Of a DNA stretch of 64,000 nt, positions 1-64,000 are shown piece by piece. Origin of the DNA: Aureococcus anophagefferens (lineage: Eukaryota; Sar; Pelagophyceae; Pelagomonadales; Pelagomonadaceae); assembly GCF_000186865.1 (NCBI RefSeq), contig NW_008705579.1, positions 421,443-485,442 of the forward strand, in the 5' to 3' direction. The notes beneath the pieces are model-generated. The model was not told where the DNA came from, did no database searches, and saw only the letters and a list, made by a program, of their open reading frames with translations. The translations under genes were made by a program, and so were the position numbers. The stretch's first letter is position 1. Each line of letters opens with the position of its first letter.

Positions 1-7
1 AGGACTC

Positions 8-1156
8 ATGGCGTCGGAGCTCGAGGCGCTGCGCCGGCGCGTGGCCCAGCTCGAGGAGGAGAACGCGACGCTCAAGAGCCGCGGCGCCGTCGACGTGTCC
101 GCGTCCATCGACGCGCTGCAGCGCGTCTTCCAGCAGCGCCTCGAGTCGAGCTCCGCGTTCCTCACGCCGCTGGTGCTCCCCGACGTCAAGAAGCGCCAGT
201 TCTTCGCCGTCGCGTGCTTGTTCTTCGCGTACCCGCTCTCTCTGGCCGCGTCGGGTTACGCGGTCTACGCGGTCCTGGCGGCCCGGTCGCGCGCGGGCGC
301 GGCGGCGATGATCCTCTACGCCACCTGGGTCGCCCGCGACGACGCGCCGCGGCGCTGCGGCCGGAGGATCCGCGCGCTGCAGCTGTCGCGGTTCTCGAGC
401 TGGCTCGGCGGCTACTTCCCCATCAAAATCCGCAAGGCCAGCGCCGACGCGGACTTCGACGATCGATCGGTCTACCTCTTTGGGTATCATCCGCACGGCA
501 TCATCTCCGTGGGCTGCTTCACGCAGTTCGCGTTCGACGGCTCCGGCGCGTCGAAGCTCTTCCCGAAGCTCCGCTTCCACTGCGCGACTTTGGGCTTCAA
601 CTTCCGCATCCCCTTCTTCCGGGAGCTGCTCCTGGGCCTCGGCATCATAGAGGTGTCGGCGAAATCCATCAAAAACGCGCTCTCGTCGGGGCCCGGCGCG
701 GCCGTCGTCATCGTGCCCGGCGGCGCGGCGGAGAGCCTCGACGCGTCGCCGGGCGGCGAGCACGTGCTCACGCTGCGGAAGCGCAACGGCTTCTTCCGCA
801 TCGCGCTGCAGCACGGCGCGAAGCTCGTGCCCGTGTTCTCCTTCGGGGAGAACGACCTCTACGGCGTCGTGAGCCCGACGGGGCCCGTGCGGCGGCTCCA
901 GGCGGCGGCGCTGCGGCTCTTCGGCTACGCCGTGCCCGTCTACCTGGGAGCGGGCTCGAACTCGGCGACGTTCGGCAGCCCCATGCCCATGCGGCGGCCC
1001 ATCATCACCGTCGTCGGCGACCCGATCGCCTGCCCGCGCATCCCGGAGCCGACGCAGGAGCAGATCGACGACCTGAAGGTCCAGTACATCGAGCGGCTCC
1101 GCCTCGTCTTCGACAAGTTCGCCCAGGACCAGCAGGTCCTCACCATCGACAAGTAA
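8..1156 (+). CDS. DGAT2: Diacylglycerol O-acyltransferase type 2 (DGAT2)
   Basis: This 382-residue protein should make triacylglycerol from diacylglycerol and acyl-CoA at the ER or lipid droplet. The family signature YHPHG is at residues 160-164. It is followed by a GGAAES block and the stretch ending PVFSFGENDLY, all typical of DGAT2 and monoacylglycerol acyltransferases. A hydrophobic hairpin at about residues 64-108 is the expected membrane anchor. Residues 1-25 form a short charged coiled coil, which is unusual for the family. The start at base 8 is the first ATG in the window, so an upstream exon cannot be excluded. The gene converges on the S46 peptidase gene, with 4 bases between the two stop codons. 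DGAT2 against MGAT or wax-synthase activity cannot be settled from sequence alone. Confidence 0.9.
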   Translation: MASELEALRRRVAQLEEENATLKSRGAVDVSASIDALQRVFQQRLESSSAFLTPLVLPDVKKRQFFAVACLFFAYPLSLAASGYAVYAVLAARSRAGAAAMILYATWVARDDAPRRCGRRIRALQLSRFSSWLGGYFPIKIRKASADADFDDRSVYLFGYHPHGIISVGCFTQFAFDGSGASKLFPKLRFHCATLGFNFRIPFFRELLLGLGIIEVSAKSIKNALSSGPGAAVVIVPGGAAESLDASPGGEHVLTLRKRNGFFRIALQHGAKLVPVFSFGENDLYGVVSPTGPVRRLQAAALRLFGYAVPVYLGAGSNSATFGSPMPMRRPIITVVGDPIACPRIPEPTQEQIDDLKVQYIERLRLVFDKFAQDQQVLTIDK

Positions 1157-1160
1157 TCTT

Positions 1161-3605
1161 TTAGGCCTCGAGCATCTCCGCGACGAGGTCCGCGGCGCCG
1201 TCGTAGGTTCCGACGAGCCAGAGGATCATGCGGACGTCGACGCCGATGGAGCGCGAGTAGCGCGGGTCGTACTTGTACTCGTTGACGAGGCCCGGGCGCT
1301 GGCGGTCGAAGTTGATGGCGACGAAGCGGCCCGCCGCGTCGAGCACGGGCGACCCGCTGTTGCCGCCGAGCGTGTCCGTCGAGTAGAGCACGTTCGCCGG
1401 CGTGTCCCGCGCGCCGCCGCGCGCGAGGTCCAGGAAGCGCGCCGGCGGCGCGAAGTCGCGCGCTCGCGCGTCGCCGGCCTCGTAGCGCGACACCGCGTCG
1501 TCCGCCTTGTCGACGAGCCCGCCGAGCGTCGTCCGCGGCGCGTGGACGACGGCGTCGCAGGGACTGTAGCCCTCGACGAAGCCCGCGGAGAGGCGCAGCG
1601 ACCCGTTGCAGTCCGGGTAGGCCGGCTCGCCCGCGTCCAGGCCGCGCTGGAGGTCCAGGAGCTCCGCGCAGAGCCGGTCGCGGCGGCCGACGAGCGCGCG
1701 CGTCTCGTCGCGGTCCGCGAGGAAGGGCGGGTAGCAGGACTCGATGACGCCCATGAAGACGTCGGACTGGACCTCCCAGGCCATGTCTTTGGGCGCCGCG
1801 AGCATCGCGCGGAGCTCGTCCTTGCCGAGCTTTCTTAACCTGGACTTGTCGACGAGCGACCGCGCGGCCTCCAACGTCTCGCAGCCGCCGGGTGTCATGC
1901 CGTGGACCATGTTCAGGTGCATGGGCAGGGTCAGCGCCGCCTCGACGGCGCCCTCGTCGACGGGGTCGACGGGCACCGTCGGCAGGCCCACGACGTCGCG
2001 GCGCACGTCGCGGCGATCCGCGTTGAAGGCCAGGTCCAGGTTCGGCGCCCGCGGCGCCGGGTAGAGCGCGGCCCAGTTCGACCCCGTCAGGGCATCCAAC
2101 ACGAGCGCCGCCTCGAGGGGCGCGTGGACGTCGTCGAGGCGCTTCGCGAGGCGCGCCGCCGTGAAGTCGAGATTCCGCTCCCGGAGGTAGGCCTCGCGCG
2201 CGTCGTCGGGCTTCGCCGACTCGATGGCCGCGTCGTAGAGCGCCGACGCCGCCGCGAGGAGGGCGCTGCCGTGGTAGACGCCCGTCAGCTTCTCCAGCGC
2301 GTCGCGGCGGCCCGCCGTCGCCTCGAGGCGCGCGTAGACGCGCGCGAGCTCGTCGAGCAGCGGCCGCGCGGCCGGCGCGGCGGCGACGAGCGCCTGCTCC
2401 TCGGCCTCGCGCTCGGCGACGAGGCCCACGCGCCGGAGCATGGCCCGCTTGCCCGACGACCTTTTCAACTCGTTCGCGAGCGACTTCCTCGCGGCGGCGA
2501 TCTTCAGCCGGCAGCCGCCGCCGGCCGCCGGCGGCGCCGGCGCCGGCGGCGCCTTCTTCGGGTAGGTCGGCTTGCCCCGCGTCTTGGCCGTGACGCCGAG
2601 GTCGACCATCTTGGGCACCGCGCGGCGGGGCTCGGCCGCCGCGTACGACGCGATCCTCGGCGCGGCGGCCGCGGGCGCCGGCGGCGGCGCGCGGCCCTCG
2701 TCCTCGTCGAGGGCCCGCTCCATGAGGTCGAGCTTGCGCCGGAAGTCGCGGCAGAGCGACGGCACGGCGACGGCCTCCGCGTACCTGAGCCGCGACGCGG
2801 GCGCGTAGCGCGTCGTCCGCCCGGGAAACCCGAGGAGGAAGACGAAGTCGCCGGCGTCGGCGCCGCCGGGCGCCGTCCGCAGGTGGGCCGACGGCGCGTA
2901 GGGGCGGCCGTCGGCGCCGTAGGCGCGCAGCAAAGCGAAGTCCGCGGTGTGCCGGGGCCACTCGAAGTTGTCGACGTCGCCGCCGAAGTTGCCCAGCGAC
3001 CGCGGCGGCACGTAGACGAGGCGCACGTCGCTCAGGCGCTCGTAGACGAAGAGCGTGTAGGTGCGCTCGGGCCACGTCGCCTTGACCTCGCAGCGCGCGC
3101 CGCCGGCCTCGCCCGCCTCGCGGTCCTTCGCCGTTTTCAGAGCCGCGTCGCGGAACGCGAGCGCGCGCTTGAGCGGGTCCGCCTCCGCGCCCGCGGCGTC
3201 GACGACGGCGGCGCTCACGTCCTCGCAGCGCCGCGTGATCCAGCACTCGTAGCTCTCCGTCGCGACCTCGTCCGCGCGGCTTTTGGCCACGAAGCCGTCC
3301 TCGAGGTAGTCGACGCCCGCGCGCCGGCTCGCGGACCGCACGGCGTCGAGGGCGACGTGGTGGTTCGTCACGATGAGGCCGCTCTTGCTGATGAAGGAGC
3401 CCGTGCCGCCGCGGCCGCTCGCGCCGACGGACACGAGCGCGTTCGAGAGAGCCGACGCGTCGGCGTCGGGGCCCGTGCCGTCGATGGCCGCCGCCGGCAG
3501 CTCGAGGCCCAGCGCGGCGAGCTCGCCGTGCAGGGCCGCCGTCTCGCCGATGGGCCACGTGCGGAAGCGGCTGCCCATGGCGCTCGCGATCTTGCTCGCG
3601 GCCAT
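1161..3605 (-). CDS. S46-family dipeptidyl peptidase (DPP7/DPP11-like)
   Basis: The 814-residue product has the three catalytic blocks of MEROPS S46 exopeptidases, a chymotrypsin-fold family that removes N-terminal dipeptides. These are GLIVTNHHV with the likely catalytic His83, GGDVDNFEWPRHTADF with Asp222, and GGNSGSPV with Ser750. The residue 18 positions after the catalytic serine is Arg768, in INFDR. In bacterial enzymes the matching position is Arg in Asp/Glu-specific DPP11 and Gly in DPP7, so acidic P1 specificity is inferred. An Ala/Pro/Lys-rich insertion lies at about residues 300-400. No clear signal peptide follows the chosen start at 3605, although bacterial homologues are periplasmic. 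The family is best known from bacteria, so ancient lateral transfer is possible. Confidence 0.85.
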   Translation of the reverse strand: MAASKIASAMGSRFRTWPIGETAALHGELAALGLELPAAAIDGTGPDADASALSNALVSVGASGRGGTGSFISKSGLIVTNHHVALDAVRSASRRAGVDYLEDGFVAKSRADEVATESYECWITRRCEDVSAAVVDAAGAEADPLKRALAFRDAALKTAKDREAGEAGGARCEVKATWPERTYTLFVYERLSDVRLVYVPPRSLGNFGGDVDNFEWPRHTADFALLRAYGADGRPYAPSAHLRTAPGGADAGDFVFLLGFPGRTTRYAPASRLRYAEAVAVPSLCRDFRRKLDLMERALDEDEGRAPPPAPAAAAPRIASYAAAEPRRAVPKMVDLGVTAKTRGKPTYPKKAPPAPAPPAAGGGCRLKIAAARKSLANELKRSSGKRAMLRRVGLVAEREAEEQALVAAAPAARPLLDELARVYARLEATAGRRDALEKLTGVYHGSALLAAASALYDAAIESAKPDDAREAYLRERNLDFTAARLAKRLDDVHAPLEAALVLDALTGSNWAALYPAPRAPNLDLAFNADRRDVRRDVVGLPTVPVDPVDEGAVEAALTLPMHLNMVHGMTPGGCETLEAARSLVDKSRLRKLGKDELRAMLAAPKDMAWEVQSDVFMGVIESCYPPFLADRDETRALVGRRDRLCAELLDLQRGLDAGEPAYPDCNGSLRLSAGFVEGYSPCDAVVHAPRTTLGGLVDKADDAVSRYEAGDARARDFAPPARFLDLARGGARDTPANVLYSTDTLGGNSGSPVLDAAGRFVAINFDRQRPGLVNEYKYDPRYSRSIGVDVRMILWLVGTYDGAADLVAEMLEA

Positions 3606-3746
3606 GCTCTCTCTTGTGGGTTTTTTATCAGCGAGTGCAACACCCGATTCAACAACGAGTGATGCCTGGAGAAACGATGATGTGCCTCTCTAAAGCGTGA
3701 CATAAGGCTGCCCGCCCGCGCCCCTGCGCCCCGCCTCTCCACGACC

Positions 3747-4962
3747 ATGGCGCCGCGAAAGGCGAAAGCCGCAGCCTTGGCGGTCGCACGAGAGCGCATC
3801 GATGGAGCGGCCACGGCGCCGAGAATCGCGCAAGTCGCCGCGCTGGCAAAGACGTCGTCGAGGCGCGCCAAAAAGCAGCCCGAGGAGGAGCCCAAGGAGA
3901 ACAAGTTGACGGGCATGCTCAAGGAGCTCAAGGAAATCGAGGAGGCCATCCACGACCAGGAGGTCGAGATCGCCAAGTACGAGAAGGACCTGCAGAAGGT
4001 CATCGACACGCCGGCGGCGGACCTCGGCGCGACGGACGAGGGCAAGGACATGCTCCTCCACATGCGGTGCTGGTTCGACCTCGTTTTACAGAGGCGGCGC
4101 GAGCACCTCGTGCAGAAGCACCACTACCTGACGATCTCGGCCATGACGGGCGACCAGGAGTCCGGGTCGCCGCGGCGCAACGCGCGCCAGATCGCCGTGC
4201 GCGCCGTCTGGGACCGATGGCGGCTCTGGGTCGAGTGCCGCGTCGCGCGGCGGACGGACCCGGCGGCCGGCAACCGGCTCCGCGCGCTCAACGCCATCTA
4301 CGAGACGACGGCGACGGAGCTCGGGGCGCATTCCTTCAAGCACCGGCCGACGCAGCACAGCTTCGTGCGGCCCGCGCCCAAGTTCGACGACAACGCGTCG
4401 CAATTGACCGTGGGGTCCATGCGGTCGTCGTTCACGTACGCGTCGGGCGCGACGCCGGGCCGAACTCAAATCTTCAACCCGACTTCAACGTGAGCGTATT
4501 GGACAGTTTCTTTTTGCTGGACGGGGCGTTCCACTGGTTGATTTCCACACAGGCGCGACGTGGATCACGGGCAACTCGTCGCTGGCGTCCGGCGCGTCCC
4601 GCAAGTCCGCCGTGCGGCGCTGGGTGCCCGCGAGCCCGCCGCGCGGCGCGCGCGCGCCGCCGCCCGCGCGCAAGACTCCGCGGCGGCGGAAGCACGCGAA
4701 GCCGGCGCCGGCCGTCGACGCGCTTCCGCAGCTCAGCGAGGCGGAGCTGATCCAGCGCGCGGAGCGCAAGATGTCGACGCTCCGGGGCGCCATGCGCATC
4801 TCCCGCAAGCTCCGGCGGCCGGGGACGTCGTCCTCGCAGCGGCCCGGCGGCCTGCTGCCCACGCGGCCCGCGACGACCGCGCCGAGCTCCCGCGCGCGGC
4901 ACTGGCCCCGGGGCCGCGCGTCGCCGTCGTCGGCGCCCGCGGGGCTGTCGCCGCTAATGTAG
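3747..4962 (+). CDS. Uncharacterised basic coiled-coil protein, two exons
   Basis: No family is recognised. The proposed exons are 3747-4446 and 4553-4962, giving 369 residues. A charged coiled coil runs from about residue 48 to 85 (LKELKEIEEAIHDQEVEI). A Trp/Arg-rich block follows (AVWDRWRLWVECRVARR), and the tail is basic and Pro/Ser-rich with SEAELIQRAERKMSTLR. The intron sits between two perfect copies of GCGCGACG. Removing it with a GC donor at 4447 and the AG at 4551-4552 restores one continuous frame to the stop at 4960-4962. The stronger-looking GTGAGC donor at 4490 would shift the frame. The stop lies 8 bases from the convergent kelch gene. The function is unknown. Confidence 0.65.
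4447..4552 (+). other. 106-bp GC-AG intron inside an 8-bp target duplication
   Basis: GCGCGACG occurs at 4447-4454 and again at 4553-4560. The sequence between ends in CACACAG, a normal 3' splice site. The two copies are in the same codon phase, so excision rebuilds ...GGC GCG ACG TGG... exactly as expected if a 98-bp element inserted into an exon. An internal CTTCAACGTGAG resembles part of the larger introner family in this window. Inference: a short or decayed introner. Confidence 0.6.
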
Positions 4963-4970
4963 TGTGGGTG

Positions 4971-6602
4971 TTACCCGCCGCGGCGCCGCGACCGCGCGAC
5001 GGACTGGCCGTCGCCGTCGTCGGCCTTCTTCTCCTCGTCGGGCTCCGCGCGGCGGTCGTCGGCGCGCGCGTGCTCGACGCCGTCGTCGTCGTCGTCGGAC
5101 GTGTCGCCGAGGTCCTCGGAGTCCGAGTCCGAGTCCGAGTCCGGCGCTTCGACTTTCCACGCCGCGGACCGCGACGTCATCGTGCCCGGCAGGAGGCACG
5201 TCCAGTCCGCGGCCTTCTTCCGCGTGTCCAGGCTCCAGAAGTCGTCGAGGGCGAGCTCGCGGTCGCCGACCTCGAGCGCGCCCGCGGCGACGTAGAGGAC
5301 CTTGTTGACGATCGCGGCGCACGCGCCGATGCGCGGCGGCGGCGCCGTCGGCCGCGGCGCCGCCGGCTTCGGCGGCGCGGCGGCGTCGGCGGCCTTGTGG
5401 CGCGGCGGCGCCGGCGGCGGCACGGCGAGGGCCGACGCGAGCGCGGCGACGTCCCAGGGCGCGGCCGGAGGCGGCGCGTCGGCCTCGCGCTCCGAGGCCT
5501 CGCGGCGCTTCCACTTGCGCTTGCCGAGGTCCAAGACGTGCAGATCGTCGTAGAAGAGCGACGTCGACGAGAGCCCGTCGCCGTCGACGTCGTGGACGCC
5601 GCCGAAGACGTGGGCCTGGTCGAGGCGCGCGGCCGACGCCGCGCCGCAGCGCTTGTCCGGCGTCGCGCCCTTGAGAGGCACGCGCTCCCACGAGCTCTCG
5701 GGCGTCGCGTCTCCCGCGAAGGGGTCGCCGATGGTCAGCTTCCAGCAGTCGCCGTGCTCCTTGCCCTGGGCCTTGACGGCGTTGTCGCACTTGATCTCGC
5801 TGTAGCCGCCCCAGATCGTCGCGTGGTCCTCGGTGGACGCGAAGAGCACGCCGCCGGATCGCACGGGCGGCTTCGCGACGCCGGGCCGCTTCGAGAACTT
5901 GAGCTCGCGCCACTCGTTGTCCGAGGGGCTGTAGAGCCAGGCGTCGTTCATGAACGTCGCCTCGACCTCCGACGACGCCTTGAAGAAGCCGCCGAAGAGC
6001 AGGATCTTCCCGCGCCACTCGCAGCAGCGGTGGCCGCTCCGCGCGGACGGGCCCTTCTTCTTCGCCGGCTCGACGAGCTCCCAGGCGTGGGTGCGCGTGT
6101 CGAGGCGCCAGAGGTCGCGGTAGTGGTAGAACTGCGTGAGCGTCGCGTACTCGCCGCCGAAGACGTAGACGTGCTTCCCCAGCGCGACGGCCTGGTGCGC
6201 GCAGCGCGGCGACGGCGCGTTCAGCGACGCGACGGCGTACCACTCGTCCTTCGCCGTGCGGTAGCGGTAGAGGTCGTTGAAGACCGTCGTCTGGTCGCCC
6301 TCGTTGAGCTCGCCGCCGAACAAGTAGAGGTCGTCGCCGACGGCCGCGAGCGACGCGTTGCACCGCGGCGGGAACGGCGCGAAGGCGCCGTCGGTCGGCG
6401 GTTCGAGCTTCGCGACCGTGACCTCCGTGCGCGCGGCGTCCTTGAGGCGCTGCGCGGCGATGAGCGCCAGCAGGTCCACCTCCTCGTCGGGGCCGGCGAG
6501 CTTGCCCTCGCGCTTCGCGGCGCAGCGCTCCTGCTTCGCCGCCTTGCGCTGCTTCTTGGCGAGCTCCTTCGCGGGATCCTTCTTCTTCTTGCCGCCGCCC
6601 AT
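4971..6602 (-). CDS. KLHDC4: Kelch-domain protein, KLHDC4 family
   Basis: The 543-residue product starts with a Lys-rich stretch (MGGGKKKKDPAKELAKKQ) followed by EEVDLLALIAAQ, the layout of KLHDC4 proteins. Kelch repeats come next, with signature blocks NASLAAVGDDLYLFGGE, PSPRCAHQAVALGKHVYVFGGE, FYHYRDLWRLD and PSARSGHRCCEWRGKILLFGGF. The C-terminal half is interrupted by a Pro/Ala-rich linker and ends in an acidic Ser/Asp run. KLHDC4 is widely conserved in eukaryotes and its biochemical role is poorly defined; a scaffold function is the usual guess. The gene is a single exon. The start at 6602 is the first ATG of the conserved N-terminus. Confidence 0.85.
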   Translation of the reverse strand: MGGGKKKKDPAKELAKKQRKAAKQERCAAKREGKLAGPDEEVDLLALIAAQRLKDAARTEVTVAKLEPPTDGAFAPFPPRCNASLAAVGDDLYLFGGELNEGDQTTVFNDLYRYRTAKDEWYAVASLNAPSPRCAHQAVALGKHVYVFGGEYATLTQFYHYRDLWRLDTRTHAWELVEPAKKKGPSARSGHRCCEWRGKILLFGGFFKASSEVEATFMNDAWLYSPSDNEWRELKFSKRPGVAKPPVRSGGVLFASTEDHATIWGGYSEIKCDNAVKAQGKEHGDCWKLTIGDPFAGDATPESSWERVPLKGATPDKRCGAASAARLDQAHVFGGVHDVDGDGLSSTSLFYDDLHVLDLGKRKWKRREASEREADAPPPAAPWDVAALASALAVPPPAPPRHKAADAAAPPKPAAPRPTAPPPRIGACAAIVNKVLYVAAGALEVGDRELALDDFWSLDTRKKAADWTCLLPGTMTSRSAAWKVEAPDSDSDSDSEDLGDTSDDDDDGVEHARADDRRAEPDEEKKADDGDGQSVARSRRRGG

Positions 6603-6841
6603 CGTTTGCTGGGAGTCGTGCCCGCTAAAATCTCTCGCCCATACGAAGTGCTCCTCGAGCTCGACAGCTCCACGACTGGTTGAAGCGATGTTGCCTTTTG
6701 CGCGCGACGGCTGCGGCTAGAACTAATCGACGCAGCCGCTGGCAAAGCAGACGCAACGCTCTCTCTCGCACTCTCCGAAGCTCGACTCCTTCGTTTAAGC
6801 CGCGCGCGTCCCGGACCCCGCGCCGCCGCGGCCGCGCGAGC

Positions 6842-7744
6842 TCAGGACGCGCCGCCGACGTAGGCCTCGTCCAGCGGCCCGGCGTCGCCCGCGGCGATGT
6901 TCTGGCCGTCGGCGCCGAAGAGCGCGCCGTAGGTGTCGAGGAGGAGGCCGTAGTTGTTCGATCGGAGCTTCGTGTCGCGCGCGTACGTCGACGTGACCTG
7001 CATGCCCGGCTTGAGCGCGTGGTCCTCGGCCGTCCAGGCGAGGAAGGTCTTGGCCGCGTCGGCGCAGAGCGCCGCGGCCGTCGCGACGCTGTCGGCGCCC
7101 GCGGGCAGCGACACGTCGACGGCGACGGGCGACCGCATGAGCGCTTCCGTCTCGCTCGCGGGCGCGGGCTTCGGCGCGCCGGCGACGCCCGCGCGCCAGT
7201 CCCGGAGCCCGCCGTAGAAGCGCTTCTCCAGGTCGTCGCGCTTGCCCCGGGCCATGAACGCGTCGCGGCTGTCCGGTTCCGGGAACGACCCGTCCGGCAG
7301 CGCGGTCTCGTAGCCCACGGCCGCGCGCGGGCGGAAGTCGACGTACACATCCACGGCGTCCGCCGTGACCGTCGTCCGCGCGACGAGGTGCGGCACGTCC
7401 TTGAGCGGGCCGCACCACACGGTAAGCGAGCTCACGGTGACGTCGCCGCCGGCGACGCGGAGGTCCGACGCCCACGCGACGTTGTCGTCGCCGGGCGCCT
7501 CGTAGGACTTCAGCGTGCCGCCGCCGCCCGTGGCGGGGGCGAAGCTCGCCAGGCCGAGGCTCGCGGGGTAGTCCTTCTCCATCAGGTTGAGGGCCGACTT
7601 GATGCTCGACATCGACGCCTCCTGCGACGCGAAGAGCGTCTCCGCGGCGTCGGCGGGCGCGGCGGCGACGCGCGTGAGCGGCGCGCGCGCCCGCGGCGCG
7701 ACGAAGGCGGAGGCCGTCGCGAGGAGCGTGAGCGCGGTAGCCAT
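6842..7744 (-). CDS. Plastid-targeted protein, red chlorophyll catabolite reductase-like
   Basis: The 300-residue product starts with MATALTLLATASAFVAPRAR. This is a signal peptide followed by an ASAFVAP cleavage motif, the bipartite plastid import signal of algae with secondary red plastids. An ATG eight codons upstream (7768) is the alternative start. The mature part has a WCGPLKDVPHLVA block and VDVYVDFRPR, followed by a charged helix. This resembles the DFxPR region of red chlorophyll catabolite reductase and related bilin reductases. That assignment rests on short motifs and is tentative; plastid targeting is much firmer. The gene is head-to-head with the DUF2961 gene across about 90 bp, so the two probably share a promoter. 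Confidence 0.55.
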   Translation of the reverse strand: MATALTLLATASAFVAPRARAPLTRVAAAPADAAETLFASQEASMSSIKSALNLMEKDYPASLGLASFAPATGGGGTLKSYEAPGDDNVAWASDLRVAGGDVTVSSLTVWCGPLKDVPHLVARTTVTADAVDVYVDFRPRAAVGYETALPDGSFPEPDSRDAFMARGKRDDLEKRFYGGLRDWRAGVAGAPKPAPASETEALMRSPVAVDVSLPAGADSVATAAALCADAAKTFLAWTAEDHALKPGMQVTSTYARDTKLRSNNYGLLLDTYGALFGADGQNIAAGDAGPLDEAYVGGAS

Positions 7745-7834
7745 CGATGAGCGCGATCCTCCAGCCATCGATGCGGCGTCAGCGGCAGCCTGGGTGCAAC
7801 GTTGTGTGCAAACATCTTCGTTGAGGCCTTCCGG

Positions 7835-8887
7835 ATGGTGCGCATGGGCTGCCTCGTGCCCGCCATGATCGCTTTCGCGCTGCCAGTCGCGAGCACGCCC
7901 GTCAACGGCAACATGCGGTCCTTCGGCACGGCCATCAAGGAGTCGCCCATCGCCGCCGGCGAAGAGAAGACCGCCTTCGAGCACACGCTCCCCTCCGGCG
8001 CGACCCACGGCGCCATCACGCAGCAATGGCACGGCGGTTTCGGCAATTTCAACCTCCGCGTTCGGATCTACGTCGACGGCGAAACCACCGCGAGCGTCGA
8101 CTACGACGTCGGCATGGCGCACGGCGCGGGCCCGAACCAGACGCACGTCCGCGGCCGCGACGACCCGGCCGGGGAGCCGCCCTGGGCCGCGGGCGAGTCC
8201 TTCGGCCGCACGCACGACAGCGGGTTCTGGAACACGTACCTGGTCCCCTTCGCGAGGAGCGTCCGCGTGACCGTGACGAACCCGACGGCGGTTCACTTCT
8301 GGTACATGGTCCGCGGCGTGGAGCAGGCGCCGCTCGTCCTGTCCGGGCTCGAGCTCCCGCCCTCGGCGCGGCTCCGGCTGCAACGGACGACGGCGACGGT
8401 CCGGGCGAACTCCGTCGTCGCGCTCGCGAACGTCTCCGGGACCGGCGGCCTGCTCCGGCAGCTGACGCTCGTCGCCAATTCGTCGGACTACCTCTTCCAG
8501 GAGGGCTGCATGTCCGCGCGCGTCGACGGCGCGGGCCTCTGGCTGTCGTCGGGGTTGGAGGACTACTTCCTCGCGGCCTATTTCGGCGGCATGGCGCCGA
8601 TGCACCAGCCCTTCGGCGGCTTCGACCTCGGCGCCGTCGACGAGCCGAGCCCCAGCGGCGACCCCAACACCGTCGCGGCATACAGGATCCACGAGAAGGA
8701 CCCCATCCTCTTCACGGAGTCCTTCGAGCTTTATTGGATCGCGTCCTCGGACGCGCCGCTCCACAAGGGCACGAGCGCCTGGTGCAACGGCGACTGGCCC
8801 GCGAAGGACGTCCCCACGACGCCGTCGACGCCCGACAAGGCCGGCCACGTCTCCGTCGACGCCATCGCCTGGCTCTACGTGTGGTGA
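7835..8887 (+). CDS. Secreted DUF2961 protein, GH172-like glycoside hydrolase
   Basis: The 350-residue product starts with a signal peptide (MVRMGCLVPAMIAFALPVAS). An ATG 33 bases upstream is possible but would put extra residues before the hydrophobic core. Hallmarks of DUF2961, now glycoside hydrolase family 172, are LWLSSGLEDYF (Glu242, in the GxEDY position of a proposed catalytic Glu) and YRIHEKDPILF at about residues 283-293. GH172 members act on fructofuranose or arabinofuranose polymers as oligomeric beta-jelly-roll enzymes. The substrate here is unknown. Single exon, divergent from the plastid-protein gene. Confidence 0.7.
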   Translation: MVRMGCLVPAMIAFALPVASTPVNGNMRSFGTAIKESPIAAGEEKTAFEHTLPSGATHGAITQQWHGGFGNFNLRVRIYVDGETTASVDYDVGMAHGAGPNQTHVRGRDDPAGEPPWAAGESFGRTHDSGFWNTYLVPFARSVRVTVTNPTAVHFWYMVRGVEQAPLVLSGLELPPSARLRLQRTTATVRANSVVALANVSGTGGLLRQLTLVANSSDYLFQEGCMSARVDGAGLWLSSGLEDYFLAAYFGGMAPMHQPFGGFDLGAVDEPSPSGDPNTVAAYRIHEKDPILFTESFELYWIASSDAPLHKGTSAWCNGDWPAKDVPTTPSTPDKAGHVSVDAIAWLYVW

Positions 8888-9024
8888 GCGGGGGCGGCGC
8901 GCGGTGGCGTAAAACCCCCGGCGCTCGCCGATGCCTCGCGCCCGAGCGCCGAGCTCGCGAGCTTGAGCACCACCAAGTGCTTGCACCGCGCCGCCACCAC
9001 CACCAACCACGTCGCATCGGCACG

Positions 9025-10851
9025 ATGGGCCGCTCGTCGTCGAGCAGCAGCAGCGACGGCAGCCTGAGCAGCGGCGCCCGGGAGCGCAAGGAGAAGAAGG
9101 CGAAGAAGAAGGCGCTCAAGAAGGCCCTGAAAAAGGAGAAGAAGGCGGCGAAGAAGGCCAAGAAGGCGTCGAAGAAGGAGAAGAAGTCGAAGAAGCGCGC
9201 GCGCGCCGACAGCTCGAGCGGCGACGACGAGCCCGAGAAGCGCGCGCGCGTCGACAGCGGCGCGGGCGCCGGCGACGCCGCTCTAGCCGACCTCCTCGAG
9301 GAGGACATGGGCCGCCGCGACTCGCTGGACCTCGGCCGGCCGGCGAGCCCGCCGCCGGCCGCCGCGGCGCCGCCGCCGCGGCCCGCGGCCTACGACGACG
9401 ACCCCGCCGACGCGGTCTACGTGCCCGACCGCGGCGCGCCGCCGCCGCCGCGCGACGGCCACGACCGCGGCGGCTACGTCGACCGCGACGAGCCCTACGC
9501 GCGCGCGCCCGACGAGCCCGGCGCGGAGGACTTCGCCGACGAGGCCGCGGCGGCGGCCGCGGAGGCGCTCGTCGCCGAGCGGGTCAAGGCGCGGTCGGAC
9601 CGCGACTACGGCCGCGCGGACGACTTGCGCGACGAGCTGCGCCGCGTCCACCAGGTCTACGTGAGCGACAAGGACCGGACCTGGCGCCGCGAGCGCGGCC
9701 GCGACGGCGGGCCCCGGGACCGGGGCCGGGCGACGCTGCCGCCGTACGAGCGCGGCGACGACGAGCCCGGCGCGCCGGCCTTCGAGAGCGACGACGCGCT
9801 TCAAGCCGCCGAGGCGCTCGTCGCGGAGCGCGCCAAGTGCCGCAGCGACCGCGAGTACCGGCGCGCCGACGAGCTCCGCGACGAGCTGCGGCGCGTCCAC
9901 AAGGTGCACGTCGTCGACAAGGACCGGATCTGGCGCCGCATCGCCGTCCGCGGCCGCGGGCCCGTGCGCGCGCGCCGGTCCCCGAGCCGGTCCCGGTCGC
10001 GGTCCCGGTCGCCGTCGCCGCCGCCGAAGCAGGCCGAGGTCTCCGAGGCCGTGCTCGCGCAGCGGAAGCGCAACGCGGACCGCTTCGGCGGCGACGGCGC
10101 GGGCGCCGCGCGCCTCGCGGCGAAGACGGGGCTCGCGAAGCTCCCCGGGTCCGGCGCGCCGGCGGACTTCGAGCTGCCGGCGTCGTCGACGCCCGCGGAC
10201 TCGGCGCCGGAGCCCGAGCCGGGCCCGTCGGCGGCCGAGCTCCGCGCGGAGCGGCTCCGCAAAGCGCGCGAGAAGCAGGAGCTCCTGCGCGCGCAGATGG
10301 CCGCGGAGCTGCCGCCGGCGTCGGAGGCGCCGCCGAAGCCCAAGGCGCCCGCGCCGCCGCCGCCCGCGAAGAAGGTCGTCTCGCTCAAGGGCAAGCCCCG
10401 GCCGCCGCCGGCCGAGGACGCGCCCGAGGCGGCGGCGCCCGAGGCGGCGGCGGCCGAGCCCGCGCTCCGCTACGGCAAGGACGAGCTCCTGGGCCTCCGC
10501 GGCGCGGCGCCCAAGGAGGCGCCGGAGCCGGAGGCGCCCGCCGCCGCCGCGCCCAAGCCCAAGCCCAAGCCCAAGCCCGCCGCGGCGCCCAAGCCCGTCG
10601 CCGCCGCGCCGGAGCCGGAGGCCGCGGCGCCCAAGCCCGTCGCCGCGCCGGCGCCGGAGCCGGAGCCCGCGGCGCCGGCCCCGGAGCCCGAGGCCCCCGC
10701 GCCCGCGGCGGCCGCGCCGTCGCTCACGAAGGCGCAGGTCGACAAGATGACCGTGCCCCTGCTGAAGAAGGCCCTCGAGGCCCGGGGCCTCGAGGTCAAG
10801 GGCCTCAAGGCCGCCCTCAAGGGGCGGCTCCTCGACGCGCTCGGGCTCTAA
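9025..10851 (+). CDS. RS-rich nuclear protein with repeated CysRS-C-like hairpins and a SAP domain
   Basis: The 608-residue product begins with a Ser run and a Lys-rich block (about residues 23-60) that should act as a nuclear signal. Two copies of a helical hairpin, at about residues 180-222 and 262-305, share the pattern ALVAERxKxRSDRxYxRADxLRDELRRVH and end in W-R-R. This resembles the C-terminal hairpin of cysteinyl-tRNA synthetase. An RS dipeptide run follows (RRSPSRSRSRSRSRSPSPP), then long Pro/Ala/Lys low-complexity sequence with KPKPKPKPK. A C-terminal SAP motif lies at about residues 570-606. The overall look is an RNA- or chromatin-associated splicing-type factor; its specific role is not recognised. 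Confidence 0.6.
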   Translation: MGRSSSSSSSDGSLSSGARERKEKKAKKKALKKALKKEKKAAKKAKKASKKEKKSKKRARADSSSGDDEPEKRARVDSGAGAGDAALADLLEEDMGRRDSLDLGRPASPPPAAAAPPPRPAAYDDDPADAVYVPDRGAPPPPRDGHDRGGYVDRDEPYARAPDEPGAEDFADEAAAAAAEALVAERVKARSDRDYGRADDLRDELRRVHQVYVSDKDRTWRRERGRDGGPRDRGRATLPPYERGDDEPGAPAFESDDALQAAEALVAERAKCRSDREYRRADELRDELRRVHKVHVVDKDRIWRRIAVRGRGPVRARRSPSRSRSRSRSPSPPPKQAEVSEAVLAQRKRNADRFGGDGAGAARLAAKTGLAKLPGSGAPADFELPASSTPADSAPEPEPGPSAAELRAERLRKAREKQELLRAQMAAELPPASEAPPKPKAPAPPPPAKKVVSLKGKPRPPPAEDAPEAAAPEAAAAEPALRYGKDELLGLRGAAPKEAPEPEAPAAAAPKPKPKPKPAAAPKPVAAAPEPEAAAPKPVAAPAPEPEPAAPAPEPEAPAPAAAAPSLTKAQVDKMTVPLLKKALEARGLEVKGLKAALKGRLLDALGL

Positions 10852-10887
10852 GACTGCCTTATACAGCCCGCCGTCGCGCGAGGCCGC

Positions 10888-11510
10888 TCATTGGAAGAGG
10901 TCCTTGTACTTGCCCTCGATGTGGCCGACGAGGTCGTCGTAGTTCTTGAGGTCGAACTCCTCGCCGAAGCTGCAGAACCGCGTCGGCGACAGGCACGCGC
11001 CGTCCTCGATCGTGCCGACGACCTCGACGCAGCCGCTGCGCAAGGACGCGTGAGGGGAGGTCGCGCGCGGCGGCGCGGGGCATCGGGGCGCGGCGCGGGC
11101 GTGCGCGCGCGTCGCGTGGGGAGGTCGCGCGCGGCGTCGCGGGCGCGCGGCGCGGGAGAGGGACGGAGAGGCGCACCTCGCGGGGAACTCCAGCGAGTGC
11201 GCGGAGATGGACACCGCGACGCCGTCGGACGTCTCGATGGCGTTCTCGCCCGTGACGCGGCCGACGACGCTCACCATCTTGCCCGGCTCGTACTTGGCCA
11301 GGCCGGCGCCGTTCGTGCGCGCGCAGATGCCCGTCTCGAAGAACTACAGGGGTAGCGGGTGAGCGGAGGCGCGACGGCGCGGCGGGGGCGCGCGCGGCGC
11401 GATTTTTGCGCGCGGTCGATCGATGCGATCCATGCGATGCGAATGAGAGCGTGCGCGCGTCGTTTTGGGCGGGTTGGGTGGTTGCTGGAGTGGGCACCCA
11501 CCTCCGCCAT
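10888..11510 (-). CDS. RPA3: Replication protein A 14-kDa subunit (RPA3), three exons
   Basis: The exons read on the minus strand are 11510-11502, 11343-11177 and 11035-10888, giving 107 residues, the usual RPA14 size. The protein reads MAE-FFETGICARTNG, then MVSVVGRVTGENA, a beta-barrel core, VEVVGTIEDG and FDLKNYDDLVGHIEGKY, matching the small OB-fold subunit of the RPA trimer that binds single-stranded DNA. Introns 11344-11501 (158 bp) and 11036-11176 (141 bp) are GT-AG, and both preserve frame. The second begins GTGCGCCT, a donor form repeated in other conventional introns here. The first coding exon is only nine bases, so it is the least certain part. Confidence 0.8.
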
Positions 11511-11615
11511 GTTTTGAACGAGCTGAAGCTTCCCGCGGAACCGAGCTGCACAGAGAGGGTGCTGATCTTCGCTGGGCTTTGTTCGTCATATGAGGCTGCC
11601 CAAACTCGATTAACG

Positions 11616-12179
11616 ATGCTGGCGCTCAACGCCTACCGCGCCTGGTCGCGGCGGCGCCCGCTGTCGGCGGCTTTTGCGACGTGCTTCGTCAAGGGCAGCG
11701 CGTCGGACGCCGTGGCCCAGCACTTGGAAGACGAGCCCTTCGACGCACCGCGGAATTTAGCCTTCGCCAGCTTCTCGGGCGCGTACCTGGGCATCGGCCA
11801 GCACTTTGTGTATAACATCGCCTTCACGCGGGCCTTCGGCGCGGGCCGCGACTGGGCGACGGCGGCGAAGAAGGTCGCGGCGGATTCGTTCGCGCACGTG
11901 CCGCTCCTATATTTGCCGCTCTACTACCCGTTCAAACAGATCGCGCTCGGCGACGGGCCCTACGGCGAGCGCGCCGCCGACGGCCTCCGACGCTACGCGG
12001 ACGACGCGCCCGTCGTTCTGACGACGTACTGGAAAACCTGGCCCGCGGTGCACTTCGTCTCCTTCAGCGTCCTCCCGCCGGAGCTGCGCATCGGCTTCGT
12101 CGCGTCGGCGTCCTTCCTCTGGCTCATCTTTCTCTCCTACGCGTCGCACGAGACCAGGGCGCCCGCCGCGGAGGACTAA
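11616..12179 (+). CDS. Mpv17/PMP22-family membrane protein
   Basis: The 187-residue product has the Mpv17/PMP22 pattern of about four hydrophobic helices. The C-terminal signature is visible as TYWKTWPAVHFVSFSVLP followed by ELR and a final helix. The N-terminal RAWSRRRPLSAAF and KGSASDAVAQ match the family's early YxxxLxxxP and GDxxxQ blocks. Members sit in inner mitochondrial, peroxisomal or plastid membranes and affect solute permeability; no targeting peptide settles which applies. ATG 11616 starts the family-length protein. The stop overlaps the stop of the convergent sulfotransferase gene by four bases (12176-12179). Confidence 0.8.
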   Translation: MLALNAYRAWSRRRPLSAAFATCFVKGSASDAVAQHLEDEPFDAPRNLAFASFSGAYLGIGQHFVYNIAFTRAFGAGRDWATAAKKVAADSFAHVPLLYLPLYYPFKQIALGDGPYGERAADGLRRYADDAPVVLTTYWKTWPAVHFVSFSVLPPELRIGFVASASFLWLIFLSYASHETRAPAAED

Positions 12180-13426
12180 CGACCGTAGGCGTCCCACGCG
12201 CGGGGCCAGCTCCAGCCGAGGAGCTCGAAGAAATGCCGCTCGTAGAAGAGGAGGTCGTCGGCCATGTCCCGCGTCAGCCCGATCCGCGCCATCGTCGCCA
12301 TCGGGTCGCTCTCGAGCGTCGCGTTCGCCGGCTCGCGCGGCGCCTGCGCCGCCTTCGAGACCGCGCCCCGGTTCGTCCAGGACGCGTAGGGGTTCGCGCG
12401 CACCTTCAACTGCGGCAGCCCGAGGAACTCGGCGAGCCTCGGCCCGCAGACGTCGCGCGCCACGCACCAGTCCATGCGGAGCACGAGCACGCTTTCCCTC
12501 CCGAAGACGCGGAAGAGCACGTCGACCAAAAACACGAAGTGGGCGCTCTCGAAGAAGGTGAGCGTGATGGGGCTGCCGACCCGCGCCGGCGTCTTCCAGC
12601 GGCCGCCGATGTCCAGGTCGCCGAGGCCGCGGAACGGCGACGCGGCGAGCGAGCACGCGGGCGCCCAGTCGCCCGCGCGCGCGCAGCCCGCGGCCCGCAG
12701 CTTCGCCGCGTACGCGTCCCACTGCCGCGCGAGGAACGTGGTCGGGTCGTCGCGGCTCTCCCGGAGGTGGCGCTCGAAGTACTGCCACGGGTAGCGGAGC
12801 GAGAGCGCGAGCTTCGCCGCCGGGTTCGTCTGCCAGATCGCCAGCAGGTAGCAGACGTGGGACGAGTACTCCGGCGTCTTGTCGACGACGAGCTTCGGCG
12901 CCTGCTTGGACTCGAGGCACGCGCGCCGGTCGTCGTCGCAGCGGACGCGGACGCCCTGTCGCGCGCGAGTCCGCTGCAGGTAGTTCGAGTAGTCGTTCCG
13001 CCAGATGCGCTTCGGGTTGTTGAAGAAGTTGAGCTCGCCCTCGCCGGCCGGCGCGGCGGCGACGGCGCAGAGCTTGCCCTTCTGCGTGTTCCTGCAGGCG
13101 CGGATGAGCTCCTCGCGGAGCGACGTCGTGCCGGTACGCGAGTAGCCCACGAGGAACGCGTCGACGGGCGCCATGCGCCACATGCGGCCCGACGAGTCGG
13201 CGATGCACTGCTTCGACGCGTTGAGGTGTAACGTCGGCAAATAGGCATCCAACGCGGCGCGCACGGCGCGCGTGTCGAGCTTGACGGGCACGATGGACCG
13301 CAGCGCCGTGGCGTCGTCGAAGCGGGCCAGAGGGATGTCGCGCACGGGGATCTCGCAGTCCAGGGCGGTCGCGGCGGCCAGCGCTGCGATCGTAATCCAC
13401 CAGCGCTGGCGCATCGATGGGATCAC
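12176..13426 (-). CDS. Secretory-pathway sulfotransferase
   Basis: The 416-residue product has a signal anchor at about residues 8-22 (QRWWITIAALAAATAL) and the PAPS-dependent sulfotransferase motifs. The 5'-phosphosulfate loop is FLVGYSRTGTTSLREEL at about residues 91-107. KTPEYSSH follows, and the 3'-phosphate-binding block is ALSLRYPWQYFERHLRES. This matches Golgi-type carbohydrate sulfotransferases, which would modify cell-surface or mucilage polysaccharides; the acceptor is unknown. ATG 13414 is an alternative start that keeps the anchor. It is one of three sulfotransferase loci in the window and is not obviously a recent copy of the others. Confidence 0.8.
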   Translation of the reverse strand: MIPSMRQRWWITIAALAAATALDCEIPVRDIPLARFDDATALRSIVPVKLDTRAVRAALDAYLPTLHLNASKQCIADSSGRMWRMAPVDAFLVGYSRTGTTSLREELIRACRNTQKGKLCAVAAAPAGEGELNFFNNPKRIWRNDYSNYLQRTRARQGVRVRCDDDRRACLESKQAPKLVVDKTPEYSSHVCYLLAIWQTNPAAKLALSLRYPWQYFERHLRESRDDPTTFLARQWDAYAAKLRAAGCARAGDWAPACSLAASPFRGLGDLDIGGRWKTPARVGSPITLTFFESAHFVFLVDVLFRVFGRESVLVLRMDWCVARDVCGPRLAEFLGLPQLKVRANPYASWTNRGAVSKAAQAPREPANATLESDPMATMARIGLTRDMADDLLFYERHFFELLGWSWPRAWDAYGR

Positions 13427-13661
13427 GACGATGCCACGGCCATCGGGGCTGCGTTAGTGCAACCTTGATGGTGGTGGTCAACACTGGCCTCGAGGTCTAT
13501 TCATATGAGCTCGTCTCGTGCTGCGGCCTGCCGGCGTCGCGTCGTGCGACGGGCCGCGCCGTGCCAGGCGTTGTTCTCGACGTAAAACTGCGCGCCGTCG
13601 TGCCGCGCCGCGCCGCACCACCGCCGCCCGTCGCCGCCGCCGGCCCGGAGCTCGTTTTGTC

Positions 13662-15035
13662 ATGCCGATGGCGGCGCTTCCGTCGGAGACGTTGGCCCAT
13701 GTCGTAAGCTTCTTACTGTCGTGGAAAGACCGTCGACAACTGCTCGCGCTCCGCGCAGCGTCGCCTTTCTACCGAGACGCGGTGGAGCGGGCGCTGCTGC
13801 ACGCGCATTTGGGTTACGGCAAGGTGGAAAAACGGTTAGACTATGTTGGAGCGGTTCATACTATGTTGGAGCGGTTCGAGCGCATTTGCGTCGCCAACGA
13901 AGAAGCCGATGCGCCAGCTGATCCGCACTGCGACCCGCGAGCGATAGTGGCTTGGGGCCGTGTATTCGGTCGCGCCTGTCGAGATCTCAGTTTCTCTGGA
14001 TCGTCCACGGAGGCGTTGCGTTCGATACGTTCCCTGGTCCGGGACACCAAGGGTGGCTTGACCGAGCTTGACGTCATTAACACATCCATCTCTGTGGAAG
14101 GGCTCTTGGAAATTTGCCGCGCGTCTCCTCTATTGGAAGACTTGTTCATTTCACTCAACGTTCCGCACATATACGCGGCCATGGACGATGCGTTGGAATC
14201 ATTTGCGACGAGCATGAGTCGCGCATGCCCATTGCTCCGCAGTTTTGAATTTGGAGACACTGATGCCAGCTTAGGCTTGGCCAGCTCTAGCCCGGCTGAA
14301 TATTACGCGAGGTTTTTCCCGAACCTTGCAAAACTAGACTTTACGAATTGGAGGAGTATCGAGGAAAACGTAAAGTACTGTCCTTCAGACTTGGACAATA
14401 TCGAGGAGGCGTGCCGGCGATGCCTAAATGCGACAGAGTGGACATTTGAGAATTGCCTCGTGACGCCGCCTCTCATCACTCGTATGCTAACGACACCCCT
14501 GTGCTCTCGCGTCCGCAAGGTGGTCCTACAAGAGGCCCGGGTCTCATCGTCATCGGTGCTACAACTTGCAGCCGGCTGCCCTATGCTACGGATGTTGGAT
14601 GTCATGAATGACGTTCCTGACTTGAAAACTCCCGCGTTCTTCGAGGCGCTTTCGAGCACGAGGCCCGAGCTCACTGAACTGATTCTCCACCTCGCGGACA
14701 ATCCTGCGCCGGTCAATGATGTCTGCCTGCGATTCATCGGGAGACTCGGCTTGGAGCATCTTTGCCTAACGTACCAAAGCCCCCCGGCTCCTTTGTTCAC
14801 TGCAGCTGGCGTGGACGCCCTCATCGCGGGAACGTGCGCTTCGTCGCTATTGTCCTTCACGAGCTTCCACCCATCACTTGGCGCATCGCTATTTCTTCGT
14901 CTGGCCCGCGAATGCCCCAAGCTCACTTATCTTTCCACGGGCCTTGCACCATGGCCCCAGCCACTGCACGAAGACGCCAAACTTGGAGATGCCATCCTCA
15001 ATAGCCGCCCGCAAACTCCACGGTCGTTCGCCTAG
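13662..15035 (+). CDS. F-box-like protein with leucine-rich repeats, atypical low GC
   Basis: The 457-residue product starts MPMAALPSETLAHVVSFLLS, an F-box-like helix set, followed by irregular Leu-rich repeats (for example LTELDVINTSISVEGLLEI and LRMLDVMNDVPDLKT). F-box/LRR proteins select substrates for SCF ubiquitin ligases; that role is inferred. By eye the coding sequence is much poorer in G+C than its neighbours, close to half in several lines. A 20-bp tandem duplication (CTATGTTGGAGCGGTTC at 13841 and 13861) lies near residue 60, and the two copies are read in different frames. The stop lies 4 bases from the convergent giant gene. Confidence 0.6.
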   Translation: MPMAALPSETLAHVVSFLLSWKDRRQLLALRAASPFYRDAVERALLHAHLGYGKVEKRLDYVGAVHTMLERFERICVANEEADAPADPHCDPRAIVAWGRVFGRACRDLSFSGSSTEALRSIRSLVRDTKGGLTELDVINTSISVEGLLEICRASPLLEDLFISLNVPHIYAAMDDALESFATSMSRACPLLRSFEFGDTDASLGLASSSPAEYYARFFPNLAKLDFTNWRSIEENVKYCPSDLDNIEEACRRCLNATEWTFENCLVTPPLITRMLTTPLCSRVRKVVLQEARVSSSSVLQLAAGCPMLRMLDVMNDVPDLKTPAFFEALSSTRPELTELILHLADNPAPVNDVCLRFIGRLGLEHLCLTYQSPPAPLFTAAGVDALIAGTCASSLLSFTSFHPSLGASLFLRLARECPKLTYLSTGLAPWPQPLHEDAKLGDAILNSRPQTPRSFA

Positions 15036-15039
15036 GGTC

Positions 15040-18000
15040 TTAATAGGGCAGGTGGTTGAGGCTCTGGTACTGGTGCTCGCAGTAGGCGCGCTGGAGGACC
15101 TCGACGAACTCGCAGTCCTCCATGGGCGACGTCGTCGCGTTCGCGCCGCAGGACGCGTCCCAGAGCTCCTGGGACTTGCCCTGGAAGCGCCAGCCGCAGA
15201 AGGCGAAGTGGAAGGACGGGCTCAGGTGGAACTCGAAGCGCGGGTCCGACGTGTGCCGGAGCGACGCGTTGCCGAGCTTGAGGAGCCAGGCGTCGTCGAG
15301 GTCCGAGAAGTCGTCGTCGCCGCCGAAGAGGAGGATCGCGGGCGGCACGGCCGCGTCCGTGTCCGGCAGGAGGCCCGCGCGGACGTCCGCGGCCGCGGAG
15401 ACGACGTCGGCGACGCCCGGCTCGAGGTAGGCCAGGGACGCGTAGTAGCGCCCCCGCGGCGCGGGCCGGTCGTTGACGGCTTCGACCGTCGCCGCGACGA
15501 CGAACGCGCCGTCGACGCGGTGGCGGCCCGGGTCGACCTCGATCTCGTGGGGGCCCGGCCAGACCTCGTCGTCGAGGCCCCACCAGCGGTTCGAGAGCAT
15601 GTCGAGCCAGAGCACGCGGCCGTCGAACTGCGAGCACGGCAGGCCGCGCTCGTCGTGCCAGCCGCCCAACCCGCCGAACGCGTAGATGCCCCAGGGCGTG
15701 ATGACCGCCGCCTTGCCCACGGGGTCGTAGACGCCCTCGGGCTGGGGCGCCGCGCTCAGGGCCGTCCACGCGTTCGTCAAAATGTCGTAGCGCCACAGCG
15801 CCTTGTCCGGGAACGGGTCCGACGCGGTCCGCCCGCCGTAGACGAAGAGGCTGTCGCCCGTGGACACGCCCAGCGCCCCGGCCAGCGCCGGCGGCGCGTC
15901 GCCGGTGGCGTTCGTCACGTTGCGCCAGACGTAGCGCCGCTCGCAGCGCTCGAGGCGCGACACGACGCGGAACGCCGTCAAGTTCGCCGCGTTGTAATTT
16001 TTCCGCAGGCCGCCGGAATGGTCCGTCACCACGAGCGTCCAGGTGCCGCTCGGCCGCGCGCCCTCGAACTCGGCGAGCGCGTCGACGGGCCGGAAGGTGC
16101 CGCCGTAGGGGTTCTTCGCGTCCGGGGCGCGGACGTCCACGGGAGCGTCGTCGTCGAAGAGCATGCCCGGGTCGCCCTTGTACCCAAAGTCGTTTAGGGC
16201 GTCCTGCGTGCTGAAGGGCGGGTCGAGGCGGTCGCAGGCCTCCGAATTCGCGTCCGGCGCGTGGAGCAGCACGGGCCACGACGCCGCGACGGGGTCGCGG
16301 AAGTTGCCGTCGCCCGACACGGGGCCCGGCCCGACGACGGAGATGCTCAGCTGGGACGCGCAGGGGTGGCTGATGCGCACGTAGATGTCCACATCTCTCA
16401 AACACCACTCGTCGCCCGCCGTCACGTTCACGTCGAAGTAGGTCGTCCGCGCGTCCGGCACGAAGACGGGGTCGACGGCCGAGCCCGCCGTCCAGGACCA
16501 CGTCGCGCGCCGGGGCGCGCCGACGTCCAGCAGCCACAGGTCCCGGTAGTAGGCGAACTCGAGGTCGCCGTCCTCGACGTAGCGCGGGTCCGGCTCCTTG
16601 ACGCCGCCGAAGACCGCGACGAAGCCGCCGACGGCCGCGGCGACGTGGCGGCTCCGCGGCGGCGGCCACGACGCGTTGCGGCCCGGCCGGATCAGCTCCC
16701 ATTCCAGTAAACCCGCGTCCAGGCGCCAGAGCTCGTCGGAGGCGCCCATGCGCCGCACGCAGCGCTCGTTGTCGAAGCCGCGCCACCGGTACGCGCCGAG
16801 GCGGAACGTCGCGCCGACCGCACCGTCGCACTCGTAGCCGTCGCCGTGGCCGCCAAAGAGGAAGACGGCGCCGAGCTCCGCCGAGGGTAAACGATAGGCG
16901 CGGATCTCCGGCGCGCCGCCCAGCCGCGTGAGGCTGTGGCCCTGGCGGCCCGACGGCGCCGAGGGGTAGAACTCCGTCGGCGCGTCCGCCGCGCGGCCCG
17001 CGGCGCTTTCCGACGCGGCGTCGTCGGCCCCCAGGCCCGTCTGCGCCCCCATGCTGTAGTGGGGGCGGCCGAGCACGGGCGACGCGGCGCCGTAGCCGCC
17101 GTCGGAAAAGGCCGCGACGGACGGGTGCACGCGGACCCACTCGTCGCGCGGGTGGGGCAGCGTGCGGCAGGCCACGGCCTCGCCCGGCGGCGACGTCGCC
17201 GTCTGGTTCGCGCCCCGCAGGCGGAAGCGGTAGGCCGCGTCCGAGTCCAGACCCGCGACGTCGACGCCGCCGTCGGCCGCCGCGCGGACCGCGACGAGTT
17301 TGAAGCCGCCGACGTCGCCCTCGGCCATCTCCACGTGGTAGCGCTCGGCCCAGAAGTAGGTCGCCGCGTCGTTGGGCGGCCACGCGAGGGACACGGCGCT
17401 GTGGTTCGCGTCGGCGACGACGGGCGTCGGCGGGCTCAGCGCGCCCCAGCGCGCCTCGACCGGTCGGTAGGCGAGGTCCGCGTCGAACCACGCGGACCCG
17501 CCGCCGCCGCCGCCCGCGTCGACGCCCGAGCCGCCGCCGCCGCCCCCGAAGTAGCCGCCGCCGCCGCCGCCGCCGCCCTCCTTGCCCGAGCCGCCCGCGC
17601 CGCCCAAATTCCGCGCGCCGCGCGCGCCGTCGACGGCGATCGCGCCCCGCAGGTCCGCGACGGCCGCGGCGCCCGGCCGCTGCGACGTCGACACGACGAC
17701 GCCCTCCGTGCTCACTTCGAAGGACCCCGGCGCCCCCGGGTCGCCGCCGGCGCCCTGGGAGGCGCCGCGGCCGCCCGCGGCGACGGCCGAGTAGTCCGCG
17801 CCCGGCGCCTCGCCGAGGTCCACGTGGCGGTGCCGCGCGTGGGGCCCGCTCAGGTCCCGCGCGTCGCTGCCGCCGACGTCGACGGCGATCGTCCCGGACC
17901 CGTCGCCGTCGACGGCGCTGTACTCGTCGCGCGCCGCGCCGTACAGACCGACGTCCACCGGCGTCGCGAGCCCGGGCGCGTAGCCGTCCTCTCCGTCGTC

Positions 18001-21000
18001 GCCGCCGCCGCCGCCGCCGTGGCCGCAGCAGTAGTCCGACGCGCCCGCGCCGCCGCCGCCGCCGGCGACGGCGAGCACGGCGCCGTCGCTCGTGCGGACG
18101 ACCTCGCTCCGGCCGCCGCCGCCGCCGCCGCACCACTCGCCGCGCCCCCCCGCGGCGCCGCCGCCGTAGCCGCCCGCGCCCGGCCGCGAGTCCGTCGCGC
18201 CGCCGCCGCCGCCGCCGACGAGCACCGTCAGCGTCTCCCCCGGGACGACCGAGAGCGACACGGACAGGTAGCCCCCGCCGCCGCCTGGGCAGGAAAAGAG
18301 TGATTCAACGTCGCTTCAACGTGAGTGTTCCGCGCGCGCGCGTTCCGGAAAAAGCATCCACGCTTCGAGACCGTTCCGAGAGATGATCGCTCGTCCAAAA
18401 GTCAGCCGAAACGAGTGGAAAACGGCCGAGATAGGAGCCTTTGAAGTTGGGAATTTCGCTCTCTTTTGCTGCCCTGGCCGCCGCCGCGCGCGAAGAACTT
18501 GTCCAGGCGCAGGTCGTCGACGAGCGCCTCCGTCGCGCGGCTCGTCGCGTTCGCCTCGCCCCGCCCCGCGCCGGCGCCGCCGCCGCCGCCGCCCCAGAGC
18601 TTCGCGACGAGCCGCTTCGCGCCCGGCCGGCCCGGGAGCCGCCGGGGCACGACGTAGGTCTGGGGCCGCCCCGCCGCGTAGAAGACGCCGCGCGCGCCCT
18701 TGATCGGGTGCGCCGCGGCGCCGTCGTAGGCCGCGAGCACGACCAGACCGCCGTTGCCGTCGCCGTCGCCGCCGTCGCCCGCGCCGCCGACGTAGTCCGG
18801 ATCCCGCTGCCGCGCGGCCGCCCAGCCCACCGCGGCCTCCTTGAGCGACCGGGCCTCGGCGCGGCGCTGCGTCGACCGCCCCACGGTCTCGAAGACGCGC
18901 AGGGCGTCGTTCGTCGCGACCCACGCGGACGCGGCGCTCCACTCGGACGCCGCGCCGCGACCGTCGACGGCGCGCGCGCGGAACCGGTAGCGCGTGTTCG
19001 GCTCCACGTTGAAGACCTCCGCGTCCAGCGCGTCGCGGTAGGTCTCCAGCGAGCCGACCTGGAGCCGCTCGACGACGACGCCGACGCCGTCGCCGGAGTA
19101 CGCGCAGCTCAGGTCCACGTTCTCGGGCTCGAGCGCGGGGAAGACGCCCGTGGCCCGCAGGTCCGCGCCGGCGACGGCGCCGATGTCCTTGAAGTGGACC
19201 TTCCAGGCGAAGGCGCCCCGCGCGGGCGCGTGCGACTCGAGCGCGCCCGGCGTGTGCCGCGTGACCGCGAGCGACCCCTCCGGAACGACGTCCAGCGCCT
19301 CCAGGGCCTTCTTGACGGCGAAGGCCGACGCGTCGAACGGCAGGTCGCCCGTCACCGTGCCGCGCTCGTAGGCGCCGCGCACGGGCAGCCGCAGGCGGAA
19401 CGTGCCCCCCGAGATCGCGCCCGCGTCGCAGCGGCTCGTCGCGAGCTGGATCTCGTCGACGGCGTCCGTCAACACGTAGGGCAGGGGCCGGTCGTAGGCG
19501 ACGTCCCAGCCCACGGGCGCCGCGAAGCCCCGCCCCTTCCAGGCCTGCGTGCCGAGCTCGAAGTGGCGCGCGACCGTCGCGGACCGGCTCCCTAAACCGT
19601 CGGCCGCGAACGGCAAAAAGCGCACGAGGATCGCGCCGTCGCCGCCGTCGAGCGTCGCGACGGGCGCCGAGGGCACGGGCGGCTTCGGGTCCCGCGTCGC
19701 GACGCCGCCGTTGGACGACAGGGACCAGGGCGACGCGCCCGCCGCGTTCGCCGCGCGCGACCGCGCGAAGACGGCCGCGCCCGCCTCGAGCCCGTAAAGC
19801 GTCGCCGTCGCCCAGCCCGAGCCGTCGACGTCGATGGGCGCCGGCGCGTCGACCCAGGGCGCCGCCTCGTCCTGGCGGTACTGGAGCTCGTAGGTCGCCG
19901 CGGGCGGCGCGGACGCCGCGGCCTGCTGGGCCGCGTTCGGCGGCGTCGACGCGTAGAAGACGGCGCTGCCCCGCGGCAGGGCGCTGTCGTCGAGGACGGC
20001 GAAGACCGGCGCCAGGGGCCGCGGCGGCGGGCGCACGGCGATGAGCCGCGCGGTCTCGGACGCGGGGCCGTGCGGCGACCAACCCGCGGCGTTGTGCGCG
20101 GCGATCCGGAAGGCGTAGAGGCCGCCGGGGTGCGCCAGGGACGTCGCGTTGTAGGCGCACAACGGCGCCGGCGGCGGCCGGCCGCCGCCGCCGACGACGC
20201 CGGAGACGGGGTGCTTCGGCGACGTCCGCCACTCGGCCGCGCCGCAGGGCAGCGACGAGCCCGCGCGCCACACGGAGACCGCCGGGCCGGGCCCCGTCCA
20301 GGACACGCCGAGGCTGACGGTCTCCTTGTAGATGCCCAGCACGGGGATGGAGCCGAAGCCCGCGGACGGCATGGGCGCGCTCATCGTCTGCGTCCTGAGG
20401 TCCAGGGTGGGCTGGTTGAACTCGCGGAGGGCGCCGTCGTAGGCCGTCGCCTCCGTGCGCGGCGTGTCGAACTCGACGTGCCAGGAGTAGGCGCCGTAGG
20501 CGCCGAAGGGGCAGCCGCCGACCCAGCCGCCGACGCCGCCGGAGCCCAACACGCCGTCGCAGCGGATGACGTGGACGAGCGCGTCCACGTTCTCGAGGCC
20601 CTCGATGGCCGCCTTGACCTCGGCGGCCGTCGCGTCGTAGGGGATCTCGCTCGTGTAGGCCACGGCGTCCGTGTTCAGCGGGCTGATGCCGTCGAAGGCC
20701 GCGTAGATTTGGAAGTAGCCGCCCGCGACCGTCGACCCCTTGTCGACGCGGATGTTGATGGTCTGCACCTCGTTGCGCGGCTTGACGGTCTCGACGGCGT
20801 CGTCGAGGCTCCGCCAGCCGAGGTGCCGCTCCTGCAGGGACATGACCTCGACCTCGTAGGCGTCCACCGGGTAGCTCAAACGCGCGTCGACGGGCTCCCA
20901 GTGCAGCATCATGGAGCTCGTCGTCACGTTGGAGATCGTCGGGGGCTGGCGCGGCGCGTCGGGCACGAAGTACTCGACGGCCGCGGCCGAGCACAGGGCC

Positions 21001-21047
21001 AGCGCGAGGGGGACGGCGCGCCGTCTCACCAACGTAAAGCTGCCCAT
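15040..21047 (-). CDS. Giant secreted FN3 / Gly-rich / kelch / P-domain protein, two exons
   Basis: Exons 21047-18485 and 18284-15040 give 1,935 residues. The order is: signal peptide (VPLALALCSAAAVEYF); fibronectin-III-like units; two copies of a stramenopile-type module with the core YDATAAEVKAAIEGLE or FDASAFAVKKALEAL; and a Gly-rich domain of the ALK type (VAKLWGGGGGG ... LTVLVGGGGGG). Another FN3 and kelch repeats (FLFGGHGDGY, FVAVFGGV) come next, then a P/Homo-B-like beta domain (IYVRISHPCASQLSISVVG ... GTWTLVVTDHSGGL), and more kelch repeats (LFVYGG, IYAFGG, ILLFGG). No transmembrane segment is seen. A surface or wall adhesion role is inferred. Introner 18285-18484 interrupts the Gly-rich domain, and the frame is exact across it. 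Confidence 0.75.
18285..18484 (-). mobile_element. Introner intron, 200 bp, target duplication GCGGCGGC
   Basis: Read on the minus strand, the element begins CAGGGCAGC and ends CCTGCCCAG (inverted ends). It is bounded by GCGGCGGC at 18477-18484 and 18277-18284. The acceptor is the terminal CAG; the donor is the GC opening the upstream target copy. One plus two phase bases rejoin the frame. The interior contains ATGATCGCTCGTCCAAAA, shared by the other copies. Confidence 0.85.
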
Positions 21048-21135
21048 TGTGCAGCGGCGTTTGGCGCCCGAGGTTCTTGAAGATTACAATACTTGTCAAT
21101 AGTAAGGTTGCAGTCGGGGCAGGGTTCGGGCAGCG

Positions 21136-22748
21136 ATGGCTGCGATTGTCGGCAAGGATGGCACCGTGTCGGCTGCGATTGTCGGCAAGGATGGCACCGT
21201 GTCGGCTGCGAAGAAGCCGCAATTCCGCGACTACACGGTCGGCGGCCCCGAGGCGGAGCTGGCCGTCGCAAAGGGACTCGCGAACGGCGTGTGGTTCGTG
21301 CCGTTCGTGGAGCGCAAGACCATGCGCCGCCTCATGCAGCGCGACGACTGGCACGCCACGCGCGACACGATGATGCTCCTGGCGATCTTGGCCGCGACGG
21401 CCTACAAGTCGTATGTCTACTGGCAAGCGGGCGCGTACACGCGCTTCGCGCTCGTCTTCTGGGTCTACTGCACCTTCTACACGTCGTGCGGCGACAGCCG
21501 CTGGCACGAGTGCGGCCACGGCACGGCGTTCGCGACGAAATGGAAGAACGACTGGCTCTACAACGCGGCGTCCTTCGCCGTGTTTCGGGAACCGCTCGTC
21601 TGGCGGTTTTCCCACGCGCGGCACCACACCGACACGGACATCGTCGGTCGCGATCCGGAGGCGGACGCGCGCCCGCTGACGATGCCGGACCTCGCCCTCG
21701 CCTTTCTCAACTACGGCGGCATCAAGACAGAGGCGGCGAGAGATCAGCGTCCTGTGGCCGTGACGATTTTCGAGAGATTTTGGGTGTGAAAACAATGAGA
21801 AATCGTCACCGTCATGCTTGGTAGGCGAAGATCTGGATGCACGCCCGGGGAGAGCTGAGCGCGCCGGAGCGCACGTTCGTGCCCGCGAGCGAGCGCGCGG
21901 CCGTCGTCTTCCAGGCGCGCGCCTTCCTGGCCATCTACGCGGCGACGGTCGTGTGGTCGCTGCTTTCCAGGAGCCCGCTGCCCTGCATGTTCATATTCCT
22001 CCCGTACTCGCTCGGCGCGTGGCACTTCGTGCTCACGGGCGTCTTCCAGCACGCGTCGCTCGAGCAGGACGTGCTGGACCATCGCCTAAACACGCGGACG
22101 TGCTACGTCAACGCGATCAGCGGTTTCATCTACTGGAACATGCAGTACCACGTCGAGCACCACATGTTCCCCATGGTGCCCTACTACAATCTGCCGGAGC
22201 TGCACGCGGTGCTCCAGGCCGGCGGCCAGATGCCCGAGCCCTACGCGAGCATGTGGTCGGTCTATCGCGAGATGATCCCCGCGCTCATCAAACAGACGAC
22301 GGACCCGGACTACTGCACGAAGCGGCCCCTGCCGCCGCCGCTGCCCGAGGCGCGGGTGGCGGAGCTCCGCAAGGACGCGGGCGCTCCCGACGCCGACGGC
22401 TGGGTCGCGGCCTGCGACTTCGGCGACGTCGCGCCCGGCGACATGCTCCGCTTCGAAGTGGGGAACCGGTCGTACAACGTCTACCACGCCGAGGACGACG
22501 GGCTCTGGTACGCCACCGCGGGGAAATGCACCCACGGCGCGGCCTACCTCGCCGACGGCCTCGTCGTCGAGAAGACGCTCGTCGAGTGCCCGAAGCACAA
22601 CGGCTGCTTCGACTTCAAGACGGGCCTGCCGAAGCGGCTCCCCGTGAAGACGCGGCTCGCCACCTACGCGACCAAGGTCGAGGCCGGCGTCGTCCACGTC
22701 CAGGTCGCGCCGCGCAGGAAGGGCGGGCGGGAGCTAGCGTACGAGTAA
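21136..22748 (+). CDS. Fatty-acid desaturase/hydroxylase fused to a Rieske ferredoxin, two exons
   Basis: Exon 1 carries histidine boxes HECGH (residues 124-128) and SHARHH (159-164). Exon 2 carries QYHVEHH, membrane helices, and then a C-terminal Rieske 2Fe-2S domain with CTHG and CPKHNGCFDF. The layout resembles bacterial MocD (di-iron oxygenase) and MocE (Rieske ferredoxin) joined in one chain, so the ferredoxin would feed electrons to the di-iron centre. The lipid or other substrate is unknown. The acceptor is 21823-21824 (exon 2 from 21825). The donor is unresolved: GC at 21733 or GT at 21754 or 21760 all keep phase 0. The N-terminus has a 33-bp tandem repeat (21139-21204) encoding AIVGKDGTVSA twice. 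Confidence 0.75.
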
Positions 22749-23594
22749 CGGCAAGTTGCACGGCAATTACCTCAAAGCCGTCCCCGCCGGGGTATTTACT
22801 CTGAGTTTGTCCCCTGTTGAAGCGGCACCGGCGGTGCAGTCGTTGCATGGGCTTTTCTTCGCGGCGCTCGCGATGGCGCTTAAGCGTTATGCGCCGGGAT
22901 CGGCACTGGGGAAGGTGTCTCGCTACCTCAGGACACGCCTTCGTTCGGGCGTCGACCCACCATGACGCGGATCCAGCCAATGTCCTGAGGCAGCGACCAT
23001 GCGGAAGCCGTCGAACCCGACGTCGGTCGGCTCGAGGTCCCGAGGGGCAGCCCGGGGCGCCTGGGGTGGGGCCTCACCTCAGGACATGGTCTGGACCCGA
23101 CCCTATCATGGTATGGAACGGATCGAGACCATGTCCTGAGGCAGGGGCAGCCCCAGACACCCCACGGCCACCGTCGGGACGAAACGCCGCCGGAGCTCGG
23201 CCCGGTGGACTCGACGATTTCGGGCTCCCCCGACGAACTCGCCGCCTTGGACGCGACGGGGTCGATGACGAACGATCTCCGCTGCTGCGATGGCTCGAAA
23301 ACTATCTTAGAGAGGTCGCGAGGGGGCAGCGCGTCCCTTCCCACCCACTCTACCTCCCCGTTCCAGTCGCCACGCGGTCGTATGAGCGTCGCGTCTTCGC
23401 ATGTGCCTCACCCTCGTCCTTGCGGCCCTCGCAGCTGCTGGGATCGTTGCACAATTCTGCATATTCGCGGAGCGGCGGGCCCTCAAAGACGGCCATCCCA
23501 TCGCAGCGCGCCGCCAAAACGCTGCACAATGTCGATCATGAAGCACGGAGGACATTCGATCGACTTTACCCCGGCGGGGTCGAGTCGGGAGAGC
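22749..23594. repeat. 846-bp noncoding stretch with two hairpins and repeat copy A
   Basis: No gene is supported here. Two inverted-repeat hairpins share the arm core CCTCAGGACA: 22926-22935 with 22981-22990, and 23077-23092 with 23126-23141 (16 bp perfect, with imperfect extension to about 23061-23155). From about 23205 to 23560 the DNA matches, with many changes, a stretch at about 26860-27190 in the same orientation. Confidence 0.6.
23205..23560. repeat. Diverged direct repeat, copy A
   Basis: Shared blocks with copy B (26860-27190) include ATGACGAACGAT, CATGTGCCTCACC, TGGGATCGTTGCAC and CTGCATATTCG in the same order and spacing. On the minus strand both copies read an aligned peptide with ATIP and VRHMxRRD motifs, so this may be the remnant of a coding repeat. 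Confidence 0.5.
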
Positions 23595-24872
23595 ATGGCC
23601 GAATTCATCGACCTGTGCGCCGAGAGCTCCGATGACGAGGAGCAAGCAGCGGCGCTCACGGCCCGCTTAGATGCCGAGGAGGCGTCGCTCGCGCTCGCGC
23701 AGCGGCTGCAGGCCGAGGAGGACGCGCGCGGCCCGGCACCTGCTGAGGCGCCGGAGGAGGCTCTGGCGGAGGCGCCGCCGGAGGTCAGCGAGGCGCCGGC
23801 GCAGGCCAAGGCGCCGGAGCCCGCGGCGGAGGAGGCCGCGCCGCCGGCGAAGCGCCAGAAGACGTCGGCGGCGACCGAGCCATCCGAGGTGGCCACGTCG
23901 GCGGCGACCGAGCCATCCGAGGCGGCCGAGCCCTCCGCCGCCAGCGGCCGGGTCGTCCGGATCGCGACGTGGAACGCGCGGAGCGTGCTCCCGGAGGGCG
24001 AGAACAAGGACAAGCTGCGGACGACGCTCGAGCTCCTGGGCCAGCCCGACCTCCTCGCGGTCCAGGAGACGGTCCACGTCCGCAAGACGGGCAAGAAGGG
24101 CGACGAGCGCGTCGACGACGCGAAGACGGCGACGCACACGGCGAAGATCGCCGCGAAGGCGGCGGAGCTGGGCTACGAGGCTTTCTTCGCGTCTCCGGAC
24201 CCCGCGCAGTACAAGGGCAACGACGACTTCTGCCACGGCACGGCTTTGTTCGTGAAGCGCGACGGCCTCTTGGCCGGCGGTCACCTCGTCGCGGTGCCCT
24301 GGGACCACGACGGCCACGTCCTCTGCTACGACCACGACCTCGGTCGCGTCGTCGGCGTCTACCTGCCGACGCCGACGAAGAAGTCGCGCTTCGCGGGGAC
24401 GCCCTGGGAGCCGCCCTACCCGCAGCACGCGGTGCGGTCGACGTACGACCGCGAGCTGCGGTCGCTCCTCCTCGACAGCGGCGACAACCTCCTCGCGTTC
24501 CTCGGCGACTGCAACGTGACGCCGACGGCGCAGGACACGAGCGGCGACCTCTGGAAGGGCAAGCACGCGGAGGCGCGCGATCGCTGGAACGTCATGATCC
24601 GGGAGACGGGCCTCGTCGACGCGTTCCGCGAAAAGCACCCGACCGCGCGGCGCTACACGTCGTACCAGCTGCCGAAGAACCAGCCCAAGAGCTGCGCCAC
24701 CAAGTGGCAGAGCGACATCAAGCCCGGCCGCGTCGACCTCTGCTACGTGCCCAGGGCGCGCGCCGTCCGGAGCGCCGAGGTCATGGACGCCGACGGGGTC
24801 TTCACGACCGCCGACATGACGCGCGCGCTCCGCTCGGACCACGTCCCCGTGCTCGTCGAGATCGAAGTGTAG
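23595..24872 (+). CDS. EEP-superfamily nuclease (exonuclease III / AP-endonuclease-like)
   Basis: The 425-residue product has an N-terminal acidic region starting MAEFIDLCAESSDDEE, which looks like a SUMO-interacting motif. A helix SLALAQRLQAEED and a Pro/Ala/Glu linker with repeated AATEPSE follow. The catalytic EEP fold begins at about residue 118 with RIATWNARS. It has PDLLAVQET (metal-binding Glu), GDCNVTP, RVDLCYVPRA and the C-terminal SDHVPV carrying the catalytic His. This order fits apurinic/apyrimidinic endonucleases and related DNA-repair nucleases. No zinc finger or mitochondrial signal is seen. ATG 23595 was chosen because upstream in-frame ATGs lie in repeat DNA. Confidence 0.75.
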   Translation: MAEFIDLCAESSDDEEQAAALTARLDAEEASLALAQRLQAEEDARGPAPAEAPEEALAEAPPEVSEAPAQAKAPEPAAEEAAPPAKRQKTSAATEPSEVATSAATEPSEAAEPSAASGRVVRIATWNARSVLPEGENKDKLRTTLELLGQPDLLAVQETVHVRKTGKKGDERVDDAKTATHTAKIAAKAAELGYEAFFASPDPAQYKGNDDFCHGTALFVKRDGLLAGGHLVAVPWDHDGHVLCYDHDLGRVVGVYLPTPTKKSRFAGTPWEPPYPQHAVRSTYDRELRSLLLDSGDNLLAFLGDCNVTPTAQDTSGDLWKGKHAEARDRWNVMIRETGLVDAFREKHPTARRYTSYQLPKNQPKSCATKWQSDIKPGRVDLCYVPRARAVRSAEVMDADGVFTTADMTRALRSDHVPVLVEIEV

Positions 24873-24887
24873 ATGTATAAACAGATG

Positions 24888-26318
24888 TTAGACCGCAGAA
24901 GCCCCGCGCGGGAACCCGCGCTCCGCGTTGACCTCGACGTAGACGTGTCTCGTCGCGCCGAAGCGCCGGAGCACGCGGCGCGCGGCGTCGGCGACGGACT
25001 CGATGCGGATGCCCGCGCGCGCCGCGGACGCGGCGGCCTTGTCGTCGCCGACCTCGAGGCGCACCATGGCGCAGCGCTCGAGCGGGTCGCGGAGGTGGAC
25101 GAGCGCCGTCGACTCGACCTTCGCCCGGCCCTTGAGCGCGGCCTGGAGCTGGTCCCGGAGCGCGCCCTTGTCGTCCGGCGGCGGCGCGCCCTCGAGCAGC
25201 GTCCACGCGGCGCGGACGCCCACGGGCCAGGCGGCGGCGCCGATGGCGAGGCTCAGGAACAGGGAGAGCGCCGGGTCGAGGTAGAGGCCGAGGCCCCGCA
25301 TGACGCGGCTCGGCAGCGCGCGGCCGCCGTGCTGCAGCAGCAGCGCCTCGCCGAGGACGAGCAGGCACCCCGCGGCGTCGCCGACGTGGTGGAGCACGAT
25401 CGCGAGGCGGCCGACGTCGAGGCGCGGCGCCGGCGCCGCCGCATCGGCCTCGGGCTCCGGGCTCGGCGGCGCGCAGGGCACGCAGGGCAGGCACGTGGCG
25501 CCGCCGTCGCCGGCCGACGGCAGAGCGCGGAACGACGGCGGCCGCTTCGCGCCCCGCTGCATGGGCGCCTGGAACGCGAGCGTCTGCAGCGTCGGCGGCG
25601 GCGGCGCGGCGGCGCAGCAGCCGTCGGCGCAGGCCATGCGCCCGATGCTCGCCCAGCGGCCGGCGCCCGCGACGGGCGCGTGGTTTCCGTCGCAGACGCC
25701 GCCGCCGACGTGCACGTGGGCGCCCTCGACGCCGCAGCAGGCCATGAGCGCGCTCGCGATGTTGACGACGGCGCCGACGGCCGACACGATCAGCAGCGCC
25801 CGCAGGTCGCTGACCGCGTCGGGCCGGTAGAACTTGCAGAGCGCCGAGAGCGCGATGGACAAGCAGAGCGCTTCCAGCGCGGCGACGTTGACGAGCGCGC
25901 CCACGGTCGTCGCGCGCGCGTAGCCGAAGGGCAGCCGCTCGCGGTCGTAGTCGCGCTTGTCGTAGCTCTCGGCGAGCATGGCGACGAACGCGCTCGCCGC
26001 GTCCGAAAAATTGTGCGCGCCGTCGGACACGAGCGCGAGCGAGCGGATCGACGTGCCGACGACGATCTCGGCGAAGGCGAGGAGCACGTTCAGCGCCACG
26101 ATCCAGCCCAGGTTGAGCTTCGTGCGCTTCGGGGGGGCGGCGACGTCCAGCGCCGGCGTCTCTTTTATCTCGTTCGCTTCCACGTCGACCGTCTGGACCT
26201 TGGCGTAGGCGGATTTTTTCGCCGTGAATCGCGCAAAAAAGCTGTCGCGTTGCTTGGTGCCGGCGGCCGTGTTGTCGGCGTCATTCGGGGCGGTGATCTG
26301 AGTGCCAGGCCTGCACAT
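24888..26318 (-). CDS. Cation diffusion facilitator (ZnT-like) metal transporter
   Basis: The 476-residue product has a cytosolic N-terminus and CDF helices. The metal-site helices are SLALVSDGAHNFSDAAS (Asp99, His102, Asp106) and VLHHVGDAAG (His310, Asp314), the paired HxxxD arrangement of Zn-type CDFs. Between them is a long loop (about residues 194-300) unusually rich in Cys and His, including CC at 195, HVH at 201, CC at 234 and CLPCVPC at 276. It replaces the His-only loop of many ZnTs and may sense or buffer Zn or another soft metal. A C-terminal cytosolic domain follows. Transport of Zn out of the cytosol is inferred. The gene converges on the EEP nuclease gene (15 bp between stops). 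Confidence 0.85.
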   Translation of the reverse strand: MCRPGTQITAPNDADNTAAGTKQRDSFFARFTAKKSAYAKVQTVDVEANEIKETPALDVAAPPKRTKLNLGWIVALNVLLAFAEIVVGTSIRSLALVSDGAHNFSDAASAFVAMLAESYDKRDYDRERLPFGYARATTVGALVNVAALEALCLSIALSALCKFYRPDAVSDLRALLIVSAVGAVVNIASALMACCGVEGAHVHVGGGVCDGNHAPVAGAGRWASIGRMACADGCCAAAPPPPTLQTLAFQAPMQRGAKRPPSFRALPSAGDGGATCLPCVPCAPPSPEPEADAAAPAPRLDVGRLAIVLHHVGDAAGCLLVLGEALLLQHGGRALPSRVMRGLGLYLDPALSLFLSLAIGAAAWPVGVRAAWTLLEGAPPPDDKGALRDQLQAALKGRAKVESTALVHLRDPLERCAMVRLEVGDDKAAASAARAGIRIESVADAARRVLRRFGATRHVYVEVNAERGFPRGASAV

Positions 26319-27376
26319 CGCCTCTCACTGACGCTTGGCCTGACTTTTTTGCTTCAACAACCGGTCATGAAGAATGCAAACTCAAGTTGAAGGCATCGCA
26401 ATCATACTTCGCCACTGCCGGCTAAGCTAAAGTTAACCGGTTCAAAGAGCAGCGAAGCCGTGAAGTTTTGACGTCACGGCTTTGCCTCGCTCCGGGCTCG
26501 GACGCGCGATGCAGCGGTTCCAAGACTTGGCGCGGCGCTCGGTCTGTGGACCATGTCGCGCCTTGGGCCCGGCTGTGAGTCGCTCGGGAAAGACCATCGG
26601 TCGAAGGCGAGCAACTTAGTTCGCGTCGGGGCAGCCCGTGGATGACGAGAACGGCCATTAACGGTGGGGGGCGACCGACGAGGGGCCCAACTTAGTTCCA
26701 GGGGGCGTTTGGGCTGTTAGACGTCGAAGAGACCCCCCCTGGAATGATGTTCCCGAGGGCACTGTCTCGGTTCTAACAGCCCAAACGCCTCATGCATTGC
26801 GCGGTGAGCACCGTGTCACCCGCGGCGCCGCACGCCTCCCGGAGGTGGTGAGGTGATCTCGATCAAATCCACTCGAGCCGAAGAGCTGCCGCGAGGGCAT
26901 CTGGTCGCCCCCATGACGAACGATTCCCGACGCTCTGTGACTCGAAGGGGACCGAAAATCGGGTCGGGGGAAGCTGCCGCGCCTCATTCCACCCCCTGGG
27001 GCTGCCCGTTTGCGTCGCCTCGCAATCGTCCGGATGTCACGTCTTTTCATGTGCCTCACCCACATGTTTGCGGACCTCAAAGCCACTGGGATCGTTGCAC
27101 GTCGCTGCATATTCGAGGAGCGCGGGGCCCTCTAAGGTGGAGATTCCATCATCGGCCGCTGAAATGCTCGCACGAGAGACCGTCTCTTAGCTACGGATTA
27201 CTGCAGCATTGCTTCATAGATGTGCTTGTTCAACGACGGCTCATTCGCAGCCGTAGCCGGTGGTGCGACGAAGGTCGACGAAGTCATCGTACGATCGTCG
27301 AGGCCGGCGGCGCCTGGCGCAAAGTCGTGGCGCCGCGCAGGGGGGGGGGCTCAAAAGCCAGTACCCCAAGAGCACA
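26319..27376. repeat. 1,058-bp noncoding stretch with hairpins and repeat copy B
   Basis: No gene is supported. Hairpins are seen at 26453-26485 (AGCCGTGA with TCACGGCT) and 26705-26788, whose arms GCGTTTGGGCTGTTAG and CTAACAGCCCAAACGC are a perfect 16-bp inverted repeat. The latter encloses a further inverted pair (TTCCAGGGGG with CCCCCTGGAA, 26696-26744). CAACTTAGTTC occurs twice. Repeat copy B is at about 26860-27190, and a G9 run lies near 27345. The composition is less GC-rich than the genes. Confidence 0.55.
26860..27190. repeat. Diverged direct repeat, copy B
   Basis: It is collinear with copy A at 23205-23560 and in the same orientation. Together they bracket the EEP nuclease and CDF transporter genes. 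The best-kept part is at about 27035-27140, around CATGTGCCTCACCC and GGGATCGTTGCAC. Confidence 0.5.
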
Positions 27377-28507
27377 TTACGCGCCGCACGCCGCGGGGCA
27401 GCTCTGGAAGGCCCAGGAGTCGTCGTCGCCCTTGACCGTGCATCGCGCGGGCGCGTCGTTCGCGACCCAGGGGCAGTCCTTGGACGGCTTGTTCTTCTTC
27501 GCCCAGGACGCGTCGTCGGCCCCGGCGTACCAGCCGATCAGGCACGCGGCCCGGCACGATTCGAACGCGTAGGTGCCGTCGTCGCCGACGGCGACGCAGC
27601 GGCTCGTCGCCGCGGCCGCCCACGCGCAGTCCTTCCACGGCTGGTCCTTCTTCGCCCACGTGTTCGAGTCGCGATAGCCCTCGTAGAAGCAGCGCCGCGT
27701 CGCCGACGGGCAGGATTCGAAGGCCATGGATCCGTCCTCGCCGATCACCGACGCGCGGTTGTAGTAGTAGCCCGTCACCCAGCCGCAGTCCTTGGCCGCG
27801 TCGCTCTTCTTGTGCCAGGACGCCGAGTCGCCGGCGCACTCGTAGGGGCACGTGCTGCAGGTCGCGGGGCAGCTCTGCCACGCCTGGGTCTCGTCGCCTT
27901 TCGCCGCGCAGCGGTCCTCGGGGACCTTGGCGACCCAGGCGCAGTCCTTGGCCGGCGCGTTCTTCTTGTGGAAGTCCGGCGCGTCGCTGCACGCCGTCGG
28001 GGCGACCGTCGGCGCCGCGGTCGGCGCCGGCGCCGGCTCCGGCGTCGGCGACGGCGCCGCGGGCGCCGCGAGCTCGCACGCGTCCGTGATTCTCACGCGG
28101 CCGTAGCCCGCGCTCCAGCCGCCGACGAGCGCCATGGCCGAGCCGTCCGTCGGCGCGGCGAGGTACGTGTACGACTTGGCGGACCGCGCGCCGTCGCACC
28201 AGTCGTCGTCGAAGACGCCGCCCGAGAGGTCGAAGAGGACGCCGCCGCCGCCGGGCGGCAGCGGGCTCATCGTCGCCGCGTAGGTCGCGCCCGGCTCGTA
28301 GGTACCGCCGCAGGCCACGGCGACGCCGTCCCTCTGGAACTCGACCGTGCGGTACGTGTCCGCCTCCGTGGCCTGGCCCATCATCGTCGTGCCGACGACG
28401 AGCTCCCGGCTGCAGGCGACGATCGTCGGGTAAGCCGCCGCGCAGGATGGGCAGATGACGAACGCGGCGCGGCGCAGCGCGGCGCAGCGCGATCTTCGGT
28501 GCTGCAT
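27377..28507 (-). CDS. Secreted protein with four Cys-rich KDCxW repeats
   Basis: The 376-residue product has an N-terminal Cys-containing beta domain of reeler/DOMON-like appearance (GVLFDLSGGVFDDDWC). A Pro/Ala/Thr linker follows, then four repeats of about 50 residues. The repeat pattern is W-x-K-K-x4-K-D-C-x-W-V, then R-C-x-x-x-G-D, then A-x-x-S-C-P-A-x-C. Such modules recur in extracellular proteins of diatoms and other stramenopiles, and their function is not known. The start is uncertain: ATG 28507 gives an N-terminus with only a weak hydrophobic segment (FVICPSCAAAYPTIVA). Disulfide-rich extracellular location is inferred from the paired cysteines. Confidence 0.6.
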   Translation of the reverse strand: MQHRRSRCAALRRAAFVICPSCAAAYPTIVACSRELVVGTTMMGQATEADTYRTVEFQRDGVAVACGGTYEPGATYAATMSPLPPGGGGVLFDLSGGVFDDDWCDGARSAKSYTYLAAPTDGSAMALVGGWSAGYGRVRITDACELAAPAAPSPTPEPAPAPTAAPTVAPTACSDAPDFHKKNAPAKDCAWVAKVPEDRCAAKGDETQAWQSCPATCSTCPYECAGDSASWHKKSDAAKDCGWVTGYYYNRASVIGEDGSMAFESCPSATRRCFYEGYRDSNTWAKKDQPWKDCAWAAAATSRCVAVGDDGTYAFESCRAACLIGWYAGADDASWAKKNKPSKDCPWVANDAPARCTVKGDDDSWAFQSCPAACGA

Positions 28508-28597
28508 CTCGAGCACTACGTTGCCTCGCTGACGCGGTGCGACACAGCCCACATCGCAAGGCTGCCCAAAAATCGAGGCCTGAGGTGGCTTGAAGTT

Positions 28598-28700
28598 CAA
28601 GGTGACGCTCTTAGATTGTCCGGCCCCGCGCCGCGCCACCAGACTTCGTGCCGTGCAAGGTGACGCTCTTAAATGTCCGGCCCCGCGCCGCGCCACCAGG
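28598..28700. repeat. ~45-bp direct duplication of a gene 3' end
   Basis: AAGGTGACGCTCTTA followed by TGTCCGGCCCCGCGCCGCG occurs at about 28598-28643 and 28656-28700 with few differences. The inner copy holds the last codons and stop of the double sulfotransferase gene; the outer copy lies just beyond that stop. Confidence 0.65.
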
Positions 28701-31230
28701 ACCGCCGCTTCTTCTTCCGCGGCTTCGGCGTCGGCATGGGCGACGGCCGGGGCACGGGCGGCCGCGACGACGCGAGGCGGACGTCGCCCGCGTCGGGCAG
28801 GTCCGCGCGCGCGCGCGCGCACCAGTCGAACGCGCCCGGCGGCGCGTCGAGGAGCGCCTCGAGGCGCCGCTCGCAGTCGACGAGGACCGGCAGGCAGTTG
28901 ACCGTGCGCCGGAGCAGGGGCAGCACCGTCGCGTTGGAGGCGAGGTGGAAGTTGCCGAGGAGGTCGAGGTCCTCCGTCGCGTACGCGTGCGCCGGGAGCT
29001 CGAGGAAGTCGTGGACGTCGTCGAGGATGCGCTGGCGCACGGGCACGTCGCCGCGCAGGTCGTCGGAGTCGAGCAGCAGGAACCGGTCCCTCGGGAACGC
29101 GTCGAACCACGGCGCGAGCTTGTCGACGTAGCAGTTGTCCCGGAGGATCTGCGCGAGCTTGGGGGGCATCGCGTTCGACCCGTCGAGGAGGCTGTCCTGG
29201 AGGCGCTCGAGCTTTCGCGTCGCCAGGGGGTTCGACATGAAGCGGTCCGCCGGCGACTTGAGCAGCACGAGGAGGCGCAGGTGCGGGAGGTTTCGCGAGA
29301 GCCAGAGCCGCGTCGCCTCGTTCGCCGGGACCTGGGCGGCGTCGCGTCGACCTCTCTCGAACGTCGGGACGCCAGGGCGTCGCGTCGACCTCTCTCGAAG
29401 GTCGGGACGCCAGGGCGTCGCGAGGAACGCTCTCGAAGGTCGGGACGCCGGCCCGCGCGCCCATGTCGCCGCCGAGCATGGGCGTCGCGTCGAAGGTCAC
29501 GTCGCGGTCCGGCTTCGACCTACGGGGCGCGTCGAGGTGATTCCACGTACGAGCAGCACTCGCGTCTCCGGACGGCGCGCCCGTCGGCGGACGCCGGCGT
29601 CGACGCGACGATCGGGAACGTCCGCGCGTACTCCTCGAGGTCGCAGCGGCTCGAGTTGTTGGGCCCGTGGTGGAGGTCGCAGTTCTCGGGCCGCGAGAAG
29701 TAGAAGTGCTCCTTGCGCGTGCCGAAGCCGCAGCGCGGGTGCGCGGCGAGGTACTTGGCGAGCGACGTCGTCCCGCAGCGGCCGAAGCCGATGATGAGGA
29801 AGCTCGGCGCGCAGTAGCGCTCCACGTGGCCCCGGTCGCCGACCCTCCGCGGGAAGCAGCGCGGCGCGGGCCGCGGCGGGGACCGCGCGGCCGCCCTCAG
29901 CGTGAGGCCGTAGGCGTAGCGGCCGCGCCCCGCGGCGGCGCGCCGCGGCGCCGGGGGCGGGAGCGTCGGGTCCGCGACGGGCGGCTTGGACCGCGAGAGC
30001 ACGCGCGCGCCCGGGTCGACGGCGCGCGACGCCGCGCACCAGTCGAGCGGCGCGGCGCCCGGCGCGATCGCGGCGCGGAGGCGCGCCTGGGCGGGGTGGT
30101 TCGACGGAGCTCTCCGAGAGACGATCGCTCGTCCAAACATCAGCCGAAACGAGTGGATAACGCAGGGGCCTTGGGAAATTTGCGGCGCGGAGGCGCGCCT
30201 CGCAGGCCGCGAGCGCGGGGAGGCAGTTCACCGTGGACCGCAGCGCCGGGCTCACGGTCGTGTTCGTGAACTTGCGGAAGTTGCCGAGCTCCGCGAGGTC
30301 CTCCGCCGGGTACGCGTGCGGCGGCAGCCTCAGGAAGTCGTGGACCTCGTCGAGCATGGCCTGGCGCCGCGTCTCCACCCGGAGGTCCTCCGACTGGAGC
30401 AGCAGGAACCGCTCCGGCGGGAAGAACTTCAGCCAGGCCTGAGCGCGAAAAGGGGGGCGTTCGAGCGCCGCGACGTCCGGGGAGGGGGGAGTCGAGCGCC
30501 GCGACGTCCAGGGGGGTTCGAAAGACGTGCTCTCGCGCGCGCGCCGCGACGTCCCCGAGAGACAACGCACCTCGAGCTTGTCGACGTAGCAGTTGTCGAG
30601 GAGGAGCTGCCGGAGCTTGCGCGGCATCGCGTTCGTGCCCGCCTCGAGCGAGTCCTGGAAGCGCGCGACCTTGTTCGACGCGAGCGGGTTCGACATGAAG
30701 CGGTCCGCGGGGGACTTGACGAGCACGAGGAACCGGAGGCCCGGCAGCCGCGTCGCGAGCCACGCCATCGTCCGCTCGCTCGCCGGCACGCCCATGTCGC
30801 CGCCGAGCATGGGCGTCGCGTCGAAGGTCGCGTCGCGCTGCGGCTCCTTGCGCGCCACGGGGAACTGGGACGCGTAGGCGGAGACGTCGCAGGCGCTGCC
30901 GTTGTTCGGCCCGTGCTGGAGGTCGCAGAACTCGGGCCGGTAGAAGTAGAAGTGCTCCTTGCGCGTGCCGAACGACGCGCGCGGGTGCCTGTTGAGGTAC
31001 CGCGCCAGCGACGTCGTCCCGCAGCGGCCGAAGCCGATGATGAGGAAGCTCGGCGCGCAGAGCCGCTTGAAGCGCCGCCGGCTGCCGTCGGCCGGCGGCG
31101 GCACGCACCGCGGGCCGTAGGCGCCGGCGTCCGGGAGCTGAATGGTGGCGACGCGCTGGTCCTTTTGGAGCCGCATGGTCCACTGCGTCGCCTGGGCCGC
31201 GGCGAGCAGCAGGATCATTTGGCGTCGCAT
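28669..31230 (-). CDS. Double-domain sulfotransferase, five exons
   Basis: Exons on the minus strand are 31230-30571, 30438-30199, 30086-29605, 29519-29447 and 29331-28669, giving 705 residues with every phase matching. After an N-terminal anchor (MILLLAAAQATQWTM) come two homologous sulfotransferase domains. Domain 1 has SFLIIGFGRCGTTSLARYL (from residue 61), FDATPMLGGDMG and LVLVKSPADRFMSNPLA. Domain 2 repeats SFLIIGFGRCGTTSLAKYL (about 395), FDATPMLGGDMG and LVLLKSPADRFMSNPLA. Both have the PAPS-binding loop and 3'-phosphate block. None of the introns is at a shared position in the two domains. A Golgi role in polysaccharide sulfation is inferred. Two separate genes remain possible if intron 30087-30198 is not spliced. 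Confidence 0.75.
29332..29446 (-). repeat. 115-bp intron built of tandem repeats with a target duplication
   Basis: The intron, GT to CCCAG on the minus strand, consists of about three copies of a 35-40 bp unit with GACGCCCTGGCGTCCCGAC and TTCGAGAGAGGTCGACGC. Flanks are GTCCCGAC at the donor and GTCCCGGC at the acceptor, 7 of 8 identical. Confidence 0.6.
30087..30198 (-). mobile_element. Degenerate introner, 112 bp, GC-AG
   Basis: The minus-strand sequence keeps CACTCGTTTCGGCTGAT and GGACGAGCGATC from the introner family but is shortened at both ends. It ends CCGCCCAG. A 17-bp direct repeat, GCGCGCCTCCGCGCCGC, flanks it (30182-30198 and 30070-30086), longer than the 8 bp seen elsewhere. Splicing with the GC donor at 30198 joins the frames in phase 0. 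Confidence 0.7.
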
Positions 31231-31466
31231 TTGTTTGTTGGGGCTAGCCCATGGGCATTACATCATCGTCGTCGCGCAGGGGCGTCCGCGTCCGTTTGTG
31301 TTTGTGGGTGCAGTATTGAACGGACGGCCCGAACTTGTGCAAAATGAGGTGCAGAAACAGCAGCTGCCCTTTGCCGACCCCCGGCCAAATTCTGCTGTGT
31401 TGGCGGGCTCGACCGCCAAAGAGACAGGGCTTGTTGGATCCGCCTCGCGTCGGCAACAGGCGAGCC

Positions 31467-32717
31467 ATGAGGGGCCCGCCCGCCCTCGGGTGTTTCGGGG
31501 GCGTGCTCTGCCCCGCCTTCTCGTCGACCCCGGACGCCGCGCCGGCGAAAAAATCGGCCACGAAGGCCTTGAAATCGCCCCTGGAGGCCGCGGTGTCCGG
31601 CGAGGCTGAAAGTGCCCTCTTCGAAGACAACACTCTGCGCCGGTCCATCATCAGCCCGCGGGCGGGGGCCTACGCGAAGCCCCACGGGGACGTGAGCGCG
31701 TCGGAGCGGCGGGGCGAGACCGCGGGGTACCTCGGCGCGCGCCAGGCGCACGTGTCGGAGGACGGCGCGTCCGTCGAGGTGCCGCAGCACGAGACGCCGG
31801 ACCAGTCGTCGGAGGACGACGAGGAGGCGACGGTGAGCGTCAAGGTCGGCGCGCCGAGCCACGAGGCCAAGGCCCCGCGCGCGGGCCCCGCGCCCGCGTG
31901 CCTCGGCCGCCTCTTCGAGCCGTCCGCCGGCGCGCGGAGCTCGACCAAGGGCTCGTGCCTGTCCAAGAGCCACAGCGCCTGCTCCCTCGTCTCGGAATCT
32001 TCCCTCGAGGAGTTCGAGGAGGACGCGAAGACGCTCGCGCGGGCCGCGTGCCCGACTAGGGTGACGTTCGACTTCGGCAAGAACGAGCGGCACGACATCC
32101 CGAACTTGGACGACTTCGGGTGGCGCTGCCGCCGCGAGTGCTACTGGCAGCCGGAAGAGTACGCGGCCATGTCCCAGAGCCGGCTCCGCCTCGAGCGCGC
32201 GGTGCTCGAGACGGGCGGCCGCGTGCCCATCCAGGGCGAGTCGCGCCGGGGCCTGGGCCTCGTCTGCGAGCCGGAGACGCGGCTCGCGCGCGCGTCGAAG
32301 ATCCAGCAGACGTCCCGCGCCGTGCTCCGCATGCACGCCGAGGGCGCGTCCGCCGCGCGGCTCGCGCGCTTCGCGGCCGACGCGAGCAAGTGGGCGACGA
32401 ACAACGCTTTGATCACCGCGGAGAAGGACTTGGACGCCGCGCGCGCGGCGCTGGCCGAGCCGCCGTCGGCGACGCCCAAGGTCCTGCGCACGACGCCGTC
32501 CGGCGCGCCGCCGCCGCCGCCGGGGCCGATGCCGCGCTGCGACTCGAACACGGCGTCGACGGACGGCCTCGCGTCGATGATCCGGAACGACTCGCTCAAC
32601 AACATGGCGACGCTCGTCGAGGTGAGCCAGCAGAAGAGCCCCATCTCGGCCCTCGAGTCCTACAGCGCCTCGCGGACGCGCCACCGCATCGCGCCCGCCG
32701 CGGCCGCGTACCGCTGA
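31467..32717 (+). CDS. Uncharacterised stramenopile-type protein with RRGLG region
   Basis: The 416-residue product is mostly disordered and Ser/Ala/Pro/Glu-rich up to about residue 215. The C-terminal half contains a conserved-looking block: TRVTFDFGKNERHDIP, YWQPEEYAAMSQSRLRLER, ESRRGLGLVCEPETR and a long helix ending SKWATNNALITAEKDLD. Proteins with an E-S-x-R-G-L motif followed by a helix and an A-x-x-x-G-x-x-D ending are common in diatoms and relatives, and I know of no assigned function. ATG 31467 was chosen; an in-frame start at 31335 would add 44 residues. No membrane segment is seen. Confidence 0.5.
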   Translation: MRGPPALGCFGGVLCPAFSSTPDAAPAKKSATKALKSPLEAAVSGEAESALFEDNTLRRSIISPRAGAYAKPHGDVSASERRGETAGYLGARQAHVSEDGASVEVPQHETPDQSSEDDEEATVSVKVGAPSHEAKAPRAGPAPACLGRLFEPSAGARSSTKGSCLSKSHSACSLVSESSLEEFEEDAKTLARAACPTRVTFDFGKNERHDIPNLDDFGWRCRRECYWQPEEYAAMSQSRLRLERAVLETGGRVPIQGESRRGLGLVCEPETRLARASKIQQTSRAVLRMHAEGASAARLARFAADASKWATNNALITAEKDLDAARAALAEPPSATPKVLRTTPSGAPPPPPGPMPRCDSNTASTDGLASMIRNDSLNNMATLVEVSQQKSPISALESYSASRTRHRIAPAAAAYR

Positions 32718-32842
32718 ATTTGAAGAACCACCGCCCCCCGTCGCCGCGCCCCCAAGGCCCGCCCCGGCGGCCCCGCCCCCTTCGAACCGACCCCGGCCCG
32801 CGCGCGCGCGCAGCGCGGCCCACACAAACACACACAAAAGCA

Positions 32843-32952
32843 ACATACTTAACCTGTCGTGTACCGTTACTTATCGGGTCCGGACGACGCGCGGCGGGGA
32901 CGACATACTTGTCGTGTACCGTCGAATTATTGCGTCCTCACGACGCGCAGCG
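32843..32952. repeat. ~50-bp direct duplication across a stop codon
   Basis: ACATACTT, TCGTGTACCGT and GACGACGCGC-type blocks recur in the same order at 32843-32896 and 32903-32952. The second copy is the 3' end of the METTL21-like gene, including its stop. The first copy, downstream on the minus strand, would read nearly the same last residues (RVVRTR and stop). Confidence 0.6.
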
Positions 32953-33739
32953 GCGCCTCCGCGCCGAGGTCCCCGGCGTATTTGGCGACGTCGCCCCGGG
33001 GGATCTCCGTCGACGCGCGGCCGACGAGCGCGAAGAACTCGCCGAGGTCCCGGACCCGGCAGCCGTAGCGCTCCTGGATCGCGAGCCACGTCGCACACCC
33101 GCGCGGCGCGGTCGCGAGCGTCGCGGCGAGCTGCCGCCACGGCACCTCGCACTGCACCGAGTAGAGGAGGTCCGAGCCGACGACGACGTCGAAGGGGTCG
33201 TCCTCCGACGGCACCGGGTCGCCGAACGCGAGCGGCGCCACGCGGACGCGGTCCGCGACGCCGTTGAGCGCCGCGTTGGCCCGGATGAGCGGCAGGGCCT
33301 CGGGCAGGTCCGTGAGGGTCACCCGCGCCGTCGGGTACCGCAGCGCGATCCACAGGCCGACCGCGCCCGTGCCGGCGCCGAGCTCCAATATCCGCCGGCC
33401 CGCGAGGTCCGCGCGCGCGGGGTTCGCGGCGAAGAGCGCGCAGAGCGCGCGCGCGGCGCCCCAGCACACGCCGCCCTTGCAGGCGAGGTCCGCGCCCCGC
33501 TGCCGCAGCCGCACGGACGCGCCGCCCGCGACGAGCGCGGTCTCGGCGTCGCGCTGCGGGTCGCCGGCGTCGGAGCGCGGCGGCGGCTCGGCGTCGTCGG
33601 CGTCCGCATGCCACGGCGCCGCGGGCGGCGGCGCGAAGCCCGACGACTCGTCATCGGACTCGGAGCCGCTCGAGGACTCGGCGCCGAAGAGGGCGCCGAG
33701 CATGGGCGCGTCCACGCTGTCGTTCCTGCGCTCACTCAT
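32927..33739 (-). CDS. METTL21-type (methyltransferase family 16) protein methyltransferase
   Basis: The 270-residue product has a disordered acidic N-terminus (about 1-65) and a seven-beta-strand SAM methyltransferase. CKGGVCWGAARALC precedes motif I RILELGAGTGAVGLW (about residues 116-130). An acidic VTLTDLPEALP follows, then FDVVVGSDLLY, the SD-L-Y form of the D/ExxF-Y post-II motif of the lysine methyltransferase group. METTL21 enzymes methylate lysines on chaperones, translation factors and similar targets; the target here is unknown. Single exon. Confidence 0.8.
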   Translation of the reverse strand: MSERRNDSVDAPMLGALFGAESSSGSESDDESSGFAPPPAAPWHADADDAEPPPRSDAGDPQRDAETALVAGGASVRLRQRGADLACKGGVCWGAARALCALFAANPARADLAGRRILELGAGTGAVGLWIALRYPTARVTLTDLPEALPLIRANAALNGVADRVRVAPLAFGDPVPSEDDPFDVVVGSDLLYSVQCEVPWRQLAATLATAPRGCATWLAIQERYGCRVRDLGEFFALVGRASTEIPRGDVAKYAGDLGAEAPLRVVRTQ

Positions 33740-34014
33740 GGCTGCGGCAGCGCACTTCTTGCGGGACGACTACGTCATGCGGCGCAGGACGAGGTTAGAC
33801 TTTGAGCATGCTGCCGCACATTCACATGTCCACAAGTGCATGCTGCAGAGAACGCCTCAGAGAGGGTGCAGGAGCCGCACGCGCGCTAAAAAAGCTATTG
33901 TCCAAGACCGCATCGACAAATTTCAGCTGCCGACCGCATCGGCAATTTTACCGGCAGCGCAGCGCGGCGGCCGGGGTGGACGGCGCCGCGCTGGAAAGTA
34001 CCACAATCGAAAGA

Positions 34015-34623
34015 TTACAGCTCCGCCTGCAGCGCGTCGAGGCGCTTCTTGTTCCGCTTCGCGATGATCCTCAGCGTCTTCTGCCGCTCGGGCTCCGTCA
34101 TCTCGTGCCAGTTCGTGATGCGGCTCAGCGTGCCGTCCTTGTTCACGACCATGGGCCCGAGGGAATCGAGCTTCACGGGCAGGCCGTCGACCTCGACGGT
34201 CTCGGCGCCCGCGGCGGACGGGTTCGCGGCCTCGGCGGGGAGCGCGAGCGGCTCGTCGGTCGCCGGCGCCGCGTCGGCGACGGCCAGCAGCTCGCAGTCG
34301 TAGGCGACGTCGCCGCGCGCGGGCACCTTGCCCGCGAGGCCCGCCTCGCCGTACGCGTAGTCGAAGCGCACCTCGAAGCTCGCGCGCTCGCCGACGCGCA
34401 TCGACGCGACGGCGACGTCGAGGCCGCGCACGTTGCCCGGCGCGCCGCAGACCCAGCGTTCCCGCGCCGCCTCGTGGAACACACCGGTACTCGAGCTCCG
34501 CGCCGTGTACGTGATCTCCGCGACCTGGCCGAGCACGGGCATGCGGCCCGCGCCGGCGCGGATGATCGACTTCATGACGCCGCCGTCCTGGCTCACGTCG
34601 AGGAGCTCGATGGCCGCGGCCAT
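34015..34623 (-). CDS. FKBP-type peptidyl-prolyl isomerase with C-terminal RNKKRL domain
   Basis: The 202-residue product opens with MAAAIELLDVSQDGGVMKSI and an FKBP fold (VLGQVAEITYTARS, MRVGERASFEVRFDYAYGE, VAYDCELLAV). The Tyr and Phe pattern of the active site is only partly kept, so catalysis is uncertain. The C-terminal 60 residues are a separate conserved unit, GPMVVNKDGTLSRITNW, then EMTEPERQKTLRIIAKRNKKRL, known as an orphan domain in plant and algal proteins. Start 34623 is preferred; an in-frame ATG at 34653 would add ten mostly hydrophobic residues. Confidence 0.75.
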   Translation of the reverse strand: MAAAIELLDVSQDGGVMKSIIRAGAGRMPVLGQVAEITYTARSSSTGVFHEAARERWVCGAPGNVRGLDVAVASMRVGERASFEVRFDYAYGEAGLAGKVPARGDVAYDCELLAVADAAPATDEPLALPAEAANPSAAGAETVEVDGLPVKLDSLGPMVVNKDGTLSRITNWHEMTEPERQKTLRIIAKRNKKRLDALQAEL

Positions 34624-35001
34624 GCTGATGATGCAGAGATGCGCAAGGCGCATGTATGTCGCCGCTGTGGCGCGGCGTGTTGCAGCGCGCAGCAGCAGCG
34701 CGCGCGCAGGCAAGGAGCGCTGTGGCGCGGCGCGTTGCAGCGCGCAGCAGCGGCGCGCGCGCAAGCGAGCGCCGAGAGCAGGAGTGAGAGAGATGAGAGC
34801 AGGTCTCCCTAGGCGCCTACGGTGACGGCACAAATCATGCTCGATGGTGATACTTCACCGAAACGAAACGGGCCTGCCAGAGACGGACACCGCCGCCGCC
34901 GTCGTACGCCGCCGCGCGCGTCGCCGTCGTCCTTTGGCGTCCATCGACTGCCTCCGCTGCCGCGACCGCAGCGGCTGCGAGCGGTCCACGGCGCCGCACC
35001 C
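34624..35001. promoter_or_regulatory. 378-bp divergent spacer with a 55-bp tandem repeat
   Basis: This spacer separates the divergent FKBP and EF-hand genes and must hold both promoters. At 34663-34717 and 34718-34772 there are two near-identical 55-bp units beginning CGCTGTGGCGCGGCG. No TATA-like box stands out. Confidence 0.4.
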
Positions 35002-36831
35002 ATGGGCCAGGGCTACGGCAAGGTCTTCGGCCCGCTCATGAGCCCGGAGGTGAAGCCGCTGACGGAGCTGCACATCAGCGACATCCGCAAGGCGCACAGC
35101 GTCTACATCAACCTCGAGGTGCAGCCCGGCGTGAGCAGCCCCCAGTTCGCGCAGATCTTCGGCTGCCTGCGCACGGCGGACCGCACCAAGGTCTTCAAGT
35201 TCTTCGCCAGGGACTCGGCGCACCGCCGCGTCGACGTCAACGAGATTTTAGCCGTGGCGATCCTGACGGCGACGGCGTTCGTCTCCGTGAAGACGCGCGT
35301 GCTCTTCCAGCTCTACGATCTCGACGACTCCATGGACCTGAGCCTCTCGGAGGCGGTCATGATGCTCGGGTCCGCGGTTCGGGGCCTCTCGCGGTGCACG
35401 GACGGCGCGAAGCCGTCGGCCCACGAGGTCGAGCTCTTCTGCGCCGAGCTCTTCAAGAAGATCGACATGGACGCCGACGACCGCGTCACGGAGGAGGAGT
35501 GGTCGTCCGCGTGCGCGCGGAACCCCGTCGTCCGCGCGTGCCTCGCGGGGCGGGAAAAGGGTGCGACATTCCCAACTTCAAAGGCTCTGATCTCGGCCGT
35601 TTTCCACTCGTTTCGGCTGATTTTTGGACGAGCGATCATCTCTCGGAACGGCCTCGACGCGTGGGCGCTTTTCCCCGGAACGCGCGCGCGCGGAACGCTC
35701 ACGTTGAATCACCCTTTTCCCGCCCAGGTGCCTCAACCGGTTCTGCCGCCGCGACTCCGCGTTCCGCGGCACCGTGCGGTCCAGCGCCGCCGGCGCGCAC
35801 CGGCCCACGCGGCCGTCGGGCGTGCGCAAGGGCGCGCGGCCCGGCGGCAAGGGCAAGAAGAAGCTGCGCCACGTCGCGAAGCGGCGGCGGAGCGGCTTGC
35901 CGCCGAACGCGGTGGTCATGCGGAACGTGAAGCGCGAGGTGCGGCTGCTCCGCGAGACCTTCGAGGCCATCGACGAGGACAACAACCAGGAGATCGACAT
36001 CAACGAGTTCCTGAAGACGCACGCGATCCCCGCGGGCGGCGGCCCGAAGCCCGTGCGCAACCGGCGCGGGTCCATGGACGACCCCGAACAGGCCCAGGGC
36101 AACTTTAGCGCGGAGCAGTCGGAGTGCGGCCGCTTCAACACGATCAACGTCCAGCCCGCGCGCAAGGTCATCCCGCCGACGATCCTGAAGATGTTCATGC
36201 AGATGGACGAGGACGGCGACGGCAAGATCACGTGGGTCGAGATTCTGCGCGTCATGTTCGCGTCCTACGGCAAGGCCGTCGTCGACGAGATCATCTCCTG
36301 GCCCATCGACGAGTACAAGAAGCTGCCGCGGGCCAACGTCGAGGAGGCGACGCCCGTCCACATCGACGTGTCCCACGAGTCGGACCTGAAGCAGCTCTTC
36401 GAGGTCTACGACGGGGCAGGACAAGAGAGCGAAATTCCCAACTTCAAAGGCTCATATCTCGGCCGGTTTCCACTCGTTTCGGCTGATTTTTGGACGAGCG
36501 ATCATCTCTCGGAACGGTCTCGCAGCGTGAATGCTTTTTCCGGAACGCGCGCGCGCGGAACACTCACGTTGAAGCGACGTTGAATCACCCTTGTGCTGCC
36601 CAGGTCTACGACAAGCGCGGCCGCGGCGACATCCCCATCTTCTACCTCGCGAAGCGCATGTCGGAGCTCCACGACCTCGACGAGGCCGACCTGCTCCACA
36701 TCTTCGAGACCGCGGGCCAGGAGCCCCGGGACCTCGTCGACGCGGACACGTACGTCGAGCTCATCAAGTTCCTCCTCGCGGGCGACTCGTCGATGACGTC
36801 CGTCATCGACCTCCTCAAATTGCAGAGCTAA
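35002..36831 (+). CDS. Multi-EF-hand calcium-binding protein, three exons
   Basis: Exons 35002-35537, 35728-36403 and 36604-36831 give 479 residues. Four EF-hand loops are visible: DLDDSMDLSLSE (106-117), DMDADDRVTEEE (155-166), DEDNNQEIDINE (261-272) and DEDGDGKITWVE (339-350). The third and fourth are the most canonical. A basic Arg/Lys linker (about 185-245) lies between the pairs. The protein starts MGQGYGKV; Gly2 could be myristoylated but Ser/Thr6 is absent. A Ca-sensor role is inferred. Both introns are introners in the same orientation. They split the coding sequence at phases 2 and 0 with exact frame recovery. Confidence 0.8.
35538..35727 (+). mobile_element. Introner intron, 190 bp, GT-AG
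   Basis: The target duplication is GTGCCTCG (35538-35545) and GTGCCTCA (35728-35735). The element runs from CGGGGCGGG to CCCGCCCAG. The interior has CACTCGTTTCGGCTGATTT, TGGACGAGCGATCATC and a CGCGCGCGCG run. The GT donor is the first dinucleotide of the target copy; the acceptor is the element's last CAG. Confidence 0.85.
36404..36603 (+). mobile_element. Introner intron, 200 bp, GT-AG
   Basis: The perfect target duplication GTCTACGA is at 36404-36411 and 36604-36611. The element starts CGGGGCAGGAC and ends GTGCTGCCCAG (inverted ends). Orientation and interior are the same as the copy at 35538. It sits at phase 0 between Glu and Val-Tyr-Asp codons. Confidence 0.9.
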
Positions 36832-37064
36832 CGGGCCGGGGTTGGTTTTTGGGAAGGGGGGTCGGGGGGCTCGTGTCGGGCCGTGGCGGGCGTCGACGGC
36901 CGACGCCGACGACGCGCTTGCCGACGTCGACGCCGCGGCCGTCGGACGACGACGCCGTCCAATCAGCGTTCACGCCGCTCGCTCGAGATCGAGCTCGGAG
37001 CTCGTTGCTCGAGCAGTCGAGGGCCAGGAAATCTCGCCTCTCGCGCCGTCGCGCTCCCTGCACG

Positions 37065-38891
37065 ATGGCCGTGTTCCTGAGCAACGACGCCTTGGTGGGC
37101 CGCTTGGTGCCCGGCCCGACGATGGAGCGCGGCCACGCGCTGAACCTCTACGCGCATCCCAAGGAGCCCAAGCTCGTCTACTGCTTCGGCAAGTACGTCG
37201 TCGCGCGAAATTTGAACGACAGCGGCGACAACTTCGTCTACCGCGGCCACAAGTACGACGTCGGCGCCGCGGCGTTCAGCCCCAACGGCTACTGGGTCGC
37301 GTCGGGCGACGCGGGCGGCTTCCTCCGCGTCTGGAGCTGGGACAACCCGGAGCACGTCCTCAAGGTCGAGGTCCAGGTCTTCGCCGGCGCCATCAAGGAC
37401 CTGCAGTGGGACGGCGAGTCGAAGAAGATCGTCGTCGTCGGCGACGGCAAGGGCGTCGTCGCCAAGTGCGTCATGTGGGACACGGGCAACGCGGCGGGCG
37501 AGATGGTCGGCCACAGCAAGAAGGCCATCACGTGCGCGTACCGCCAGGCGCGGCCCTTCCGCATCATGACGGGCTCCGAGGACTTCAAGTGCGCCTTCTA
37601 CAAGGGCCCGCCCTTCAAGCTCGACCACACGTGCGCGGAGCACAAGAACTACGTCAACAAGGTCGCCTATTCGCCGTCCGGCGATTTCGTCGCGTCCGTG
37701 GGCAGCGACAAGAAGATCGTCCTCTACGACGGCAAGGAGGGGACCGTCGCCGGCGAGCTCAAGGGCGACGGCAAGGCGCACCCGCAGGGGTCCGTCTACT
37801 CGTGCGCGTGGGCGCCCGACTCGTCGAAATTGCTGACGGCGTCCGCGGACAAGGCGCTCCACCTCTGGGACGTCGGGGCCAAGAGCCTCGTGGCGACCAA
37901 GGCCATGGGCGCGGACGTCGCGGACATGCAGATGGCCGCCGTCTGGGTCCACGGCCAGGCCATGTCCGTGTCGCTGTCGGGCGACGTGAACTACCTCGAC
38001 GAGGCGCTGAACGTCACCAAGGTCGTCCAGGCGCCCCAGGCGCCCGTGAGCGCCATGGCCGTCGTCGGGTCCACGATCGTCGCCGGCTGCAACGACGGCA
38101 CGGTGTTCAAATCGACGGACGCGAAGAGCTGGACGAAGCTGGACGGCGCCGTCCCGCGGTCGCACGTCCGGGCCGCGCACGGGGGCAAGGTCACGGCCGT
38201 CGCGGCCTTCGGCGGCGGCTTCGCGACGGCGGGCTTCGACGACACCGTGCGCTTCTGCGACGGCGCCGCCTACGACGCCGAGGTCAAGGTCGACGGCCAG
38301 CCCAAGGGCCTCGCGGCGCTCGGCGGCGACAACGTCGCCGTGGCGACGACGAAGGGCCTCGCGATCGTGTCCAAGGGCGCGACCTTCGCGGGCGTCGTCA
38401 AGTTCGAGGCCGTGGCCTGGGACGCGACGGCGTTGGCCGCGGCGCCCGACGGGTCCAAGTTCGCCGTCGGCGCCAAGGACGGCGCGATCCGCGTCTTCGA
38501 CGCGTCGCTCGCGGAAGTCGCGGCGCTGCCGCCCCAGCGCGGCGAGATCACGTCCCTCGCCTGGTCGCCCGACGGGTCCAAGCTCGCCGCCGGCGACGCG
38601 GACCGCGAGATCAAGGTCTACGACGCGTCCGCGGGATTCGCCGTCGTCGTCCAGAACCTCTGGCGGTTCCACACCGCGCGCGTGACCGCGCTCGCGTGGT
38701 CGCCCGACTCCATGTTCCTCGCGTCGTCGAGCAACGACGAGTCCATCTTCTACTGGTCCCTCGCGAACCCGCAGAAGAGCGCCCACAAGTACGACTTCAC
38801 GCACAAGGACGGCACGACGGCGCTCGCGTTCCTCGGAGGGAACGTCGTCTCCGCGGGCAACGACGCGTGCGTCTGCCTCTGGACCGTCTAG
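37065..38891 (+). CDS. AIP1: Actin-interacting protein 1 (WDR1/AIP1)
   Basis: The 608-residue protein has the length and WD40 layout of AIP1, a double beta-propeller that works with cofilin to disassemble actin filaments. Typical blocks are YRGHKYDVGAAAFSPNGYW, GVVAKCVMWDTGN, MTGSEDFKCAFYKGPPFK, EHKNYVNKVAYSPSGD, LLTASADKALHLWDV and, near the C-terminus, ALAWSPDSMFLASSSNDES. FYKGPPFK is especially characteristic of AIP1. ATG 37065 gives the conserved N-terminus. Single exon, convergent with the SLC25 gene (8 bp between stops). Together with the formin, it shows a conventional actin system. Confidence 0.9.
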   Translation: MAVFLSNDALVGRLVPGPTMERGHALNLYAHPKEPKLVYCFGKYVVARNLNDSGDNFVYRGHKYDVGAAAFSPNGYWVASGDAGGFLRVWSWDNPEHVLKVEVQVFAGAIKDLQWDGESKKIVVVGDGKGVVAKCVMWDTGNAAGEMVGHSKKAITCAYRQARPFRIMTGSEDFKCAFYKGPPFKLDHTCAEHKNYVNKVAYSPSGDFVASVGSDKKIVLYDGKEGTVAGELKGDGKAHPQGSVYSCAWAPDSSKLLTASADKALHLWDVGAKSLVATKAMGADVADMQMAAVWVHGQAMSVSLSGDVNYLDEALNVTKVVQAPQAPVSAMAVVGSTIVAGCNDGTVFKSTDAKSWTKLDGAVPRSHVRAAHGGKVTAVAAFGGGFATAGFDDTVRFCDGAAYDAEVKVDGQPKGLAALGGDNVAVATTKGLAIVSKGATFAGVVKFEAVAWDATALAAAPDGSKFAVGAKDGAIRVFDASLAEVAALPPQRGEITSLAWSPDGSKLAAGDADREIKVYDASAGFAVVVQNLWRFHTARVTALAWSPDSMFLASSSNDESIFYWSLANPQKSAHKYDFTHKDGTTALAFLGGNVVSAGNDACVCLWTV

Positions 38892-38899
38892 GGAGACCA

Positions 38900-40015
38900 T
38901 TAAGACGCGCCGCTATCGAGGAGGTCCTTGACGTACTCGAAGGTCGCGAAGGAGATCCCGACGGACGGCGCGGCCTTGGCGTAGTTCGGCCCGAGGCCCC
39001 GGTACAGGTTCAACGGCATCGTCCAGTCGCGCGTGATCGCCCGGAGCGTGCCCGCCATCGTCGTCTCCAGCGTGCCGCCGCCGCGCACCTTCAACGTCGC
39101 GACCTGCAGGTTGCGGCGCACGGTGTCGAAGGGGAAGGCCACGGTCATGCCGCAGACGCCCGCGGCCGCGCCGCACGCGACCTTTGTGAGGGGGTGGACC
39201 TCGCCCCGGTCGTCGAGGCCGACGCCGCGCTCCCGGCATCGCCGCTTCAGGATGTCGAAGATGGCGAAGTCGATGCCGATGTAGGGGATGATGCCGCAGA
39301 GCGACGGCAGCAGGCCTCGAAACAACCCGCGGACGCCCTCGGCGCGCGCGAGGTTCGCCATGTTCCGCAGCAGGCCGTTGTCGACCTCGCCCCGGAAGTC
39401 CACCGTGCGCCGCGCGCGCATGAGGTCGATGGGGTAGGTGCACGTCGTCGACGTCGCGCCGGCGAGGCCGCCGGCGACCATCAATTGCCACGCGCGGAGC
39501 GGCTCGCCGTCGTCGCCGAACAACGTCCGCTTGTAGAGCGCGTACGTCGCGAACTGGATGGCGCTGCTGGGCACGACGCGCACGCAGTTGAGGCCGTTGC
39601 CCCGCCAGAGGCCGCGCACGCCGTCCTTGACGACGAGGTCGCCGAGCGACCGCAGGATGCCGCTGTGCCGCACGGGCCGGCCCCCGGCCGAGATGCCCTG
39701 GACCTGAAACAAGATCTTCAGGCGCTCCAAGGGAGCCACGGCCGTGCGGCTGCAGGCGCCGGCGACGCCGCCGGCGGCCAGCGTGCTCAGCCAGCGCTCC
39801 TCCGTCGCCGCCGGCGTCGTCTCGTTGGTGGTATCGGCGTCGCCGTCGTCGTCGACGTACTCGAGGACCTCGACGCCGGCGAGCTTCGGATCGAAGGCGA
39901 GGCGCGTGTCGCGGCGTCTCGCGATGGACAGTTCGGGCGAGTGGACGTCCGGCGGCCGCGACTCCGGCTCGCGCCGCCGTCGTCGTCGCTGTTCATCGTG
40001 GTCTGGATCTACCAT
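38900..40015 (-). CDS. Mitochondrial carrier family (SLC25) protein
   Basis: The 371-residue protein contains three carrier repeats with signatures APLERLKILFQVQ, YPIDLMRARR and FPFDTVRRNL. The second halves are GLWRGNGLNCVRVVPSSAI, GLFRGLLPSLCGIIPYIGI and NLYRGLGPNYAKAAPSVGI. The sequence resembles the CoA, ADP or Mg-ATP/phosphate branch (SLC25A42, A16, A24). The substrate cannot be fixed because EF-hands of the A24 type are absent. The roughly 75-residue N-terminal extension is Arg-rich and then acidic, and is not a clear presequence. The gene is divergent from the COG0523 GTPase gene. Confidence 0.85.
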   Translation of the reverse strand: MVDPDHDEQRRRRRREPESRPPDVHSPELSIARRRDTRLAFDPKLAGVEVLEYVDDDGDADTTNETTPAATEERWLSTLAAGGVAGACSRTAVAPLERLKILFQVQGISAGGRPVRHSGILRSLGDLVVKDGVRGLWRGNGLNCVRVVPSSAIQFATYALYKRTLFGDDGEPLRAWQLMVAGGLAGATSTTCTYPIDLMRARRTVDFRGEVDNGLLRNMANLARAEGVRGLFRGLLPSLCGIIPYIGIDFAIFDILKRRCRERGVGLDDRGEVHPLTKVACGAAAGVCGMTVAFPFDTVRRNLQVATLKVRGGGTLETTMAGTLRAITRDWTMPLNLYRGLGPNYAKAAPSVGISFATFEYVKDLLDSGAS

Positions 40016-40179
40016 TTGCTTTGATCTCAGGGATTAGCCATCCAGACGACCATCGCTTGCCCGGGCGGTGGATCCGGTTTTTGGTGAAGTCCTCGTTGCC
40101 GCTCACAAAGGCGATCGATGGCCGAGTTGTCTCCGTCAGAGTCTCTGCAACCGGCGACGCGAGCGACGGGCCGCAGGTG

Positions 40180-41214
40180 ATGTCGCACTTCCCGGCCCCC
40201 GCGGCGCCCCGGCGCACGCCCTGCAACATCATCACGGGCCCGCTGGGCGCGGGCAAGTCGAGCGCCATCGTCAACCTCCTGGCCAACCACAGCGACGGCA
40301 ACTGGGCCGTGCTCGTCAACGAGATCGGCGACGTGGGCATCGACGGCGCCATCGCCAAGTCGTCCGGCGCCGACGGGTCGGCCATGGTCGCGGAGATCGC
40401 CGGCGGCTGCATCTGCTGCGCGAACGGCGTCGCCGCCACGGTCACGATCACGCGGCTCCTGCGGCGGAAGCCGAGCCGCCTGCTCATCGAGCCGAGCGGC
40501 CTGGGCCACATCGACGAGCTCGCGGAGGTGCTCTGCAAGGCGCCGCTGAGCAACGCCCTGGAGCTGCGCGGTTTGATCTGCATCATCGCCTGCGACCGCC
40601 ACGCGCGTCTGTGGGAGGCGGGCGAGAACTACCGCGACATGGTCCACGCGTCCGACGTCTTGGTGTTGAACCGCCGCGACGTCGACGAGGCGAAGACCGT
40701 CGACGTGGAGCACTGGGCGCGCGAGCTCTACCCGCCGAAGGCGGTGCGCGCGGGGACCCGCGGCGCGTTCGCGCCCGATTTGCTCGAGGTGAAGCGCTTG
40801 GAGCCGCTGCCGGACCACGACGACTGCGACGAGGACGAGAACCGCGCGGGCAGCCGGTCGACGTGGACCCACGTCGACGGCGTCGTGCGCACCGTGGCGG
40901 CGCGCGACGGCCACGCGTTCGTCGGCCTTCGGTGGCCGAAGAATTCTCGGCCCTTCGACGACGCGGCGCTCGCCGCGGCGTGCGCGGCGACCGTCGCGCT
41001 GCCGGGCCTCGAGCGCTTCAAGGGCGTCTTCTACGTCAAGACGCGCGGCTGGGTCCTCGTGCAGTGGGTCCGCGGCGACGCCGCGGGCACGTCGGAGCCC
41101 ATCTCGCGGTCCGCGGACGCGCGGCTCCAGACCATCTTCGCGGGGCCGCCCCTCCCGCCCGCCGCCGTCGCCGCCCTCGAGCAGCGCTTCTTCGCGGCGC
41201 AACTAACCGCCTAG
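40180..41214 (+). CDS. COG0523 (CobW/ZNG1-like) metal-chaperone GTPase
   Basis: The 344-residue product has Walker A GPLGAGKSS (residues 20-28), VNEIGDVGIDGA, the metal-binding GCICC (CxCC at 77-80), RLLIEPSGLGH, and a nucleotide-base motif VLNRRDVD. These define the COG0523 family, which delivers Zn, Co or other metals using GTP. The C-terminal domain is short and lacks an obvious His-rich tail. An upstream in-frame ATG at 40021 would add 53 residues with no targeting character, so 40180 is preferred. The neighbouring CDF transporter 14 kb away is the other metal-handling gene. The cargo metal is not known. Confidence 0.85.
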   Translation: MSHFPAPAAPRRTPCNIITGPLGAGKSSAIVNLLANHSDGNWAVLVNEIGDVGIDGAIAKSSGADGSAMVAEIAGGCICCANGVAATVTITRLLRRKPSRLLIEPSGLGHIDELAEVLCKAPLSNALELRGLICIIACDRHARLWEAGENYRDMVHASDVLVLNRRDVDEAKTVDVEHWARELYPPKAVRAGTRGAFAPDLLEVKRLEPLPDHDDCDEDENRAGSRSTWTHVDGVVRTVAARDGHAFVGLRWPKNSRPFDDAALAAACAATVALPGLERFKGVFYVKTRGWVLVQWVRGDAAGTSEPISRSADARLQTIFAGPPLPPAAVAALEQRFFAAQLTA

Positions 41215-41253
41215 GTCAGTTTGACGTATTTCCGTGACTCCCACGGTCCGCCG

Positions 41254-42314
41254 CTAGGTTACTTCGACGATCGCGTCGTCGCCGCGGTAGAGCGCCGCGG
41301 CCGCGTCGTAGGCGCGCGTGAAGTCGGCCCGCGAGACGTCGTAGCCGCGGAGGAGCGGGGCGAGCGCGCGGTACGCGTAGCCCTCGTCGATCGTGAGGCG
41401 GTCGAAGGACAGGTAGACGTGGGGGATCTCGTAGTCGAGCAGGTACGTGTGCAGGTGGACCATGTCGTCCGCGTCGATCTTCTCCTGGCGCTCGCGCGCG
41501 ACGTCGGCGGCCTCGTCGCCGTACGACGCGGGGAAGTAGGCCGCGTAGAACTTCGTGTAGAGCCCGCCGCCCGCGGCGCCGCGGACCGCGCGGCTCTTCG
41601 ACACCGCGCCGAGGTCGCGCAGCGGCACGATGACGAAGCTCAGCGTCGACGCGAGGTACGGCCACGTGAGGTGCTCCTGCGCGCCGACGCGCAGGTCCTT
41701 GCGGATGATGAACCACATGCTCTTCAAAATGCGCGCCGCGCTGCGGAAGGGCCGCTCGAAGGACTCGCCCGCGGCCTCGCCCGCGTCGAAGCCCGTGTCG
41801 AGGCCGAGGAGCGCGAAGATGCGCATGAGAAACGTCGTCGCTGCGCGGCCCGTGCCTACCGAGGGTTGCTTCTCGTTTCCCGGCGAGCGTCGCGCGAAAC
41901 AGCGCGCCCGTCGCTCGACGCCGGGCCTTTACCGGTCACGAGCACCTTGCAGCGTTTCGGCGCCGCGGCGCCGAGGTGGACCGTGCCCGCGCAGGCCGGC
42001 TCCTCGCCGCCGATCGAGAGGCACGTCGCGCGCCGCGCCGCGAAGGCCTTGCGCAGCTTGTTCGTGAAGCAGTCCTTGAACGGCGCGCTCGCGCCGTCGC
42101 AGTCCGCCGCGACGCTGCCGTAGAACTTCAGCAGCGCGCCCTCGTCGTAGTGGTCGACGACGCGGTCCAGCACGTTGCGGACGATGGACGCCAGCTCGTC
42201 GTCGTCGGCGCCGTCGTCGAAGACGGCCTCGTGGCGCACGCCGTCAAAGTCCAAGCGGAAGTTGCACGGGGCGGCGGCCGCGACGGCGACGAGCAGCGCG
42301 ACGCGGCAGATCAT
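41254..42314 (-). CDS. Divergent secretory sulfotransferase-like protein, two exons
   Basis: Exons 42314-41933 and 41855-41254 give 327 residues. Exon 1 starts with a signal peptide (MICRVALLVAVAAAAPC) and a Cys-containing luminal region. Splicing across 41856-41932 (77 bp, GT-AG) rebuilds a phosphosulfate-loop-like KVLVTGTGRAATTFLMRIF from about residue 123. The usual GRSGTT has become GRAATT, so activity is uncertain. LGLDTGFD follows, then VIVPLRDLGAVSKSRAV, which resembles the 3'-phosphate block. Neither exon alone shows the family; the junction does. An ATG at 42347 would add 11 residues. The acceptor substrate is unknown. Confidence 0.6.
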
Positions 42315-42605
42315 TGCCGCGGCGGCGCATCGGGCTGCGACGAGCACGACAAGCAGGATGCCTCGACCATCGTGGGCTGCCGCGCGCGAAGCGCTCGCGA
42401 GCCGCGCGCGATTTCTCCGGCAGGGTGGACGAGCTCGCGGTCAATCGGACGCGCGCGCGACCAGGTGAGCAACTGCGCCGCGCGACTGTTTCGCGCACTT
42501 CCTGCGGCCGGGGCGGCTCGCGCAAGACCGCGCGCGAAACGACGGGGGGCCGCGCCGCGCCGACGCGCGCCGCCGTCGGCGAGCGCGAGCGCTTTTAGGT
42601 AGACC

Positions 42606-43441
42606 ATGGCGCGCCGCTACGACCGGAACGTGACGACCTTCTCGCCCGAGGGGCGGCTGCACCAGGTCGAGTACGCCGTCGAGGTGCGGCCCCCGGCGTT
42701 CTTTCCTCGGCCGCTCCCGCGGCGCGCGGCGACCGCGCGTTTCCGCAGGCGATCAACAACGCGGGCACGGCCGTGGGCCTGCTGGCGACGGACGGCGTCG
42801 TCATGGCCGGCGAGAAGCAGAAGGTGACGAAGCTCCTCGAGCCGCCGAAGAGCAGCGAGAAGATCTACAAGCTCGACGACCACGTCGCGTGCGTCGTCGC
42901 GGGGCTGACGGCCGACGCGAACATCCTCATCAACGAGGCGCGCGTCGCGAGCCAGCGCTACACCTACCAGTACGGCGAGGCCATCCCCGTGGAGCAGCTC
43001 GTGGAGAAGGTCTGCAACCACAAGCAGCTCTACACGCAGTACGGCGGCCAGCGGCCCTTCGGCGTGAAATTCCTCTTCGCGGGCTACGACGACCACTTCG
43101 GCTACCAGCTCTACCTCAGCGACCCGAGCGGCAACTACAGCGGCTGGAAGGCGACGTGCATGGGCCAGAACGCCAACTCGGGCCAGTCCCTGTTGAAAAA
43201 CGAGTACGACGAGACCATGGACGCCGCCGCGTGCGTCAAGCTGAGCCTCAAGGTCCTCAACAAGACCATGGAGTCCCTCAGCGCCGAGTCCATCGACCTC
43301 TTCGCCCTGAAGCGCAAGGACGACGGCTCCCTCGTCCACACGGTCTACCCCCACGACGTCGTCACCAAGCTCCTCGACGAGGTCAAGGCCGAGCAGGAGG
43401 CCGCGGACGCCGAGAAGGAGAAGCTCGCCGTGTCGTCCTAG
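42606..43441 (+). CDS. PSMA4: 20S proteasome alpha subunit PSMA4 type (alpha 3), two exons
   Basis: Exons 42606-42683 and 42749-43441 give 256 residues. The N-terminus MARRYDRNVTTFSPEGRLHQVEYA is the alpha-subunit signature, and the MARRYD form points to PSMA4. Further support comes from SEKIYKLDDHVACVVAGLTADANIL, RPFGVKFLFAGYD, YLSDPSGNYSGWKATCMG and the acidic/Lys C-terminal tail. It is a structural gate-forming ring subunit with no catalytic Thr. The 65-bp intron is GT-AG (GTGCGG...CCGCAG), phase 0, and has no target duplication, so it looks like a conventional intron. Confidence 0.95.
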
Positions 43442-43831
43442 GGGGCGGAGGAGGGCCCGTTCGCCTATAAAGGACCGCCTTCTCTCGGAGCGTGCACGTC
43501 TCCTGCGGTCTTTTCCGAGTCGCGCCGGCGCGGCCGCGGCGGTGACGCGCGCGTTGAGCGCGCGCGCGTCAGCCGTCTAGGGAACACCGCGCGGGTTGTT
43601 GCGCGGTCGCTGCGAGGGCGGCGAGGTTCTACAATACTCGAGACAGGAAGCCTTCGACGGCTTGTCCATTAGTTCAACATCGACCTTCGCCAAAAGGAAA
43701 GATCATCTGCCACAATTTTAAATGAATCTCACGCAGCCCTGGAAGCGACACGCCGCCCTGTGCTTGGTTGGGAACGCAGGACTGTTGGCGGGCGCGGCCG
43801 CGGGGGCCGCGGGGGGCTCCCGGCCGACGCC
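43442..43831. promoter_or_regulatory. 390-bp intergenic region with TATA-like box and GC hairpin
   Basis: TATAAA at 43466-43471 is the clearest TATA-like element in the window. A perfect 11-bp inverted repeat TGACGCGCGCG / CGCGCGCGTCA lies at 43543-43571 with a 7-base loop. The region from 43611 on is AT-richer. No gene or recognisable small RNA was found; the TATA box is about 365 bp from the next ATG, so its role is uncertain. Confidence 0.4.
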
Positions 43832-46800
43832 ATGGCGCCCCAGAGCCCGGAGGAGGAGAAGTACGACCTCATCAACCTGAAGACGCGCGTGCTCGAGGAC
43901 GCGGGCACGTCCATGCCCGACTTCGAGAAGGTCTACTGCATCCCCGAGGGGGACGACTGGGAGTTCGAGAACGTGCTCGGCCGCTTCTCGCGCGTCTCCG
44001 GCGCGAAGCGACACGCGCGACCCGGACCCCGACGCGCGCGACCCCGCAGGCGCGCGCGGCGCGGCGACGCGAAGACGGCGTACGCGTTCCTCAAGGCGGA
44101 CTACGACTGGCGCGTGGAGCACGGCGTCGCGGCGCTGCGGACCCAGTCGCCGGCGGAGGTGCTGGGCTGCGACCCGCGCGTGTTGTCCCAGTACTACGAG
44201 CGGCGGCTCCTGGGCGTCGACGCGCACGGGCGGTTGTGTTTGTACCAGGGCTACAAGAACATGCTCGCGCGCGAGCTCAAGAAGCACGTGCCCCTCGAGA
44301 AGGTGACGCGCTTCCACATCTGGGAGCAGGAGCGCGCGGCGGCGATCATCGACGAGCTCGTGCGGACGCGGCGGCGCCGCGGCGGCCGCGGGCCGCCGAT
44401 CCAGCCGAAGATGGCCGTCATGCTCGACGTCTCGGACATGACGATCTCGCGCCACGTCAACTCCGACTTCCTCTACGTGGTCAAGACGCTGGCGAACTAC
44501 GACCAGAACCACTTCCCCGAGCGCATGGGCACGACCTTCATCATGAACGCGCCGTCCGTCTTCGGCATGGTCTGGCGCATCGCGACGCCCGGGGCGGGAA
44601 ACGGGTGGTTTGAGGTCGCTTCGACGTGAGTGTGCCGCGCGCGCGCGCGCCAGGAAATGTGTCGACGCGTCGAGACCGCTCCGAGAGATGATCGCTCGTT
44701 CAAAAATCAGCCGAAACGATGGGAAAATGGCCGAGAGAGGAGCCGACATGTCGCACGCTTGTCCCGCCCAGGTCAAGCCGTGGCTCGACGCGCACACGGT
44801 GAAGAAGATCCACATCGTCACGGACAAGGAGGACTGGCGCACCATCGTCGCCGCGAAGCTCGGCGACCCCATCATGCAGAATTTAGCCGACGAGGTCCAG
44901 CTCGACGAGGCCGTCAACGACCCGGCGGACGACCTGAACCACTCCGTCAAGGACGTCGCGGCGGCGCTGCTGGAACGTCTGGGCGGCGCCGAGGAGGTCA
45001 AGGAGGAGGACGACGCGCCGCCGTCGACGCCCAAGGGCCAGATCCGCCCGAGCTACGCGGACTCGTCGTTCGTGACCGTCGAGCGCGGCGACGACGACAG
45101 CGACGACGACCACTTTCTGGACGCGCGGAGCCCGAAGCTCACGTCCAAGGAGGCGAAGAAGGAGCTGCTCCTCCTCGACTCGCTGGCGTCGGGGCGGTCC
45201 GCGGGCGACCTGGCGAAGGCGCTCCAGCGCCTCGTCGTCGTGCAGATGGGCGCGACGATCGCGCTGTGCTGCCCAGGGCAGCAAAAGGGTGATTCAACGT
45301 CGCTTCAACGTGAGTGTTCCGCGCGCGCGCGTTCCGGAAAAAGCATCCATGCTTCGAGACCGTTCCGAGAGATGATCGCTCGTCCAAAAATCAGCCGAAA
45401 CGAGCGGAAAACGACCGAGATAGGAGCCTTTGAAGTTGGGAATTTCGCACCCGTTTGCTGCCCAGGTGCTGCCTGAGCCTGCTCGCGCTGCTGGACACGA
45501 ACATCGCCTGGGACCCCCACGTGCCCGCCGTCGGGTTGCTCCTCGCGGCGATGACCGTGCCCTTCGGGGCCATCGGCTACTCGGGCGCGGCGCGGCGGAA
45601 CCCGGGCGTGCTCAGCGTCCACCTCGCGTGCATGTCCGCGCTGAGCGGCGCCTTCCTGATTCTGGCCGTGGCGAGCCTCGAGGTCGCCGTCGGCGCGTCG
45701 GACGGCTACTTCTTCTCGCGGGCCGCGCGCGCGTCCGTGCGCCAGCACAACCTCGCCGTCGGCGTCGCGTCCGTGGGGCAGCTCGTCGTGGGGCTGCCCC
45801 AGTGCGTCGCGTCGCTGCTGCTGCGGCGGCGGCTGAGCGCGCTGCTGACGCGGCGCGGCGCGTCCGACGACGTCGCGGACCGGCGCTTCGCGCTGAAGAC
45901 GTGCTCCGTCGTGCTCTGCCTGTTGGGCCTCGTCGGTTTGTCGTACTCGTCGGCCGTCGTGTCGTACTTCGTGCGCCAGCACCTCGGCGCCGCGGCCTTC
46001 GCGCCCTACATGCTGCTGGAGGGGTCCATCATGCTCCTCGTCGTGGCGGCCTTCAGCCGCTGGTGCTCCGCGGAGGCGATGATGAACGTCGACGTCATCC
46101 GCTGGTACTGCGCGCTCGCGCGGACGACGGCGGCCTACTTCTGCGTCGCCTTCGCCGTCGCCGTCGTGACCCTGCTGTCCATCGGCGCCAAGGCGACGCG
46201 CGGCGGCCGCGAGCGCACGTCCGTGACCGCCAAGGCCACGGGCCTGCTCCTGCTGCTCGCGACGTTCGACGCTTTGATCGCGTCGACGCTCCTCGTGTCC
46301 GTGCGCGCGGCGCAGACGCTGCTCATCGCCCGGGAGCTCATGGCCGCGGAGAAGATGATGGCGCGCCGGGGCCGGCCGCGGTCGTCGAGCGCGGAGAAGA
46401 AGCGGCCGAACTCGCCGCTGCGCGCCGCGCTGCGCCTCGTCGCGTCGCCGTCGCTCATGTCCGACGCGGACGACGTCATCCCCGACGACGCGGACGAGGA
46501 GGCCGTCGCGACGGCGCGCTTCGAGGACGAGGACGAGGACGATCTCGAGCAGGTGCCCCTGACGGACTACGAGCGCGGCGCGATCTGCTGGGCGCTCTTC
46601 ACGGGCCTCGTGCACATCTTCATGGACGGCACGTTCGCCATCTTCAGCCACCTCGTGCGCTTCACCAACGACCGGGGCCGGCTCCAGCGGCCCTGGTTCG
46701 TCGAGCTCTGGCACCTCTGGGGCAAGGTCGACGCGCGCTACCGCCGGTCCGACTCGTTCATCGTCGTCCAGGTCGGCGCGATGGCGCTCGTCGCGGGGCC

Positions 46801-47155
46801 CGCGTGCCTCGTCTTCGCCTGGGCGACCTTCGAGCGCAAGGTCTACCGCCACGCGCTGGGCATTTTGATCGCGACGGCCCAGGTCTGGACGCTGGTCCTC
46901 TACGTGGCGACGGAGGCGCACGCGGGCTTCCAGGACTGCGCGCCGCGCGACGACTTTTTATTCTTCTGGGTGCTCTTCATCCTCACGTCCATCATCCGCT
47001 TCCTCCTGCCCCTGCCCGTGCTCGCCGGGTCCATCAAGGGCATGCTCCGGGACGCCGAGTTCCACCGGCGCTGGCACCTCCAGTACCGGAAGCTGTCCAC
47101 GTCGGAGCGGAAGCGCGCGCTCGAGATGGAGCCCGCGCTCGACGACCCGCTCTGA
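43832..47155 (+). CDS. Sec14 (CRAL-TRIO) - multi-TM - EBP sterol-isomerase-like fusion, three exons
   Basis: Exons 43832-44581, 44772-45265 and 45466-47155 give 977 residues with all phases matching. The first part is a CRAL-TRIO lipid-binding domain: DAKTAYAFLKADYDWRV, FPERMGTTFIMNAPSVFGMVW, then VKPWLDAHTVKKIHIV, rebuilt exactly across the first introner. An acidic linker follows, then about seven hydrophobic helices (about 420-700). A C-terminal EXPERA/EBP domain (about 781-950) has LVHIFMDG, ELWHLWGKVDARY and VATEAHAGFQ, like delta8-delta7 sterol isomerase. Asp replaces the usual Glu in the HxxxE pair. A membrane sterol/lipid enzyme with its own lipid-transfer domain is inferred. A low-complexity Arg-rich insert is at about residues 55-77. 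Confidence 0.7.
44582..44771 (+). mobile_element. Introner intron, 190 bp, GC-AG
   Basis: The donor target copy is GCGACGCC (44582-44589) and the acceptor-side copy GTCAAGCC (44772-44779), 5 of 8 identical. The element runs CGGGGCGGG to CCCGCCCAG. It is inverted relative to transcription compared with the EF-hand gene copies, yet splices in the same way. Excision joins the Sec14 motif WRI to VKPWLD at phase 0. Confidence 0.8.
45266..45465 (+). mobile_element. Introner intron, 200 bp, GT-AG
   Basis: The perfect target duplication GTGCTGCC is at 45266-45273 and 45466-45473. Inverted ends are CAGGGCAGCAAAAGGGT and ACCCGTTTGCTGCCCAG. Its sequence is very close to the copy at 18285-18484, suggesting recent activity. 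It links the Sec14/acidic exon to the membrane exon in phase 2. Confidence 0.9.
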
Positions 47156-47189
47156 GGAGCTCTTTTTTAATAACGGGCGAGGTGCGTGC

Positions 47190-48104
47190 TTAGTTCGCGG
47201 TCGGGCGGGCGGTCGAGGGCAGCGGGACGGCGGTCGGGGCCGCGGACGGGGCGGTCGGGGTCTTGGACGGCGCGGCGGTCGGCGCGGCGGCGGTCGGCGC
47301 GGCGGTTTTCTTCGCGGCGCGCTCCGCGCGCTCGCGGCGGTTCCGCGCGGAGGGCGGCTCCGCGTCGAGGGCGCCGAAGTGCGTGAGGAGGACGGCGATC
47401 TTGTTCATGAGGCCGTTGGCCCAGCCGTTGAGGATGCAGAAGTTGCAGTTGAACTCCTCGTGGTGCTTCTGGTGCGCGTCCGGGTGTAAAATCACGCGCC
47501 AGTCCTGGAGCTTCTCCAGCAGGGGATAGTCCTTCAGCAGCCCGCGGTTGCGCGCGTGGGCGAGGAAGTGGGTCTGCTGGCTCGGCAGGCCCACGATCAG
47601 CGCCGTGAGCCAGACCCGGCTCGTGGCCTCGGGCGCGTAGCCGTAGTGATAAGCTAAGAAGAACAGCGGCCAGACGACGCGGACGTACCAGAAGAGCTGC
47701 ATGAAGAGCTCGAGCTGCGAATCGCTCGACGGGAACACGGCCTCGTGGTGGCTGTGGAAGTTCCACAGGTATTGGTCGTGCTCGTCGGCCTCCGTGAAGA
47801 GCGCCGTCTCCTCGAAGGCCTTGACGCCGTCGACGGTAGTTTCCACGTGGAGCCGCAGGGCGTCGTTATTCACGGTCTGGAAGTCGAGGAGCATGTGGAT
47901 GAGGCCCGTCACGAAGTCGGCGACGTAGAGGGCCAGCAGGAACTCCACGACCGTGCGCGTGCAGAGGTAGGCGTAGCCGTCGCCGCCCCCCGTGAGGCCC
48001 CCGCCGATGACGGCGCCCGCCGTCTCGATGACGACGCATGCGATCGCGAAGCCCGTGACGCCCGTCAGCCCCAGCTTCACCGTCGTCTCCACCGAGCCCC
48101 ACAT
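47190..48104 (-). CDS. Kua/TMEM189/FAD4-type lipid desaturase
   Basis: The 304-residue product matches the lipid-desaturase (Kua-TMEM189) domain shared by plasmanylethanolamine desaturase and plastid FAD4. Membrane helices carry VADFVTGLIHMLLDF, then WNFHSHHEAV, LPSQQTHFLAHARN and QDWRVILHPDAHQKHHEEF. The last provides the clustered histidines for a di-iron site. FCILNGWANGLMNK follows. The C-terminal 60 residues are an Ala/Pro/Thr-rich tail. No plastid signal is seen, so an ER enzyme making plasmalogen-type vinyl ethers or another phospholipid double bond is slightly favoured. The gene is divergent from the zinc-ribbon gene. Confidence 0.8.
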   Translation of the reverse strand: MWGSVETTVKLGLTGVTGFAIACVVIETAGAVIGGGLTGGGDGYAYLCTRTVVEFLLALYVADFVTGLIHMLLDFQTVNNDALRLHVETTVDGVKAFEETALFTEADEHDQYLWNFHSHHEAVFPSSDSQLELFMQLFWYVRVVWPLFFLAYHYGYAPEATSRVWLTALIVGLPSQQTHFLAHARNRGLLKDYPLLEKLQDWRVILHPDAHQKHHEEFNCNFCILNGWANGLMNKIAVLLTHFGALDAEPPSARNRRERAERAAKKTAAPTAAAPTAAPSKTPTAPSAAPTAVPLPSTARPTAN

Positions 48105-48280
48105 TCAGCAAGGGCAGCCCATTTCTTGCTGATGGGCGGACCAGCTGCAACCGTGCCGAGCCAGCGCGCTCTTCGGTGTGTGAGGCAACATTGACTTCAA
48201 TCTCTCGAAGCTGCACTTCAGATCTGCTGCTTGCTCTGCATGCGCTAAGAGAGCGCACAAACCAGCTGCAGCGTCACCGC

Positions 48281-48691
48281 ATGCTGCAGCAGCGCTGCCA
48301 GACGCGTTCCGCAATTCGAGCCGTGCGTGCATGCGGTCTCCTGCTAATCGCTGCGGCTTTCAGAGCTCCTGCGTTGCGAGCGCGGCCAATACTCCTGCAA
48401 AGGCATCGCGTCGCGCGGTTCGCGGGCGACGCGCCGCCGCCGCCGCCCGCGCTCCTCCCGGTGTTCCTGCAGCGGCGCTGGCGGCGCGCGCTCGGCTGCG
48501 AGGTCTGCGGCGACGCGCGCGCGGTGCCGTGCCCGAGCTGCGACGGCGCGGGCGGCTACGAAGCCGCGGGCGGCGTCGCCGTCGCCTGCCCGAGCTGCCG
48601 GTCCACGGGCCGCGTCGTCTGCCGCGCCTGCTTCGTCGGCGACGGCTACGACATCGACAAGATCCGGAGGGATATGGGCTACCCGGACTAG
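48281..48691 (+). CDS. Small DnaJ-type zinc-finger protein, probably organellar
   Basis: The product is 136 residues from ATG 48281; an in-frame ATG at 48176 is possible but adds nonconserved sequence. The N-terminus is basic with a hydrophobic stretch and AAFRAPALRAR, reminiscent of a plastid transit signal. The C-terminal half has four Cys pairs: CEVCGD, CPSCDGAGGY, CPSCRSTGR and CRACF, the CxxCxGxG-like layout of DnaJ zinc fingers found in small plastid chaperone factors such as BSD2. It ends with IDKIRRDMGYPD. There is no J domain. A protein-folding role in the plastid is inferred. Confidence 0.6.
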   Translation: MLQQRCQTRSAIRAVRACGLLLIAAAFRAPALRARPILLQRHRVARFAGDAPPPPPALLPVFLQRRWRRALGCEVCGDARAVPCPSCDGAGGYEAAGGVAVACPSCRSTGRVVCRACFVGDGYDIDKIRRDMGYPD

Positions 48692-48756
48692 AACGCGGAG
48701 GAGACCCGGATTAAGTATGCTCGACGGGGGCGGGGACTTTTTCGCGCGCCGGGCTC

Positions 48757-50295
48757 TCACCGGCTCGCGACGGCGACCTTGGGCGGCGCGGCGAGGGACC
48801 GGAGCGCCCCGGAGTCGGCGAGCGCGGCGGAGCCCGGGCCGCAGAGCTCCTTGTAGAGCTCGAGCGCGTGGAGGCAGTCGCCGACGGAGACGTCGTTGAA
48901 GACGCCCGCGGTGCCGACGCCCGTCGGGAGCGGCAGCCGGATGCCCATGGAGAGCTGGAAGCGCTCGTGGTAGGCGTGCTCGACGAAGTCCGGCGTCATC
49001 ATGTCGTGCCAGATCGGGCAGCCGAACGCGTCGAGCGCGCGGAGGATCCGGAGCATCTCGTCGCGCTCGACGAGGCCCAGCGTGTGCGCGAGCACGGTCA
49101 TGTAGGCCATGTCGACGTTGACGGCCTCGCCGTGCGTGAGCTCGACGTCCGTGCCGAGGGCGTGCATCTCGAGCTCCTGGCCGAACGCGTGCCCGAAGTC
49201 GACGAGGCGGTCGAGCGACGACTCCCACAAATTCGGCGCGAGCTCCTCGAGCATGGTCGCGATGGAGAGCTGGAGCACCTCCCCGGGCACGGCGTCGTCG
49301 CCCTGGAAGCGCGTCGCCACGAGGCGGCCCGCGTGGGCCTCGAGCAACTCGAAGAGCCGCGGCGACTTCATCAACGCCATCTTCATCATCTCCGACACGC
49401 CCGACGCGACGGCCCGCGGCTCCTCCGTCGCGAGGAAGGCCCGGTCGAGGAGCGCGGCGACGGGCGGCACGTAGGCGCCGAGGCGGTTCTTCGAGCCCAT
49501 GAAGTTGACGCCCGATTTCGCGCCGATGGACGCGTCGACGTAGGACAGCGTCGTCGTCGGCACGCGGACGTAGGGCGACTTGCGGCGGAAGAGGGACGCG
49601 GCGAGGCCGATGACGTCGAGGCAGACGCCGCCGCCGATGCCGATGACCGGCGACCCGCGCCGCGGCATGTCGAATTTCTTCATCGCCTCGCAGACCTTGA
49701 GCACGAGGTCCATGGACTTCTCCTCCTCGACCATGGGCAGGCGCAGCACCGTGTAGTCGACGCCCCGGGCCTCCATGTAGTCCACGACGCCGGACCCGTA
49801 GAGGTCGTCGACGGTCTCGTCGATGACGACGAGGCGCCGCTGCGCCGTCCGCGCGGCCGCCGCGCGCTCGGGGCTGCCCGCGGCGAGGTGGCCGAAGAGC
49901 AGGTTGTCGTTGGCCGGGTCGAGGAGGCCCGGCGCCTCGACGACGGCGTAGTCGAAGGTCACGTGGCTGCGCACGCTCCAGGCCTTGGCCGCGCCGCCCG
50001 CGTCCGCCGCGTCGATGCGCGCGGGCGACAGCCGCGCGTCGGAGTGGAGGGCCCGGTCGCCGTCGGCGATGGTCGTCCACGTGTCGCCGACGAGGGCGAG
50101 GTTGCCGGGCTTGGGACCCGCGGGCGCCGGCGGCAGGGGCAGGATGTTGTGCTTCGCGGCGCGCACCTCGGCGACGTCGGAGGCGAGCACGTCGCGCTGC
50201 GACGGCGGCCGCTGGCTCCGCGCGCCGCCGGGCTGGAGGGCGGCGTGCGGCGCGAGCTGCAGGGCCAGGAGCGCGCACGCGAGGATCGACGACAT
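48757..50295 (-). CDS. C7-cyclitol synthase (EEVS / desmethyl-4-deoxygadusol synthase type)
   Basis: The 512-residue product belongs to the dehydroquinate-synthase-like sugar phosphate cyclases that act on sedoheptulose 7-phosphate. It has GIGGGVCLDVIGLAASL (219-235), YVRVPTTTLSYVDASIGAK, GVNFMGSKNRLGAY and Zn ligands in SEMMKMAL (Glu302), DFGHAFG (His369) and THGEAVNVD (His388). ELAPNLWESSLDRLVDFGH matches EEVS and DDGS enzymes rather than true dehydroquinate synthase. Which of the two products it makes cannot be told by eye. An N-terminal signal-like segment (MSSILACALLALQLA) and a roughly 100-residue extension precede the fold. The gene is divergent from an O-methyltransferase/SDR fusion, which supports a gadusol-type pathway. 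Confidence 0.85.
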   Translation of the reverse strand: MSSILACALLALQLAPHAALQPGGARSQRPPSQRDVLASDVAEVRAAKHNILPLPPAPAGPKPGNLALVGDTWTTIADGDRALHSDARLSPARIDAADAGGAAKAWSVRSHVTFDYAVVEAPGLLDPANDNLLFGHLAAGSPERAAAARTAQRRLVVIDETVDDLYGSGVVDYMEARGVDYTVLRLPMVEEEKSMDLVLKVCEAMKKFDMPRRGSPVIGIGGGVCLDVIGLAASLFRRKSPYVRVPTTTLSYVDASIGAKSGVNFMGSKNRLGAYVPPVAALLDRAFLATEEPRAVASGVSEMMKMALMKSPRLFELLEAHAGRLVATRFQGDDAVPGEVLQLSIATMLEELAPNLWESSLDRLVDFGHAFGQELEMHALGTDVELTHGEAVNVDMAYMTVLAHTLGLVERDEMLRILRALDAFGCPIWHDMMTPDFVEHAYHERFQLSMGIRLPLPTGVGTAGVFNDVSVGDCLHALELYKELCGPGSAALADSGALRSLAAPPKVAVASR

Positions 50296-50585
50296 GGTGC
50301 GCTGGCTGGGGTGCGTATAGGGGTCAGGGTGTTTGGTTTCCCGCGGGGCTGCCTGAAGTTTATAGCTCAGAGCTGCCCGAAGAAGAGAAGGGGTACGCCA
50401 GAGATATATTTGAGATGAAGCGGACAAGTCAGCGCGGCTGAAGTTTGGGCGTAGTCAACTTCAGCGGCGAAGAGTGAAGTGAAGACATCTGAGTGGCAGC
50501 CCGCGATTTGAGGTGGCCGGCGCGTACGTAAAGTCCGAACAAAAGCATTCCCAAGCAGCACCACCCCGTCCAGTCAGCGACCACC
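50296..50585. promoter_or_regulatory. 290-bp shared promoter of the cyclitol synthase / methyltransferase pair
   Basis: The spacer between the two divergent starts contains an 8-bp inverted repeat CTGAAGTT / AACTTCAG at 50437-50463 with an 11-base spacer. A TATA-like GATATATTT is at about 50401-50409, and several GAAGTTT or GTGAAGTGAAG motifs occur. Co-regulation of the pair is inferred; the inverted repeat is a candidate factor site. Confidence 0.45.
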
Positions 50586-52474
50586 ATGTGCGAGGGCCCC
50601 ACCGTCGTCAAGGAGCAGCACCGCGCCAAGGAGCAAGCCTCGAGCATCTTCGGCATCCGCGCCGCCGAGACCGTCGCGCGCGCCGCGCTGCCCGAGACCC
50701 TCGCGGAGATCGAGGCGCCCGTGCCGGACACGCCCAGCGAGCGCCTCGCGGCGCTCATCGACGAGGTGCGCCTCCCGCCTCGCGCCCCGCGCGCGCCGCC
50801 GCGCCGCGCGCGCGCCGCCGCCTCCTCCGCGCGCGCGCCGACGCGCGGCGCTCGCAGGCCGGCGCGCTCGTCCACGGCCAGGAGGAGTACCTGCTCAAGT
50901 GCACGTCGCCGCCGTCGGCGGCCGCCGCGGCCCTCGAGGCGAAGACGCGGGCCGCGGACTGGAAGGCCCACCACGCCGCGGGCGAGACCAAGTTCCTCTT
51001 CAGCGACTGTTGGACGACGGACGTCGTGGAGGCGAAGACGCTCGCCATGTTCGCGGCCATGCTCAAGGCGCGGCGCGTCCTCGAGATCGGCATGTTCACG
51101 GGCTACGGCGCTTTGACCATCGCCGAGGCGCTCCCCGCCGACGGCGAGATGATCACCTTCGAGATCGACCCGTTCCTCGAGCGCTTCGCGCGGCCCGTCT
51201 TCGACGCCTCGCCCCACGGCTCGAAGATCGACGTCAAGATCGGCGACGCGCTGGCGAACCTGAAGGCCTGGCCCGCGGACAAGAAGTTCGACATGGTCTT
51301 CGTCGACGCGGACAAGGGCTCCTACCAGGCCTACTACGACACCGTGCTGGACCGGGGCCTCCTCGCGCCGGGCGGCGTCGTCGTCGTCGACAACGTGCTC
51401 TTCAAGGGCGCGCCCTACGTCGGGCCGTCCAAGTTCGACAACCGGTCCTGGAACGACGGCGGCGCCGCCGTCGCGGCCTTCAACGACCACGTCGCCGCGG
51501 ACGACCGCGTCGAGCAGGTCATGCTGCCCATCCGCGACGGCATCACGATCATCCGCCTCAAGGACCAGCCGGCGCTCGCGCCCGTCGCCGCCGCCGCCGC
51601 GCCCGTCGTCGCCCAGGCGCCCGAACCCGTCGTCGTCGCGCCGCCGGCGCCGCCCGCGGTCGAAGTCGCGTCCGACGCGGTCGTGTCGGGCGTCGGCAAC
51701 AAGCCCATCCTCGACCGCATGCGCCTCGACGGCAAGGCGGCGCTCGTCACGGGCGCGGGCCAGGGCATCGGCCGCGCCTTCGCCCACGCGTTGGCCGAGG
51801 CCGGCGCGGCGGTCTGCGTCGCGGACCTCGACTTGGACCGCGCGAAGGCCGTCGCCGCGGAGCTCGAGGCCAAGGGCGCGCGCGCGTACGCGCACAAGGC
51901 CGACTGCGGCGACCCGGCGGCGATCGCGTGCATGGTCGACACGGTCGTCGAGAAGTTCGGCGCCATCGACATCGCCGTGAACAACGCGGGCGTCAACAAG
52001 AACTCCGCGGCCGAGGACACGCCGCTCGCGGACTGGGACCTGACGTTCAACCTAAACACGCGCGGCGTCTTCCTCTGCTGCCAGGCCGAGGCGAAGCACA
52101 TGCTCGCCAAGGGCTGCGGCAAGATCATCAACACGGCGTCCATGGCGTCGCTCCTCGTGCCCCACCCGCAGAAGCAGGCGGCCTACAACTGCTCCAAGGC
52201 CGCCGTCGTCAAGCTCACGCAGAGCCTCGCGTGCGAGTGGGCCGGCCGGGGCCTCAACGTCAACTGCGTGAGCCCGGGCATCGTCGACACGCCCCTCATC
52301 TGGGACAACCCGGCCCTCAACAAGCTCGCGGACCAGTGGCTCGCGCAGATCCCCGCGAACCGGCTGGCGCAGGTCACGGACCTCCAGGCCGCCGTCGTCT
52401 ACCTCGCCTCCGAGGCCTCGGACTACATGGTCGGCCACAACCTCGTCATCGAGGGCGGCCAGTCCCTCTGGTAG
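50586..52474 (+). CDS. O-methyltransferase fused to short-chain dehydrogenase, two exons
   Basis: Exons 50586-50765 and 50858-52474 give 598 residues (92-bp GT-AG intron, phase 0). The N-terminal domain is a class I O-methyltransferase like those of cyanobacterial mycosporine clusters: EYLLKCTSPPSA, RVLEIGMFTGYGALTIAEAL (133-152), VFVDADKGSYQAYY (207-220), VVVDNVLFKG and RVEQVMLPIRDGITIIRL. After an Ala/Pro/Val linker (297-340) comes a complete classical SDR: TGAGQGIG (358-365), NNAG (435-438), a Ser at 488/491, and Tyr503-x3-Lys507. The methyltransferase-then-oxidoreductase order matches the fish MT-Ox that converts 2-epi-5-epi-valiolone to gadusol. With the divergent cyclitol synthase it would form a compact sunscreen pathway. 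Confidence 0.85.
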
Positions 52475-52532
52475 AGCGCGCGCAGCCTCCCTCTGTTCCT
52501 AACGCGCTTACGATTCGAAACTCATAGAAAAA

Positions 52533-53168
52533 TTACGACGACCCGACGTCGTAGACGCGGACCTTCAGGCCCCGGACGGACCGCTCGAAGGCGCACTTCC
52601 AGCCCCGGAGCTCGAAGCCGACGCAGACGACGACGCCGCGCTCCAGCTCCGCCTCGAGCGTCGCCAGGAGCTTCGCGCAGCCCTCCCGGAACAGGTACGC
52701 GACGACGACGTCGCCGGCCGCCAGGAGCGGCGCGCCGTCGAAGAAGTCGCGCCGCTCGAGCGTCGCCCGGCCCGCGAGGCCCCGGCGCGCGAGCGCGTCG
52801 CGGCCTTTAACCAACAAAGCCTCGTCGAGGTCGTAGCCGACGCCGACGCAGTCGTAATGTTCGCACGCGGCGACGAGCCACCGCGCGTCGCCGCAGCCGA
52901 GGTCGACGACGCGCCTCGGCGCCATCGACCCGTCCTTGGTCAGCGTGCCCCGCGCGGCGAGGGCGGCCAAGATGTCGCGCACGAGCTCGGGCGGCGACGG
53001 CGAGATGGGCGCGACGAGCGCCGCGTCGCCGGCGGCGGCCTGCTGGGCCTCGAAGCGCTCCTTGGCGAGCCTGATGAGCGCGGCGCGCGTCGCCGATTTT
53101 TTGGACGAGGTTGATGGCGCGTTTGATGGCTGCTTCGGCTGCTCCTGGTGCTCCGACAGAGCAGCCAT
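52533..53168 (-). CDS. SAM-dependent methyltransferase, FAM173-like
   Basis: The product is 211 residues from ATG 53168. The core is RVVDLGCGDARWLVAACEHY, the SAM-binding motif I, then VGVGYDLDEALLVKGRDAL and DVVVAYLFREGCAKLLATLE. This order resembles the FAM173/ATPSCKMT lysine methyltransferase group, but the resemblance is limited to these blocks. The sequence upstream of 53168 contains short repeats (AGAGCAGCCAT in tandem) offering further in-frame ATGs at 53192 and 53363, so the start is uncertain. It converges on the methyltransferase/SDR gene. No link to the sunscreen pathway is proven. Confidence 0.6.
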   Translation of the reverse strand: MAALSEHQEQPKQPSNAPSTSSKKSATRAALIRLAKERFEAQQAAAGDAALVAPISPSPPELVRDILAALAARGTLTKDGSMAPRRVVDLGCGDARWLVAACEHYDCVGVGYDLDEALLVKGRDALARRGLAGRATLERRDFFDGAPLLAAGDVVVAYLFREGCAKLLATLEAELERGVVVCVGFELRGWKCAFERSVRGLKVRVYDVGSS

Positions 53169-53372
53169 CTCGCCGCTCGACAGAGCAGCCATCACGCCGC
53201 TCGATACTGCACCTTTGGCTGGTTTGCCAGATGTTTGCCAGATGTTTGCCCCTGTTGACCTCAACTGAGGCGAGCATGAGCGCGGCTTAGGGCCCGACTT
53301 GCGCGCGCAAACCCCACCCGACAACCCACAAACCCCACCCGACAACCCACAAACCGCCCACAACCATCAGCC

Positions 53373-56222
53373 ATGAGCTCCCTCTTCGGCCCGGCGATCA
53401 GCGACATCTGGGGCAAGTCGACGCGGCGGCGCAAGCGCCGCCAGGCGGCCGAGGAGGACGCCGAGAGCGACGAGGAGCGCGGCGGCGCGCGCAAGCGCGC
53501 GCGGGGCGGCGCGAAGAAGCTGCCCGCCGAGGTCGCGGCCCTGCTCGGCGAGGCGCACGCCGAGGTCATCGGCGGCGACGAGGAGCGCGCGATCTCGCTT
53601 TTGGGCGAGGTCGTCCGCCGCGTGCCCGAGGCGCCCGACGCGTACGCGACCCTCTCGGAGATCTACGAGGGCCGGGGCGCCGCCGAGGACGAGGCCAAGG
53701 CGCTCCAGCTCGCCCTCGTGGCGGCGCACCTCGCGCCGTCGGACGCGACGGCCTGGCGGCGGGTCGCCGTGCTGTCGATGGAAGCCGCGCGCCGCGCGCC
53801 GGCCGACGGCTCCACCCCGAGCCCGCCGCGGTCGCCCCGCTCCGGCGCGCTCTCCAAGGCCGCGGCCTTCACGGACGACGAGCGCGTCGCCTTCGACGCG
53901 CTGAGCCGCGTGCTGAAGCTCGACCCGCGCGACGCCGCGGCCGCGGCCGACATCGCCGCGCTCTACGCGTCGCGGAACATGCCCGGCGCGGCGACGGACG
54001 AGCTCGAGCGCTTCCTCGCCAAGCAGGACGGCGCCGGCCCGCGGACGACGGACGAGATCTCCCTGGATCTCGTGCTCGCGGAGCACGCGGCGGCCGCGGG
54101 CCGCGCGGCTTTGGCCAAGGAGGCGCTCGCGCGGGCGCTCGAGGACGCCGCGGAGCCCGCGCCCCAGCCGGGCGCCGCGGGCGCGAGGACCGACGACGAC
54201 GCGCGCCGGGCCGAGACGCGCCAGCGCGCGGCCATCGACCTCGCGCGCCTCCTCTACGACGAGGGCGACTTCGACGGCGCGCGGCGCGCGCTGGGGTCGC
54301 GGCGGCCCGACGAGCCGCTCGACGTCGCCGTCGTCCGCGGCGCCTGCGAGGCGCGCGCCGGCGACGCCGCGCGGGCGACGGAGGACTGGCGGGGCCTCGT
54401 GCGCCAGTGCCGGGGCCTCGCGCAGGCCCTCGCGGACGGCGGCGGCGGCGCGGACGTCGAGGACTACTACGACGAGCAGGCGCGCCTCGTCGACGCGGTG
54501 CTCGACGCGCTCGGCGACCTGGCGCCGGCCGTCACGGAGCAGATGCACGAGCTGCTGGCGGCGCTCCTGGACGCGGCCGCGCGGCTCCACGGCGCGCGGG
54601 CCGCCGTCGAGGAGGACCGCGCGGGCGGCGGGTCGCCGCATCGGGGCGACGAGGCGCGCGCGCACGCGACGCTCGCGCGCCTGCTCCGCGAGCGCGGCGC
54701 GCTCGTCGCCGCGCGGGGCCGCGTGAAGCGCGCCCTGGCGGCCTGCGCGGGTTCCGCGCGGGCGCTGGGCGAGGACGCGGCGCTCACGGCCGCGGAGCCC
54801 GGCGGCGCGCGCGCGTGGGACCCCGCGGCGGCCGTCGCCAAGCTCCTCAGGGCCGCGGGCCCGCCGCCGGGCGCGGGCGCGGGCCTGCGGCGCCGCGCCG
54901 TCGACGACGAGGTCGTCGCGTGGACGGCCTTCGCGGAGTCGTTGGCGGCGCGCGTCGGCGTGGCAAGGGACGCGGGCGACGCGAGGCGCCTCGTCGCCGT
55001 CGCCGCGGCCGTGCTCGAGTCGTCCTGCGCCGGCGACGCGCTGGCGCCCGAGGCAGCGGCCCTCGCGGGGGCGGCCGTCGCCGTCGCGCCGCGCGGCGCG
55101 CGCAAAGGCGCGCTCGCGACGCTCCGGGCGACGCGCGAGGCGCTCCTCGACGGCGACCTCCGCGCGGTCTTCGACCGCGTGTCCGCGGCCGTCGCCGACG
55201 CGTCGCCGCGGGCCCGGCGCCACGCGGCGAGGAGCGCGCTCGCGCGCTGCTGCGCGGGCCTCGACGCGCTCGGCGCGGCCGCCGTCGCCGACGCGTCCGT
55301 CGGCGACCTCATCGCGGTCCACGCGGTCGGCCTGCGGCCCGTCGACGACGGCGCGCTGGCCCGGGTCGCGGCGCAGCGCGGCGTCGACGCCGTGCGCGCG
55401 GCGGGCGGGCCCGACGCCTGCGCCGCGGTCACGCGCCTCGCGGCGGCGGCCGCCGCCGCCGCGGGCGATCCGCGCGACCCAAAGAAGACGGCGGCGCTCT
55501 CCGCGGCGCTCGCGGCCGCGGACCGCCCCGCGGCGGGCGCCGCGGCCGTCGCCGCCGCGGCGACGGTCCACGCGGCGCTCGCGACCTACGTCGACGACGA
55601 CGGCGCGTTGCACGACGACGCCGCGCCGCGGCGGCGGCCGCGCGCGCCGCGGAAGGCCAAGGACGGCGACGACGCGGCGCCGCCGCCGCCGCCGCCGCCG
55701 CCCAAGGCGCCGCCGAAGCCCGCGCCGCCGCTGCTCCTCGCCCTCGCGCTCCACAAATGCGAGCCGCGGCGCGCTTTGGCGCTCGTCGCGCCGCCCGCGG
55801 GCGGGCCGCCGGCCGACGAGCCGCCGTCGGCGCCGCTGCTCCGCTGCGCCGTGCTCGCGGACTGCGCGACGCGGGGCACGGCGTCGGCGAGCGCCAACGC
55901 CGCGGCGTCGGCGACCGTCGCGCCGACGCGGTCCGGCGCGGCGCTCCGCGCCGCCGCGGAGCTGGCGCGCTACGCGGAGCTCCGGGGCACGGGCGGCGCG
56001 GCGGCGCAGGAGGTCGCCTACAACACGGGCCGCTTCTTCCACGCCCTCGGCCTCGAGGCCCTCGCCGCGGCCCACTACCGCGACGCGCTCGACGGCGACG
56101 GGCCCGCGGACCTCCTCGTGACGCGGTCCGCCGCGCTGAACTTGGTGAACCTCTACGCCAAGGACCCGGCGACGCGCGACCACGCGCGCGAGATCCTCGC
56201 CAAGCACCTCGTAATCAAGTAA
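53373..56222 (+). CDS. GTF3C3: TFIIIC subunit, GTF3C3/TFC4-type TPR protein
   Basis: The 949-residue product has a basic, acidic-patched N-terminus (MSSLFGPAISDIWGKSTRRR), then TPR repeats: LLGEAHAEVIGGDEERAISL, EAPDAYATLSEIYEGRG, and LALVAAHLAPSDATAWRRVA. This series is typical of the tau131/TFC4 subunit that bridges TFIIIC and TFIIIB on Pol III genes. The C-terminal TPR block EVAYNTGRFFHALGLEALAA is also diagnostic. The middle is Ala-rich with a Pro9 run, a GC-rich-genome style expansion. Single exon. Its stop overlaps the convergent hydrolase gene by 8 bp. Confidence 0.85.
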   Translation: MSSLFGPAISDIWGKSTRRRKRRQAAEEDAESDEERGGARKRARGGAKKLPAEVAALLGEAHAEVIGGDEERAISLLGEVVRRVPEAPDAYATLSEIYEGRGAAEDEAKALQLALVAAHLAPSDATAWRRVAVLSMEAARRAPADGSTPSPPRSPRSGALSKAAAFTDDERVAFDALSRVLKLDPRDAAAAADIAALYASRNMPGAATDELERFLAKQDGAGPRTTDEISLDLVLAEHAAAAGRAALAKEALARALEDAAEPAPQPGAAGARTDDDARRAETRQRAAIDLARLLYDEGDFDGARRALGSRRPDEPLDVAVVRGACEARAGDAARATEDWRGLVRQCRGLAQALADGGGGADVEDYYDEQARLVDAVLDALGDLAPAVTEQMHELLAALLDAAARLHGARAAVEEDRAGGGSPHRGDEARAHATLARLLRERGALVAARGRVKRALAACAGSARALGEDAALTAAEPGGARAWDPAAAVAKLLRAAGPPPGAGAGLRRRAVDDEVVAWTAFAESLAARVGVARDAGDARRLVAVAAAVLESSCAGDALAPEAAALAGAAVAVAPRGARKGALATLRATREALLDGDLRAVFDRVSAAVADASPRARRHAARSALARCCAGLDALGAAAVADASVGDLIAVHAVGLRPVDDGALARVAAQRGVDAVRAAGGPDACAAVTRLAAAAAAAAGDPRDPKKTAALSAALAAADRPAAGAAAVAAAATVHAALATYVDDDGALHDDAAPRRRPRAPRKAKDGDDAAPPPPPPPPKAPPKPAPPLLLALALHKCEPRRALALVAPPAGGPPADEPPSAPLLRCAVLADCATRGTASASANAAASATVAPTRSGAALRAAAELARYAELRGTGGAAAQEVAYNTGRFFHALGLEALAAAHYRDALDGDGPADLLVTRSAALNLVNLYAKDPATRDHAREILAKHLVIK

Positions 56223-56904
56223 CGGGCCCCGCGCGCCGCGCGAACTCGCCCGCGTCCGCGCACCGGAAGCCCTCCCGGAGCCACTGGCCGAGCGCGGGCG
56301 CGATCGCGGACCGCAGGTCGAAGTGGATCGCGCCCGGCGCGCGCAGCACCGTCGCGCTCTCGCCGAGGCTCTCCGCGAAGGCGTCGAAGGTCCCGTTGGA
56401 GCAGAAGACGTCCGCCGTCGCGTGGAGCACGAGCTTCGGGCAGCCCGTCGCCCGGGCGTCGTCGAGGTGGCGCCAGTTCCACGCGAAGAGGAACCAGGCG
56501 TAGTCCAGCGGCGGGTTCAGGGCCGCCCAGCCCGCGAGCGCGCCGCCGGGCGCGAGGCGGAAGGCCGCGCGCATGGCCACGCACGCGCCGTAGGAGTAGC
56601 CGACGACGACGACGCGGTCAACGCCCGCCATCGCGAGCAGCGCGTCCGCGGCCGCGACGGCGTCGTCGACGGACGCCTCGCCGCGGCCGAAGCCGCTCCG
56701 GAACTGGACGCGGCACGTCGCGCAGCCGCCCTTGCCGAAGAACTGCGTCACGGCGCGCACGTGCGGGTCGTCGAGCGAGCCCCCCAGGGGGCCCCAGGGG
56801 TGCAGCGACACGACGCCGACGCGCCCGCTGCCGGCGTTGGGCCGGATCAGGCACTGCGCGCCCGTCGACAGCTCGAACTCCTCCTCCGCGGCGAGGGACA
56901 GCAT
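56215..56904 (-). CDS. Alpha/beta hydrolase
   Basis: The product is 229 residues from ATG 56904. It has VVSLHPWGPLGGS after the first strands (oxyanion region), the nucleophile elbow VVVVGYSYGACVA with Ser104, LVLHATADVF carrying the acid, and GAIHFDLRS with the catalytic His. The HPWGPLGGS and GYSYG pattern is like the COG2945 serine-hydrolase group; the substrate is unknown. An upstream in-frame start at 57102 would overlap the divergent gene's start, so 56904 is preferred. The 3' end overlaps GTF3C3. Confidence 0.75.
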   Translation of the reverse strand: MLSLAAEEEFELSTGAQCLIRPNAGSGRVGVVSLHPWGPLGGSLDDPHVRAVTQFFGKGGCATCRVQFRSGFGRGEASVDDAVAAADALLAMAGVDRVVVVGYSYGACVAMRAAFRLAPGGALAGWAALNPPLDYAWFLFAWNWRHLDDARATGCPKLVLHATADVFCSNGTFDAFAESLGESATVLRAPGAIHFDLRSAIAPALGQWLREGFRCADAGEFARRAGPVT

Positions 56905-57079
56905 GGCTGGCGGTGATGGCGGGATGGCGGAGCGATGGCAAATTGATGGCATCGAGCCTCTGAGCTCTGTGGCAAACAGCGATCCAAAATTGTCGAGGCA
57001 CGGGGCTCGTGCGGCGGCCTCTCGAGTAGAGTCTTCGAGGCAGACGGGACTCTCGTGCGGCGGCGTCTCGAGTAGAGAC

Positions 57080-57671
57080 ATGTCGCTCGACGCCTCGTAC
57101 AAGAAGCGCTTTTTGGCGTCCGTGATACCAAAGCATCACCTCACATCGTTTGCACAGGTGGGACACCTTCGACGACTCGAGCGAGTCCGAGGACGATGCC
57201 GCTGGATCCGGCGGCGACGAGGCCGCGCCGCCCAACGCCGTGGAAGTGCTCACCGAAGCCGACCTCGATCGCATGGCGGTCGCGTGCGAGATCGAGGCCG
57301 AGGCGCGGAAAGTCCTCCACGACATGGAGACGACCGCGTTCGCCTTTTCCGGAGCGACGCGGTCGTTCGGCGAGTATTTCGACACGTCGATGGGCTACGT
57401 CGATCTCGAAGACCTCGAGAACGGCGTCCTGGGCGACCTGCGCGCAGGCTTTTACGACGACGTCAAAGCGTACGAGTGGCGGGGGAGGGAGGCCGTCGCG
57501 TTCCTGTTTTACGCGCGGACCCGAGCGGGAATCGATTGCAGGCTCACGCTCCGCTGCGCGCCGCAGGTCGTCAAGCACACCACGCAGAAGCGCCGGCTCA
57601 TCCAGAAGGTCCTCAAGTGGGCGCACCGCGTCGCGACGTCCGCGGGCGGCCAGTCGATCTCGGGCCGCTGA
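57080..57671 (+). CDS. Uncharacterised protein with a short first exon
   Basis: The main exon from 57158 reads WDTFDDSSESEDD, then about 150 residues with VEVLTEADLDRMAVACEIE, a helix, and a basic C-terminus QKRRLIQKVLKWAHR. No family is recognised. The acceptor CAG is at 57155-57157. The first exon is unresolved: splicing directly after the AT of the ATG at 57080 (GT at 57082, 76-bp intron) or from GT 57118 (40-bp intron) both keep frame. Two near-identical blocks (CTCGTGCGGCGGC plus TCTCGAGTAGAG) lie just upstream at about 57006-57078. The base composition is slightly less GC-rich than neighbouring genes. Confidence 0.45.
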
Positions 57672-57773
57672 TGTCTCGAGCCTCCGAAGACTAAGCGACG
57701 CCGAAGTCCGAGAGAGTCTGAGAGGCAGTGGGGAGATTAAAGAAGGGGAGCGGGGGTCAAGCAAGGGCCGCGC

Positions 57774-59825
57774 CTAGGCGGACGCGGCGATGGGCTCGTC
57801 GGCGGCGCAGTCGTCCTCCGCGTAGAGCGCGTCGACGTCGGCCTCGTGCGCCGCGAAGACCGCGGGCCGCTTGACGGACATCTTGGGCGTGACCATGCCG
57901 CGCTTGAGGTTGAAGCCCTCCGTGAGGATGGCGAACTTCTCCGGGAGCTCGAAGTTCTTGAAGCCCGACGAGTGGGCCGCGATCTCGTCCGCGAGGAGCG
58001 CCTTGAGCTCGGCGCCGTGCGCCTCGAGCAGCCCCTCGACGGCCGCCGCGGGCTCGAAGAGGTAGGGCGCGGGCATGGCCACGGACCCGGCCTTCCCGAA
58101 CTTCTCGGCGACGGCGACCCAGTCGAGGGCGAGGAGCGCGACGTTGTAGGGCCGGTTGTCGCCGTAGAGGAAGGCCTGCGCGACGTAGCGGCTCCGCGCC
58201 AATTGCTCCTCCAAAGGCGTCGGCACGACGTACTTGCCGTTGGCGAGCTTGTACTGCTCCTTGATGCGGCCGACGATGCGCACGTGGCCCGACGCGTCGA
58301 CGACGCACTGGTCGCCCGTGCGGAACCACGTCTCGCCGCCGTCCTCGAAGAGCACCTCCGCCGTCGCGTCCGGGTTCTTCCAGTAGCCGCGCATGACGCC
58401 GCGGCCCGACGCGCAGAGCTCACCGGGCTCGCCCGGCGCGACCTCGGCGCCGTCGGCGTCGAGCACCTTGACGCCGACGCCCGGCAGGGCTACGCCGATG
58501 GAGCCCTTGACGTCGTTCGCCAGCTCGAGCGGCTTCTCCTTCGTGAGCACGGGCGACGTCTCCGTGAGGCCGTAGCCGTTGGTCATGGGCACGCCGCAGG
58601 CGTCCATGAAGTCGCGCACCTCCTTGGACAGGGCCGCGCCGCCGTTGCCCGCGAAGAGCAGCTTGCCGCCGAGCTTGTCGCGGACCTTCGAGAGCACGAG
58701 CTTGTCCAGCACGAAATGCTGGAGCGACTCGACCAGGGTCAGCGGCGGCGGCGACGACCCGTCGGCGTCCGTGAGGCGGCTCCGCGCCTTCTTCGCGCCC
58801 AGCGCGACGGCCTTGTCCGCGAGCGCGCGCTTCTTCTCCGGCATCGCGGCCTTCGTCTGCTGGAAGCCGTCGAAGACGCGGTTGTAGAGCGCGGGCACGG
58901 CGAAGAGGCAGTCGGGCTTCGCCTCGGCGACCTCGGCCAGGAAGGTCGTCGGGTCCGTGGCCACCGCGACCTCGTGGCCCGCGGCGGTCATGCCGTGCAA
59001 TTCGATGGTCTGGCCGTAGATGTGCGCCCAGGGCAGGATCGCGAGGGACCGCACGGGCGCCGTCGGGTAGTGGCCGATGGCGCCCATCTCCTCGCGCATG
59101 AGGTCGCGCATGGTCGTGCAGTTCCAGACGAGGTTGTCGTGCGTGAGCTCGACGCCCTTGGGCTTGCCCGTCGTGCCCGACGTGTAGATGAGCGACGCGA
59201 GGTCACTCGCGGACGGCCGCTGGGCCGCGGCGGCGGCGCCGTCGAGCGTCGCGCCGTAGTCCAGCGCCTCGGCGAAGTTGTGCTCGCCGCCGGCCTCGAG
59301 GTCCTCGAAGCAGAGCACCTTTTTGCCGTACTTGCGCGCGGCCTCGCGCGCGGACGGCAGGAGCGCGGCCGTGGACACGAAGACGACCTTGGCCTCGGAG
59401 TCGTTGAGGATGTACTCCCACTCCTCGGGCTTCTGCTGCTCGTACATGGGCACGTGCGCGGCGCCCGCGGCGTACGCGCCGTACATGGTCGCGACGAACT
59501 CCTCGCGGTTCTTGCTGATGACGGCGACGCGGTCGCCCCGCTCGACGCCGTAGCTCGCGAGGGCGTTGCCCAGGGCGTCGGCGCGCGCCGCGCGCTCGGC
59601 GAAGGTCGTCCAGACCCAGGCGCCGTCCTTGCGCGTGCCCAGGGACTTGAGGTCGCCGTAGGCCTCGCCCGCGGCGACGCCCAGCTCGTGGAGCGTCGCC
59701 ACGGACCCCGTCGGGACGGAGTCGTTGGACCAGGCGCTCAACCCGCGCCGGGTCGCGGCGAGGGCCGCGGGGGCCGGGCGCGAGGCCCCGGACGACCACA
59801 GAATACGTCCAGTTCTGATGGACAT
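57774..59825 (-). CDS. Long-chain acyl-CoA synthetase
   Basis: The 683-residue AMP-binding enzyme activates fatty acids to acyl-CoA. It has WTTFAERAARADALGNAL, RVAVISKNREEFVATM, the P-loop-like LIYTSGTTGKPKGVELTH (about residue 211), LPWAHIYGQTIELHG, the adenylate motif TNGYGLTETSP, RGVMRGYWKNP, WFRTGDQC and RIVGRIKEQYKLANGKYVVP, all in normal order. The N-terminus MSIRTGRILWSSGASRP is basic and could direct it to mitochondria. A farther ATG at 59912 would abut the divergent kinesin start. It would supply acyl-CoA for DGAT2 or beta-oxidation. Confidence 0.9.
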   Translation of the reverse strand: MSIRTGRILWSSGASRPAPAALAATRRGLSAWSNDSVPTGSVATLHELGVAAGEAYGDLKSLGTRKDGAWVWTTFAERAARADALGNALASYGVERGDRVAVISKNREEFVATMYGAYAAGAAHVPMYEQQKPEEWEYILNDSEAKVVFVSTAALLPSAREAARKYGKKVLCFEDLEAGGEHNFAEALDYGATLDGAAAAAQRPSASDLASLIYTSGTTGKPKGVELTHDNLVWNCTTMRDLMREEMGAIGHYPTAPVRSLAILPWAHIYGQTIELHGMTAAGHEVAVATDPTTFLAEVAEAKPDCLFAVPALYNRVFDGFQQTKAAMPEKKRALADKAVALGAKKARSRLTDADGSSPPPLTLVESLQHFVLDKLVLSKVRDKLGGKLLFAGNGGAALSKEVRDFMDACGVPMTNGYGLTETSPVLTKEKPLELANDVKGSIGVALPGVGVKVLDADGAEVAPGEPGELCASGRGVMRGYWKNPDATAEVLFEDGGETWFRTGDQCVVDASGHVRIVGRIKEQYKLANGKYVVPTPLEEQLARSRYVAQAFLYGDNRPYNVALLALDWVAVAEKFGKAGSVAMPAPYLFEPAAAVEGLLEAHGAELKALLADEIAAHSSGFKNFELPEKFAILTEGFNLKRGMVTPKMSVKRPAVFAAHEADVDALYAEDDCAADEPIAASA

Positions 59826-59914
59826 TGCGCGAGTTGTCGAATTCGAGGATGGCGCTGCCTTTGCGGGCTGGGGGTGCCGTGCGCTCGTTGGGCTGCCCGT
59901 CGACACCAGCAAGG

Positions 59915-61684
59915 ATGGGCAACGCGTCGAGCCTGTCGCCGGAGCGCATCGCGCTCGTCCAGGGCGCGCTGGGCTACCTCGCCTTCGGGGAGTGCGTCGT
60001 CGCGCTCCGGATCTTCCCGGACGGCGCGTTCCTCGCGCCGGCGAAGCCCTTCTGGCAGTGGATGGTCGAGCGCCTCGCGGCGGAGCGGTGCCTGCGCACC
60101 GTCGGGCCCGACCGCTTCGAGCTCCTCGGCGTGAACGGCTGGCGCGGCTGCTTCGAGCGGCTCTGGCAGAGCCGCCACGGCGTCGTCGCGAGCCCCGCGC
60201 TCGACGGCGGGCCGCGCGGCGCCTGGCGCACGATGCGCTGCGTCGTCCGCGTGCGGCCGGCGGCGGGCGCCGCCGCCGCCGCGGCGGACCGGCCGCCGCC
60301 GGAGGTCACCGTGCCGCTGCACCAGCGCGTGGCGCTCCTGCGGCGCCGGGGCCTCTCCGCGGCGGACGCCAAGGCCAAGGCCGTGGCCATGAAGAAGGGC
60401 GGCCTCCGCGCGACGATCTGCGGCCACGACGACGCGCGCGTGCACGCGCTCGCGCCCTACGTCGGCGCGAAGACCTACGACTTCGACCGCGTCCTCGGCG
60501 CGGCGGCGACCCAAGAAGACGTCTGGAAGCTCGCCTTTCCCGTCGTCCACGACGCGCTCAACGGCCGCGACGGCTGCGTCTTCGCCTACGGCCAGAGCGG
60601 CTCCGGCAAGACGCACACCATGTTCGACGCCGCGGGCGGCCACCCGGGCCTCGTCGCGCGCGCGCTCGGCGAGCTCGTGTCGGCCGCGCCGCGGGGCTGG
60701 GCCGTCGTCGCGACCTACGTCGAGGTCTTCGGCGACGACCTCACGGACCTGCTCTCGGGCGCCAGGATCCGGAGCGAGCGCCGCGCTCAAACCGCGCGGC
60801 TCGCCGGGGTCGCGGCCGTCGACGCCTTCCTCGCGGAGGGCGCCGCGCGGAAGCGCGCCGCGGCGACGATGCTGAACCTGCGGTCGACGCGCGCGCACGC
60901 CGTCGTGTCCGCGCGGCTCGTCCGCGACGACGACGCCGTCGTGTCGACGCTCGTGCTCGTGGACCTGGGAGGCTCGGAGCGCGTCGAGCGGTCCAAGGTC
61001 AACGAGAACTTGCTCGCGCCCGGCGGCGTCGCGTCGAACAACGTCGAGAGCCGCAACACGTGGAAGGACTACTACGCCGCGCGCGGGCGGCTCCAGGAGA
61101 CGACGCGGATCAACCTCGGGCTCCTGGCGCTCAAGCGGTGCGTGACCGCGCTCCTCGAGGACGGCGCGGCGCGCGTGCCCTTCATGGACTCGAAGCTCAC
61201 GCAGCTGCTGGAAAAGCCGCTGTCGTCGCGGAGCGTCTGCGCGGTGATCTGCGTCGGCCGCGAGGACGCGCACGCCGCGGAGAGCATCGAGAGCCTCAAC
61301 TTCGGCGAGGGCCTCCGGCGGCTCCGCGGCGACGGCGAGGCGCGCGGCGGCGCCGGCGCGGCCATCTCCGCGGCGCTGCGGGCCATCGACGCGCGCGCGG
61401 CGGAGCTCCAGCGGCTCATCGCGGCGAAGGAGCGCTGGGAGTGGCGCGACGCGGAGCGGACGGACGTCGTCGACGAGATGGACACGGGCGGCGCGGTCCT
61501 CGTCGACGAGGCCATGGAGATGGGCGGCACGGGGGCCATCGAGATTCTTGCCGACGACGGCAAGAGCACGAAGGTCGCCCACGCCCACACGGTCCGCGGC
61601 CAGGTCATCGTCGGCGCGGAGGCCGAGAACCGCGAGCTCGAGGCGCTCCTCGACCAGCGGCGCGCGCTCCTGGGGGAGAGTTAA
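59915..61684 (+). CDS. Divergent kinesin with N-terminal extension and possible myristoylation
   Basis: The 589-residue product begins MGNASSLS, which fits an N-myristoylation signal (Gly2, Ser6). A roughly 95-residue unknown domain precedes the motor, which starts at TMRCVVRVRP. The P-loop is GQSGSGKTHTM (about 226-236). Switch I is NLRSTRAH instead of NxxSSRSH, and switch II is DLGGSE instead of DLAGSE. INLGLLALKRCVTAL and VPFMDSKLTQLLEKPL follow. The motor also carries a roughly 40-residue insertion after beta 1. There is little coiled coil afterwards, so it may be monomeric. Altered switch residues leave ATPase activity in doubt. Divergent from the acyl-CoA synthetase gene, about 90 bp apart. 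Confidence 0.8.
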   Translation: MGNASSLSPERIALVQGALGYLAFGECVVALRIFPDGAFLAPAKPFWQWMVERLAAERCLRTVGPDRFELLGVNGWRGCFERLWQSRHGVVASPALDGGPRGAWRTMRCVVRVRPAAGAAAAAADRPPPEVTVPLHQRVALLRRRGLSAADAKAKAVAMKKGGLRATICGHDDARVHALAPYVGAKTYDFDRVLGAAATQEDVWKLAFPVVHDALNGRDGCVFAYGQSGSGKTHTMFDAAGGHPGLVARALGELVSAAPRGWAVVATYVEVFGDDLTDLLSGARIRSERRAQTARLAGVAAVDAFLAEGAARKRAAATMLNLRSTRAHAVVSARLVRDDDAVVSTLVLVDLGGSERVERSKVNENLLAPGGVASNNVESRNTWKDYYAARGRLQETTRINLGLLALKRCVTALLEDGAARVPFMDSKLTQLLEKPLSSRSVCAVICVGREDAHAAESIESLNFGEGLRRLRGDGEARGGAGAAISAALRAIDARAAELQRLIAAKERWEWRDAERTDVVDEMDTGGAVLVDEAMEMGGTGAIEILADDGKSTKVAHAHTVRGQVIVGAEAENRELEALLDQRRALLGES

Positions 61685-62145
61685 GCGCGGATATTACGGT
61701 CCCTTCGCACATTTGTGCGCGAGGTGGCGCATATTCCACAAACTAGTAGCGCAGCAAAAAGGAAACATGGGTCGTTCATCTGCTCGCGGTGCCAACTCGG
61801 AGAGGGAGGGGTCTTTCAGCTCAGCGAGCGTGACAGCACATTCGTCGGGGACGTCAGCACGAGCGACCACAAGCCCATTCGCGCCGCGTTCGACATATAG
61901 GCACCCGGACGTCTTAAGAAGGAACTGCGAGCTTTCCGTCGCAGATTCATGCGGCTGCCGCGTGGGCGGGCGAGCTTCGATGGGCCACGGCCGCCGCCCG
62001 CATCGACGGCGCCGCCGAGCCAACGGCAGGGGCGCGCACGAGAAAGGGGGGGATTCCCCGACACGCGAGTCCGCCTCGACGACCACGCCACTAACGCGGC
62101 CGGCGACCGGCGCGCGTGAGCTGTTAGTTTACGATGAGCTTTCTT
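61685..62145. pseudogene. 461-bp spacer holding a 3' fragment of a phosphatase-like gene
   Basis: The spacer lies between the kinesin and formin stops and is clearly less GC-rich. At 61715-61900 the plus strand reads a 61-residue peptide ending FVGDVSTSDHKPIRAAFDI. SDHKPIRAAF resembles the catalytic C-terminus of type II inositol-polyphosphate 5-phosphatases and other EEP enzymes, but no upstream catalytic part exists. It is therefore a possible truncated copy. Nothing else was recognised. Confidence 0.35.
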
Positions 62146-64000
62146 CTAGTCGTCCCAACCATCGTCGTCGTCGCTGTCCGGGATCGGCCGGTCCTCCCCC
62201 TCCGCGGCGGCGCGGCGCGCGCGCATTGCGGCGACGACGGCGTCGATGTCGTCGCCGGCGGCGTCGATGTCGTCGCTCGCGGGCGTGCCGAGGAGGGCGC
62301 TCGCCGTCGGGGGCGCTACGCCGGCGTCGAGGCGCCGGCGCGCTCGCGCTCGCGCCTCCTCGCGCGTCGCCCGTTCCGCGGCTAGTTGCTCCGTCCTTGC
62401 GGCGTCGCGCGCGGCTCGCTGGGCGGCCCGATCACGGGCCAGCCTCTCTCGCTCGACGCACTGGAGCTCGCGCTGCCAGCATGCGACGAAGCCCTGGAGG
62501 AGCGAGAAGACCTCGCCGAGTCCTCGACCCGGGCGCTCCCCAAAGTCACGGGCGAGGTCAGCGCCCGCGCGAGACGTCGCCTCCCGGGCGGCGTACAGGG
62601 CCCTGACGTGCGCCGAGAGCCAGTCCGCCCAGGTTTCGAGGGCCTCCGCATCCGGCGGGCCGGCGGCGGCCTCCGCGCGCACGAGACCCAGGTCCGCGTC
62701 GAGACGCGCGAGGCCCTCCTCGGTCTCGGCGTCGGCCCGCGCCGTCGCCGCTCCCAGGACGTCGGAGAGCTCGACAACGAGCCCGGATGCCGCGTGGGCC
62801 ATGTCGCTGTCGACCACGGCCCGGAGCACGACGCGAAGGAGGGAGTGGCCGCGCGCGCCCTTGAGCTCGCTCATCTTCGCGAGGCTCGAGAGGCCGACGC
62901 CCGCCGCCTGCCGCGACGAGCCGTGGTTGAGCGCGTTGCCGACGAGGAGGGCGACGCGGAGGACGTGCCGGAGACTCTCGCTGGCCGCGATGGCCTCGAC
63001 GGCGACGAGGCGCGCCCGGACCGCCCGGCCGACCGCCGCGAGCGCCTTCGGCGCCGTAAATTTGACGAGGAGGACGTCGAAGCGGGACCGAAGGCGCGGC
63101 ACGCCGAGGACGAAGGCGGCGACGTAAGCTTCCTGCTCCCGCAGCGAGCGCCCCGCGGCGTTCGCGACGGCGTCCCCGAGGGCCGCGGCTTCGGCCGCGT
63201 CGTCCTGCGCCTTTGACGGCAGGACGACGCGCCGCAGGAGCTCGAGCGTATCCTCGCCGAAGCTCAAGTCCGACGACGAGCCCGCCAGCGCGCTCGCGAC
63301 GACGGGTCCATCGGCGAGACCCAAGTCCCGGATCTTCTTGAGCACGAGCGCGACGCCCTGGGCTCGCTTCGGCTGGAGCGCCGCGACGTCCGAGGAAGGC
63401 GTCGCGCGGGTCGCGTCGGACGCCCTCGTGGACGATGGCCGGGCCGGTTCCACGGAGGTCCGGAATTCCGTCTCCAGCTCCGCCATCGCCGACCCGACGA
63501 CCGCGCGCGCCGCGTCGAACGACGCGTCGTCGCACGAGTCCCACCACGACGAGCCGACGGCGTCGTCGTCCAGCGGGTCCCAGAAGAGTCGCTTCGTGGT
63601 CACGGACGGTTTTGGACCGTCGACCGGCGCACGCGATGCGCTCTTCGCCGCCGTCGGAGCGCCCGCCGGCGCCCCGCGGAGTAGCGCCGGGTCCAGCCCC
63701 TCGGCCCGCATTTTCAACGCGACGGCCGCCTCCGGCACTCCCATGCGAAGCATGCGCTGGAACCGGACGGCCCGCGGATCGACGGGTTCCTTTGGATGCA
63801 TGTCCTGCGGGTCGAGGCCCTCGGCTCGCATCTTGGCGTCGACGGCCGCCGCCGGCACGCCCATCTTGAGCATGCGCTCGTACTTTTCGTATCGCGGGTC
63901 TTTGGGACCCGCTGGCTCGAGGACCGGGGCCTCGAGGACCACGGCCGCACGAGATCCGTCGGGGTCTTGCGCCGGCGCGACATCTTGCGCCTCTTGTCTG
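62146..64000 (-). CDS. Formin (FH2) with N-terminal repeats, 5' end beyond the window
   Basis: The frame is open to the right edge, so the N-terminus is missing; about 618 residues are seen. Two repeats RYEKYERMLKMGVPAAAVDAKM and RFQRMLRMGVPEAAVALKM, each followed by RAEGLDP, resemble the CCDC53-like repeats found in stramenopile formins. The FH2 domain begins with TTKRLFWDPL and contains RLRSRFDVLLVKFT and VGNALNHGSSRQAAGVGLSSLAKM, matching the lasso/knob and the GNxxN region that cap actin barbed ends. An Arg/Ala coiled helix and an acidic tail (PIPDSDDDDGWDD) follow. The FH1 Pro-rich region is not seen in this part. A role in actin nucleation is inferred. Confidence 0.8.
   Translation of the reverse strand, partial: RQEAQDVAPAQDPDGSRAAVVLEAPVLEPAGPKDPRYEKYERMLKMGVPAAAVDAKMRAEGLDPQDMHPKEPVDPRAVRFQRMLRMGVPEAAVALKMRAEGLDPALLRGAPAGAPTAAKSASRAPVDGPKPSVTTKRLFWDPLDDDAVGSSWWDSCDDASFDAARAVVGSAMAELETEFRTSVEPARPSSTRASDATRATPSSDVAALQPKRAQGVALVLKKIRDLGLADGPVVASALAGSSSDLSFGEDTLELLRRVVLPSKAQDDAAEAAALGDAVANAAGRSLREQEAYVAAFVLGVPRLRSRFDVLLVKFTAPKALAAVGRAVRARLVAVEAIAASESLRHVLRVALLVGNALNHGSSRQAAGVGLSSLAKMSELKGARGHSLLRVVLRAVVDSDMAHAASGLVVELSDVLGAATARADAETEEGLARLDADLGLVRAEAAAGPPDAEALETWADWLSAHVRALYAAREATSRAGADLARDFGERPGRGLGEVFSLLQGFVACWQRELQCVERERLARDRAAQRAARDAARTEQLAAERATREEARARARRRLDAGVAPPTASALLGTPASDDIDAAGDDIDAVVAAMRARRAAAEGEDRPIPDSDDDDGWDD

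What the first reader, a model, noticed from the sequence alone, without database searches (positions are those of the whole stretch)
48757..52474. Two-gene gadusol / 4-deoxygadusol-type sunscreen cluster in an alga
A C7-cyclitol synthase (EEVS/DDGS type) is head-to-head with one protein that joins a mycosporine-type O-methyltransferase to an SDR oxidoreductase. Established knowledge: fish make gadusol with EEVS plus a bifunctional MT-Ox, and cyanobacteria make 4-deoxygadusol with DDGS plus a separate O-methyltransferase. Here the synthase is linked to a methyltransferase-SDR fusion in the MT-then-Ox order but with a cyanobacterial-style methyltransferase, a hybrid or convergent arrangement. 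No ATP-grasp ligase or NRPS-like partner lies in the window, so the product may be a free gadusol-like compound.
Basis: partly seen in the sequence, partly recalled or inferred. Interest (0 to 1): 0.9.

Follow-up and report, generated by a model that had tools for sequence, protein, structure and literature searches.

The report
Brown-tide alga's gadusol sunscreen gene pair
This stretch, which most likely comes from the brown-tide alga Aureococcus anophagefferens, holds two head-to-head genes that are predicted to make the natural sunscreen gadusol in the same two steps that fish use; the pair was already pointed out in that species in 2015, so it is real but not new.

Summary
Window 48757-50295 (-) encodes a 512-aa C7-cyclitol synthase. 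Head to head with it, 290 bp away, 50586-52474 (+) encodes a methyltransferase-SDR fusion (598 aa, one inferred 92-nt intron). [quoted passage not shown] The fusion is the ordinary MT-Ox: it aligns with zebrafish MT-Ox (zgc:113054, 53% over 94%), and all 120 listed hits have the same domain order. Its methyltransferase belongs to a family that also holds MysB, as the fish one does, but placing it inside the MysB group is rejected (AU p = 6.6e-8), so the "hybrid or convergent" reading is not supported. A hit named Aureococcus anophagefferens is identical at 209 of 209 aligned methyltransferase residues, and the 2015 eLife paper on zebrafish gadusol already names that species as having adjacent EEVS and MT-Ox genes. 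A cyanobacterial MysC query finds nothing in the 49-Mb assembly, with three control genomes positive (one the query's own), so a free gadusol-type product is likeliest. The product is untested. Of more interest in passing: a second, unassigned sugar-phosphate cyclase in this genome, and methyltransferase-EEVS fusions in plankton.

The parts
48757..50295 (-). [quoted passage not shown] residues 1-58 precede the stretch that aligns with fish EEVS and begin with a hydrophobic run
   Evidence: 4p53 290 bits against 5tpr 172 bits; tree; discriminating residues, hydropathy; fish alignment starts at residue 59
50296..50585 (.). 290-bp region between the two divergent start codons; would hold the promoters of both genes (inferred)
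   Evidence: length; promoter function not tested
50586..50765 (+). MT-Ox exon 1 (60 codons)
   Evidence: same N-terminus as P0123 (named A. anophagefferens); 'PDTPxERL'-type block shared with relatives
50766..50857 (+). inferred GT..AG intron, 92 nt, phase 0
   Evidence: borders; protein alignment runs through the join; no RNA evidence
50858..51580 (+). MT-Ox exon 2, region used as the methyltransferase domain (PF01596)
51734..52474 (+). MT-Ox exon 2, C-terminal SDR oxidoreductase domain (PF13561/PF00106) and stop codon
   Evidence: 168 of 253 aligned residues identical to zebrafish

Best explanation
This is an EEVS plus MT-Ox gene pair, most likely of Aureococcus anophagefferens, that is predicted to make gadusol by the fish route. 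Predicted steps: EEVS cyclises sedoheptulose 7-phosphate to 2-epi-5-epi-valiolone. The SDR half of MT-Ox would then oxidise a ring hydroxyl with NAD+, and the methyltransferase half would methylate the resulting enol with SAM, giving gadusol. Shown here: gene anatomy, domain order, homology along nearly the whole length to the characterised zebrafish MT-Ox, placement of the synthase with EEVS, and no match to a bacterial MysC in the assembly. Inferred: the chemistry (from the zebrafish enzymes), UV protection as the role, shared regulation from the 290-bp divergent region, and possible plastid or secretory targeting of EEVS while MT-Ox stays in the cytosol.
For: EEVS: best solved match is 4p53 (ValA, 290 bits), DDGS 5tpr far behind (172 bits). 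In a 54-row tree the synthase lies in a starred clade with plankton relatives and fish EEVS (100/100), joined to bacterial EEVS rows (94/95), apart from 12 DDGS/MysA rows (99/95) and 4 rows taken as DHQS (100/100). Of 6 columns that separate 4 EEVS from 12 DDGS rows it matches EEVS at 4, neither at 2, DDGS at 0. MT-Ox: 53% identity over 94% to Danio rerio P0195, the protein that PMC4426668 shows turning EEV into gadusol (passages; zgc:113054 is the gene name there); MT 112 of 230 and SDR 168 of 253 aligned residues identical. No MysC match in G000 while G001, G002 and G003 (the query's own genome) give one each. The other methyltransferase loci of this genome that entered the tree (4 of 6) fall with other O-methyltransferases, not with MysB.
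Against: No metabolite, expression or enzyme data for this alga. The EEVS-wide clade support (94/95) is just under the starred level, and the program warned of long branches meeting among bacterial and viral rows. At two of the six discriminating columns the window matches neither group. The published 14-site EEVS fingerprint could not be checked because its paper is not held. Whether all MT-Ox domains, fish and green algae included, form one clade apart from MysB is not resolved (76/68 support). A weak MysD-like hit (22 bits, E 9.3e-4) was not followed up, and MysE was not searched. A ligase unlike MysC could still conjugate gadusol.
Confidence: 0.85

Rival explanations
1. The pair makes the gadusol core, but an unlinked ATP-grasp or other ligase then joins it to an amino acid, giving a gadusol-core mycosporine, as proposed for green algae.
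For: [quoted passage not shown]
Against: A cyanobacterial MysC query finds nothing in the assembly while it finds a match at 55% identity in each of two actinobacterial control genomes; no ATP-grasp domain in the window frames scanned. The query was bacterial and intron-rich or divergent ligases could be missed.
Confidence: 0.12
2. A cyanobacterial-type route: the synthase makes desmethyl-4-deoxygadusol and the methyltransferase acts like MysB, giving 4-deoxygadusol.
For: MysB, MT-Ox and MT-EEVS methyltransferase rows form one group apart from the other O-methyltransferase rows (100/100); 49% identity to a Prochloron MysB.
Against: Grouping the window domain with the 20 MysB rows is rejected, AU p = 6.6e-8; the synthase is outside the DDGS clade and matches DDGS at 0 of 6 discriminating columns; the fused SDR has no known role in the DDGS route.
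Confidence: 0.03
3. The synthase is an ordinary dehydroquinate synthase of the shikimate pathway and the neighbouring fusion is unrelated.
For: Several database relatives are named 3-dehydroquinate synthase; the best Pfam and NCBIfam hits are DHQS-type.
Against: Score 181.5 bits against the curated aroB cut-off of 305; separate from a starred group of 4 rows taken as DHQS, which includes this genome's own C3 copy.
Confidence: 0.01

Closest known systems
EEVS + MT-Ox gene pair of Aureococcus anophagefferens (PMC4426668, eLife 2015)
   Same: Very probably the same species (P0123: 209 of 209 aligned MT residues), same two adjacent genes, same domain order; the paper calls both proteins over 50% identical to vertebrate ones.
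   Different: Nothing in kind. Here the exon structure, head-to-head spacing and a genome-wide look for a MysC ligase are added.
Zebrafish EEVS (LOC100003999) and MT-Ox (zgc:113054), gadusol synthesis shown in vitro and in yeast (PMC4426668)
   Same: Co-linear MT-SDR fusion, 53% identical over 94%; a fish EEVS (Sardina, P0113) is sister to the plankton EEVS clade that holds the window.
   Different: The algal EEVS has a longer N-terminus with a hydrophobic stretch that the Sardina protein lacks.
Green algal EEVS/MT-Ox/ATP-grasp/O-MT neighbourhood (PMC7826186)
   Same: EEVS and MT-Ox side by side; Tetradesmus MT-Ox P0234 is 53% identical.
   Different: No ATP-grasp or CCoAOMT-type O-MT gene found beside the pair in the frames scanned here; no MysC match in the assembly.
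Cyanobacterial/actinobacterial mysA-mysB (DDGS + O-methyltransferase) clusters
   Same: A sugar-phosphate cyclase next to a related methyltransferase (20 of 80 fetched loci).
   Different: Different cyclase clade; MysB is a separate methyltransferase clade and none of the 80 loci has an SDR fused to it.

Membership tests
[quoted passage not shown]
   Pfam DHQ_synthase and DHQS_C; the 16 solved relatives are named dehydroquinate synthase (alone or in AROM), 2-deoxy-scyllo-inosose synthase or 'cyclase' (4p53)
[quoted passage not shown]
   Tree of 54 rows: with fish EEVS 100/100, with ValA and other bacterial EEVS rows 94/95; the DDGS clade 99/95 and the DHQS group 100/100 exclude it
[quoted passage not shown]
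   4 of 6 own discriminating columns EEVS, 2 neither, 0 DDGS; the published 14-site list was not available
[quoted passage not shown]
   needs enzyme assay
MT-Ox (gadusol-forming) | N-terminal SAM methyltransferase fused to C-terminal NAD-dependent SDR | tested here: met
   (domains and order; cofactor use not tested)
MT-Ox (gadusol-forming) | Homology along the length to the characterised zebrafish protein | tested here: met
   297 of 561 aligned positions identical, query residues 39-598
MT-Ox (gadusol-forming) | Adjacent to an EEVS gene | tested here: met
   290 bp between divergent start codons
MT-Ox (gadusol-forming) | Turns EEV into gadusol with SAM and NAD+ | not testable with these tools
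   needs enzyme assay
Cyanobacterial MysA/MysB (4-deoxygadusol) route | Methyltransferase in the MysB clade | tested here: not met
   AU p = 6.6e-8 against it
Cyanobacterial MysA/MysB (4-deoxygadusol) route | Synthase in the DDGS clade | tested here: not met
Cyanobacterial MysA/MysB (4-deoxygadusol) route | MysC ATP-grasp ligase in the genome | tested here: not met
   0 matches in G000 with one bacterial query; 3 of 3 control genomes positive, one being the query's own genome

The most novel reading that the evidence does not exclude
Gadusol synthesis in this alga is split between compartments: EEVS, with its hydrophobic presequence, sits in the plastid and draws sedoheptulose 7-phosphate from the Calvin cycle, while MT-Ox finishes the molecule in the cytosol. 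In related plankton the same module has been re-cut, the methyltransferase moving from MT-Ox onto the N-terminus of EEVS.
Probability: 0.3. Interest if true: 0.45.

Novelty: already known. Interest (0 to 1): 0.2.

Why it matters
It confirms, with gene structure and trees, that a bloom-forming stramenopile carries the same predicted gadusol pathway as fish. PMC4426668 proposes that vertebrates got these genes by horizontal transfer, with algae as a plausible source (passages). The search also lists relatives named as haptophytes and a brine shrimp, which would help test that origin. As a discovery it adds little, because the species and the gene pair were named in 2015.

Tried and rejected
Rejected: a DDGS-type synthase; a true dehydroquinate synthase; a MysB-type methyltransferase. 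Bacterial EEVS neighbourhoods: 2 of 396 genomes of one phylum had a match at 1e-60; around these two and a Streptomyces clavuligerus one, no full methyltransferase match was found, only a 17-bit one (L107), and two SDR matches in L108. Relatives in phage records (14 records, 24.1-31.5% identity) and plasmid records (20 records; the 15 listed are S. clavuligerus at 40.1%) were weak.

Led nowhere: two papers on EEVS fingerprints and distribution are not held. Aureococcus + mycosporine in the literature (listing) gave a general remark in PMC3474721 (passages) besides the 2015 eLife paper. Pfam on four frames around the second cyclase gave no obvious pathway partner. NCBIfam gave no family above its cut-off.

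Rows left out of counts: the EEVS tree used 31 of 120 listed hits, 11 of 20 mysA loci, 9 other loci, 2 typed PDB stretches and the window. The MT tree used 20 of 120 MT-Ox hits, 6 of 9 MT-EEVS fusions, 20 MysB rows, 13 of 60 other bacterial loci, 4 of 6 other own-genome loci and the window. Own-genome cyclase pieces on C48 (L004, L005) were not put in the tree and are unclassified. Two mysA rows (L018, L019) sit on a long branch in the DDGS clade, L018 with visibly aberrant motifs; both were kept in the counts. The program warned of long branches meeting (the viral row with an actinobacterial row; the DDGS rows with L018/L019), and the tree was not rebuilt without them.
Full report
WHAT IS THERE. 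The window lies in a 49.05-Mb, 86-contig assembly at C19:421443-485442; its 2-kb bins are 64-83% G+C. [quoted passage not shown] Head to head with it, the plus strand encodes a methyltransferase-SDR fusion. ATG 50586 opens exon 1 (50586-50765), a GT..AG intron of 92 nt follows (50766-50857), and exon 2 runs to the stop at 52474; the product is 598 aa. Relatives align through the join, and P0123, named Aureococcus anophagefferens, has the same N-terminus. The start codons are 290 bp apart. The splice is inferred; no RNA was available.

WHICH ORGANISM. P0123 ('O-methyltransferase [Aureococcus anophagefferens]') is identical at 209 of 209 aligned methyltransferase residues and 189 of 200 aligned SDR residues; its annotation drops pieces of the gene. 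P0115, named for the same species, matches the synthase at 217 of 293 positions, with scattered disagreement that looks like a poor gene model. A full-length unnamed cluster, P0002, is 508 of 512 identical. I conclude that this is A. anophagefferens (a pelagophyte) or a near-identical strain.

THE SYNTHASE IS AN EEVS. Among solved structures the best match is 4p53 (290 bits), which PMC4426668 names as ValA, the validamycin EEVS; 5tpr (172 bits; that it is a cyanobacterial DDGS is recalled) is second and dehydroquinate synthases follow. In a 54-row maximum-likelihood tree the window protein sits with its nearest plankton relatives (100/98 for six rows) and then with fish EEVS (100/100). That group joins ValA and other bacterial EEVS rows (94/95, just below the starred level), while 12 DDGS/MysA rows form their own clade (99/95) and 4 rows taken as DHQS another (100/100). 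The program warned that some long branches meet, and the bacterial EEVS rows are long. Six alignment columns are fixed in 4 EEVS rows and differ in at least 11 of 12 DDGS rows; the window matches EEVS at 4 (A233, L352, D366, E390), neither at 2 (G219, V300) and DDGS at none. This is my own set, not the published 14-site fingerprint, whose paper is not held.

THE FUSION IS MT-OX. The big protein search returned 774 matches, of which 120 are listed; all 120 (P0122 being the window's own) contain a methyltransferase domain followed by an SDR domain. They include Danio rerio P0195 (53% over 94%); PMC4426668 shows the zebrafish MT-Ox converting EEV to gadusol with SAM and NAD+ (passages). Others bear names or taxids of the haptophytes Calcidiscus leptoporus and Coccolithus braarudii, the green alga Tetradesmus, the brine shrimp Artemia franciscana and many fish. 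Identity to zebrafish is 112 of 230 in the methyltransferase and 168 of 253 in the SDR. Motifs that I recall as functional (glycine-rich TGAGQGIG and YxxxK in the SDR; DADK and DN in the methyltransferase) are present in the alignment.

IS THE METHYLTRANSFERASE CYANOBACTERIAL IN STYLE? In 20 of them (L013-L032, cyanobacteria and actinobacteria) a cyclase gene lies directly upstream of the methyltransferase, the mysA-mysB arrangement, and none of the 80 has the SDR in the same frame. Identity is up to 49% with MysB and 48% with zebrafish, so identity does not decide. The 64-row tree does: MysB is one clade (98/97), the window lies with 13 other MT-Ox domains from plankton (99/95), and MysB, MT-Ox and MT-EEVS domains together are separate from the other O-methyltransferase rows (100/100). 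Holding the window with MysB costs 91.9 log-likelihood units, AU p = 6.6e-8. Against a tidy picture, whether all MT-Ox and MT-EEVS domains form one clade apart from MysB is weakly supported (76/68). MT-Ox and MysB are related families, the fish enzyme as much as the algal one, and nothing here is a hybrid.

REST OF THE GENOME. A MysC query from an Anabaena locus (L017; named by position and resemblance, from recall) finds nothing in this assembly and finds one match each in G001 and G002 (55% identity) and G003 (its own genome). A MysD-type query gives one 22-bit hit, not followed. MysE was not searched. The best other methyltransferase in the genome (44% identity over residues 59-235 of the query) falls among the other O-methyltransferases. 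The window frames scanned with Pfam show ordinary genes (peptidase S46, kinesin, diacylglycerol acyltransferase, proteasome subunit, mitochondrial carrier and others) and no ligase.

HOW IT WORKS. From the zebrafish enzymes: sedoheptulose 7-phosphate to 2-epi-5-epi-valiolone by EEVS, then oxidation and O-methylation by MT-Ox to gadusol. All chemistry is inferred for this alga. The EEVS begins with a hydrophobic stretch (maximum 12-residue hydropathy 2.48). At least 1.5 is reached in 9 of 17 EEVS sequences looked at (two of them near-identical), and not in the fish row; none of 10 MT-Ox proteins exceeds 0.97. Plastid or secretory targeting of EEVS is therefore possible; this is a hydropathy count, not a targeting prediction.

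NOVELTY. PMC4426668 states that A. anophagefferens and Coccomyxa subellipsoidea were then the only non-vertebrates with a similar MT-Ox in the databases, each with a predicted EEVS gene adjacent, and proposes algae as a source of the vertebrate genes (passages). PMC7826186 describes the green algal clusters (passages). The finding is therefore already known. My literature searches on this were made, in an open-access library only.

BEYOND THE FINDING. Two things look less ordinary. First, the genome has a second cyclase at C39 that falls outside both the EEVS and DDGS clades. Listed relatives carry names from Aureoumbra, Chrysophaeum, Calcidiscus and Emiliania, and its product is unknown. EboD is another unassigned lineage near EEVS and DDGS (PMC5133447, passages); I did not compare the two. 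Second, 9 of the 120 listed EEVS hits are fused to a methyltransferase at their N-terminus. That methyltransferase falls next to the plankton MT-Ox domains in the best tree (99/95), but a tree with MT-Ox held together without it is not rejected (AU p = 0.219), so domain re-cutting is possible, not shown.

Noticed in passing
L002:1393-3309 (-), genome place G000:C39:211727-212716: A second sugar phosphate cyclase gene (638-aa frame) outside the EEVS and DDGS clades, with mixed motifs (VDASVGIKVAVNY, KNGVG, HGEAV). Relatives carrying names from Chrysophaeum (76%), Aureoumbra (73%), Calcidiscus (65%) and Emiliania (54%) are listed; some bacterial relatives (e.g. Microbulbifer, 41-43%) also carry Gfo/Idh/MocA oxidoreductase domains. 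Product unknown.
   Followed up: partly
P0033, P0038, P0041, P0045, P0048, P0053, P0064, P0065, P0066: Nine of 120 listed EEVS hits have a methyltransferase fused in front of the EEVS, unlike the DDG synthase/O-MT fusions described for dinoflagellates and red algae (PMC9298759, passages). Unfused neighbours in the tree include P0070, taxid of the dinoflagellate Pyrodinium bahamense.
   Followed up: partly
L093:4284-9782: A viral contig (IMG/VR) encodes an EEVS-like cyclase followed by an SDR-like protein and, further on, what looks like a DegT-type aminotransferase, with a nucleotidyltransferase-like protein upstream (the last two named by eye): a possible C7-cyclitol cassette in a virus.
   Followed up: partly
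P0220: Artemia franciscana (brine shrimp) is named as having an MT-Ox of the same architecture, 51% identical; PMC4426668 says that gadusol is found in brine shrimp cysts and nauplii.
   Followed up: no
P0006 and P0126: An EEVS and an MT-Ox cluster from unnamed organisms both report a longest contig of 7,203 bases, which hints that the pair is linked in another alga.
   Followed up: no
window 47190-48104 (-): Gene beyond the synthase: a protein with a lipid desaturase domain (PF10520).
   Followed up: no
window 52533-53363 (-): A methyltransferase-like frame just past the MT-Ox gene, Pfam scores below the curated cut-offs; not obviously related to the pathway.
   Followed up: no
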